From positions 1-45,340 of the forward strand of contig JANYKA010000102.1 of the NCBI GenBank assembly GCA_025358315.1: a stretch of DNA of 45,340 nt, written 5' to 3'. How positions within the stretch are numbered: the first letter of the stretch is position 1; every line of letters begins with the position of its first letter. The DNA comes from Gemmatimonadota bacterium (GTDB lineage Bacteria; Gemmatimonadota; Gemmatimonadetes; Gemmatimonadales; Gemmatimonadaceae). The notes beneath the pieces are model-generated. The model was not told where the DNA came from. It made no database searches and was given only the letters and a program-made list of their open reading frames with translations. This document shows, in pieces, positions 1 through 45,340 of the stretch. The position numbers and the translations under genes were made by a program.

Positions 1-2
1 CC

Positions 3-32
3 TGGATCGACGACGTGTTGCGCGGCAACTGA
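3..32 (+). CDS. C-terminal fragment of an unidentified CDS (…WIDDVLRGN*), truncated at window start
   Basis: Open frame from the window edge to TGA at 30-32; convergent with purQ; too short to identify. Confidence 0.3.
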   Translation, partial: WIDDVLRGN

Positions 33-93
33 GCTTGCGAAGAGCGGAACGAAAAGGAAAAACGATCCCATGCGACGCATGAATCTTCTCCGG

Positions 94-783
94 TCAGACG
101 TTTGCGGCGACGAGCAACGATTCGAAAAGTACGACGCCGTCTTGCGACCCGAGGGTGCGATCCATCGCGCGTTCGGGGTGAGGCATCAGTCCCACAACAT
201 TGCGGCCCACGTTCGTGACGCCGGCAATGTTGCGCATGGCTCCGTTTGGATTGGACTCCGGCGTGGCGTTGCCGTGCGCATCCACGTATCGAAAAACAAT
301 TTGTCCATTGGATTCCAGCAAATCGAGCGTGGCCTCGTCGGCCGTGAAGCGTCCTTCGCCGTGCGCGATTGGCATGCGCAACAATTGCCCGACGCGGGAC
401 GCGCCGGTGAAACTGGTGTCTGTGCGTTCGGTCCGAATGATCACCGGCATCGAAACATATGAGCCGGCATTGCGCAGTAGCGCGCCGGGTAGCAGGCCAG
501 CTTCGCAGGCAATCTGGAATCCGTTGCAGATGCCAATCACCGGACCGCCACGCGCCGCGTGTGCGGCGACTTCCTGCATAATCGGACTGAACCGGGCAAT
601 CGCACCGGCCCGGAGATAGTCGCCATAACTGAAGCCGCCCGGAAGAATCACGACGTCACAGCCTTGCAAGTCATGATCCTTATGCCACAACATCACGGCT
701 GTCTCGCCGAGAAAATCGACGACCGCATGCAGCGCGTCTTCGTCGCAGTTCGATCCGGGAAAGCGCACGATGCCGACTTTCAT
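94..783 (-). CDS. purQ: Phosphoribosylformylglycinamidine synthase subunit I (glutaminase)
   Basis: MKVGIVRFPGSNCDEDA start, GICNGFQIACEAGLLPGAL nucleophile Cys motif, LMPHPERAMD; start chosen at internal Met, overlapping purS by 4 nt. Confidence 0.96.
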   Translation of the reverse strand: MKVGIVRFPGSNCDEDALHAVVDFLGETAVMLWHKDHDLQGCDVVILPGGFSYGDYLRAGAIARFSPIMQEVAAHAARGGPVIGICNGFQIACEAGLLPGALLRNAGSYVSMPVIIRTERTDTSFTGASRVGQLLRMPIAHGEGRFTADEATLDLLESNGQIVFRYVDAHGNATPESNPNGAMRNIAGVTNVGRNVVGLMPHPERAMDRTLGSQDGVVLFESLLVAANV

Positions 784-1037
784 GCCGCGACCACGGCGGC
801 AATGGTGAAGTCTTCCGTAACGGGGTTCGCGAGCAGCCGTTCGCACATTGCACGCACCGAGGCCTCAGCCGCTGTTGCGTCCTTCGCCTCGGTTTCGATG
901 ACGATGTGCCGACCAACGTGGACGTCACTGACCGAACCAAAACCAAGGGTTACCAATGCATCACGCACGGTCTTGCCTTGCGGATCGAGCAGGCCGTGGC
1001 GCGGAATTATTTGGACAGCAACTCGGAACCGCGTCAT
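780..1037 (-). CDS. purS: Phosphoribosylformylglycinamidine synthase subunit PurS
   Basis: 85 aa, RFRVAVQIIPRHGLLDPQGKTVRDALVTLGF…VR motif typical of PurS; directly upstream of purQ. Confidence 0.93.
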   Translation of the reverse strand: MTRFRVAVQIIPRHGLLDPQGKTVRDALVTLGFGSVSDVHVGRHIVIETEAKDATAAEASVRAMCERLLANPVTEDFTIAAVVAA

Positions 1038-2230
1038 TCAGCAGAATCCTGGTGTGAATCGTGGTCGGAAATGGGCGGCCCGCTGTCGGGCGCGCCGTCG
1101 GTGGTGCCTCCGGTGTTGCCGCCAGCATCACGGCCACGACCTCCACGGCTGCGCCGCCGCCGCCGCCGTTTGCGCTGCGCATCAGCGGGCGACTCCGGTG
1201 AGCCTTCAACCGCGTCAGCGGGCGCTGCGGGTGAAACCGGTCGGGTTGGATGAGCTGGACGGCTGACTGCCGGCGCGGGGCGAGACAGTGGCGCAGTCGA
1301 TCGACCCACCGGTGCCGGAGCGGGACTGGTGTTTGGCGTCACGCGCGACGTCGCAGGCCGCGAAACCGGAATATCGTATTCGATATCGTCGTCATCTTCG
1401 AGGTATGGGCTGACGTCATCATCGTCGAAATCCTCGATCCCTTCGTCATATGCCGATGCAGCCTCGTGTGTGCTGCTTCCGCGGAATATTGGCTTGCGGT
1501 CGAAAAGTCCGCGAACGGCGGCGATAGCCAGGAACCCAAGGACATAGAAAAGGCCGACCGGAAAGAAAAATTCCTTCGGCAGGAACACGAGTCCAACACC
1601 AAGTCCGATGAAGGCCACCAGCCCGAGGAAACCGCGCAGCGTCTTCACACTAAAGGTCGGCCAGGCCAGATAGGGCACGTTGCTGATCATTAGAAATCCC
1701 AGCACGACCATCAGCACCCGCACCATGTTCGTCCATGGCCAATTCCCGATAATCGTATGCGTATAAACTGACGTCTGGCTGAACCAGTAGTACGACGCGA
1801 GCGTGATGCCAGCGGCCGGGCTTGGCAGGCCGTGGAAATACTGTTTTGCCCGGCCGGCCTGTTCAACATTGAACCGGGCCAGTCGCATCGTGGCAAACGC
1901 CGTGTACAGAAAGACGAACACCCAATCCCACCCGTCCTTGTTGTTCAGGACGGCGAAATACATCAGGAGGGCGGGCGCCAAGCCAAACGAGATGGCGTCC
2001 ACCAAAGAATCGAGCTCTTCGCCGAACCGGCTGCCCGTGCCGGTGGCGCGAGCGATCCGCCCATCCATGGCGTCGAACACTCCGCCGAGGATAATCAGGC
2101 CGCCGGCGAAACTGTGGTCGCCACGTGCGGCCAGCACGATGGCGTAGATACCACAAAACAAATTCGCCAGCGTCATGCCGTTGGGCAGCATGACCATTCT
2201 GGGACGGGGCAGATGGGGGCGGCGCATCAC
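1034..2230 (-). CDS. pssA: CDP-diacylglycerol–serine O-phosphatidyltransferase with about 150 aa low-complexity C-terminal extension
   Basis: N-terminal CDP-alcohol phosphatidyltransferase signature (DAMDGRIARATGTGSRFGEELDSLVD) and TM segments; tail is acidic, then Pro/Ala-rich, then RKRRRRRRSRGGRGRD. Confidence 0.92.
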   Translation of the reverse strand: MMRRPHLPRPRMVMLPNGMTLANLFCGIYAIVLAARGDHSFAGGLIILGGVFDAMDGRIARATGTGSRFGEELDSLVDAISFGLAPALLMYFAVLNNKDGWDWVFVFLYTAFATMRLARFNVEQAGRAKQYFHGLPSPAAGITLASYYWFSQTSVYTHTIIGNWPWTNMVRVLMVVLGFLMISNVPYLAWPTFSVKTLRGFLGLVAFIGLGVGLVFLPKEFFFPVGLFYVLGFLAIAAVRGLFDRKPIFRGSSTHEAASAYDEGIEDFDDDDVSPYLEDDDDIEYDIPVSRPATSRVTPNTSPAPAPVGRSTAPLSRPAPAVSRPAHPTRPVSPAAPADAVEGSPESPADAQRKRRRRRRSRGGRGRDAGGNTGGTTDGAPDSGPPISDHDSHQDSAE

Positions 2231-2874
2231 GGCAACTCCGCCAGCACGGTTGTCCCGGCCGCTGGTTTGTCACCGATCTGCACCAGCACTTTGCTGCCCA
2301 AGGGCACGAACACATCCACGCGCGAGCCAAAACGAATCAGGCCAAACCGGCTTCCTTGCTGCGCCACGTCGCCATCCTTGCTGTAGGTCACGATCCGGCG
2401 TGCGATAAGGCCGGCGATCTGGCGGACGAGAATCCGTCGGCCGTTGGATTCGATTCCCACCGACATCTGTTCATTCTCGAGACTCGATTTTTCGGACGCG
2501 GCGTTCAAAAACTTCCCCGGATTATAGTGGAGATATCGCACGCGGCCGCTGACGGGATATCGGTTTACGTGCACATTGAAGACGTTCATGAACACGGAAA
2601 TACGGATCGCCCGCCCGTGAATAAATGACGGTTCATCCACCTCAACGATTTGCGAAATGCGTCCGTCCGCCGGCGAGATGATCAGTTTGTCACCGCGCTC
2701 GCCGGTGCGTTCGGGATCGCGAAAGAAATAGGCCACCCAGAGCGCGATGACGGTCAGCAGCAACGCCAGGAGCCAGAGCGGCCACGAACGCCGCGTGAGC
2801 GCCACGGCGAACGCGGCAATGGCAATGGCTAATGCGCCAAAAATGAATGGGAGTCCTTCACGGGCGACGTTCAC
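2227..2874 (-). CDS. psd: Phosphatidylserine decarboxylase family protein (proenzyme)
   Basis: [41 protein letters not shown], and pyruvoyl-forming [14 protein letters not shown]. Confidence 0.95.
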
Positions 2875-3797
2875 GACAGCTCCGTCGTGTTGAGTGGTGT
2901 GCCCGTCAGAAGCTGAAAGGCATCGAGATAGCGTGCGCTGGTCGCCGCGACCACAAGGTCGGGCAGCACCGGCGGTGGAGCATTGCCGTCCCAGCGACCG
3001 GCCCGACGCTCGGCGTCGAGCCAGTCACGCAACGGCTGTTTATCAAAGCTTGGCTGTGTGCGGCCCGGCTCATACTGATCGGCGGGCCAGAACCGCGAAC
3101 TGTCCGGCGTCAGCACTTCGTCAATTAAAATGATGTCGCCGTCCACCTCGCCGAATTCGAACTTTGTATCGGCAATGATAATTCCGCGTTCTGCGGCAAC
3201 ATCGCGGCCGCGTGAATACACGAGACGGGAAAGCCGCTCGAGTTCGTCGGCCGTGGTCGCGCCAAGAAGCTCCCGCATTCGGAGAATCGTAATGTTCTCG
3301 TCGTGGCCGGTCTCGGCCTTGGTCGCCGGACTAAATACCGGCGGATCGAAGCGATCACTTTCGGTCAGTCCCGCACTCAGTCGTTCACCGGCCAGCGTTC
3401 CACAGTCGCGATATTCCTTCCACGCCGATCCGGACAGATATCCGCGCACAACGCACTCCACCGGGAACACTTCCGTGCGACGGCAGAGCATGGAACGGCC
3501 GGCCAGTACAGCCCGGTGCGCGGCGAGCGCCGGTACTTCACGAATGATCTCGTCAGCATCGGCCGTCAGCATATGATGGGAGATTTCATCCTCGAACTGG
3601 CGCAGCCACCACGCCGTAATTTGCGTGAGCACGGCGCCCTTGAACGGCACAAGTTCGCGCATCACGACGTCAAATGCGCTGACGCGATCGCTGGCCACCA
3701 GCAACAATCGATCACCGCCGACGGCATACACATCGCGCACTTTGCCGCGGCGAACGCGCTCCAACGGCAAGTCCGTGGTGCCGACCACGGCCGTCAT
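2871..3797 (-). CDS. purC: Phosphoribosylaminoimidazole-succinocarboxamide synthase
   Basis: [56 protein letters not shown]. Confidence 0.96.
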
Positions 3798-5230
3798 ACC
3801 CGCACCTGCTCAGTGGGAGCATGCACGCGATCAGGCGACGACAAAATGGGCTGCATGACTTCGGCGAGGAATTCATCCACTTGTTGTGGGGCGCGGCCGA
3901 TAAAATGGCTGGGATCGGTCACGGCGAGAACATCGTCAAGCGGCACGGTAAATGCCGGATCGGCAGCGAGCCGCACCAGCATATCGTTGGACTTGCCCTC
4001 GTCCTTCATCGCCCGTGCCGCGGCGATGCTGTGCCCGCGAATTACCTCGTGCACCTGCTGACGGTCTCCGCCGGCTTCGACCGCTCGTACCAACAGCGCC
4101 TCGGTGGCCATAAAAGGGAGTTCGTCGGCAACCCGGGCCCGAATACGCGCCGGATGCACCTCAAGGCCGGCGGCGATGTTCTCCATCAGAATCAGAATCG
4201 CATCGGTGGCGAGAAACGACTCTGGAATAACCAGTCGGCGATTTGCACTGTCATCGAGCGTGCGCTCAAAATACTGGACGCTGTGAGTTTGGTTGGCGTT
4301 CGTTTCGAGAGAAAGCACGAAGCGTGCGAGCGAATTAATTCGTTCAGCGCGCATCGGGTTCCGCTTGTAAGCCATCGCGCTCGATCCAATCTGTTCCTTT
4401 TCGAACGGCTCTTCTATCTCGCCGAACGCTTGGAGCATGCGGATATCGCTCGCGAATTTCGCCGCACTCGCCGCGATTCCCGACAGGACACTCAGCACCT
4501 GTGCGTCAAGCTTGCGCGTGTAGGTCTGCCCGCTCACCGGGATCGACGCACGGAACCCCATTGCTGCCGTAACACGACGGTCGAGTTCGCGCACTTTGCC
4601 ATGGTCCCCTTTGAACAACGCAAGGAAACTGGCTTGGGTGCCCGTGGTGCCTTTGACGCCGCGCAGCGGCAGATTCGCGATGCGATAGTCGAGATCAGCG
4701 AGATCGATTACCAGATCCTGCATCCACAACGTCGCCCGCTTGCCCACGGTGGTGAGCTGCGCCGGCTGCAAGTGCGTGTACCCGAGCGTCGGTTCGGCGC
4801 GCCACCGGCGGGCGAACGCGGCGAGCCCGCCGAGCACGGCGTGCAGGCGCGTCTGCAGCAGCTCGAGGCCACGACGAATTTGAATTAAATCGCCGTTGTC
4901 GGTGACGAACGCACTGGTGGCGCCGAGATGGATGACGCCGCGCGCGGCTGGCGCCGCGTCGCCAAACGCGTGGACATGTGCCATCACGTCGTGACGGAAC
5001 CGCTTCTCAAAATGCGCGACCGCCGCGAAGTCGATGTCGTCGAGATGGGCCCGCATCTCGGCAATCGCCGCGGCGGAAATATCGACACCCAACTCCTGTT
5101 CACACTCCGCGAGTGCGAGCCACAGTCGGCGCCAAAGACCATATCGGGTATGCGGGGACCAGAGCGACAGCATCGCGGCCGATGCATACCGCTCGGCAAG
5201 CGGCGAGCTATATGTCTCGTGGGAAGTCAT
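3794..5230 (-). CDS. purB: Adenylosuccinate lyase
   Basis: [20 protein letters not shown] signature loop; [19 protein letters not shown]. Confidence 0.96.
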
Positions 5231-6642
5231 CGGATCTGAAAATCCACAGGGAAGATTTGCCCGTTCCGCTCGATGTACATACGATTGACGCCGCGCCCGC
5301 TGAGACCTTCCAATCCGTTTTTCACCTGCTGCGCGTCAGTCACCGGGGTGTTGTTGATCTGCACAATGAGATCGCCGGCTTGAATACCCAGCGCCTCGGC
5401 CACTCCTGTGCTGACTTTCACTACGAGTGCACCCCGGTCACGGCGGAATCCGCGTTCGGCGCGTATTGCCGGTGTGAGCGTTATCAGTTCGAGTTCTTTC
5501 AGGACGGCAACACGGGGCGCATTGACCTCGGGCTGATCGGCGATCTGCACATTCACGCGAAATTCCCGGCCGCCGCGGCGCACGACCAGCGGCACTCGAT
5601 CATCCACGCGAAGTTCGAGTAGTTCAGCTTCCCAATCGTAGGCGTTGCGCAACGTGCGGTCCCGTGAACGAAGGATCACATCGCCGGCATGCAACCCCGC
5701 AGCGTCGGCCGGGGAACTCGGCACGACGGCGCGCACAACCGCGCCCTTGGTGAGTGCGTCGCCGGAACCAATCCCTTGTTGCGGTAACTCTGTTTTCACG
5801 CCGATCCACGGACGTCGAACCTTCCCATGTGCGAGCAGGTCGTCGGTCACGCGCCGCGCCCGATCGATCGGAATCGCGAATCCCAGTCCGATCGAGCCGC
5901 CATTGCTGTTACCTGGCGAATACAGTGAACTGTTCACTCCCACCACTTCGCCCATCGCATTCACGAGCGGTCCGCCGGAGTTGCCGGGATTAATCGATGC
6001 GTCGGTCTGGATCATGTCGACGTACACACCCTGACCTTCGGCTCGCGCCGTCAGGTTACGCCCCGTCGCGCTAATCACGCCGGCCGTGACACTCGGCTCG
6101 GTGTTCCCAAGCAGGAAGCCGTACGGATTTCCGATGGCGATAGCCCATTCGCCGATCAGAAGGCCGCGCGACGTGCCCAGCGTGGCAACCGGAAGGTTCT
6201 TGGCGTCGACCTTGAGGACGGCGAGATCGTTTTGTTCGTCGATGCCTTTGAGCTGTGCCGCATAGGTGGTTCCGTCGCGCAGGGCGACGACGATCTTTGT
6301 CGCACCGGCAACCACGTGCGCGTTGGTGACAATGATTCCGTCGGAACGCACGATGAAGCCCGATCCAAGCCCGGCCTGGACCTGGTCACCCGACTGGCGC
6401 CCAAAAAACATGTCGAACGGCGACGCTTGCACGTGCTGGATCACTTCCGTCTGCACCGTGACCACCGAGGGCGCGACCTTCGCAACCGCTTCAGTGATTG
6501 CCGTATGCCGCTGCGCGGCAATCGCCACCGGAGCCGCATTCGCCGTGCGCGGGGCCTGCGCTACGGAGGGTAGTGAGGTCGCGCCTTCGCACGCTACGAG
6601 CAGTAGCCCCGCAGCCAGTGGAGTGAGGCTACGCATATTCAT
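5227..6642 (-). CDS. HtrA/Deg-family serine protease with PDZ domains, predicted lipoprotein
   Basis: VTNAHVV, NDLAVLK and GNSGGP catalytic motifs; two C-terminal PDZ-like segments; N-terminal lipobox-like LLLVAC. Confidence 0.93.
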   Translation of the reverse strand: MNMRSLTPLAAGLLLVACEGATSLPSVAQAPRTANAAPVAIAAQRHTAITEAVAKVAPSVVTVQTEVIQHVQASPFDMFFGRQSGDQVQAGLGSGFIVRSDGIIVTNAHVVAGATKIVVALRDGTTYAAQLKGIDEQNDLAVLKVDAKNLPVATLGTSRGLLIGEWAIAIGNPYGFLLGNTEPSVTAGVISATGRNLTARAEGQGVYVDMIQTDASINPGNSGGPLVNAMGEVVGVNSSLYSPGNSNGGSIGLGFAIPIDRARRVTDDLLAHGKVRRPWIGVKTELPQQGIGSGDALTKGAVVRAVVPSSPADAAGLHAGDVILRSRDRTLRNAYDWEAELLELRVDDRVPLVVRRGGREFRVNVQIADQPEVNAPRVAVLKELELITLTPAIRAERGFRRDRGALVVKVSTGVAEALGIQAGDLIVQINNTPVTDAQQVKNGLEGLSGRGVNRMYIERNGQIFPVDFQIR

Positions 6643-7304
6643 CGAGCGCGGCGGGGTTTGGAGCGGCGACTGATGTCACCAAGAAAGCGATCGAGCCCGC
6701 GGTCTGTGAGCGGATGCTGGAGCAAGGAACGGAGCACGGCCGGAGTGACGATGGCAACGTCTGCACCGGCTGCCGCGCAGGCGGCGAAGCTAGTCGCACT
6801 CGCCGGGCCAGCCGCGGCGATGTCGCATTCGCTGCCACCGTGGTCAAACGCGGCCCGCAACTCGCGTATTGCGCCTTCGCCATTCTGACCGACCGCCTCG
6901 AGTGCATCGACGGAGATAGTGATCATTGTGGCTCCCGCTTTGGCGGCAAGAATACCCTGCGCTGTCGAGTAGATGAGAGTGGCGGCAACCCGCACACCAT
7001 CAGCGGCGAGTTTGTGAATTGCCGGGACAGCGTCTTCAATAAATGGCACAGCGACAATCAGGTGCTCAGTAATCTTTTTCAGCTCGCGCACCCCTTTCAC
7101 GATATCGGCGACGCCGATCGCGGGCACGCTGGCGCAGAGCGGAAGCGACGTTGCCCTCGCAATCTCTGTCAGCACTTCCCGCGCATCCGCGCCGGGAAGT
7201 TCGCTCTGAATGACGGTCGGGGTCGCGACGATGCCATCAATGAGCCCGGCTGCGGTGGCCCACCGGATTTCGTCGAGCGATGCTGTAGCGAGGAAGATTT
7301 TCAT
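6639..7304 (-). CDS. Transaldolase / fructose-6-phosphate aldolase (TalC/FSA) family protein lacking key catalytic residues
   Basis: MKIFLATASLDEIRWATAAGLIDGIVATPTVI…EHLIVAVP…AATLIYSTAQGILAAKAGA aligns to the TalC/FSA scaffold, but Ala is at the Schiff-base Lys position. Confidence 0.85.
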   Translation of the reverse strand: MKIFLATASLDEIRWATAAGLIDGIVATPTVIQSELPGADAREVLTEIARATSLPLCASVPAIGVADIVKGVRELKKITEHLIVAVPFIEDAVPAIHKLAADGVRVAATLIYSTAQGILAAKAGATMITISVDALEAVGQNGEGAIRELRAAFDHGGSECDIAAAGPASATSFAACAAAGADVAIVTPAVLRSLLQHPLTDRGLDRFLGDISRRSKPRRAR

Positions 7305-8086
7305 GAGGGGGAAAGATACAGTGCGCTGGGGTAAGTGACTTGCTCAAGACAGAGTCCCTCGGGCGGTGCCGGCGGCGACACTGCATCGTTCGCCGGTGCC
7401 ACGAGCAGTTCGGCGAACGCCTCGCGCGGCCGGCGGCCGCTCGCCACATCGAGCATCGTGCCTACAAGAAAACGGATCATATGATGCAAAAACCGGTTCG
7501 CCTCGATGTCGAACACGAGTCCATTTGGAGACTCGCGCCACCGGCATTGCCGCACTTCACATCGGTGCTCGTCAGTCGCCGGCGCCGTCCCGCGCACGGC
7601 GAATCCGTGAAACCGATGCGAGCCCACCGTCCGTTCTGCACACCAATCCAGCGCTTCCCGGTCGAGGACCCGATGCTCATCGGCGACGGCATACTCCCAC
7701 CGCCGCCGAAAAGGAGAGTGCGCGGCCTCGTCGAGCCCCACCGTGTAGCTGTAGCACCGTCCAGTCGCGCTGTACCGGGCGTGGAACGCAGGCTCCATCT
7801 CGAATGCCCGCGCAATCCAGACGTCGGCAGGGAGTCGGCGGTTCAGCACCATCCGCAGCTTCTCCGCTGTCCAATGCTCGGGAACCTCCACGCCGGCCGC
7901 CTGGCCGCGCGCGTGCACCCCCGCATCCGTCCGTCCCGCTCCCATGACCCGCACTGGATGGTCACACAGGCGGGTGAGCGCCCCTTCCATCACGCCTTGC
8001 ACCGTGCGTTCCGACGTCTGCACCTGCCAGCCGGCGAAATCGCTGCCATCGTATTGCAAAACGAGTTGCAGAACGCGTCCCGCCAT
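7301..8086 (-). CDS. truA: tRNA pseudouridine(38-40) synthase TruA
   Basis: LQYDGSDFAGWQVQ, GAGRTDAGVHARGQ catalytic motif, FLHHMIRFLVGTMLDV. Confidence 0.96.
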   Translation of the reverse strand: MAGRVLQLVLQYDGSDFAGWQVQTSERTVQGVMEGALTRLCDHPVRVMGAGRTDAGVHARGQAAGVEVPEHWTAEKLRMVLNRRLPADVWIARAFEMEPAFHARYSATGRCYSYTVGLDEAAHSPFRRRWEYAVADEHRVLDREALDWCAERTVGSHRFHGFAVRGTAPATDEHRCEVRQCRWRESPNGLVFDIEANRFLHHMIRFLVGTMLDVASGRRPREAFAELLVAPANDAVSPPAPPEGLCLEQVTYPSALYLSPS

Positions 8087-8224
8087 CGTCTAAAAGCTAG
8101 CCGCGGGAGCATGTGACTTCAAGCAACGCTTATTGCGGAATCTGTTGACATTGCTCAACCTACGTCTCACCCTTCGCGACTCCTCGCGCGCCCACTGCCG
8201 GGCACGCTTTTTTTCATCCCGCCA

Positions 8225-9535
8225 ATGCCTCCACGCACCCTTGCCTCGCTCGCGCACGCGCTGAGTGCCGCGACCGACCTCGATGCGGCGTTCGTTGCCC
8301 TTGCCGAGGGACTCGCGGAAACGGATCGCGACGCGCACATCGCCCTGCTTCGGCTTGACGCCAAGAGCGGCCTGTTGCGTGAGCGCCTGCTCGTGGCAGC
8401 GGGCCGCATCCAGCGCGAAGTACTCGACACCTCAATCGAGCAATTCCCGAAACGGGCGGGCCAAACTATCGCCGCCGGCGGGATCTTCGCCGACCTCGCT
8501 GATGAGTCGGCCGAGTTCGCGCGAATGCTTTCGCTGCCGAGTATTGCCGATGGCGTCTATCTCGGCCTGCTGGGACTCCGTGTGGACGGCCAGCTCGCGG
8601 CAATCGTTGCCGTTCTTGAGCCGAAGCTGGCGTTCGGTACTCGCGTGTCGGAACGCTTTGCCCCGATGGCGGCGCTCTTCGAACTCGCCTATCTCCGATT
8701 TGCCGAACGCGACGCACGTCTCGAAGCGGTCGTGACACTCGAAGACGTCACGCAACGGGTCCATGGCGCCTACGTGACGCGATTGGCCGCCTTAGAGGCA
8801 CAGCTCGGGGAGGCCCGGACGGCCGCGCTCGGCTCCGGCGACGCCGCAGCAGACGCGCTGGCGCGCGAACGGGAGGCCGCCAAGACATCCGAAGAAGTCC
8901 GGCGAAGTGCCAGGCGACTCGCTGCATTGGAGCACCAGCTCACCGCCGCGGTCGGCCAGCTAGAACAGGCTCACGTGGAGTTGCATCGTCGCAGTGAAGC
9001 GCTGCGGCAGCGCACCCGGACGATCTATCTCATTGACCGCGTGCTCACGCTCGCCGGTGGGCAGAACGATCCCAGGCGGCTGGCAGAAGGGCTCCTCTCG
9101 CTGGTCGGCGATGATATGCAGGCGCTTCGTTGCTCGCTCTTTCTTTGTGTCCCCGACGACGCGTATACCCTTTACCTCGCGGCCGGTCGCGGATTGGCGC
9201 CGCACATTGTGCTCGGCTCGCGAATTACCATCGGACAAGGAGTCGCCGGCCAGGTCGCCGCGACACGCGAACCGCTGCTCGCGGTCGATTCCGGCGACAT
9301 TACGGGACACAAATTACTTGGCGACGAGTATCTGACGACCGGATCATTTATCAGCTTCCCACTCGTTTTGCACGAACAGTTGCTCGGGGTGGTGAACCTT
9401 ACCAACCGCGCACAGCACGGGCTCTTTGTGGAAGAAGATGTTGAGCGCGTGCGGTTGCTTGGCCTCGTGATTGCGCTTGTGGCGCGCGAAGCGCAGCTGC
9501 CCGAGCGGTTGATGGGGGTGATTCGTGACCGCTAA
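8225..9535 (+). CDS. GAF-domain protein with central coiled coil (no evident output domain)
   Basis: C-terminal GAF-like segment (RCSLFLCVPDDAYTLYLAAGRGLAPHIVLGSRITIGQGVAGQVAATREPLLAVD…LLGVVNLTNR); heptad-rich middle. Confidence 0.75.
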   Translation: MPPRTLASLAHALSAATDLDAAFVALAEGLAETDRDAHIALLRLDAKSGLLRERLLVAAGRIQREVLDTSIEQFPKRAGQTIAAGGIFADLADESAEFARMLSLPSIADGVYLGLLGLRVDGQLAAIVAVLEPKLAFGTRVSERFAPMAALFELAYLRFAERDARLEAVVTLEDVTQRVHGAYVTRLAALEAQLGEARTAALGSGDAAADALAREREAAKTSEEVRRSARRLAALEHQLTAAVGQLEQAHVELHRRSEALRQRTRTIYLIDRVLTLAGGQNDPRRLAEGLLSLVGDDMQALRCSLFLCVPDDAYTLYLAAGRGLAPHIVLGSRITIGQGVAGQVAATREPLLAVDSGDITGHKLLGDEYLTTGSFISFPLVLHEQLLGVVNLTNRAQHGLFVEEDVERVRLLGLVIALVAREAQLPERLMGVIRDR

Positions 9536-10556
9536 CGCTTTGACGCTGGCCGTGAAAAAATTATCGGCTGGAGCATCGCTGTCGGCGAGCGAATCGGCCG
9601 ACGCGTTTGGTGTCGTGATGGCAGGTGACGGCACGCCCGCGCAAATGTCCGCACTGTTGATGGGACTCCGCGTAAAAGGAGAGACCGCCGAAGAAGTCGC
9701 TGGGGCCGCGATGGCCGTGCGTGGTGCCATGACGGTGCTGGAAACCAATAATCCCGCAGCACTGGTCGACACGTGCGGTACGGGCGGCGGCGCCGTGACC
9801 ACCTTCAATATCTCGACGGCATCAGCATTGCTCACCGCTGGTGTGGGCGCGCGGGTGGCAAAGCATGGGAACCGGTCGTTTACAACAAAGTCTGGCAGCG
9901 CCGACGTCATCGAAGCGCTGGGGATCGCAATTGATATTCCGGTCCAGCAGATGGCCGAAGTGCTCGACCGCGCGGGCATTGTTTTCATGTTCGCACCCGC
10001 GATGCATCCGGCAATGCGCCATGTGGGTATGGTCCGCCGTGAAATTTCGATTCCAACGGTCATGAATCTGGTCGGGCCGCTGGCGAATCCGGCGCGAGCC
10101 GGCCGCCAGGTGATTGGGGTGGCCGACAAAGCTCGATATGAGCTGGTTGCGGGCGCGCTGCGTGTGCTCGGTACACGTCATTCGTTGGTGGTCTACGGCG
10201 AGCCCGGGATGGACGAGATTTCGCCGCTTGGCACAACGTCAGTCGTAGAAATCCGCGACGGTGCCGAAACCCGTTGGACTATTGAACCCGAGCAACTGGG
10301 TCTGGGGCCAACGGCGGCCTCTGAACTCGCCGGTGGAGATCCAGCGCATAACGCGGCCATCATCGAACGGGTGCTATCGGGTAAGGGCACGCCCGGCGCA
10401 ACCATGGCGGTGTTGCTGAACGCGGCGGGGGCGATCTACGTCGCTGGGCTGGCCGGCCATTTCTCCAGTGCATTGACCGTCGCCCGCGAAGCGCTGAGGA
10501 GTGGCGCGGGGCGCGACGCACTGGACCGGTTGCGCGCGGCTGCCCCGCGCGCGTGA
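9525..10556 (+). CDS. trpD: Anthranilate phosphoribosyltransferase
   Basis: DTCGTGGGAVTTFNISTASALLTAGVGARVAKHGNRS; FAPAMHPAMRHVGMVRREI. Confidence 0.97.
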   Translation: MTANALTLAVKKLSAGASLSASESADAFGVVMAGDGTPAQMSALLMGLRVKGETAEEVAGAAMAVRGAMTVLETNNPAALVDTCGTGGGAVTTFNISTASALLTAGVGARVAKHGNRSFTTKSGSADVIEALGIAIDIPVQQMAEVLDRAGIVFMFAPAMHPAMRHVGMVRREISIPTVMNLVGPLANPARAGRQVIGVADKARYELVAGALRVLGTRHSLVVYGEPGMDEISPLGTTSVVEIRDGAETRWTIEPEQLGLGPTAASELAGGDPAHNAAIIERVLSGKGTPGATMAVLLNAAGAIYVAGLAGHFSSALTVAREALRSGAGRDALDRLRAAAPRA

Positions 10557-10569
10557 ATTCGGAGCGGGT

Positions 10570-11178
10570 CTAGTACCGCCGCAGCACTCCCACGACGATT
10601 CCTTGAACCCGCATTTGGTTCTCCTGAACATAGATGGGCGCCATCTGGTCGTTTGACGGTTGCAGGCGGATGCGTCCGTCGCGTTCACGATAGTAGCGTT
10701 TGACCGTCGCCGAATTGCCGTCCAGCATTGCGATGACCATGTCGCCGTTATTTGCGGATTGGCGATCGTGCACAACGACCATATCGCCATCGGCGATCTG
10801 GTCGTCGATCATCGAGCGGCCACGTACTTTCAGTACATAGTGATTGCCGGCGCGCCTGAGGAAATCTTCGGGCACGGCAACGGTTTCTTCAATCGTAGCT
10901 TCTTCGATCGGCATGCCGGCGGCGACCGCGCCAAGCAGGGGTAGCTCGACGGAACGGGGCGTTGCGTCCGACGGCAGAATCTCGATCGCACGGCTCTCAT
11001 TATAGCTGCGCTTGATGTAGCCCTTTCGTTCGAGATTGCTCAGGTGTTCGTGGACAGTTGCGAGCGAGCTATACTTAAAGTGTTCGGCAATCTCTTCGAA
11101 ACTCGGCGCATAGCCGTTCGACACTGCGTACCCGTTGAGATAGTCGAGAATCTGGCGCTGGCGCTTGGTGAGCGGCAT
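10570..11178 (-). CDS. lexA: LexA repressor
   Basis: MPLTKRQRQILDYLNGY N-terminal HTH; AVAAGMP cleavage region, VRGRSMIDDQIADGD Ser, ATVKRYY Lys. Start placed at internal Met at 11178. Confidence 0.95.
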   Translation of the reverse strand: MPLTKRQRQILDYLNGYAVSNGYAPSFEEIAEHFKYSSLATVHEHLSNLERKGYIKRSYNESRAIEILPSDATPRSVELPLLGAVAAGMPIEEATIEETVAVPEDFLRRAGNHYVLKVRGRSMIDDQIADGDMVVVHDRQSANNGDMVIAMLDGNSATVKRYYRERDGRIRLQPSNDQMAPIYVQENQMRVQGIVVGVLRRY

Positions 11179-11204
11179 GTCGGCGGCCTTAGCTGTGTGT
11201 GAGC

Positions 11205-11296
11205 GTTCGAACGGCTTTCGTGCAAGGATCGAATGGCGTGTCCATTCAGACTCCCGAACAACCCCCGAAGTAACGGTATCCGAACATTGCCCGAAG
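11205..11296. promoter_or_regulatory. Candidate LexA operator region: two GAAC-N7-GAAG direct repeats plus GTTCGAAC palindrome
   Basis: CCGAACAACCCCCGAAG at 11254-11270 and CCGAACATTGCCCGAAG at 11280-11296; GTTCGAAC at 11205-11212, between lexA and the trpC core. Confidence 0.4.
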
Positions 11297-12117
11297 CGCA
11301 AGCGACGACTTCGACGTGGATTCCGCCCGTTGGCCCCCTTGGGGAGCTGACGGCGCTTTCCGAGGTCGCCGTACGGCGTGGACACGATTCCCTGCGGGAG
11401 TTGGAAAAAGCCGCAGCAGCGTTACCGCTTCCGCCCTCGTTTTCGGCCGCATTGCGTGGCGTGGATGTTCGGGTAATTGCTGAACTAAAGCGTCGGAGTC
11501 CGAGCAAAGGCGACCTCAATCTTACGATGGATCTCGGTGCGCGCGCCGTGGACTACACAGCCGGCGGAGCGGTCGCCCTGTCGGTGCTGACGGAACCGAC
11601 TCGATTTGGTGGCTCGTTGCAAGATTTGGAGACAGTCAGTCGGGCCGTGACTGTGCCGCTCTTGCGAAAGGATTTCATCGTTGACGTGTTGCAGTTGCTT
11701 CAGGCGCGATCTTCTGGTGCGTCTGCCGTCCTACTCATTGCCCGCGCCCTGCATCCGGATCGATTTGCCGCGCTTGCGGCCGAGGCGCAGGCGTTGGCGC
11801 TTGACGTGCTGCTCGAGGTGCGGAGCGAAGAGGAGTTGGAGCGTGCGCTGCGTGTACCGCATGGTGTAATCGGGGTAAACAATAGAAATCTTGAAACATT
11901 AGCGATTGATGACGCCGTGAGCGAGCGCCTTCTGCCACTCATTCCGAACGATCGCCTCGCCGTGTACGAAAGCGGAATCGCTGATCGGACCGGAGTGGAG
12001 CGTGCGGCGGCATTCGGTGCCAACGCCGTGCTGGTGGGATCGGCCCTTTCCGCATCGTCGAACCCGATGGCGGCGGTCGCGGCGCTGACTGGCGTTACCA
12101 GAGCGCACCGTGGTTAG
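11233..12117 (+). CDS. trpC: Indole-3-glycerol-phosphate synthase (start uncertain)
   Basis: VIAELKRRSPSKGDL, LLRKDFIVD, GVNNRNLETL; the first ~20-30 codons from ATG 11233 do not look like a conserved TrpC N-terminus, an in-frame TTG lies near 11287. Confidence 0.95.
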   Translation: MACPFRLPNNPRSNGIRTLPEAQATTSTWIPPVGPLGELTALSEVAVRRGHDSLRELEKAAAALPLPPSFSAALRGVDVRVIAELKRRSPSKGDLNLTMDLGARAVDYTAGGAVALSVLTEPTRFGGSLQDLETVSRAVTVPLLRKDFIVDVLQLLQARSSGASAVLLIARALHPDRFAALAAEAQALALDVLLEVRSEEELERALRVPHGVIGVNNRNLETLAIDDAVSERLLPLIPNDRLAVYESGIADRTGVERAAAFGANAVLVGSALSASSNPMAAVAALTGVTRAHRG

Positions 12118-12754
12118 CGTCAAATTCTGCGGCCTCACCCGGCGCGAAGATGCGGCACAAGCGGCTGCACTCGGTGCCTCCCACGTTGGGACAATCTTTG
12201 CCGGGGGACCGCGCCATTTGACGCCGGAACAGGCGGCGATGGTATTGGAGGGTGCGACGACGGCTCAGGCGCGCGTCGGCGTGTTCGGCGTGGATGCGAT
12301 TGACCGAATTCTGACCACGGTGGAGACAGCGCGCTTGGACATCGTGCAGTTACATGGAGATCCGCGCGCGTCCGATATCCGGGCGATTCGCGCTAAATTC
12401 TCCGGGAAGATATGGGCCGTGGCCCGCGCGGAGGGGTCGTTGCTGCCCGAGTGGGCGGCTGAACTGTTCCGCGAGGCTGATGCGGTATTGCTCGATGCGC
12501 ATGTATCGGGAAAATTAGGCGGTACGGGTGTAGTGTTGGAATGGGGAGCGCTCGCACGATCGGTAAACGATTTGCGAGGGGATGCAACGTTGGTCCTCGC
12601 GGGCGGCCTTCACCCCGGCAATGTTGCCGAAGCGGTTCGATTACTCGATCCTGCAGTAGTAGATGTTTCGTCCGGAGTCGAATCGGCGCCGGGAATCAAG
12701 GATCACAGGAAGATGCGCGCCTTTCTTGAGGCGGTGCAGGGAGCAGCGCAGTGA
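12110..12754 (+). CDS. trpF: Phosphoribosylanthranilate isomerase
   Basis: [59 protein letters not shown]. Confidence 0.96.
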
Positions 12755-13944
12755 CGACAGAAACCCAGGAAGCAACAGGACGGTTCGGCGCATACGGCGG
12801 CCGGTACGTGCCCGAGACGCTGATTCCGGCACTCGATGGGCTCGAAATCGCGTATACAGAAGCGATGGCCGATGCCACGTTCGTTGCCCAGCTCGACAGC
12901 GAATTAAAGCATTATGTCGGCCGGCCCTCACCGCTCTCCGATGCGCCGCGGCTGTCCGAACGCGTTGGCGCCCCTGTCTGGCTGAAGCGTGAAGATTTGA
13001 ATCATACCGGCGCACATAAAATTAACAACGCGCTGGCCCAGGCGTTGCTCGCGAAACGCATGGGGAAGCGGCGCATTATTGCCGAGACGGGCGCCGGTCA
13101 GCACGGCGTTGCATCGGCGACCGCGTGCGCACGCTTCGGTCTGGAGTGCGTGGTGTATATGGGTGAAGAAGACATCCGTCGCCAGCAGCTCAATGTATTT
13201 CGCATGCGATTGATGGGTGCCACCGTGATCCCGGTTACATCGGGAACGCGGACGCTCAAGGATGCTACGAGCGAGGCGATTCGCGATTGGGTCTCCACCT
13301 GCGAGGACAGTTATTACATCATCGGTTCGGTCGTTGGCCCGGCGCCGTATCCACGAATGGTCCGCGACTTCCAATCCGTGATTGGACGCGAAGCGCGCGC
13401 CCAGATGTTGGAACGCGCTGGCCGTCTGCCGCGGAGTGTAGTCGCGTGCATTGGTGGCGGCTCAAACGCGATGGGCATTTTTCACGCTTTCGTTCCGGAC
13501 GCTGGTGTCGAGCTTGTGGGCGTCGAGGCGGCAGGCCATGGTCTGGACACGCCCGCCCATTCGGCCTCGTTGGCGAAAGGCACGCCGGGTGTGCTGCATG
13601 GCGCCTTCAGTTATCTGCTACAGGATGAGCAGGGTCAGATCCATCCTGCCCACTCGATTTCCGCTGGCTTGGACTACCCCGGTGTCGGGCCCGAGCACTC
13701 GTATCTCAAGGACAGCGGCAGAGCGACGTACGTGTCGGTGACCGATGAGGCCGCTCTCGAGGGTTTTGAATTGCTGGGAAAACTCGAAGGCGTGATTCCG
13801 GCGCTCGAAACCGCACACGCCGTGAGTTGGATTGTTGCCAACGCCGGACGGTGGGGGGCCGATGACCCCGTTTTGCTGTGCGTCAGTGGTCGGGGCGACA
13901 AAGACGTGGCGCAGGTAGCAGAAATGCGTATTATGGCTCTGTGA
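12751..13944 (+). CDS. trpB: Tryptophan synthase beta chain
   Basis: [47 protein letters not shown]. Confidence 0.97.
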
Positions 13945-15719
13945 GTCTTAACGCGCCGGCCGTGAAATCGGACGAAGAACTTCCTCTCGAGCCGCCCTTT
14001 GCTGCGGCGCTCGTGGAGGAGATGCTTCGGCAATTCGACAAGACGGTCCGCGCCCATCAGTTGTATATGCATAACAACCCCACGTATTTAAAAACGTTGG
14101 AGTTGTTACGGAACGCGTTCGTACCCATTTGGAAGGAAACCGATTCATTGGCCCTGCAGGTGAGCGATACGCAGTTGACCTGGTTCGGAGTGACGGTCAT
14201 CAACGAACCGGAGAAAGCGTCGGACTCGCTGCCGTGGACGCTGTACAAAGATGGTGTCCGTGAAATCACGTTGGCGCCGGGTTTCGAAGGCGACGAACTC
14301 GAGTCGTTCCTCGATATCATTCCGCGTGTCCGCAAAGCGCAGGCGTACGAAGACGATTTGCTGACGATTCTGTGGGAGCAGGAATTTGCCCATCTCACAT
14401 ATCGCTACGTCGATATCTCGAGTGAGCCGGGATTGCCGATCGACACCGCGGCGAACGCCGGTCGCTGGCCGGTCACGCCGGGAGAAACGGCAGACGATCC
14501 GCGCCGGATGGTCGAAGAGACGCGTGCATCCGTGGAGCGACCCGGCAAGCCCGGCGGCAGTAGCGCCGAGGAAGAACTCAAGGAATCGCCCAGCGGCATT
14601 GTGCGCATGGAAGATTTCGATTCGACGCTCTATTTTCTCGACGCTGCAGAGATTTCCTATCTGCGTCAAGAGACGGAGCGCGAGTACGCGACAGACTTAC
14701 GGCGAACCGTGCTGAATACGCTTCTCGACATATTCGAGTTGCAAAGCGACACGCTGGTGCGGAAAGAGGTCGCGCAGAACATTGACACCCTGATCCTGCA
14801 TTTGTTGGCAGGCCGCCAGTTCGCAAATGTCGCGTACCTGTTGCGCGAGATTTCCGGCGTGCTCGAGCGTGCCAGAGATCTGCCTCCCGACGTGCGCGCC
14901 CGGCTGCAACAACTGCCGGATCGGCTCAGCGAGCCCGAGTCGCTTTCGCAACTGTTGCAGGCGATGGACGAGGCGCAAGCGCTCCCGCCTCAGGACGAAC
15001 TGATTGACCTCTTTACGCAGTTGCGTCCGACGGCACTTGGAACGGTTTTTAGCTGGCTGAGTCTGACGCAGAACACCAAACTCAAGCCGTTGCTCGAATT
15101 GGCGGCCGAGCGCCTGGCCGCGTCGAACACCGGCGAGCTGGTGCGCTTAATTGCCGCGGCTCAAGGGCAAGTGGCGCTCGAGGCGGTGCGCCGTGCCGGT
15201 GGGTTGAAGACGGCCGCGGCGGTTCCCGCGCTAGGAAAGGCGCTCAATGAACCCGATCGCGAATTGCGCGTCGCCGTTGTTGCCGCGCTGATCGAAATCG
15301 GTACACCTGGTGCCATGCAGGCCCTTGAGAAAGCGCTCGACGACGCTGATCGCGATGTGCGGGTGGCCGCGGTCAAAGGACTCGCGCATAAAGTGCATAG
15401 ACCGTCGCTCGCGCGCATCACGCAAATGGTCAAGGCGAGAGAAAGTCGCGATGCTGATCGTACCGAGCGCGTGGCGATGTTTGAATTGTTCGGCCTGCTC
15501 TGCGGCGATCCGGGTGTTCCATACCTGGATGATCTGCTGAATGGCAAAGGCGGCATCTTCGCGCGCAAAGAAGATCCCGATGTTCGTGCCAGCGCCGCGC
15601 TCGCCCTCGGCAAGATTGGCACGCAGCGTGCCCAGCAGGCGCTGCAGAAAGCGCTGAACGAGAAGGACGTTGTGGTTCGCACCGCCGTGAACCGCGCACT
15701 CCGCGGCGGTGCACCGTGA
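13941..15719 (+). CDS. HEAT-repeat protein with N-terminal module resembling that of the adjacent HD-GYP protein
   Basis: C-terminal HEAT/PBS-lyase-like repeats ([56 protein letters not shown]); GTG start at 13941 overlaps trpB stop by 4 nt. Confidence 0.8.
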
Positions 15720-17206
15720 ACCGGCCGTCGAACAGCCGTCTCACGCCGCGCACCACGATGTCGACGCAGGCGATGCCCGAGCGCGGCGGGGAAGGATACG
15801 TGCGGACGATCGGCCGCAATTTTATGCTGGCGATGTACGGGGCCCTGCGGAACATCCGCATGTATCCCGTGGAGAATCCGGTGGTGCAGCACGCGCTCGA
15901 CGAGCTCACGGCGATCTGCGAAGAACTGCGGGAAGGCGAGGGCGATGTGGAATTCCGGGTGTCCGGTGAATTCATCTTTTTGAATTCCACGCGCCTGCGT
16001 CTCGATCTCGACAACTACAACTCGTTTAGCTATCTGCTCGCCCAATGCCGTGGCAGCGGCGTTGGCGTGCTGCATGTGCGGGCGAAACCAGCCGCGCGCG
16101 ACTGGACGGTGTTTCTGTCATTCTTGCTTGCCCCACAGGGTGACGGGCCTGCCGAGCGATTCGAGCAATTGCAACGCCGCCTCGAAGTGACGGGCGTGAC
16201 CGTCTTCGAAGTTGCTCCGCCGGTCGAATCGGAAGATGAACAGAAAGACCGGTCGCAGGCCAAGGAGATGGCAAAGCGCACCTACGCGCAGTCGGTCACG
16301 GCGACGCGCGACGTGATGAATTCTGTGCGCATGGGCCAAAGCCCAAACATCAAAAAGATCAAACGCGTGGTGCAGGGGATCGTCGATCAGATCCTGTCCG
16401 ACGAGACGTCATTGATCGGGCTGACAACGATTCGCGACTACGATGATTACACGTTTGCCCACTCGGTGAACGTGTGCATATTCGGGGTGGCACTGGGCCG
16501 TCGCTTGGGGCTCTCGCGTCTGCAATTGTACGATATCGGGTTGGCCGCACTCTTTCACGACATCGGCAAGTCGCGCGTGCCGCTCGAGGTGCTCAATAAA
16601 CCCGACCTGCTCAGTGATGAAGAATGGCGGTTGATTGCCGCGCATCCCTGGCTCGGGGTGCTCGCCCTCTTCCAGTTAAAAGAGCAGCAAGAGTTCCCGT
16701 ATCGCTCGATGGTCACGGCCTATGAACATCATATGAAGCGCGACGTCACTGGGTATCCGCGCTCCCTGCGTACTAAAGCCATCGGGTTCTATAGCAAGAT
16801 TATTGCGGTGGCCGACGGGTTCGATGCCGCCACCTCCCGTCGTTCGTATCAGACAGAGCCCATGAACCCGGCGGCAGTGCTCGCCGAAATGCGCGACAAT
16901 GCGCGGCGCGGAATGGATCCGGTCATCGTCAAGGCATTCGTCAATCTGCTGGGCATTTACCCAGTAGGGACGTTCGTCGTGCTCGACACGTTCGAGCTCG
17001 CGATTGTGCATTCGGCGAATCCCGATCCGCAAATGGTGTCGAGGCCGCTGGTCCTCCTGGTCAGCGACGATCTCGGCAACGTGCAGCACCCTGGCGAAAT
17101 GGTGGATCTCGCCGAGAGCGATCCGTCGGGGACCTTCCGCCGGACGATTATTAAAACTGCCGACGCCGACCGTTACGGGATTCGTGTAGGCGACTACTTT
17201 ATCTGA
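15716..17206 (+). CDS. HD-GYP domain phosphohydrolase with N-terminal regulatory module
   Basis: AALFHDIGKSRVP, AHPWLG, EHHMKRDVTGYP, IIAVADGFDAATSRRSY. Confidence 0.9.
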   Translation: MNRPSNSRLTPRTTMSTQAMPERGGEGYVRTIGRNFMLAMYGALRNIRMYPVENPVVQHALDELTAICEELREGEGDVEFRVSGEFIFLNSTRLRLDLDNYNSFSYLLAQCRGSGVGVLHVRAKPAARDWTVFLSFLLAPQGDGPAERFEQLQRRLEVTGVTVFEVAPPVESEDEQKDRSQAKEMAKRTYAQSVTATRDVMNSVRMGQSPNIKKIKRVVQGIVDQILSDETSLIGLTTIRDYDDYTFAHSVNVCIFGVALGRRLGLSRLQLYDIGLAALFHDIGKSRVPLEVLNKPDLLSDEEWRLIAAHPWLGVLALFQLKEQQEFPYRSMVTAYEHHMKRDVTGYPRSLRTKAIGFYSKIIAVADGFDAATSRRSYQTEPMNPAAVLAEMRDNARRGMDPVIVKAFVNLLGIYPVGTFVVLDTFELAIVHSANPDPQMVSRPLVLLVSDDLGNVQHPGEMVDLAESDPSGTFRRTIIKTADADRYGIRVGDYFI

Positions 17207-17207
17207 T

Positions 17208-17990
17208 GTGATCAGTCAACGATTTGCCATGTTGCGCGCGGCGAACCGCCGCGCGCTCGTCTGTTATGCCACTGCCGGCCATCCCGACCGCTCGCGGAGC
17301 CTTGCGCTGTTGCGGGGACTCGTTGACGCCGGCGCTGATATCATCGAAGTCGGAGTTCCATTTTCCGATCCTGTCGCTGATGGACCGGTCATTCAAAGCA
17401 GTTCGCAACAAGCGCTGGAACAGGGGATGACACTTGACGGTGCGCTGGAACTCGTGGCCGAAGCACGGCTCGGCGTCCCGGTGGTGCTCTTCTCCTATCT
17501 GAATCCGATTTTGGCGGCCGGTCCCGACGTGCTCGTGCGGGCAAAGGCGGCGGGTGTGCATGGCGTGCTTGTTACCGACCTGCCCGTCGGCGCAGATGGC
17601 GTACGGGAGGCCTGGTTCGGAAAGGGGCCGCTCGACTTTGTGCGGCTGGTAGCACCCACCACGCCCCGCGACCGGATGGCCGAGATCGCGCTCCACGGTC
17701 GCGGCTTTGTGTACCTGATCAGCCGGCTCGGCGTCACCGGTATGCGTACTGATATTGCGGCGACGCTGCCGGAGACCATCGCTGATTTGCGAAGCGTATG
17801 CAGGCTGCCAATCTGCGTCGGATTCGGGATATCGAATGCCGCGCAGGCGCGCACGATCGGTGCCTTAGCCGATGGCATCGTCGTCGGTAGCGCCATCGTA
17901 CAGGCAGCGGAACGCAGTATCGACGAAGCGGTCGCGCTGACGCAAAGCCTGCGCTCGGCGCTCGATTCATTGGATCCGATCGTCACGTGA
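17208..17990 (+). CDS. trpA: Tryptophan synthase alpha chain
   Basis: [67 protein letters not shown]. Confidence 0.96.
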
Positions 17991-20068
17991 ACCGCCTACT
18001 GTCCGTCTATGCGCGATCGATTACGCTGGCTGGCACGCTGTTGCTCGCCGAGACCGTATGGATGGATCGCGCGTGGATGAGTCATTTCGTACCACTCGGC
18101 GTGCTCTTCTTTGCGACCGTACTGTTCCGGCGCTATCAGTTGCCGATTACCAAGTACGGCGCGCTCAATTTGCTCGGGTTGGTGGCCACCGGCGGTGCCC
18201 TGATTGCCGGACCGACTCCGACCGCGCTCGCGCTTTTCTTTGGGGTGTTGACCGGCGACTGGCTGATGCTGCGCAAAGAAATTGGTGTGGCGTGGATCAA
18301 TGCCGGCCGCGAGACGCTGGCGTTGCTCGCCGCGTACGGAATTTTTGCGTGGAGCGCCGTGGCGCTGGGCGCCGGTGCACACGGAGTCGAAGGGCCTGAT
18401 TTTATCCCCGCGATGGCGCTATTCCTGCTCGCACATTTCATCCTGAGCCGTGGATTACTGTACTTCACGCTCGTCGTGCGAGGCAAGCTCCACCCGGAAG
18501 AAACGTCGCTCATACTCCGGTATGAGATCCTGACCGGCGGTGCGGGTGCGACCGCGGTCGGCATCGTTGTTGGTGCGCTTCAGATGCTTGGCTGGCTTGG
18601 GACTGTGATTGTGTTGTTCGTCATCGGGTTTGCCGGTTTACTGATCAAGCGCATTATCGGAGAATCGATCGCGGCCGAAGAGTTGAATACGATACTGGCG
18701 ATGGAACAGGTCGTGGCGAGCGACCGCGGACTTGCCGAAGCCATTCAGCGGATCGAAATGCTCGCCCACCGGATGATTGATTGGCGCGACATTCGCATTA
18801 CCCGCATCGACGGTGGTCGCCAAATGGTCGCGTATCAAGGTGGCATTGGCCTGCTGGCCACTCCGATGCCGGCGAAAGTCGATGGCGCCACATTGCGCGA
18901 CATGGCGTTGCGCTCAGGGGAACCCGTCCTCATTGCTGACGCGGCAAAAGATTCACGCATTGAGCATATGCGCCCCGAGGCGCGCTCGTCGATTACCATC
19001 CCGCTCCGGTTCGGCGATCGTAATGTCGGCGTCCTCGAAATTGAACATCACAAGCCGAATACGTACGGTCAAAAGGAAGCAATGCTCGTGCGCCGGTTCG
19101 CCAATCATTTGGCGACGACGTTGCATATCCACGATCTGCGCGCGCCGCTCCTTGGCACGGTGACGCGTCTGACCCGCGAGCTCGACACGCTGACGGAGTC
19201 CGCGCGCTTGCTGCGCGCGGGTGGCGAGTCGGTGGCGTACACCGTTGCCGACATCTCCCGCGGAATCGCCGAGGAGGCCGAGCAGGTGCACTCCAGTCTG
19301 GAGATGACGCAGGTATTGCTCGAAGCCACCGGCCGCGTCGTCGATGATGCCCGCGATGCCGCAACGACCAGTCGCAGTGCCACCGACATCGCGTCGGCGA
19401 ATCGCGAAAAAATCGGATCGGCGATCGAACGGCTCATCGGCGCGAAGCGCTTCGTGAGCGAAAGCGCCGACCAGGTCGCGACGTTGGTGGCCAGTACGCA
19501 GCGCATTACCGATTTTATTGAAATCATTTCGCAAATTGCCGATCAGACGAATCTGCTGGCACTCAACGCTGCGATCGAAGCGGCACGCGCCGGCGCAGAA
19601 GGACGCGGATTCGCCGTCGTCGCCGAAGAGGTCCGCGCGCTCGCCGAGGAGAGCCGCCGGGCCAGCGACAAAGCGGGGGACATTCTCCGACGGTTCGGGG
19701 CAGAAATGCGGATGGTCGCCGAACAAATGGCGAGCGGGCAAGCGCTGGTGGCGGACGTGGAACAATTGTCCGAGGCATCCCGGGGGGCGCTCGAACAAAT
19801 TGTGCAGGCCACCGCGCAGAGCTCGGCGCGGTCCCAGCGCATTGCCGGCACGTCGCAGGAACAACAACAGTCATTTTCGGTGCTGCAAGATCGGGTGGCG
19901 CGCGTCGCCGAAATCTCCGGGCGAAATCGTATCGGGGCCGAACAGGTCAGTTCATCGGCGATTGATCAGGCCGCCGCGCTCCGTGAACTCGAAGGCGCGA
20001 TTCACGGATTGCGCGAAGTCGTGACGAATCTGAACGACCTCGCCCGCCGCATCACGAATGTCGGCTGA
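17987..20068 (+). CDS. Multi-TM membrane protein with GAF-like and methyl-accepting chemotaxis signalling domains
   Basis: About seven hydrophobic segments, then a GAF-like domain, then canonical MCP hairpin [40 protein letters not shown]. Confidence 0.88.
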
Positions 20069-20619
20069 TGCCTGAGCGCGAACTGGTATTGCCGACTTGG
20101 GCGCAGGTCAGCGAGAAGCGGTATGCGCATATTGCCCGCGTCACATCGCTGCTCGATCAGTGGGCAAGTTCTATGCGACTGTCACCGGCCGAGGCGCAGG
20201 CGTGGCATGACGCCGGCCGTTGGCATGATGCGCTGCGCGACGCATCCGAAACGGAGTTGAGGGCGCTCACCGCAGCCGGCCCCTTTGCGGAGGCGCCGGT
20301 GGCGGTGTTGCACGGCCCGGCCGCGGCGTCCCGACTGGAACGGGATGGCGAATTGCGTGCCGGTGTGTTGCTCGCTGTCAAATGGCACACGGTCGGCAAT
20401 CCGGAATGGGACCGCACCGGCCGAGCCCTGTTCATGGCGGATTTTCTTGAACCCGGCCGGTCGTTCATGCAGGCGGACCGCACATTTCTCGCCGCGCAAC
20501 TGCCACGCGACTTTGACGGTGTCTTTCGGCAAGCGGTGCGCATGCGAATCGAATGGACGCTGCGCGAGGGCAAAGCCCTCTTTCCGGAGACCGTCGCACT
20601 CTGGAATTCGGTGCGATGA
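20068..20619 (+). CDS. YqeK-like HD-domain phosphohydrolase
   Basis: KRYAHIARV, GRWHDALRD (HD), VLHGPAAASRL, KWHTVGNP, FMADFLEPGRSF resembles YqeK order of motifs. Confidence 0.72.
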   Translation: MPERELVLPTWAQVSEKRYAHIARVTSLLDQWASSMRLSPAEAQAWHDAGRWHDALRDASETELRALTAAGPFAEAPVAVLHGPAAASRLERDGELRAGVLLAVKWHTVGNPEWDRTGRALFMADFLEPGRSFMQADRTFLAAQLPRDFDGVFRQAVRMRIEWTLREGKALFPETVALWNSVR

Positions 20620-21092
20620 ACGTCCGTCGCCGACCGAAAAAGATCGGCCGCTGGATGTTGCTCGCGATCATTCTGTTGGCGATCGCCGTCGGTGCGTACC
20701 GTGGGGGCGCCGGCCGCTGCCGCGGCGCCGCGTGTTTGAAAAAGCATGCGGGGCCGACGGCGGATGATTCGCCGATTGGACGCGTCGTTCCGGATACGAC
20801 TCGCATCACCGTTGAAGTGCTGAATGCCACGGACACGCGCGGCCTTGCCCGTCAGGCAATGTTCACGTTGCGTGATGCCGGCTTTGATGTGGTCTTCCAC
20901 GGCAATACGACCGAACGGCGGGACTCCACCGAAATACTCGATCGCTCCGGGCATGCCAACTGGGCGACACTCGCCGCCAAGGCGATGCGTGGCGGGCGAA
21001 TCCTGCAACAGCCGGACTCGTCGCGCTTTGTGGACTTAACTGTGCTCGTCGGTCGGAATTGGACGCCGCCGCGGTTGCCGCTCCACCCGTAA
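20616..21092 (+). CDS. LytR C-terminal-domain (LytR_C) protein with N-terminal TM
   Basis: TM near N-terminus; ITVEVLNATDTRGLARQAMFTLRDAGFDVV … STEILDRSGHANWATLAAKAM; ATGA overlap with the yqeK-like gene. Confidence 0.75.
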   Translation: MNVRRRPKKIGRWMLLAIILLAIAVGAYRGGAGRCRGAACLKKHAGPTADDSPIGRVVPDTTRITVEVLNATDTRGLARQAMFTLRDAGFDVVFHGNTTERRDSTEILDRSGHANWATLAAKAMRGGRILQQPDSSRFVDLTVLVGRNWTPPRLPLHP

Positions 21093-22109
21093 CTGTCCGC
21101 ACGCCGCGGCAATGTCGATGCCGCGACTTTTTCGAATCGCCACTTCAACACCTTTCTTGCGAATCTGCCTCGCGAACGCGGCGATTCGCTCCGGCGTTGT
21201 CGGCACAAAGCCCATCGAGCCGCCAGGATGTAACGGAATCAGGTTCACGAATGCCTTGCACTGACGGGCCAGTGAGGCCAGCTGTTCGGCGTGGGGCGTC
21301 GCGTCATTAATGCCGCCGAGCATCACGTATTCAAACGTCACCCTGCGGTCGAACTTCGCCGCGGCGGCGATGACGTCGGCGAGCGGGAATTTTGTATTCA
21401 CCGGCATCAACGTCGCCCGCAGCGCATCACTCGGCGCATGCACCGAAATCGCGAGCCGGAATTGCTCCGGCCGTTTCGCCAGCGCCTCGATCCCCGGCAG
21501 CCATCCGACCGTGGAGATGGTGATGTGGCGCGCACCAATTCCGAAACCGTTGGGCTTGTTGAGAATGGTCAGGACTTTGTCGACGGCGGGCCAGTTCATC
21601 AATGGCTCACCCATGCCCATGAACACGATGTTCGTTGCTAGGAGCGGTTCGTCCAGCATGGCGAGTTCGCGTACCTGTCCGGCGATTTCATACGGATCAA
21701 GATTGCGCAGAAAGCCCATCGCACCGGTGGCGCAAAACGAACACTTGAGTGCACAGCCGGCTTGTGACGAAACGCAGAATGTCATCCGGTCGCCGTCAGG
21801 AATTGCCACGGTCTCGATGGCCTGGCCGTCGTGCATCTGAAACAGGAACTTTCGCGTCCCGTCGGTTGAACGCTGTTCGGTCACCAGTGTGAGCCGCGGC
21901 ATCGTGAAGTGCTCGGCGAGTTGTTCTCGAAATGCCTTCGGGATCTCTGCCATAGCGTCGAATCCGCTCGCCGGCGCAGTCCAAAGTCGGCGCGCCACCT
22001 GACTGCCACGATAAGCACCGACGCCCATGGCCTGCGCAAACTCCCGCAATATTTCTTCCGCTTCGTCGGGCGTCAGGTTAAGTAGATTTACCAATGATGG
22101 TTCGCTCAT
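21036..22109 (-). CDS. rlmN: 23S rRNA (adenine2503-C2)-methyltransferase RlmN
   Basis: CALKCSFCATG radical SAM motif, NIVFMGMGEPL, IRKSRGIDIAAACGQL. Confidence 0.96.
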   Translation of the reverse strand: MSEPSLVNLLNLTPDEAEEILREFAQAMGVGAYRGSQVARRLWTAPASGFDAMAEIPKAFREQLAEHFTMPRLTLVTEQRSTDGTRKFLFQMHDGQAIETVAIPDGDRMTFCVSSQAGCALKCSFCATGAMGFLRNLDPYEIAGQVRELAMLDEPLLATNIVFMGMGEPLMNWPAVDKVLTILNKPNGFGIGARHITISTVGWLPGIEALAKRPEQFRLAISVHAPSDALRATLMPVNTKFPLADVIAAAAKFDRRVTFEYVMLGGINDATPHAEQLASLARQCKAFVNLIPLHPGGSMGFVPTTPERIAAFARQIRKKGVEVAIRKSRGIDIAAACGQLRVERQPRRRPIPTDEHS

Positions 22110-23002
22110 CGCAAGACCGTCCGTAACGAAAACTGATACGTGGGTGCGAGCCCGTTTGCGCTTTCTTCCCGGGCCACGCCAACGGCGTATCCTTCATAGT
22201 GCACGGAAATTCCAAGACGTACTCGCCGGTTAAAGTTGCCGTAAATGTCTGTTTGCACCGGGCCGCCGCGAATTTCCCACATGTTCCATCGAGCGGAGGC
22301 AAACAGGTACTGTTCAATGGAGAGCGACTGAGTATTCTGCAACGAGTAGCCTGCGCGCACGGTGTGGAGCGAGTCACCGCCTGCCACTTTTGCATCGAGA
22401 GCAGCAAGAAATGACGTGCGCTCGCGATCCGTGAAGCCGGCGTGGAACAAGAACGTCGACAATCCAACACGCACGTCAATTGGAGTGAGATGCTCGGCCA
22501 CAATCCCGGCGTCGACGGACAGGCCCGTGCGGCTGATGTTATCAATCCGGCCGTTGCGGCTCCGGATGGCGAGTCCGATAATGAGATGCGGCGTCATGCG
22601 GCGAGCCGCTAACGCGGAAATCACCAAAGTCGAATATGGAATCTCACCGCCGACCGATTGTGGGTCGGTATCGGTTCGCAACAGATTCCCAACTTGGGCA
22701 TAGGCGACGCTCAGTCCGAAGGTCGTGTGGCGCCACTTACCGGCGACGGCGGCAACTTGGGCCGAGAGCGAAATGTCGGCTGGTGCGTTCATCGAAGCTG
22801 CCGAGATGCGCCAGCGGACACTATCGCCGAGTAGGGCCGTGGCCGGATTCCAAAGGCCAATGCCCGACTGGAAGCCGAGAGCCGGCGGCTCGGCGGTCAG
22901 CGCAATAGGGAAGGCCAAGAGGTCGCGGCCGGGAATCGCAGAGGCTTGACCTCGGACACCGAGCGGCAAAAGGACCATCGAAGCAAACACTATACGCCGC
23001 AT
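22106..23002 (-). CDS. Predicted outer-membrane beta-barrel-like protein (PorV/Q-type)
   Basis: N-terminal signal peptide, alternating-hydrophobic beta strands, repeated GL/VS…Y…G pattern. Confidence 0.55.
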   Translation of the reverse strand: MRRIVFASMVLLPLGVRGQASAIPGRDLLAFPIALTAEPPALGFQSGIGLWNPATALLGDSVRWRISAASMNAPADISLSAQVAAVAGKWRHTTFGLSVAYAQVGNLLRTDTDPQSVGGEIPYSTLVISALAARRMTPHLIIGLAIRSRNGRIDNISRTGLSVDAGIVAEHLTPIDVRVGLSTFLFHAGFTDRERTSFLAALDAKVAGGDSLHTVRAGYSLQNTQSLSIEQYLFASARWNMWEIRGGPVQTDIYGNFNRRVRLGISVHYEGYAVGVAREESANGLAPTYQFSLRTVLR

Positions 23003-23056
23003 CGACTTAAGTTATCCTGTTTGCGGTGGTTTGGTCAACCGGCTGACTACCACCAA

Positions 23057-23572
23057 GTGTCTATCGAGCTTATATTTATATCTCTGTTGCCTGCCTCTTT
23101 TTCGGAGTTGCATCTGGTACTTAGTGAGCTGCTTTCGACGGAGCGCGTGCGCGTTCCGCTCGTCAGCCACTCCAAAGCCGATTTGTTGCGCGAACTCGTT
23201 CAGCTCGCCGTGGGCGAGAGGGATGACGCGACAGTCAGTAGCATTCTCGCGACTGTCGAAGCGCGCGAATCCCAGGTCAGTACGGCGATGGGCGGAGGAC
23301 TCGCGGTACCACACGGCCGCACCGATTTGGTGAGCGGGATTCGGCTCGCCGCGGGTCTCGTGCAGCAGATGCATGACTACGCAGCTCCGGACAATGCTCC
23401 GGTGCGCGTCGCATTTCTTGTACTGACACCGCCCGACGCGTCGGGGCAGCACGTCAAATTGCTGTCACGGATTGCCCGCATTATGCACGCTCCCGAATTT
23501 CGGGACGCCCTGCTTGCGTCGACCACAGCGGAAGAATTTCTGGCGGTGATCAGACGGGCAGAAGCGGCGTGA
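23057..23572 (+). CDS. PTS EIIA domain protein (nitrogen/fructose type, PtsN-like); start uncertain
   Basis: ESQVSTAMGGGLAVPHGRTD with phosphorylatable His; VRVAFLVLTPPDASGQHVKLLSRIARI. ORF track start 22946 overlaps the divergent gene; GTG 23057 or a later TTG is likelier. Confidence 0.85.
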   Translation: MSIELIFISLLPASFSELHLVLSELLSTERVRVPLVSHSKADLLRELVQLAVGERDDATVSSILATVEARESQVSTAMGGGLAVPHGRTDLVSGIRLAAGLVQQMHDYAAPDNAPVRVAFLVLTPPDASGQHVKLLSRIARIMHAPEFRDALLASTTAEEFLAVIRRAEAA

Positions 23573-23594
23573 CACTATTCACCGAGATACGGTC

Positions 23595-25406
23595 TTGACG
23601 CAATCGCCTTCGCCTTTGTCATTCGAAAACTCCCGGGCCACCTCGCAGCGCTCACATCTGTGTGGTGCGCTGCGCGCCGAAGATGCCGGTACCCCTGTCA
23701 CGCTCGGCGGCTGGGTGCATCGCTCGCGTAATCTGGGCGGGATTGTATTTCTCGATTTGCGCGATGTGGCGGGGATTGTGCAGCTGTCGTTCGGCACTGC
23801 GTGGGCGACGGCAGAGGCGATTGCCGCTGCGGCGGCGGTCGGTGTGGAAAGTGTCATCATCGTGGAAGGAACGGTTATTGAGCGCACGGCGGACACGAAG
23901 AACCCTGAGATGGGCACCGGCGAAATCGAAGTACGTGCGACCAGTCTTCGCGTGGTCGGTCCGGCTGTCACGCCAGCGATCCCGGTGGCTCGTGGCAAAG
24001 GAGAGAAACTCGCCGCCGAAGAACTGCGCCTGCGGCACCGGTATCTGGATCTGCGGCGGGCGGAACTTCAGGAAAGTTTGATGTTGCGTCACCGGCTGGC
24101 GCAGGTGACGCGACAGTACCTGAGTGCGCGCGGTTTTCTGGAACTCGAAACGCCGATTCTCACCAAGCCGACGCCTGAGGGCGCGCGGGATTATCTGGTC
24201 CCCAGCAGAGTGCACGCCGGGGAATTCTACGCGTTGCCGCAGTCGCCGCAGATTTACAAGCAATTATTCATGATCGCCGGCTTTGACCGCTATTTCCAGA
24301 TTGCCCGATGCTTTCGCGATGAGGATCTGCGCGCCGATCGCCAGCCGGAGTTTACGCAGATCGATATCGAGGCCTCGTTCGTTGGCGAAGAAGATATTCT
24401 CGCGGTTGGACAGGGATTGATCAGTGCGTTGTGGCGCGAAGGCGGCCACACGATTCCGTCCGCATTCGAACGCATGACGTACGCCGCAGCTATGGAAAGG
24501 TATGGCTGTGATCGTCCGGACCTCCGGTACGGCCTGCACATCGCCGACTATACGAATGCGTTTCGCGGACTCGACTTCGGCATCACGACCTCGGTGATTA
24601 GCAGCGGGGGACGGGTGCGCGGGATTGTCGTTCCGGGCGCGGCGGGCTGGAGCCGCAAACAGGTGGACGAGCTCGAGACATTGGCGAAAAGCGCCGGCGC
24701 GGGCGGCCTGTTGCGCGTGAAACTCGTGGATGGCAAGTACGACGGGCCGATCGCCAAGTTCTTGACGCCTGATGCGGAACAGGCCATCGGATTGCCGGAA
24801 GGTGCGCTGGCGCTATTCGTCGCGGCCGATGACCATGTTTCAAGCCCGGCGCTTGACCGTGTGCGGCAGGAGTGCGCGCAGCGTCTCGCACTTGTGAAAG
24901 ACAACGATCGCCAGTTTGTGATCATCACCGATTTTCCGATGTTCGAGCGTGATCCTGTCTCGGGGATGCTGGCGGCAGTGCACCACCCGTTTACCGCGCC
25001 AAATGCCGCCGACATGGTCGCACATCCGGACCAGCCGCATCGGTGGCGGGCGCTCGCGTACGACATCGTGCTCAATGGCCTCGAGCTTGGCGGCGGAAGT
25101 ATTCGTACGAGTGACCCCGCGATGCAATCCCGGATGTTCTCGCTGCTTGGGATTGGCGATACCGCCGAACAAGAACGCCGCTTTGGGTTCCTGCTCGAAG
25201 GGCTGCGCGCCGGTGCGCCGCCGCACGGCGGAATCGCGTTCGGTATGGATCGTATTGCGATGCTGTTGTCGGGTGCGACGTCCTTGCGGGATGTCATCGC
25301 TTTCCCGAAGACCACCACAGCGCGGGCGCTGTTCGAAGGGGCGCCATCGGCGGTGCCGGCGACTGACCTCCGCGATCTGCACATTGGCGTGACCGGGGCT
25401 GACTAG
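23595..25406 (+). CDS. aspS: Aspartyl-tRNA synthetase (TTG start)
   Basis: GWVHRSRNLGGIVFLDLRD, TPEGARDYLVPSR, QSPQIYKQLFMIAGFDRYFQIARCFRDEDLRADRQPEFTQID, GIAFGMDRI. Confidence 0.97.
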   Translation: MTQSPSPLSFENSRATSQRSHLCGALRAEDAGTPVTLGGWVHRSRNLGGIVFLDLRDVAGIVQLSFGTAWATAEAIAAAAAVGVESVIIVEGTVIERTADTKNPEMGTGEIEVRATSLRVVGPAVTPAIPVARGKGEKLAAEELRLRHRYLDLRRAELQESLMLRHRLAQVTRQYLSARGFLELETPILTKPTPEGARDYLVPSRVHAGEFYALPQSPQIYKQLFMIAGFDRYFQIARCFRDEDLRADRQPEFTQIDIEASFVGEEDILAVGQGLISALWREGGHTIPSAFERMTYAAAMERYGCDRPDLRYGLHIADYTNAFRGLDFGITTSVISSGGRVRGIVVPGAAGWSRKQVDELETLAKSAGAGGLLRVKLVDGKYDGPIAKFLTPDAEQAIGLPEGALALFVAADDHVSSPALDRVRQECAQRLALVKDNDRQFVIITDFPMFERDPVSGMLAAVHHPFTAPNAADMVAHPDQPHRWRALAYDIVLNGLELGGGSIRTSDPAMQSRMFSLLGIGDTAEQERRFGFLLEGLRAGAPPHGGIAFGMDRIAMLLSGATSLRDVIAFPKTTTARALFEGAPSAVPATDLRDLHIGVTGAD

Positions 25407-26374
25407 TGCTTGACTCGACAATGGCGGCACCGGGCGAGCCGGTTACACACCGACTGTCCACTGAGGGAGCGGATTTGCTCACGCTCGCCGGGGTCGGCGA
25501 TGCGAATCTCATTGAGCTGCAGAAATTGCTACCGGTGCGTGTCACGCTGCGCGGCGATGCGATGGTGCTGACGGGGACAATTGAGCTGGTCGAGAAAGCC
25601 ACTGTCATTGCCCAGCGCATGATTGATGCCGCGCGGCAGCGCGTTGCGCTGGAGCCCGACGATGTGCTTCGCATGTCAATGGAAAATGGCCGTGATACAT
25701 CGGGCGGCCCGCGCATTGTGTTGCCGGGTCTTCGGAAAATCATTCAGCCGAAAACCGCGGGCCAAGCGGAATATCTGCAGGCAATGGCGGACCATGACAT
25801 TGTTGTAGGTATCGGGCCTGCCGGAACCGGCAAGACGTATCTCGCAGTCGCGGCGGCAGTGGATGCGCTTTCACGCAAGCGCGTGAAGCGAATCGTATTG
25901 GCACGTCCCGCCGTCGAGGCGGGCGAGTCGCTGGGCTTTCTCCCCGGTGATATGCAGGCCAAGGTGGATCCCTACCTGCGGCCGCTCTATGACGCACTCG
26001 AAGACATGATGCCGCTGGAACGGGTGCAGAAATCAATTGAAACACGGGTGATTGAAATTGCGCCGTTGGCGTATATGCGCGGTCGCACGCTGGCCGATGC
26101 GTTTGTGATTCTCGACGAAGCGCAAAACGCCACCAGTGCGCAGATGAAAATGTTTCTTACCCGACTCGGTGTGAACAGTCGTGCGGTGATCACCGGCGAC
26201 AAGACGCAGGTGGACCTGCCAAAACGGGAAGCGAGTGGGTTGTTCCAGATTGAACGCATTCTTCGCGGCATTGAGGGGATCGCGTTCCACTACTTGAATG
26301 AGACCGACATCATCCGCCACCGGTTGGTTCGCGACATCGTGAAGGCGTACGCCGCCGAGTCGGCGACGGAATGA
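25406..26374 (+). CDS. PhoH family ATPase
   Basis: GIGPAGTGKTYLA Walker A, RPAVEAGESLGFLPGDMQAKVDPYLRPLYDAL, VILDEAQNAT. Confidence 0.95.
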   Translation: MLDSTMAAPGEPVTHRLSTEGADLLTLAGVGDANLIELQKLLPVRVTLRGDAMVLTGTIELVEKATVIAQRMIDAARQRVALEPDDVLRMSMENGRDTSGGPRIVLPGLRKIIQPKTAGQAEYLQAMADHDIVVGIGPAGTGKTYLAVAAAVDALSRKRVKRIVLARPAVEAGESLGFLPGDMQAKVDPYLRPLYDALEDMMPLERVQKSIETRVIEIAPLAYMRGRTLADAFVILDEAQNATSAQMKMFLTRLGVNSRAVITGDKTQVDLPKREASGLFQIERILRGIEGIAFHYLNETDIIRHRLVRDIVKAYAAESATE

Positions 26375-26865
26375 CGCCGCCACGCACGGCGTCTGGTCGC
26401 TGGGGGCCGGCAGACGGGCCTGCGTTGGCAGTGGCAGTAAACGTTCTCGTGCCGCGTTCGCCCATCGCGGTCGCCCGCCTGGAACAGATCGCCCGAGTGA
26501 CTTTGCGGGCCGAACGAGTATCGCACGCCATGCTGAGCATCACGCTGATGAAGAACCGGGGCATCGCCGCACTCAATAGGAAACAACTCGGTCACGCGGG
26601 CCCCACGGACGTGATCTCTTTCGGATTTGTGCGCCCGCCAGGTGGACCGGTGATTGGCGATGTGTATATCGGCGTCGAGGTTGCCCGCGCCAACGCCCGC
26701 GCCGCCGGCGTTTCGCTGCGTGAAGAAATTGCCCGCCTGGTAGTTCACGGCATCTTGCATGTGCTGGGGCACGATCATCCGCACGGCGAGTCGCGCACGC
26801 GATCCCCGATGTGGCGCCGCCAAGAGACACTGATGAAGCGCGCCCTGCGCGCCGACGTCGCGTGA
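26371..26865 (+). CDS. ybeY: Endoribonuclease YbeY
   Basis: LNRKQLGHAGPTDVISF, LVVHGILHVLGHDHPHG metal motif. Confidence 0.93.
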   Translation: MTPPRTASGRWGPADGPALAVAVNVLVPRSPIAVARLEQIARVTLRAERVSHAMLSITLMKNRGIAALNRKQLGHAGPTDVISFGFVRPPGGPVIGDVYIGVEVARANARAAGVSLREEIARLVVHGILHVLGHDHPHGESRTRSPMWRRQETLMKRALRADVA

Positions 26866-28103
26866 CATTCTTTGTCATTGTGTTCGCGGGGTTCGCGGCG
26901 CTTGGCTCGGCGCTTTGCGCACTGGCCGACGGCGCCCTGCTCGCCCTCGACGAGGACGACCCTCCCGAGATGCCGGCGGCGCGCGCGTTGCTGGCGCGCC
27001 GCGAGAAGGCGCACCGCGCGCTGGCGTTTGGCCGGATCGTGACACAGTTGCTTGCTGGCGCTGGTGCTGCAGCGGCCCTGAAATCGAGCGGAATTCCCGC
27101 TGCTCAGATCGCGCCGCTGGTCATCAGTGTGGGCGTGTTGGTGGTGATTGTTACTGAAAGCGCGGCGCGAACCGCCGGCGACGCGCTCGGCGCGTTGGCG
27201 ATTGAACGGCTTGCCCTGCTGATTGCGGCCGTCGAGCACCTGCTGAAACCCGTGGTCACCTTTGGTACATGGGTCGACCGCCTGTTGTTGCGGCTCCTTC
27301 CAACTCCGGTACCGGACGACGATGACCGCGAAACATCATTGGAACAATTTCGCGAAGTCGTGACATCTGAGGCGGAGGCCACGCGTGACGAAGCCGTGTT
27401 GCTACGCGGTGTTTTTTCCCTGGGCGACAGACGCGTGCAGGAAATCATGGTGCCGCGCGTCGACATTGTGGGGATCGAGCACGACACCGAATGGTCGGAA
27501 GTCGTTGACAAAGTGCGCAGCGCCCAGCATGCGCGGCTCGTAGTATTCGACGGTACGCTGGACGAAGTGCTTGGTATTCTGTATGCCAAGGATCTGTTGC
27601 CGGCATTCGTGGCCGACGAAGAACCATCGGGCGGTTGGCAAACCCTCGTCCGCCCTGCGAGCTATATCCCCGGCACGAATACGGTGGATGCGCAGTTGCG
27701 CCGGTTCATGGCGGGACAGCAACACATGGCGATCGTTATTGATGAATACGGAGGCACAGCCGGCTTGGTAACGCTGGAAGATGCACTCGAACTGATCGTC
27801 GGCGAGATTCGTGACGAGCACGACGTAGAAGAGCCGGACATCGTGCGAGAGAGTGATGACCGGTTCTGGCTTTCGGCGCGCGTTTCGTTGAGCGAAATCA
27901 GCGATCTGACGGGCCAGGAGTTCGCGCGCGAGGACGTGCAGACGGTTGGCGGCCTTGTCTACGAGCTGTTCGGACGTGTGCCGCGCAACGGCGAAACACT
28001 TGAGATTGGCCGCTATCGGTTGATCGTGGAGCGGGTACGACGGCGACGCGTCGAGCGTGTATACCTCGAACGCGTGCGTGAGGGCGCCGGAGAGCGCGCG
28101 TGA
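26862..28103 (+). CDS. CorC/HlyC-type CBS-domain transporter-associated membrane protein
   Basis: Divergent DUF21-like membrane part, MVPRVDIVGIE CBS pair, IDEYGGTAGLVTLEDALELIVGEIRDEHD, C-terminal CorC_HlyC domain; GTG start at 26862. Confidence 0.88.
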   Translation: MTFFVIVFAGFAALGSALCALADGALLALDEDDPPEMPAARALLARREKAHRALAFGRIVTQLLAGAGAAAALKSSGIPAAQIAPLVISVGVLVVIVTESAARTAGDALGALAIERLALLIAAVEHLLKPVVTFGTWVDRLLLRLLPTPVPDDDDRETSLEQFREVVTSEAEATRDEAVLLRGVFSLGDRRVQEIMVPRVDIVGIEHDTEWSEVVDKVRSAQHARLVVFDGTLDEVLGILYAKDLLPAFVADEEPSGGWQTLVRPASYIPGTNTVDAQLRRFMAGQQHMAIVIDEYGGTAGLVTLEDALELIVGEIRDEHDVEEPDIVRESDDRFWLSARVSLSEISDLTGQEFAREDVQTVGGLVYELFGRVPRNGETLEIGRYRLIVERVRRRRVERVYLERVREGAGERA

Positions 28104-29059
28104 CGACCATCGCCGTGATTTGCATCCTGACGTTTATCGTCGCGTGGTTCACCGCCGCGGCCACGGCCGTGCGTTCGGTGAGCCGAATTTGGCTGCGGCA
28201 CTGGGCGGAACGGCAACTGATTGGCGCACGTGCGGCTCATATGGACCCCGATCGCCCGCGCCGGTTGCTCCTCTCCGCTGGAACCGGTATTGCCGCAACC
28301 GTGTTCGCCATGGGCGCTCTGCTCGGCTTGCGTGAGGACCGGGGCATGCTCTTGCGCTACCTCTTATTGGCTACAGCGTTGCTGCTCGTGGCCGGGCAAC
28401 TCGTGCCGCGTGCCGTCGCCCGTCGCTTTGCCACACCACTGGTTCCAATCTTGATGCCGGTGCTGCGTCTGCTCGACTGGTTGTGCACGCCACTGCTCGC
28501 ATTTGCCGGGGGGCTCGTCGCGCCGATCACGCGGCGCTTCAGCGCACCCGACGCCGACGCACGGGGATCACTCGAAGAACTATTGCGCGAAGGTGAACTC
28601 GAAGGAGTCGGTGAACCGGCCGAGAGTGCGATCATCAGTGGCGTGGTCGACTTCGCCGCGAAGCGTGCGCGGGACGTCATGACGCCGCGTGCAGAAATTG
28701 TCGCCGTTGAGCGGGGAACCGCCGCCGCCGACATCACCCGTCTCGTAACCCAATCGAAATACAGTCGCATCCCGGTTTTTGATGGCACGCTGGATCATGT
28801 CATGGGACTCGTCCACTCGTTCGATGTGCTCGCCCGGCCTGAAGCGCCTGTTTCCGTCCTGCGGCGGGTGTCGATGGCCCGAGCCGACACGCCCTGCGAC
28901 GAACTGATGCGGCGCATGCTGCGCGACCGGGTACATCTCGCGATTATTCAAGACGACGCCGGGAACACGCTCGGCCTCGTGACACTCGAAGACTTGGTCG
29001 AAGAGCTCGTCGGCGAAATCCGCGACGAACACGACGATCCGCAACCGACCGCCGGATGA
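28100..29059 (+). CDS. CBS-domain membrane protein, paralogue lacking the CorC_HlyC tail
   Basis: [49 protein letters not shown], terminates right after the CBS pair. Confidence 0.87.
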   Translation: MTTIAVICILTFIVAWFTAAATAVRSVSRIWLRHWAERQLIGARAAHMDPDRPRRLLLSAGTGIAATVFAMGALLGLREDRGMLLRYLLLATALLLVAGQLVPRAVARRFATPLVPILMPVLRLLDWLCTPLLAFAGGLVAPITRRFSAPDADARGSLEELLREGELEGVGEPAESAIISGVVDFAAKRARDVMTPRAEIVAVERGTAAADITRLVTQSKYSRIPVFDGTLDHVMGLVHSFDVLARPEAPVSVLRRVSMARADTPCDELMRRMLRDRVHLAIIQDDAGNTLGLVTLEDLVEELVGEIRDEHDDPQPTAG

Positions 29060-30141
29060 TCACGCTACCATCAAACGCACCGCCGGCACTCGTGTCGCTG
29101 GCTGCTGATTTCAGCGCGGGACGTAAAGCTGCCCTTGCCCGCGTGGTCAGTATTGTCGAGAACCAGCGGTTGGGGAGCGATCTCCTGTTGGCGGCGATGC
29201 ATCCGTTGGTGGGGCGCGCGCGCCGCATTGGTCTCACCGGCCCGCCCGGGGCTGGCAAGAGCACGCTCACGACGCTGCTGGCGGCCGAACTGCGCGCCGC
29301 GGGCCTGACGGTTGGTATCATTGCGGTCGATCCGACGTCGCCGTTTACCGGCGGTGCGCTGCTGGGAGATCGCGTTCGGATGGAGCGTGTGGCTCTCGAT
29401 CCCGGTGTCTTTATTCGCTCAATGGCAACGCGGGGATCGCTGGGCGGCCTGGCCGGTGCCACCCGCGAAGTATGTGATGTGCTCGACGCATTTGGTGTTG
29501 ACCGCATTCTTGTCGAGACCGTCGGCGTCGGGCAAAGTGAACTCGACATTGCGCGCACGGTCGACTCTTCGGTGGTCGTGCTCGTCCCTGAATCCGGCGA
29601 TTCCATTCAGACGCTGAAGGCCGGGGTGATGGAGATCGCTGATCTGTTCGTCGTGAATAAGGCAGACCGGCCCGGGGCTGACCGGTTGTGCAACGATCTC
29701 CAAATGATGCTGGGCCTTCGCGGCGGAATGAAGCTGAAAGACACGCCGGCGCATCACGGGGTACAACTGACTGCGATCAATCCGGCGAGGGCCGCCCGTG
29801 TCGCAGCACAACGCGATGACGCCGAGCGGTGGACACCCGCGGTGCTGCGCTCGGTGGGAACTACGGGCGAAGGTGTCCCGGAACTCTTGGGAACACTCGA
29901 TCGTCATTTTGCGTATCTTGAGAAGAGCGGGGAACTGCGGGAGCGCCGCCGTACAAGGTTGCGTGAACGGGTCGTCGATGTGGTAGAACAACGGGTACGG
30001 CGCCGTCTGTGGACCGACGTGGCAACCGCGGAATGGCTTGATGCGCGCCTTCCGGACCTCGAGTCCGGCCGCGCAACTCCGTACGCGGTGGCCGATGCGC
30101 TTTTGGCGCAGAGTGGCCAACTCCTCACTGGAGCTGAGTGA
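29056..30141 (+). CDS. meaB: MeaB/ArgK G3E GTPase (B12-mutase chaperone)
   Basis: [70 protein letters not shown]. Confidence 0.95.
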
Positions 30142-31835
30142 TGACTGGAATTCGGGATGTAGACGCGACCATCGCAGAAATGCAGGAAGAACTCGATCGT
30201 TTGCGTGCCGAGGTTGAAGGCTGGCGCCGAACATTTGATAAGTCAACGAAACGCGAACTGAGCTTTAGTAACTCGGCCAAGGACGTAGCGCCGTTATACA
30301 CGCCACTCGACCTCGAAGGGTCGGCGGGGACCGCATTTGAGGTTCCGGGTCAATTTCCGTTTACGCGCGGCATTCACGCGACCGGTTACCGCGGCAAACT
30401 CTGGACGATGCGTCAGTTTGCCGGATTCGGCACTGCGAAAGAAACCAACGCGCGCTACAAGTTTCTGCTCGAACATGGCACGACCGGCCTTTCCGTGGCA
30501 TTTGATTTTCCGACACTGATGGGATACGACTCCGATCACCGACGCGCCGAAGGCGAAGCCGGAAAATGCGGTGTCGCGATTAGCTCGCTCGCAGATATGG
30601 AAGCGTTGTTCGATGGAATTCCGCTCGGCGACGTCTCGACATCGATGACAATCAACGGGCCGGCGATCATTCTCTGGTGCTTTTATATAGCGGCAGCGGA
30701 GAAGCAGGGAGTGAGTCCCGACAAACTGCGCGGTACCATTCAGAATGACATTCTGAAAGAATACATGGCGCAGCATGCCTGGTGCTTTCCGATTGAGCCG
30801 GCACTTCGTCTGATCGTTGATATGTTCGAATGGGGCGCTAAAAATGTGCCGCAATGGAACACGATCTCGATTTCAGGCTACCACATCCGCGAGGCAGGCG
30901 CGACGGCGGCTCAGGAGCTCGCGTTCACGCTCGCGGACGGCTTCACGTATGTGGAGAGGGGCATGGCCCGTGGGTTAAATGTGGATGAGTTCGCGCCACG
31001 ACTCTCGTATTTTTGGGACGTGCATAACGATTTCTTCGAAGAGATCGCCAAGTTGCGCGCCGCACGGCGTATCTGGGCCCGGCATATGAAAGAGCGGTAC
31101 GGCGCGAAAGATCCACGCTCGTGGATCATGCGGTTCCACTCGCAGACGGCGGGCGTCACGCTGACGGCGCAGCAACCGATGAACAACATTGTTCGCGTGG
31201 CCTATCAGGCGCTCGCTGCAACGCTTGGAGGTACGCAATCGCTGCACACGAATTCCATGGACGAGACACTTGCCCTGCCTACGGAGCATGCCGTGCAGGT
31301 TGCGTTGCGTACCCAGCAGGTGTTGGCGTACGAAACCGGAGTCCCGAACGTCGCTGATCCGCTTGGTGGATCCTATTATGTCGAGGCGCTCACTGATCAG
31401 ATCGAAGCCGATGCGGAAGCCTTGTTTGCCGAGATTGAACAGCAGGGCGGAGTGGTGGCCGGACTGGAAAGTGGATGGTTCCAGAAGCGCATTGCCGAAA
31501 GCGCCGGTCGGCAGCAGTGGGAGATCGAACAGCACCGGCGTGTGATTGTCGGAGTCAACGAGTTTGTAACTGATGGCGAAGCTCTGGTAATTCCGCTGCT
31601 GCAAATGGACGAACAGGCGGCCCGCGACCAGATGGCAGCGCTCGCGACGTTGCGGCAAACACGAGACAACGAGACGTGCGCGCGGCATCTGGATGCACTG
31701 CGCAATGCGGCCCGAGGGAAAGAGAATGTCGTGCCATTCATTCTCGAGTGCGCACGTGCGTATTGCACGCTCTATGAAATTCGTGCCGCGTTAGAGGATG
31801 TCTTCGGCGCGTATCGGGAGCCAGTCTTCTTCTAA
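30138..31835 (+). CDS. B12-dependent acyl-CoA mutase, large (TIM-barrel) subunit; isobutyryl-CoA-mutase-type residues
   Basis: [68 protein letters not shown]. Confidence 0.95.
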
Positions 31836-31899
31836 GGCGTGGCATTCGCCGCAGGCCTGGCTGGCCTGTACCACCGCTGGTCAGGCACAGGGGTTTCCC

Positions 31900-32646
31900 G
31901 TGAGTGAATGGTGGCGCAGCTATTTCGATGCGCAGTATCTGCTGGAATACGAACCGATCTTTTCGTTCGAGCGTGACCGGAACGACGTCGCGCGCATTAT
32001 GGACGTGCTCGGGCTGCCATCAGAATCGAAGATTCTCGATGTGCCCTGCGGGCAGGGGCGTCATGCCCATCCACTCGCCGAGGCCGGGTTCGATGTCACC
32101 GGACTCGACTACTCCGCCCACCTGCTCAAACGCGCCAAGGCCCGCGGCACCGGAAAACGGTTGAGGTATGTGCGGGGCGACATGCGTTCCATGCCCTCGC
32201 GCTGGACCGGACGTTTCGATGCGGTGTTGAATCTGTTTACCAGTTTCGGTTTTTTTGCGCACCCCCGCGATGATGCAAAAGTCATTCGCGAATTCGCCCG
32301 GGTACTCAAGCCCGGCGGCGTACTTCTGTGGCACGGCGGCAGCCGCGACGGCGTAGTGTCCCGATTCATCAGCCGCGACTGGTGGACGTCGAACGACGGC
32401 ACGATGATCGGTCACGAACGAAGTTTCGATCCGCTCTCCGGCTTTCTCACCGTGCGAACAACGGTGAAAGGAAAAGCGCGGGCCATCGAACGCTCGCACC
32501 AAATCCGGCTGTACACCGCAACCCGGCTCGCCGAGCTATGTGCCGATGCCGGACTTGTGGTCGAGCAGGCGTGGGACGGATGGAAAGATCGACCGCTGAC
32601 CCGGAAGTCCAGTGAGATGCTACTCCTGGCCAGAAAAGAAGGGTAG
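31900..32646 (+). CDS. Class I SAM-dependent methyltransferase
   Basis: ILDVPCGQGRHAHPLAEAGFDVTGLDYS motif; start at GTG 31900 rather than 31798, which overlaps the mutase. Confidence 0.87.
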   Translation: MSEWWRSYFDAQYLLEYEPIFSFERDRNDVARIMDVLGLPSESKILDVPCGQGRHAHPLAEAGFDVTGLDYSAHLLKRAKARGTGKRLRYVRGDMRSMPSRWTGRFDAVLNLFTSFGFFAHPRDDAKVIREFARVLKPGGVLLWHGGSRDGVVSRFISRDWWTSNDGTMIGHERSFDPLSGFLTVRTTVKGKARAIERSHQIRLYTATRLAELCADAGLVVEQAWDGWKDRPLTRKSSEMLLLARKEG

Positions 32647-32720
32647 GGTCTTGTGAATGCCGGGAGGATTGCTCAGCGGACGGGGCGTACAGCGTACAGC
32701 CTGCACGGTGTTGCTGACCG

Positions 32721-35168
32721 TTACGGATTGCGGATCGCGTTTCGTAGGAGCTGCATCTTGTCTGGCGATGCTTTGAATACGCCCTCCGGGAACTGCCGGT
32801 ACTGAATCATCTCGCGATAAATCGGGTCCTGCAAATACAAGTTGAGTCCCATCCCGGCGAGATACTGTAAGCGGAGATTCTTGTCACGGTTGATTTGAGC
32901 GTCTGCTATCCATGGGGCGAGTTGCGTACCGGTGGCCGCAAAAGTCGCGAACAATTCCGTGGCGGAATGAAAGCCGATTTCTGCCAGCGATTCACGCACT
33001 ACCGCGTATTCCGGGCGCTGGAGTCGCGCTTCGATCGCGTCGATGTTTAGCGGCGTGTTCTCGACTCGTCCCAGCAATACGACGTCGTACCCACCGCCAT
33101 TGTTGGTGTTGCCAAATACCATTCCGTTCGGGAATGCTTCGAGAAACGTCGCCACCTCGCTCTTGACGGCCTCGACGTTGCTCTCGTACAACTGCACGAA
33201 CACGGTGACCACGCCGCCTGGGTTCAGGTGCTCCTTGACGAGATTGAAAAACTCCACCGTATACAGATTCGCCGCGCCCTTCACCCACGGATCGAAGGGG
33301 TCGGATGTGACGGCGTCGAATTTTTCCTTGGTCGTCAGAATAAAATGGCGTGCGTCGTCGATTTGCACGCGCACCTTGGGGTTGTCGATCACGTGATAGT
33401 TATAATCGCCAAAAATCCGCGCGACGTGCTCCGGCACCAGCGGCTCAATCTCGGCAATCGTCTCATGTTCCACTGCGGGACTGATACTCACCGCTCCGGC
33501 CGTCACGCCGGCCCCGCAGCCAATCACCAGCACCGTGCGCGCGTGATCGGGAACCAGTGTGGCGAAATGGCCGAGCATCCGTTGCAGGCGCATGTCCTGC
33601 GGTTCGCTCGACGCTTGTACTTTCCCGGCGTTATGGTAATTGAGCACGCCGTTACTCAGCCGCGACACGGCCATCGACGAGTTCATCCCCTCGCCGACAT
33701 AGATGAAGTCGCCGTGATTATTAAAACGATTCGCCGCATTGTGACCGTACCCAACGAGTAGCGCCGGAATCGGCGCCACTGATGCTGCCATTACGAACCC
33801 GACGATGATGGCGATCAGCCCGCGCGCCACACCCCGCCCGGTAAGGCGGAGCGTGCGCGCACCGGCGACGGGGACGAGCGACAGCGTCAGCACCGCCGCG
33901 ATCGCCGCGAGCCAAATCAGGACGCGCAGGGAGTGCTGAGTGCCCATCCATGGGATGAGCACGAGGCTCGCGACCAACGCCCCAATGATGCCGCCAACGG
34001 TGTTCGCCGCGTACACGGTGCCAACGAGCCGGCCTGGATCCTGGTTTCGGGCGGCTACCGCAGCAAGGGCGAGCGGAAAACTCGCCCCCCAAAGCATCGC
34101 GGCGGGAAGCACCGTCCAGAGGCAACGTACAATGTCGAGCTGGAATTGAAACCACGGACTACTCGAGAGCGATGGATTGATCGGCCAGAACGGAAGACTG
34201 CGCATCAACTGGACTCCTGCCCACGCTAACCCGAACATCAGCAGCAGTTGGCAGACGCCGAGCGCGAGTCGTGCGTGTTTCGTCTCCCGCGCGATCATTG
34301 AACCGATGCTGCTGCCAATGCCGAGCCCGACGAGAATCGCGGCAATGATCAATGCGAATGTGTAGACCGACGCGCCGAGTGATAGCGACAGCAGTCGCGT
34401 CCAGATGACTTCGGCGCCGAGCGCACTCATCCCCGAGAGAGCAATGGCGAGATACACCGGCCACGAGCCATCCGGCAGGGACCAGAGGCTCGTCGCCGAT
34501 TCGCTGGCGATCTCAGCCGGCGCGACATATGGCGTGACCTTCGCCAACGCCAGTCCGGCGAGCGCTACGACGACATTGATCGCCACTGCCGTAAATGTTG
34601 CCGTTGCCACGTCGTAAACCCGGAGCAAATAGAAACCGGCGAACAGGCATCCGAACACCGCGCCGGCAATGTTGCCGCCGTAGAAAAAACCGAGCCAAGA
34701 CACACCCTTCGGACTCGTCTCAACCCAGCGGGAAATAGCCGGAAGGGTTGCGCCCATCATCACGGTAGGCGGCAGCAGGCAAATAGCCGCAACGACCCCG
34801 CGAACGAACAGCCCGGTGAATCCTTGTCCGGCGATGGCGACGTACACCGTGCCAATCAACGGAAGAATCAGGAGCAGGAGCAGGCCGCTCGCCGCAATGC
34901 CGGCTTCGAGGAATGCATAGACCAGAAGCGGATGTTCACTCCGCTTAATTACCCGCGAGAGTACCAAACTGCCGATGCACATTCCACCCATAAACGTCCC
35001 GAGCAGAACGCCGATGGAGATAGCCGACGATCCCACAATCAGTCCCAGCATCTGGAACCAGACCACTTCGTAGATCAACGCCGCGCAGCCGCTGCCGACA
35101 AAGAGGAGTAGCAAGAGCGGAAGAAACGCTGGAGTGATTTCAGCGCCAGGAACTGGATAGGATTTCAT
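32721..35168 (-). CDS. Membrane-anchored spermidine-synthase-like protein (multi-TM/MFS-like N-terminus fused to SpeE-like domain)
   Basis: FVGSGCAALIYEVVWFQML…, about 12+ TMs; then VLVIGCGAGVTAGAVS, AEIEPLV, DAVTSDPFDPWVKGAANLYTVEFF. Confidence 0.88.
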   Translation of the reverse strand: MKSYPVPGAEITPAFLPLLLLLFVGSGCAALIYEVVWFQMLGLIVGSSAISIGVLLGTFMGGMCIGSLVLSRVIKRSEHPLLVYAFLEAGIAASGLLLLLILPLIGTVYVAIAGQGFTGLFVRGVVAAICLLPPTVMMGATLPAISRWVETSPKGVSWLGFFYGGNIAGAVFGCLFAGFYLLRVYDVATATFTAVAINVVVALAGLALAKVTPYVAPAEIASESATSLWSLPDGSWPVYLAIALSGMSALGAEVIWTRLLSLSLGASVYTFALIIAAILVGLGIGSSIGSMIARETKHARLALGVCQLLLMFGLAWAGVQLMRSLPFWPINPSLSSSPWFQFQLDIVRCLWTVLPAAMLWGASFPLALAAVAARNQDPGRLVGTVYAANTVGGIIGALVASLVLIPWMGTQHSLRVLIWLAAIAAVLTLSLVPVAGARTLRLTGRGVARGLIAIIVGFVMAASVAPIPALLVGYGHNAANRFNNHGDFIYVGEGMNSSMAVSRLSNGVLNYHNAGKVQASSEPQDMRLQRMLGHFATLVPDHARTVLVIGCGAGVTAGAVSISPAVEHETIAEIEPLVPEHVARIFGDYNYHVIDNPKVRVQIDDARHFILTTKEKFDAVTSDPFDPWVKGAANLYTVEFFNLVKEHLNPGGVVTVFVQLYESNVEAVKSEVATFLEAFPNGMVFGNTNNGGGYDVVLLGRVENTPLNIDAIEARLQRPEYAVVRESLAEIGFHSATELFATFAATGTQLAPWIADAQINRDKNLRLQYLAGMGLNLYLQDPIYREMIQYRQFPEGVFKASPDKMQLLRNAIRNP

Positions 35169-35190
35169 GCCGGGACTGTGGGGAATGTGC

Positions 35191-35985
35191 TTAAAAAACC
35201 CGGACTTGTCCGGGCCGCATAACCACGGTGTGCCGCTCCGCGCCGAACACCGCCTTTACCTCGGCTTCATCAGACAGTCCCGGGAAAGTGCCGTAGTGCA
35301 TCGGGATGATGTGGTCGGGCGTGAAATACTTCTGTATCGCTCTCAGCGCTTCCTTTGGCCCCTCGGTATATGGGCCACCGCCGACGCCAAGCAGAATGAT
35401 GTTCGGATGATAGAATTCCTGAATGAGCGACATGTCGCCAAAGACCCACGTGTCACCGGTATGGTACAATGTCCTGCCGTCGGAGAACTCGAGTACGAAG
35501 CCGAGGGGCCGACCACCGGGGTCACTCGAGTGCATCGCCGGCACGAGATGCACGATGACATCGCCGATCGTAAATCGTCCGCCGACGTTACCACCCATCG
35601 ATTGCTTTGCGGGCAGTTTGAATGACGCAATGTGCTCGACTGCCCCGATCACCGGCGCGCCGCTGGCGGTGGCAATCGTCACTGCGTCCAACGCGTGATC
35701 CGCGTGCGAATGCGTGACGAGGATAGCCTGTGGATGATACCGTCCGAGTTGCTTGAGCGAGTCTGGTGTGGAAGGGTTGCCACTCAGGAACGGGTCGATC
35801 AGGATCTTGGTGCCCGTTGACGACGTCACTTCGAATGCCGCGTGCCCGAGCCACTGGACGGTGATGGGCTGTGTCGACTTCTTATGAAGCGGTCTTTTGT
35901 TTTGGGCGGAAAGCGGCTGTGTCATGACCACTGTTGCGCATGCGATGGCCACAGACAGGAACATTCTGGATTGAATACTTTTCAA
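35191..35985 (-). CDS. UPF0173 metallo-hydrolase (metallo-beta-lactamase fold) with signal peptide; TTG start
   Basis: WLGHAAFEV, ILVTHSHADHALDAV, HTGDTWVFGDM, IPMHYGTFP; AAGGAG 6 nt upstream of TTG; N-terminal signal-like segment ending …LSAQ. Confidence 0.9.
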   Translation of the reverse strand: MKSIQSRMFLSVAIACATVVMTQPLSAQNKRPLHKKSTQPITVQWLGHAAFEVTSSTGTKILIDPFLSGNPSTPDSLKQLGRYHPQAILVTHSHADHALDAVTIATASGAPVIGAVEHIASFKLPAKQSMGGNVGGRFTIGDVIVHLVPAMHSSDPGGRPLGFVLEFSDGRTLYHTGDTWVFGDMSLIQEFYHPNIILLGVGGGPYTEGPKEALRAIQKYFTPDHIIPMHYGTFPGLSDEAEVKAVFGAERHTVVMRPGQVRVF

Positions 35986-36006
35986 GGACTTCTCCTTTCA
36001 TTCGGT

Positions 36007-36026
36007 GTGAACAGTATATGTATCAC
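36007..36026. promoter_or_regulatory. Imperfect inverted repeat GTGAacagTATAtgtaTCAC overlapping a TATACT -10-like hexamer (minus strand)
   Basis: GTGA…TATA…TCAC symmetry directly in the intergenic region upstream of the UPF0173 gene. Confidence 0.3.
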
Positions 36027-36176
36027 ATTACAGCGCGCGACGACCATGCAACCAGCGCGCTGGGGCGCCCGGAGCGATACTGGACGTGGGCCTCAAATGC
36101 TGATTTGGCGCTCCGGCAACAGGGTCACCGGACCGACTGGTTCCACGACATTCTCTTGAGCAAGGCATTAAGCTGA
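36018..36176 (+). CDS. Possible small protein (52 aa, MYHITARDDHATSALGRPERYWTWASNADLALRQQGHRTDWFHDILLSKALS)
   Basis: In-frame ATG in an otherwise empty intergenic gap upstream of the DEAD-box helicase; no homologue recognised. Confidence 0.25.
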   Translation: MYHITARDDHATSALGRPERYWTWASNADLALRQQGHRTDWFHDILLSKALS

Positions 36177-36191
36177 GTTTTGTCTAAAAAA

Positions 36192-36209
36192 GAGGCCAGT
36201 TTGGCCCTC
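36192..36209 (+). other. Small hairpin GA-GGCCA-GTT-TGGCC-c-TC in the helicase leader
   Basis: Perfect 5 bp stem GGCCA/TGGCC with 3 nt loop, extendable by GA/TC around a 1 nt bulge, about 20 nt before ATG 36229. Confidence 0.4.
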
Positions 36210-36228
36210 AAACAGATTAGCTTTAGGC

Positions 36229-38028
36229 ATGACGAAGTCCACATCAGCCGGTACGCTGGCACCCGGCTTTAATACACTCGGTCTTGATGACCGTCTGCTG
36301 CAATCGCTCACCGCGCTCGGTTATGAAGAGCCCACACCGGTCCAGCGCGAAGCGATACCGATGCTGATCTCGGGCGTCGACGTGCTCGGACAGGCTGCCA
36401 CCGGTACCGGTAAAACCGCTGCATTCGCGCTTCCGATTCTGCAGTCGCTCGCAACCAACGAGCGAATGCGTGAACCAATGGCGCTTATCCTTGTCCCGAC
36501 TCGCGAGCTGGCGATGCAAGTCGCCGAGGCGGTGCATAAGTATGGCAAGCCGCTCGGTGCGGTTGCACTTCCCATTTACGGTGGCGCTCCGATTGAAACG
36601 CAGCTGCGCGCGTTAAAGCGCGGCGTGGACATTGTGGTTGCGACGCCTGGCCGTGCCCTCGACCATATTCGCCGTAAGACGCTCAAACTCGGCGGCCTGA
36701 AAATCGTTGTCCTCGACGAAGCCGACGAAATGCTCGATATGGGTTTCGCCGAAGATCTCGAAGCGATTCTCGAAGCGACGCCCTCGGAACGACAGACCGC
36801 ACTCTTCTCAGCGACGATGGCGCCAAAGGTCTCGGCGATCGCCGCCAAGTATTTGCGGCACCCGAAGACCATCCGAATTGCCGGCGATGTGAAAGTGAGC
36901 GGCGTTGCGCCAAAGGTGCGGCAAGTCGCGTACATCGTGCCGCGTGCCCATAAAATGGCGGCGCTAGGCCGCGTGCTCGACATTGAGCAGCCGACAAGTG
37001 CCATGGTGTTTTGTCGTACGCGCACGGAAGTCGATGCGCTGACCGAAACACTGAATGCCAGCGGCTATCGTGCCGCGGCATTGCATGGCGGGCTCAATCA
37101 GCAACAGCGGGACCGCGTGATGAAAGCGTTTCGCGCCAACACGACAGATCTCCTGGTGGCCACAGATGTTGCTGCCCGTGGCATTGATGTTGAGCATGTC
37201 AGTCACGTGGTGAACTACGATGTGCCGTCGGCTCCGGACAGCTATGTGCATCGTATCGGCCGCACGGGCCGTGCGGGTCGCGAGGGCGTGGCGATCACGC
37301 TTGCCGAGCCACGCGAACACCGGATGCTCCGCAACATCGAATCGGCGACGAAGCAGAAGATTACGATCAGTGCCGTACCGACCGTCGCGGATTTGCGCAC
37401 CCGACGCCTTGAAGCGACCCGGGCGAATTTGCGTGAGGCAATTGTCGCCGGTGATCTGGAGGCCATGCGCGGCGTAGTCGAATCGCTGGCGTCCGAGTTT
37501 GATGTGATGGACGTCGCTGCGGCGGCGGTGAAACTTGTTGTCGCCCGCGAAAGTGGTGAAGGGGATCAGCGTGAAATACCAACAGCGCCCACTCGGACGT
37601 CCGCCGCAGCCCGACCGATGTCCGGACCGCGCTACAGTCCAAAGGAACGGGCGGAGCAGGCGGAACGGCCGGAACGGTCTGTGCGGTCGGACCGTCCGGA
37701 CCGTTCGGAGCGGCCGGAGCGGCCGGAGCGGCCAGCTCGCCCCGCGACCAAGCGACCACGTGTGACGTCCACTCAGGAAATGGTCCGGTTATTCATTGGC
37801 GGTGGTCGCAAGCTCAAGATTCGGCCCGGCGATATCGTCGGTGCCATCGCGAACGAAATGAACATTGCCGGCGAAGCGATTGGAGCGATTGAGATTCTGG
37901 ATCGCCATTCCCTCGTGGATGTGCCGTCGACGATTGCTGACGAAGTGGTGACGGTGCTTCGCGGAACGACGATCAAGGGGAAGAAACTGCTGGTACGCCG
38001 TGATTTGGCGTCACAGCCGCGAAAGTAG
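36229..38028 (+). CDS. DEAD-box RNA helicase with DbpA-like RNA-binding C-terminus
   Basis: AATGTGKTAAFALPIL, VLDEADEMLDMGF, SATMAP, HRIGRTGRAGREG; C-terminal MVRLFIGGGRKLKIRPGDIVGAIANE…IGAIEILDRHSLVDVP. Confidence 0.95.
   Translation: MTKSTSAGTLAPGFNTLGLDDRLLQSLTALGYEEPTPVQREAIPMLISGVDVLGQAATGTGKTAAFALPILQSLATNERMREPMALILVPTRELAMQVAEAVHKYGKPLGAVALPIYGGAPIETQLRALKRGVDIVVATPGRALDHIRRKTLKLGGLKIVVLDEADEMLDMGFAEDLEAILEATPSERQTALFSATMAPKVSAIAAKYLRHPKTIRIAGDVKVSGVAPKVRQVAYIVPRAHKMAALGRVLDIEQPTSAMVFCRTRTEVDALTETLNASGYRAAALHGGLNQQQRDRVMKAFRANTTDLLVATDVAARGIDVEHVSHVVNYDVPSAPDSYVHRIGRTGRAGREGVAITLAEPREHRMLRNIESATKQKITISAVPTVADLRTRRLEATRANLREAIVAGDLEAMRGVVESLASEFDVMDVAAAAVKLVVARESGEGDQREIPTAPTRTSAAARPMSGPRYSPKERAEQAERPERSVRSDRPDRSERPERPERPARPATKRPRVTSTQEMVRLFIGGGRKLKIRPGDIVGAIANEMNIAGEAIGAIEILDRHSLVDVPSTIADEVVTVLRGTTIKGKKLLVRRDLASQPRK
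37707..37733 (+). repeat. Three tandem 9-mers GGAGCGGCC (Glu-Arg-Pro) in the helicase linker
   Basis: GGAGCGGCC x3, within a longer degenerate (S/E)R(P/S) coding repeat about 37650-37735. Confidence 0.85.
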
Positions 38029-38075
38029 CCCGTTTTCGGTTGCCCGGACCCATTCCAGCGGCTTAATTCATCAAA

Positions 38076-38489
38076 ATGCCACGCCCTATTCGAGTGTTGG
38101 TTGCCAAACCCGGTCTGGATGGACATGACCGCGGTGCAAAAGTCGTCGCCGCCGCACTTCGCGACGCCGGAATGGAAGTCATTTACACGGGACTTCATCA
38201 GACGCCCGAAATGATTGCCAGTGCCGCGGTTCAAGAGGATGTCGATGTTGTTGGCCTGTCGATTTTGTCCGGAGCGCATATGACGCTCTTCCCGAGGGTC
38301 AAAGCTCTGCTCGTTGAACAAGGTCGTGAGGACATTCTCATCACCGGCGGCGGGATTATCCCGCAAGAAGACATGAATGCGCTGCGGGCCCTTGGTGTTG
38401 GCGAACTGTTCGGTCCGGGAACCTCGACCACCGACCTTATCGCCTACATTCGCAACTGGTTCACGCAACATCATGCGCAGGAAGTGTGA
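38076..38489 (+). CDS. B12-binding small subunit of an acyl-CoA mutase
   Basis: [40 protein letters not shown] (DxHxxG motif), [17 protein letters not shown]. Confidence 0.95.
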
Positions 38490-40114
38490 GCAGCCGTCTC
38501 CGTGAGCTAAGCGCCGCGACTCGCGAGCTCGAAGCCACCCTTCGCCTTGGCGGGGGCACCGACAAAGCGGATAAGCAGCACAAACAGGGCAAACTCACCG
38601 CCCGAGAACGCGTCACACAGTTGATGGACGCGGATTCACACTTTCTCGAACTCGGTTTGCTCGTGGCTCACGATCGCTACGACGGCCAGGCGCCAGGGGC
38701 CGGAGTCATTACGGGCATCGCCTCGGTCAATGGACGCGAATGCGTGATTGTCGCGAACGATTCGACGGTGAAGGCCGGCTCGTGGTGGCCCGAAACTATC
38801 CCCAAGATTTTGCGCGCCCAGGAATGCGCGATGCGTTGTCACCTTCCAATCATTTATCTCGTCGATTCCGCCGGCGTCAATCTGCCCTATCAAGGCGGCG
38901 TGTTCCCCGGTCAGTACGGCGCCGCAAGAATTTTCTATTACAACTCGCTGATGCGCCGATATCTGCATATCCCGCAGATCGCGGCAGTGATGGGCCAGTG
39001 CGTCGCCGGCGGTGCGTATCTCCCCGCGCTGAGTGACGTGATCCTCATGGTGAAGGGCACAAGTTTCATGGGTCTGGGCGGCCCGAATCTTGTAAAGGGT
39101 GCCACCGGCCAGACGATCGACGGTGAGACGCTAGGCGGTGCTATCACGCACACGGAAGTCAGCGGTGTCGCGCACTATGCCGTGGAGAATGACACGGAAT
39201 GTCTGCGAAAAATCCGTGAACAGATCGGGCTGTTGCCAGCGGCCGTCAACAGCGGTTCGTCAACAGTCTTCTCTCAGCGCTCCCAAGATCCGGCATCACC
39301 CGGCGAGGCGTTGTACGATGTGCTCCCGTCCGACCACCGGATGTCCTACGACATGCACGCTGTGTTGAAATGCATTCTGGATAACGGGACGGTCGACGAG
39401 TTCCAGAGCCACCTTGCGAAAGAACTTATTTGCGGCGATGCGAGAATCGAGGGCATCCCCGTGGGCATCGTCGCGAACCAACGTGGATTAATTAAGGGCC
39501 GCGCTGGTGAGAAACCGCGGTTCGGTGGAATCATCTACGCCGAGAGCGCTGAAAAGTGCGCGTTTTTTATTGACCGCTGTAACCGTCAGGGGTTGCCGAT
39601 TTTATTCGTGCAGGATGTGAGTGGTTTCATGGTTGGCGCCGAAGCGGAGCACGAAGGAATTATTCGCTCCGGGGCGCGGTTCGTCGAAGCAATGGCGACG
39701 GCCACGGTGCCAAAGATTGTGCTCACGGTCAATCACGCCTCGGGCGCTGGGTATTACGCGATGGCTGGCCAGGGCTTCGATCCGGATTTTATTTTCTCGT
39801 GGCCGACCGGTCGCATGGCCGTAATGGAAGGCGAGTCTGCGGTCGGCGCAGTGCACGGCCCCGCGCTGGCTGCCGCAAAGAAAGCCGGTACGCCACCTAC
39901 CATTGAAGTTTCCGCTGCCGTTGCCGAGATGCGCGACGACTACGAACATCAACTCGACGCGCGCTATGCTGGTGCGCGCGGCTTCATTGACGCCATCGTG
40001 TATCCTGAAGACACTCGGACGACCTTGGGCATTGCCTTGCGCAGCGCCTTGCAGAACCCCGGCCCGCATCTGGGCCCCTTTGTTCTTCCAGCACGGATCG
40101 GAGTGGACCGATGA
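38486..40114 (+). CDS. Acyl-CoA carboxylase beta subunit (MCC/GCC-like carboxyltransferase)
   Basis: [71 protein letters not shown]. Confidence 0.93.
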
Positions 40115-41490
40115 GCGCGAGCGCAGAAAAAATCATCCGCGTCGCCGGCGGCCAAGGCTTCTGGGGCGACTGGCTCGAGGCACCCCGCCGCCAGGTTGAA
40201 GGCGGCCCTGTAGACTATCTGATGCTCGACTATCTCGCCGAAGTCACGATGTCCATTCTGCAAAAGCAGAAGGAGCGTGACCCGGCGATGGGCTATGCCC
40301 GCGATTTTGTCGGTGCAATGGAGAGTGTGCTCGCGGCTGTCGCCGATCGCGGTGTGAAGGTGATCGCCAATGCCGGTGGTGTGAATCCCGAGGCGTGTGC
40401 CGCGGCGGTGCTGGCCATGGCCGCACAAAAGGGTGCTGCCGGTAAGCTGCGGATCGGCGTCGTGACCGGTGACAACTTGTTGCCACGCATCGACGAACTG
40501 CTCGCGGCTGGCCACGAGCTGCGCAATATGGACACCGGGGAGCCGTTGTCCGTGGTTCGCGACCGCGTGATCGCTGCGAATGCCTACATCGGCAGTACGC
40601 CGATTGTCGAAGCGCTCAGCAAAGGTGCGAACGTCGTCATCACTGGCCGTTCCACCGACACCGCGCTCACGATGGCACCGTTGCGGTATGAGTTTGACTG
40701 GGGCGCCGAGGACTGGAACAAACTCGCCGCCGGCATCATCGCCGGTCACATCATTGAGTGTGGCGCGCAGTGCAGCGGTGGCAACTGTATGCATGAATGG
40801 CGGACCATCGAGAACCTCGCCGACGTCGGCTACCCGATCGTCGAGGGAAAATCCGACGGCACGTTCGTGATCACGAAACATCCCAACACCGGTGGCCGCG
40901 TAAGTGTGCCGACGGTGACGGAACAGTTGGTGTACGAAATGGGCGACCCGCATTCGTACATCACGCCCGATGTCGTCGCCGACTTCACCAGTATTCAACT
41001 GGCGCCTGACGGCAAGGATCGGGTGCGCGTGTTTGGCATTCAGGGACGTCCGGCGACTGACAAACTCAAAGTTTCCATTGCCTACCGTGCGGGATACAAG
41101 GCGGTCGGTACGCTCGTTTATGCGTGGCCAGATGCCATGGAGAAAGCGCAACTCGCCGATCGCGTCTTGCGGGAGCGTCTCGACCGGCTCGGTCTCAAGT
41201 TTGAAAATGTGCTCAGTGAGTTTGTCGGCGCCAATGCCACTCACGGACCGCTTGCTGGCCCGAATGCCGGTAAGGACGCACCTGAAATTCAGTACCGCAT
41301 CGGAGTGCGAGGTCCCGACAAGAAGGCAGTCGAGCGCTTTAGCCGCGAGATCGTGCCTCTCGTATTGAATGGTCCGCCGAGTGTCACCGGTTTTGCCGGT
41401 GGTCGCCCGAAGACAGAAGAAATCGTCGCCTATTGGCCGGCCCTGGTCGACAAGACGGTCGTTACAACGAAGGTGGAGGTGATTTCGTGA
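40111..41490 (+). CDS. AtuA-family (DUF1446, acyclic terpene utilisation) protein, N-terminal domain
   Basis: [82 protein letters not shown]. Confidence 0.9.
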
Positions 41491-41852
41491 ACGTCTCCCT
41501 CCTCGACATCGCCCACGCCCGCAGCGGCGACAAGGGCGATACCGCAAACGTCGGACTCATCGCGCTCAAGCCGGAGTGGTACGCCGTCCTCGACAAATAC
41601 GTCACGCGTGATGTTGTCGCCAAGCACTTCACTGGAGTGATCACGGGTGGCGTCGAGCGGTTCGAGCTGCCGAACTTAAAGGCCCTTAACTTTTTACTAC
41701 ACGGTGCGCTCGATGGCGGTGGTACACTTTCGCTGAAGACCGACGCGCAGGGCAAGGTGTTCTCCACCGCGCTGTTGCGCCTCCACATCCTCGTGCCCGA
41801 CGTCGAAGCTGCGGCACTTGGTCTTCCCGCGGCACAAGAAAAGAGTTCGTGA
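41487..41852 (+). CDS. AtuA C-terminal-like small protein, encoded separately
   Basis: [25 protein letters not shown]…; GTG start overlaps the AtuA ORF stop by 4 nt. Confidence 0.85.
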
Positions 41853-41853
41853 T

Positions 41854-42627
41854 ATGAGTAGCATTCGCGTTGATGTGGCGGGTGCGATCGGGCGGTTGAC
41901 GCTGGCACGTCCCGAAGAAGGAAACGCGCTCGATGCGGCGTCTGCGCACGCCATTGTTGATGCGCTGATGGACTTTGAGGCCGACGATGAAGTGCGTGTG
42001 GTGCTCATTAATGCCGATGGCCCGGACTTCTGCACCGGAGTCGACCTCGAAGCAGTTGCAACTGCCCATGGGGCCGGCGGCTCGGCAAACGATCACGAGC
42101 GCGACGCTACCGACATTGGCCGGATTTTTCTTACCATCCGTGGCATGCGCAAGCCTGTGGTGGCCGCGGTGCAGGGACGTGCACTCGGCGATGGCTGCGG
42201 ATTTGCTACGGCCTGTGATGTGGTGCTCGCGCGCGATGACGCACGCTTCGGGTATCCTGAGGTCCGCATCGGATTCGTGCCCGCAATGGTTATGGCGATG
42301 CTTCGCCGTTCCGTCGGTGAGAAACAGGCATTCGATCTCGTGCTGAGCGGACGCGTCATTCCTGCGGGTGAAGCCGAGCGCTTGGGGCTTGCCACGCGAG
42401 TCTTGCCGGCAAACGCCTTTGCCGATGCGATCGAGCGCTACGTCCTCGGCCTCGCCGCCCATCCGGCCGAAACAATGGGAATGACTAAACGCCTTTTTTA
42501 TCGCCTCGATCTGCTGTCGTTCCGTGAGGGTATTGCGGAAGGGATCCGGACGAATGTGGAATCACGTCAGGAAATCGATTTGCTAGGCGCCCCACTGCAC
42601 ACTGAAAAAATGGAGAAGTCCAAGTGA
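41854..42627 (+). CDS. Enoyl-CoA hydratase/isomerase family (crotonase fold)
   Basis: VQGRALGDGCGFATACDVVLARDDARFGYPEVRIGFVPAMV; start ATG 41854. Confidence 0.92.
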   Translation: MSSIRVDVAGAIGRLTLARPEEGNALDAASAHAIVDALMDFEADDEVRVVLINADGPDFCTGVDLEAVATAHGAGGSANDHERDATDIGRIFLTIRGMRKPVVAAVQGRALGDGCGFATACDVVLARDDARFGYPEVRIGFVPAMVMAMLRRSVGEKQAFDLVLSGRVIPAGEAERLGLATRVLPANAFADAIERYVLGLAAHPAETMGMTKRLFYRLDLLSFREGIAEGIRTNVESRQEIDLLGAPLHTEKMEKSK

Positions 42628-43706
42628 ACGCCTTATCGACCCCGCTACTCATTTATGGAGCGAACGGCTATACCGGCCGGTTGATTGTCGCCGAGGCGGT
42701 GCAGCGTGGGTTGCGTCCGATTCTCTCGGGGCGGAATGCTGCTGAAGTGAATGCTATGGCTGCCGAGCATCAGTTGGAATCACGTCCGGCATCGCTCGAC
42801 GATCCGCGCGCGCTCGATGGTGCCCTCGCCGGATGTACAGCCGTGATTCACTGCGCTGGCCCATTCTCACGCACCACGAAAGCGATGGTCGACGCCTGTC
42901 TCAGGAACAAGGCGCACTACCTGGATATTACCGGTGAAATCGGTGTGTTCGAGGGCACGGCAGCACGCTCAGCCGAAGGTGAACGGGCGGGGGTGATGTT
43001 GATGCCTGGCGTCGGGTTCGACGTCGTGCCCAGCGATTGCCTCGCTGCGCACCTCAAGCAGCTGTTGCCTTCGGCCAGCTGGCTGACACTGGCATTTTTC
43101 GGCGGCACCGGCTTTTCGCGCGGCACGGCAACCACAATGATTGAAAATATCAATCGCGGTGGGGCCGTGCGGCGCGGCGGCAAGATCACGCCGGTGCCGG
43201 GCGCGTGGCGCGAGCGTGATATCGATTTTGGCGACAAGGTGCGGCACTGCGTGACCATCCCATGGGGCGACGTGTCCACGGCGTATTACAGTACCGGCAT
43301 TCCGAACATCGAGGTGTACACGGCGGCTCCGGCGTCGTCGGTACGGGGCATGAAGCTGGCGCGCATTTTCGGCGGGGTGATGGCCACGGCGCCGGTGCAA
43401 TCATTTCTCAAGCGGCGCATCAATGCCGGCGCTCCCGGTCCGAGTGAAACTCAACGTAGCCGCGCGACGGCGCGGTTATGGGGCGAGGCGTGGGACGATT
43501 TGGGTACGCGGGTGCAGGCCCGTCTGAAGACGCCCGATGGTTATTCGTTGACGGCGATGACCGCTGTAGCCGCGGCGCGGAAGGTTCTCGCGGGGAATAT
43601 GCCGACGGGCTTTCAGACGCCATCGAAAGTTTTCGGCCCCGACTTTATTCTTGAAATTGCTGGCACCGAGCGCGAAGACATTTCCGTCGTGCGGACGACG
43701 GCGTGA
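42624..43706 (+). CDS. Saccharopine-dehydrogenase-like NAD(P)-binding protein
   Basis: LIYGANGYTGRLIVAEAVQRGLRPILSGRN Rossmann motif; VIHCAGPFSRTTKAMVDACLRNKAHYLDITGE. Confidence 0.88.
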   Translation: MNALSTPLLIYGANGYTGRLIVAEAVQRGLRPILSGRNAAEVNAMAAEHQLESRPASLDDPRALDGALAGCTAVIHCAGPFSRTTKAMVDACLRNKAHYLDITGEIGVFEGTAARSAEGERAGVMLMPGVGFDVVPSDCLAAHLKQLLPSASWLTLAFFGGTGFSRGTATTMIENINRGGAVRRGGKITPVPGAWRERDIDFGDKVRHCVTIPWGDVSTAYYSTGIPNIEVYTAAPASSVRGMKLARIFGGVMATAPVQSFLKRRINAGAPGPSETQRSRATARLWGEAWDDLGTRVQARLKTPDGYSLTAMTAVAAARKVLAGNMPTGFQTPSKVFGPDFILEIAGTEREDISVVRTTA

Positions 43707-43735
43707 TTTGTGTGGCCAACGGCGGGGTATAAGTC

Positions 43736-43903
43736 GTGAAGCCCGCGACCATTGCAAAACTCGCACTCGCCGGCGGCGGCCTTCTGGTATTCGGGATAGG
43801 CATCCGCTTTGACAACATGGCGATGCGGTGGACCGGCGTCGCGTTAGTCGTCGTCGCCTGGCTGTTGCGTTTTGTTAAGGATCCCCCAACAGGCGTGCAA
43901 TGA
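43736..43903 (+). CDS. Small two-TM membrane protein (55 aa)
   Basis: GTG start, MKPATIAKLALAGGGLLVFGIGIRFDNMAMRWTGVALVVVAWLLRFVKDPPTGVQ*; below the 60 aa cutoff of the ORF track. Confidence 0.5.
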   Translation: MKPATIAKLALAGGGLLVFGIGIRFDNMAMRWTGVALVVVAWLLRFVKDPPTGVQ

Positions 43904-44061
43904 TGCGGGGTGTGATTGGATTGGCTGTGATGGGAATGTTCGCCACTGGCATGCCGGTGACTGCCTACGACGCCAAGGTGATGTCCAGCCCACTCGGCAT
44001 GTATGAGTTTCGGGTCGGGTACGCCCTCGACATTGTCGTCGAGGGGTTCACGAAAAAATAA
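43900..44061 (+). CDS. Small protein (53 aa), possibly secreted or membrane
   Basis: MMRGVIGLAVMGMFATGMPVTAYDAKVMSSPLGMYEFRVGYALDIVVEGFTKK*; ATGA overlap with preceding small ORF. Confidence 0.4.
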   Translation: MMRGVIGLAVMGMFATGMPVTAYDAKVMSSPLGMYEFRVGYALDIVVEGFTKK

Positions 44062-44077
44062 ATCTCACGCGAACGCT

Positions 44078-44386
44078 TCAGGTTCCGGGGCCAATGACGT
44101 AGCCGTTTTTCACGTCCTTGGCCCCGGCGTTCACGCCAAATCCGACGCTGAGTCCGAATACGAGAGCGGTGCCGCCGCCGACCAATGCCCCGAGCAGCGG
44201 AATGACGTGCAGAAGCGCAACGACCGGTGACGCAATGACGATGGCAAGGACGCCGGCAATAATAGCCGCCATGGGTGTCAGTGCCGCCTCGACATAGCGA
44301 AGCCGTTCGCGAACAAAGCGCCGAGCGGCGCCGTAGCTGACCCACGACACAATAAACGTCGTGACCAGCGCGATGAGTCCTAGCAT
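44078..44386 (-). CDS. Small membrane protein (102 aa)
   Basis: Two or three hydrophobic segments; GGAGGA 7 nt upstream of the start. Confidence 0.65.
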   Translation of the reverse strand: MLGLIALVTTFIVSWVSYGAARRFVRERLRYVEAALTPMAAIIAGVLAIVIASPVVALLHVIPLLGALVGGGTALVFGLSVGFGVNAGAKDVKNGYVIGPGT

Positions 44387-44465
44387 GTGTCCTCCTGGCT
44401 GATTGCTCTACGTGTTGGTCCATAATGTAGTTTCAACCGGCTTTCACCCTCAACCTCCGGACTCA

Positions 44466-45002
44466 ATGCATCCGCGCCTCCAGGATATCACCGACTATCT
44501 CGCCGTTGTCCGGGCTGATCTCATTAAACTGGTGGACACCACTCCGCGAGAGGCGCTGATCGCGCCGGCTCCAACTGGTCAATGGAATGGTGCCCAGTTG
44601 ATCGAACATATGGGCATCGTCGAAGGATCGGTCGCAAAGTTGCTCGAAGGACTCTTCGCCAAAGCCATGGCGGACGGCCTTCCGATGGATACGGAAACAA
44701 GTTCGATCATCCCGACACTCGAAAGGTTCGCATTGTCCGATCGCAATGTCGTGAAAATCGACGCTCCCGAGCGGCTGCGTCCATCCGCCTCTCCCGATTT
44801 GGATTCCGTATGGGCTTCGCTGCTGAAAGTGCGCAGCCGTACGCTCGCCGTGGCCGCGACCGTCGATGGCCGCGACCTGACGAAAGTCTCAGCGCCGCAT
44901 CCGCACCCGGCCATTGGGGTGCTGAACGGCTATCAGTGGATACTGCTTATCGGACAGCACGAGGAGCGGCATAGGCGCCAGATGCTGGACCTGCTGAAGT
45001 AG
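44466..45002 (+). CDS. DinB-like family protein
   Basis: GQWNGAQLIEHMGIVE and C-terminal HEERHRRQM: His spacing typical of the DinB four-helix bundle; start ATG 44466. Confidence 0.75.
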   Translation: MHPRLQDITDYLAVVRADLIKLVDTTPREALIAPAPTGQWNGAQLIEHMGIVEGSVAKLLEGLFAKAMADGLPMDTETSSIIPTLERFALSDRNVVKIDAPERLRPSASPDLDSVWASLLKVRSRTLAVAATVDGRDLTKVSAPHPHPAIGVLNGYQWILLIGQHEERHRRQMLDLLK

Positions 45003-45340
45003 CCAGGGCCGCGAGCGGCACCAGCGGCATCACCTCCGCGGAAAACCGTTCCATCTCTTCCAGTTGCGGACTGCTCTGCAATAAGAGGAGCCCAACACCG
45101 GCGTCTTCGAATTCGCGCACCCGATCGGCGACTTGCTCAGCCGTGCCGACCAGTCCGGCTCGCAGCCCGCGATTCGAGACCGAGTAGTCCGCAAGCGTGA
45201 CTTGTTGGTCGAGCTTGGTGTGAGAAATCCAGTCCTGATAGTTGCGATACCCAGGGCTTCCAGGTTGCACGTTTGTGATTCGCTCCAGTTCGCGTGTTGC
45301 TTCAGCCGCAGTGCCGCGGACAATCGCATAAGCGGCCATT
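44947..45340 (-). CDS. LLM-class flavin-dependent oxidoreductase, C-terminal part (N-terminus beyond window)
   Basis: …RAGLVGTAEQVADRVREFEDAGVGLLLLQSSPQLEEMERFSAEVMPLV typical luciferase-like C-terminus. Confidence 0.8.
   Translation of the reverse strand, partial: MAAYAIVRGTAAEATRELERITNVQPGSPGYRNYQDWISHTKLDQQVTLADYSVSNRGLRAGLVGTAEQVADRVREFEDAGVGLLLLQSSPQLEEMERFSAEVMPLVPLAALATSAGPASGAYAAPRAVR

Follow-up and report, generated by a model that had tools for sequence, protein, structure and literature searches.

Of the two classes of c-di-GMP phosphodiesterase, the HD-GYP proteins are understood less well, and to our knowledge the control of these enzymes is for the most part not worked out. 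The HD-GYP consensus motif is HHExxDGxxGYP, the GYP surface of these proteins has been reported to be available to GGDEF partners, and in one HD-GYP protein, Bd1817, no activity could be detected (PMC3774798). A two-protein arrangement for a c-di-GMP enzyme has been described in Vibrio vulnificus, where RcbA and RcbB bind each other via a shared N-terminal TPR domain and RcbA relieves the inhibition of the RcbB cyclase (PMC12282931). In the literature which we searched we found no description of a pair made up of an HD-GYP protein and a HEAT-repeat protein, nor of an HD-GYP partner in Nitrospira nitrifiers or Gemmatimonadota. HD-GYP enzymes and HEAT proteins are each already known; what appears to be new in the locus presented here, as judged by the libraries and literature searched (where absence is no proof), is a module, its presence at the front of both partners and the conserved unit which the two genes form.

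Gene layout of the locus

The window, by which we mean the whole 45,340-nucleotide stretch of DNA that was analysed, is part of a Gemmatimonadota metagenome-assembled genome. The tryptophan operon on its + strand has the gene order trpC, trpF, trpB, HEAT, HD-GYP, trpA. The upstream neighbour trpB (12751..13944, + strand) and the downstream neighbour trpA (17208..17990, + strand) belong to the host operon, lie outside the system described here and adjoin each other in genomes where the pair is absent. Two adjacent genes, HEAT and HD-GYP, had been proposed at this site by a first-pass annotation, and both open reading frames were found where it had placed them. The HEAT-repeat protein gene (13941..15719, + strand, 592 aa) has a GTG start which overlaps the trpB stop by 4 nt, and the HD-GYP protein gene (15716..17206, + strand, 496 aa) has a GTG start which overlaps the HEAT stop by 4 nt (GTGA). 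The HD-GYP start is uncertain because conservation is lacking over the first approximately 20 residues and translation could instead begin at an ATG at 15758, 42 nt downstream of the GTG. The 4-nt coupling of the two genes, also part of the earlier annotation, is therefore present with the GTG start and would be lost if translation began at the ATG.

The HEAT protein begins with the shared module (residues 15-156; 13983..14408, + strand), which was delimited by profile alignment and by an AF2 model, and ends in HEAT repeats (15147..15700, + strand; Pfam HEAT_2 at residues 403-482 and HEAT_PBS at 548-573). The HEAT_2 match (3.6e-19; 69.3 bits against a cut-off of 27.7) places it among HEAT-repeat proteins. 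Its N-terminal 380 residues, module included, matched no known family in Pfam or NCBIfam, and no catalytic output domain was recognised by these libraries. The HD-GYP protein also has the module at its N terminus (about residues 21-170; 15776..16225, + strand; profile alignment and AF2 model). This is followed by a conserved linker, helical in the model, with the motif AKRTYxQSV...KRVVQ.IVDQ (16229..16441, + strand; 77 sequences), by the HD-GYP catalytic domain (16442..16945, + strand), delimited by alignment of 77 sequences and by alignment to PDB entries 5z7c and 4mcw, and by a C-terminal extension (16985..17203, + strand) which is conserved and is still present in a deletion remnant described below. 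Neither protein had a match to a TPR or GGDEF domain in the Pfam scan. A comparison with PADLOC gave no support for an anti-phage defence role, as the HEAT protein gave only a HEAT-repeat cross-match and the HD-GYP protein no match.

The two N-terminal regions are homologous

Homology of the two N-terminal regions had originally been proposed by eye. Pairwise BLASTP of the HEAT protein against the HD-GYP protein gave no signal, so that profiles were needed for each gene family. Orthologues of each gene were gathered separately within the phylum and the resulting profiles were aligned with each other. The profile of 62 HEAT N-termini aligned with that of about 70 HD-GYP N-termini over 112 columns with a score of 60.1 (E 3e-9), while reversed profiles scored about 12 and 300 column shuffles gave a mean of 12.8 (sd 2.4) and a maximum of 24. 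Pan-phylum profiles aligned over 139 columns with Prob 99.1 and E 4.8e-19, sequence identity in the profile alignments being only about 11-12%. The register of the profile alignment was the same as the one drawn by eye, including the stretches ending in FLDII and GSGVGVLHVRA...FLSFL.

Searches of whole genomes with a single-sided HMM of the HD-GYP module returned the N terminus of the neighbouring HEAT protein as the next match after the HD-GYP protein, with E-values of, for example, 1.8e-14 (G214) and 1.8e-12 (G203). When an HMM of the HEAT module was run against the window's own genome, the N termini of the HEAT protein (1.5e-48) and of the window's HD-GYP protein (6.9e-5) were both recovered, as were both modules of a second HEAT/HD-GYP pair (6.9e-12 and 2.7e-7). 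Judged on the profile alignments, their shuffle and reversal controls and the whole-genome matches, we regard the homology as established, with both module forms derived from one ancestral domain.

AF2 models of the two N-terminal regions were built from separate alignments. Mean pLDDT was 94 for the HD-GYP N terminus and 87 for the HEAT N terminus, where a disordered tail pulls the mean down and the module part itself is at about 94-98. In both models two helices are followed by a hairpin of two to three strands, a helix, a strand, two further helices and a last strand, and in the register taken from sequence only the secondary-structure state was equal at 91 of 112 positions (81%), compared with 37-64% in slid registers. 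The predicted topology, where a difference of fold would have counted against the original proposal, was thus the same in both models and in register. A Foldseek search of the PDB with both models gave no match with E below 0.1, TM-scores being about 0.2. A PDB sequence search with both module profiles gave short matches only (to a repetitive protein and to coat proteins), which we took as chance, and Pfam and NCBIfam scans found no family covering the module. From the models, the module may represent an unsolved fold and it would merit its own domain-family entry.

The pair is conserved as a unit

HEAT orthologues were found in 133 of 200 Gemmatimonadota genomes and the N-terminal part of the HD-GYP protein in 132, HEAT matches weaker than about 1e-9 being excluded from the counts as repeat-only. 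Both genes were present in 131 genomes and neither in 66; two genomes had the HEAT gene only and one the HD-GYP gene only. In the latter the gene copy begins 32 nt from a contig end. The HEAT-only genomes were G117, where the gene is at a contig end, and G134, which contains a remnant with the first approximately 290 residues of the HEAT protein fused in frame to the last approximately 70 of the HD-GYP protein (L099), as expected of a deletion across the pair. Extra copies arrive as whole pairs (G169, G027, G115, G074, G055) and both genes are absent together from the same-genus genomes G057 and G173 and from G189. A 24,584-aa open frame seen in G002 was discarded as a masked run of N.

A genome-wide scan with an HD-GYP query, in which the HEAT gene played no part, gave 80 loci, which belong to Gemmatimonadota, Nitrospirota, Eisenbacteria, Latescibacterota, Zixibacteria, Thermodesulfobacteriota and Elusimicrobiota, and nearly all of those not cut by a contig end had a module-bearing HEAT gene directly 5'. 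Over all loci this was the case for 145 of the 156 distinct HD-GYP proteins with a module, in a census which was seeded by HD-GYP proteins similar to pair members and therefore covers the module only in settings related to the pair. Of the remaining 11, at least nine ran into the end of a contig or locus and one was a GGDEF/module/HEAT fusion protein (G160). The median distance from the HEAT stop to the HD-GYP module was 71 nt. The expected co-occurrence of the two genes was therefore borne out, both by joint presence and absence and by adjacency over phyla, and the pair is a conserved unit whose genes stand side by side in at least seven phyla.

A tree of 83 modules was built on few columns, includes some long branches and was read only at its starred forks. 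In it a branch supported 96/91 divided the HEAT modules from the HD-GYP modules of type-1 pairs. The HEAT and HD labels required three changes on this tree compared with 29 in shuffles. Divergent type-2 pairs formed a group of their own with both kinds of module inside. One Gemmatimonas pair (L105) grouped with Eisenbacteria on the HEAT side of the tree as well as on the HD-GYP side, indicating that it was probably moved as a unit by horizontal transfer. Direct coupling analysis of 145 paired modules gave top inter-protein scores above within-cluster permutations, but these scores cluster in a few columns at an Neff of 79 and are confounded by phylogeny, and we give them no weight.

Sister pairs are linked to GGDEF and flagellar genes

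The window's own genome contains a second, divergent pair on contig C142, in an operon of overlapping genes which encode a HEAT-like protein with the module (721 aa), an HD-GYP protein with the module (421 aa) and then a PAS-GGDEF protein. A GGDEF gene was found downstream of the type-2 pair in 15 of 30 sampled relatives. On a Nitrospiraceae chromosome (L221) a similar pair lies directly before fliM and fliP/fliR/flhB genes. The fusion protein of G160 combines GGDEF, AAA_16, two tandem modules and HEAT repeats in a single chain, and the tandem module with HEAT repeats was seen again in G184. Near the main pair between trpB and trpA there was no GGDEF gene, and the GGDEF and flagellar links belong to the divergent sister pairs. 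The operon on C142 and the position of L221 suggest a connection of these sister units with c-di-GMP and motility.

The HD-GYP domain has near-invariant metal ligands and a departing motif

The HD-GYP protein carries the H...HD...H...HH...D signature of the HD superfamily (Pfam HD_5, 1e-18). In the alignment of 77 sequences H249, H281, D282, H310, H338 and H339 were invariant, as was GYP at 346-348, and the last aspartate metal ligand was D in 74 sequences and E in three. The lysine of HDxGK was K in 76 of 77 and the arginine before Y was kept in 74. The motif of the family reads HHMKxD(L/V)TGYP in these sequences; compared with HHExxDGxxGYP, the E is replaced by M in 71 of 77 and the G by L or V in 66 of 77, while HH and GYP are kept, as is the D which follows in 76. 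Since the motif departs at these two places, activity is not to be assumed. The best solved relatives of the domain were 5z7c, 4mcw, 9rbz and 4r8z, which are HD-GYP phosphodiesterases, one of them cGAMP-specific. From these relatives and the near-invariant metal ligands, a predicted activity on a cyclic dinucleotide is likely, with c-di-GMP the most likely substrate. Matches to DUF3391 (PF11871) scored 19.3-21.4 bits, below the curated cut-off of 27.8. The weak resemblance to the end of DUF3391 (E 0.0004-0.0017) was confined to the linker, and the module itself had no match.

Proposed function of the pair

The suggestion that the two genes encode a two-protein signalling unit has gained strong support from homology, co-occurrence, co-loss, co-duplication, joint transfer and the GGDEF and flagellar links. 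With the same front domain on both proteins and their genes side by side in at least seven phyla, it is very probable that they make up a single, as yet uncharacterised signalling device, of which each is one half. We lean, by a little, towards a cyclic-dinucleotide phosphodiesterase whose module is docked on the module of its HEAT partner, the partner controlling or localising the enzyme. The HD-GYP enzyme would be kept in a regulated state by its own module, acting through the conserved helical linker, and this module would pair with its homologue on the HEAT protein, a dedicated partner of the enzyme. Contact between the modules would transmit its effect via the linker to the HD-GYP domain, which is metal-complete and would probably hydrolyse a cyclic dinucleotide (most likely c-di-GMP), while the HEAT superhelix could bring the enzyme to, or couple it with, another part of the cell, for instance the motility machinery or a diguanylate cyclase. 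That the modules touch, which partner controls the other and what the enzyme cleaves are inferred. Heterodimerisation of the modules is plausible, given that two of them stand in tandem in one protein and that RcbA and RcbB bind via a shared N-terminal domain.

The same N-terminal position in front of the output domain is the usual place of a sensor, and the modules might instead be homologous sensors which bind the same ligand independently, in proteins which make no contact and are only co-regulated. An operon would by itself give co-expression. We consider this rather unlikely, because no catalytic output was recognised in the HEAT protein, because the two genes are adjacent almost without exception, one to one and in a single order over the phyla, which, like the tandem module in one chain, suggests stoichiometric pairing, and because the module matched neither a PDB fold nor any known ligand-binding domain. 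The altered motif, with M at one position in 71 of 77 sequences and L or V at another in 66, could also mean that the HD-GYP domain is non-catalytic and binds c-di-GMP or a GGDEF protein, with the HEAT protein as the effector; the type-2 operon includes a GGDEF gene, and GYP surfaces are reported to be available to such partners (PMC3774798). This we think unlikely, as strong constraint on the metal ligands (histidines and the aspartate of HD in all 77 sequences, the last position D in 74 and E in three) is expected of a working hydrolase, and the HDxGK lysine (76/77) and the arginine before Y (74/77) are also kept.

The position between trpB and trpA, which is kept with short overlaps over most of Gemmatimonadota, might suggest a regulatory or supporting role of the pair in tryptophan synthesis. 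However, four genomes with no TrpB match at E <= 1e-30 (G028, G158, G184, G097) keep the pair, near lexA, while in G057, G173 and G189 trpA directly follows trpB with no pair between them, and in other phyla, e.g. at the Nitrospira locus, the neighbours are unrelated. The pair survives the loss of trpB, and trpB joins trpA where the pair is lost, so that we ruled out the pair as part of the tryptophan gene set and hold a role in tryptophan synthesis to be very improbable. The low identity of the N-termini, about 11-12%, is all that would favour a convergent or generic helix-hairpin-helix resemblance, with adjacency a relic of one lineage. The shuffle and reversal controls, the HMM matches to the partner module in whole genomes, a predicted topology identical in register and the occurrence in seven phyla make such a coincidence extremely improbable.

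Returning to the docked phosphodiesterase, a wider and more tentative version, to which we give somewhat less than even credence, is that the pair represents a new cyclic-dinucleotide control unit of at least seven phyla in which two matched forms of a domain with an as yet unsolved fold, one on a HEAT scaffold and the other on an HD-GYP enzyme, heterodimerise and switch or localise the phosphodiesterase, related units adding a GGDEF cyclase. If this is true, those related units would be a complete synthesis-and-breakdown complex. The pair points to a constant partner for an HD-GYP enzyme, to a domain common to both proteins and to an order of genes, all of which are open to experiment, with relevance to Nitrospira nitrifiers and Gemmatimonadota.

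Comparison with known systems

With the HD-GYP phosphodiesterases (RpfG, PA4108, PmGH class; HD_5, PF13487) the enzyme of the pair has in common all metal-binding histidines, the HD, GYP, the arginine and the FDA motif. It differs from the known enzymes in having HHMKxD(L/V)TGYP in place of HHExxDGxxGYP (PMC3774798), an undescribed N-terminal module and a fixed HEAT-repeat partner gene. It resembles the DUF3391-HD-GYP proteins (PF11871) in that it is soluble, starts with a domain of unknown function and has a linker weakly resembling the end of DUF3391, but the module has no DUF3391 match and a HEAT partner is absent from the PF11871 family definition. The C-terminal repeats of the HEAT protein match those of HEAT/PBS-lyase repeat proteins (PF13646, PF03130), whereas the 380 residues before them, the module among them, set it apart from any known family. 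RcbAB is likewise a two-gene operon with the same kind of front domain in both proteins and a c-di-GMP enzyme on one of them. There the shared domain is TPR instead of the module, the enzyme is GGDEF (synthesis) rather than HD-GYP (breakdown) and HEAT repeats are lacking, so that the likeness is one of arrangement only, without membership or any claim of sequence relationship.

Genes adjoining the pair

The gene at 17987-20068 of the window, which overlaps trpA, encodes a protein with GAF and methyl-accepting chemotaxis domains. Such a gene adjoins the pair in the genus and in some other genomes and is missing at many loci. Within the trp cluster of the window a GAF-domain gene (8225-9535) overlaps trpD and a divergent lexA is located at 10570-11385, and both neighbours were found to be widely conserved across the phylum. 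At the locus in a Nitrospiraceae chromosome (L221, 5910-13609), genes for FliM, FliP, FliR and FlhB come directly after a HEAT/HD-GYP pair.

Additional and altered pairs

A second, divergent HEAT-like/HD-GYP pair was observed in the window's own genome (G000:C142, locus L219, 167-4499), where the pair overlaps a PAS-GGDEF gene. This operon may encode a complete set for c-di-GMP synthesis and breakdown.

Tandem copies of the N-terminal module common to both proteins were found with HEAT repeats in only two of the 200 Gemmatimonadota genomes. One such protein (L098, 2762-6850, minus strand) contains GGDEF and AAA_16 domains, two tandem modules and HEAT repeats in a single chain, while in the other (L272, 2842-5676, plus strand) a run of N masks the front part of the protein.

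Two pairs appeared damaged. Between trpB and trpA of L099 (6801-7811) the last ~70 HD-GYP residues are fused in frame to the N-terminal part of HEAT, a remnant which could have arisen either by deletion or by an assembly join. At G127:C24:60855-62965 in-frame stops split the HEAT gene into pieces and the HD-GYP gene is intact; this may represent a decaying pair or a sequencing error.
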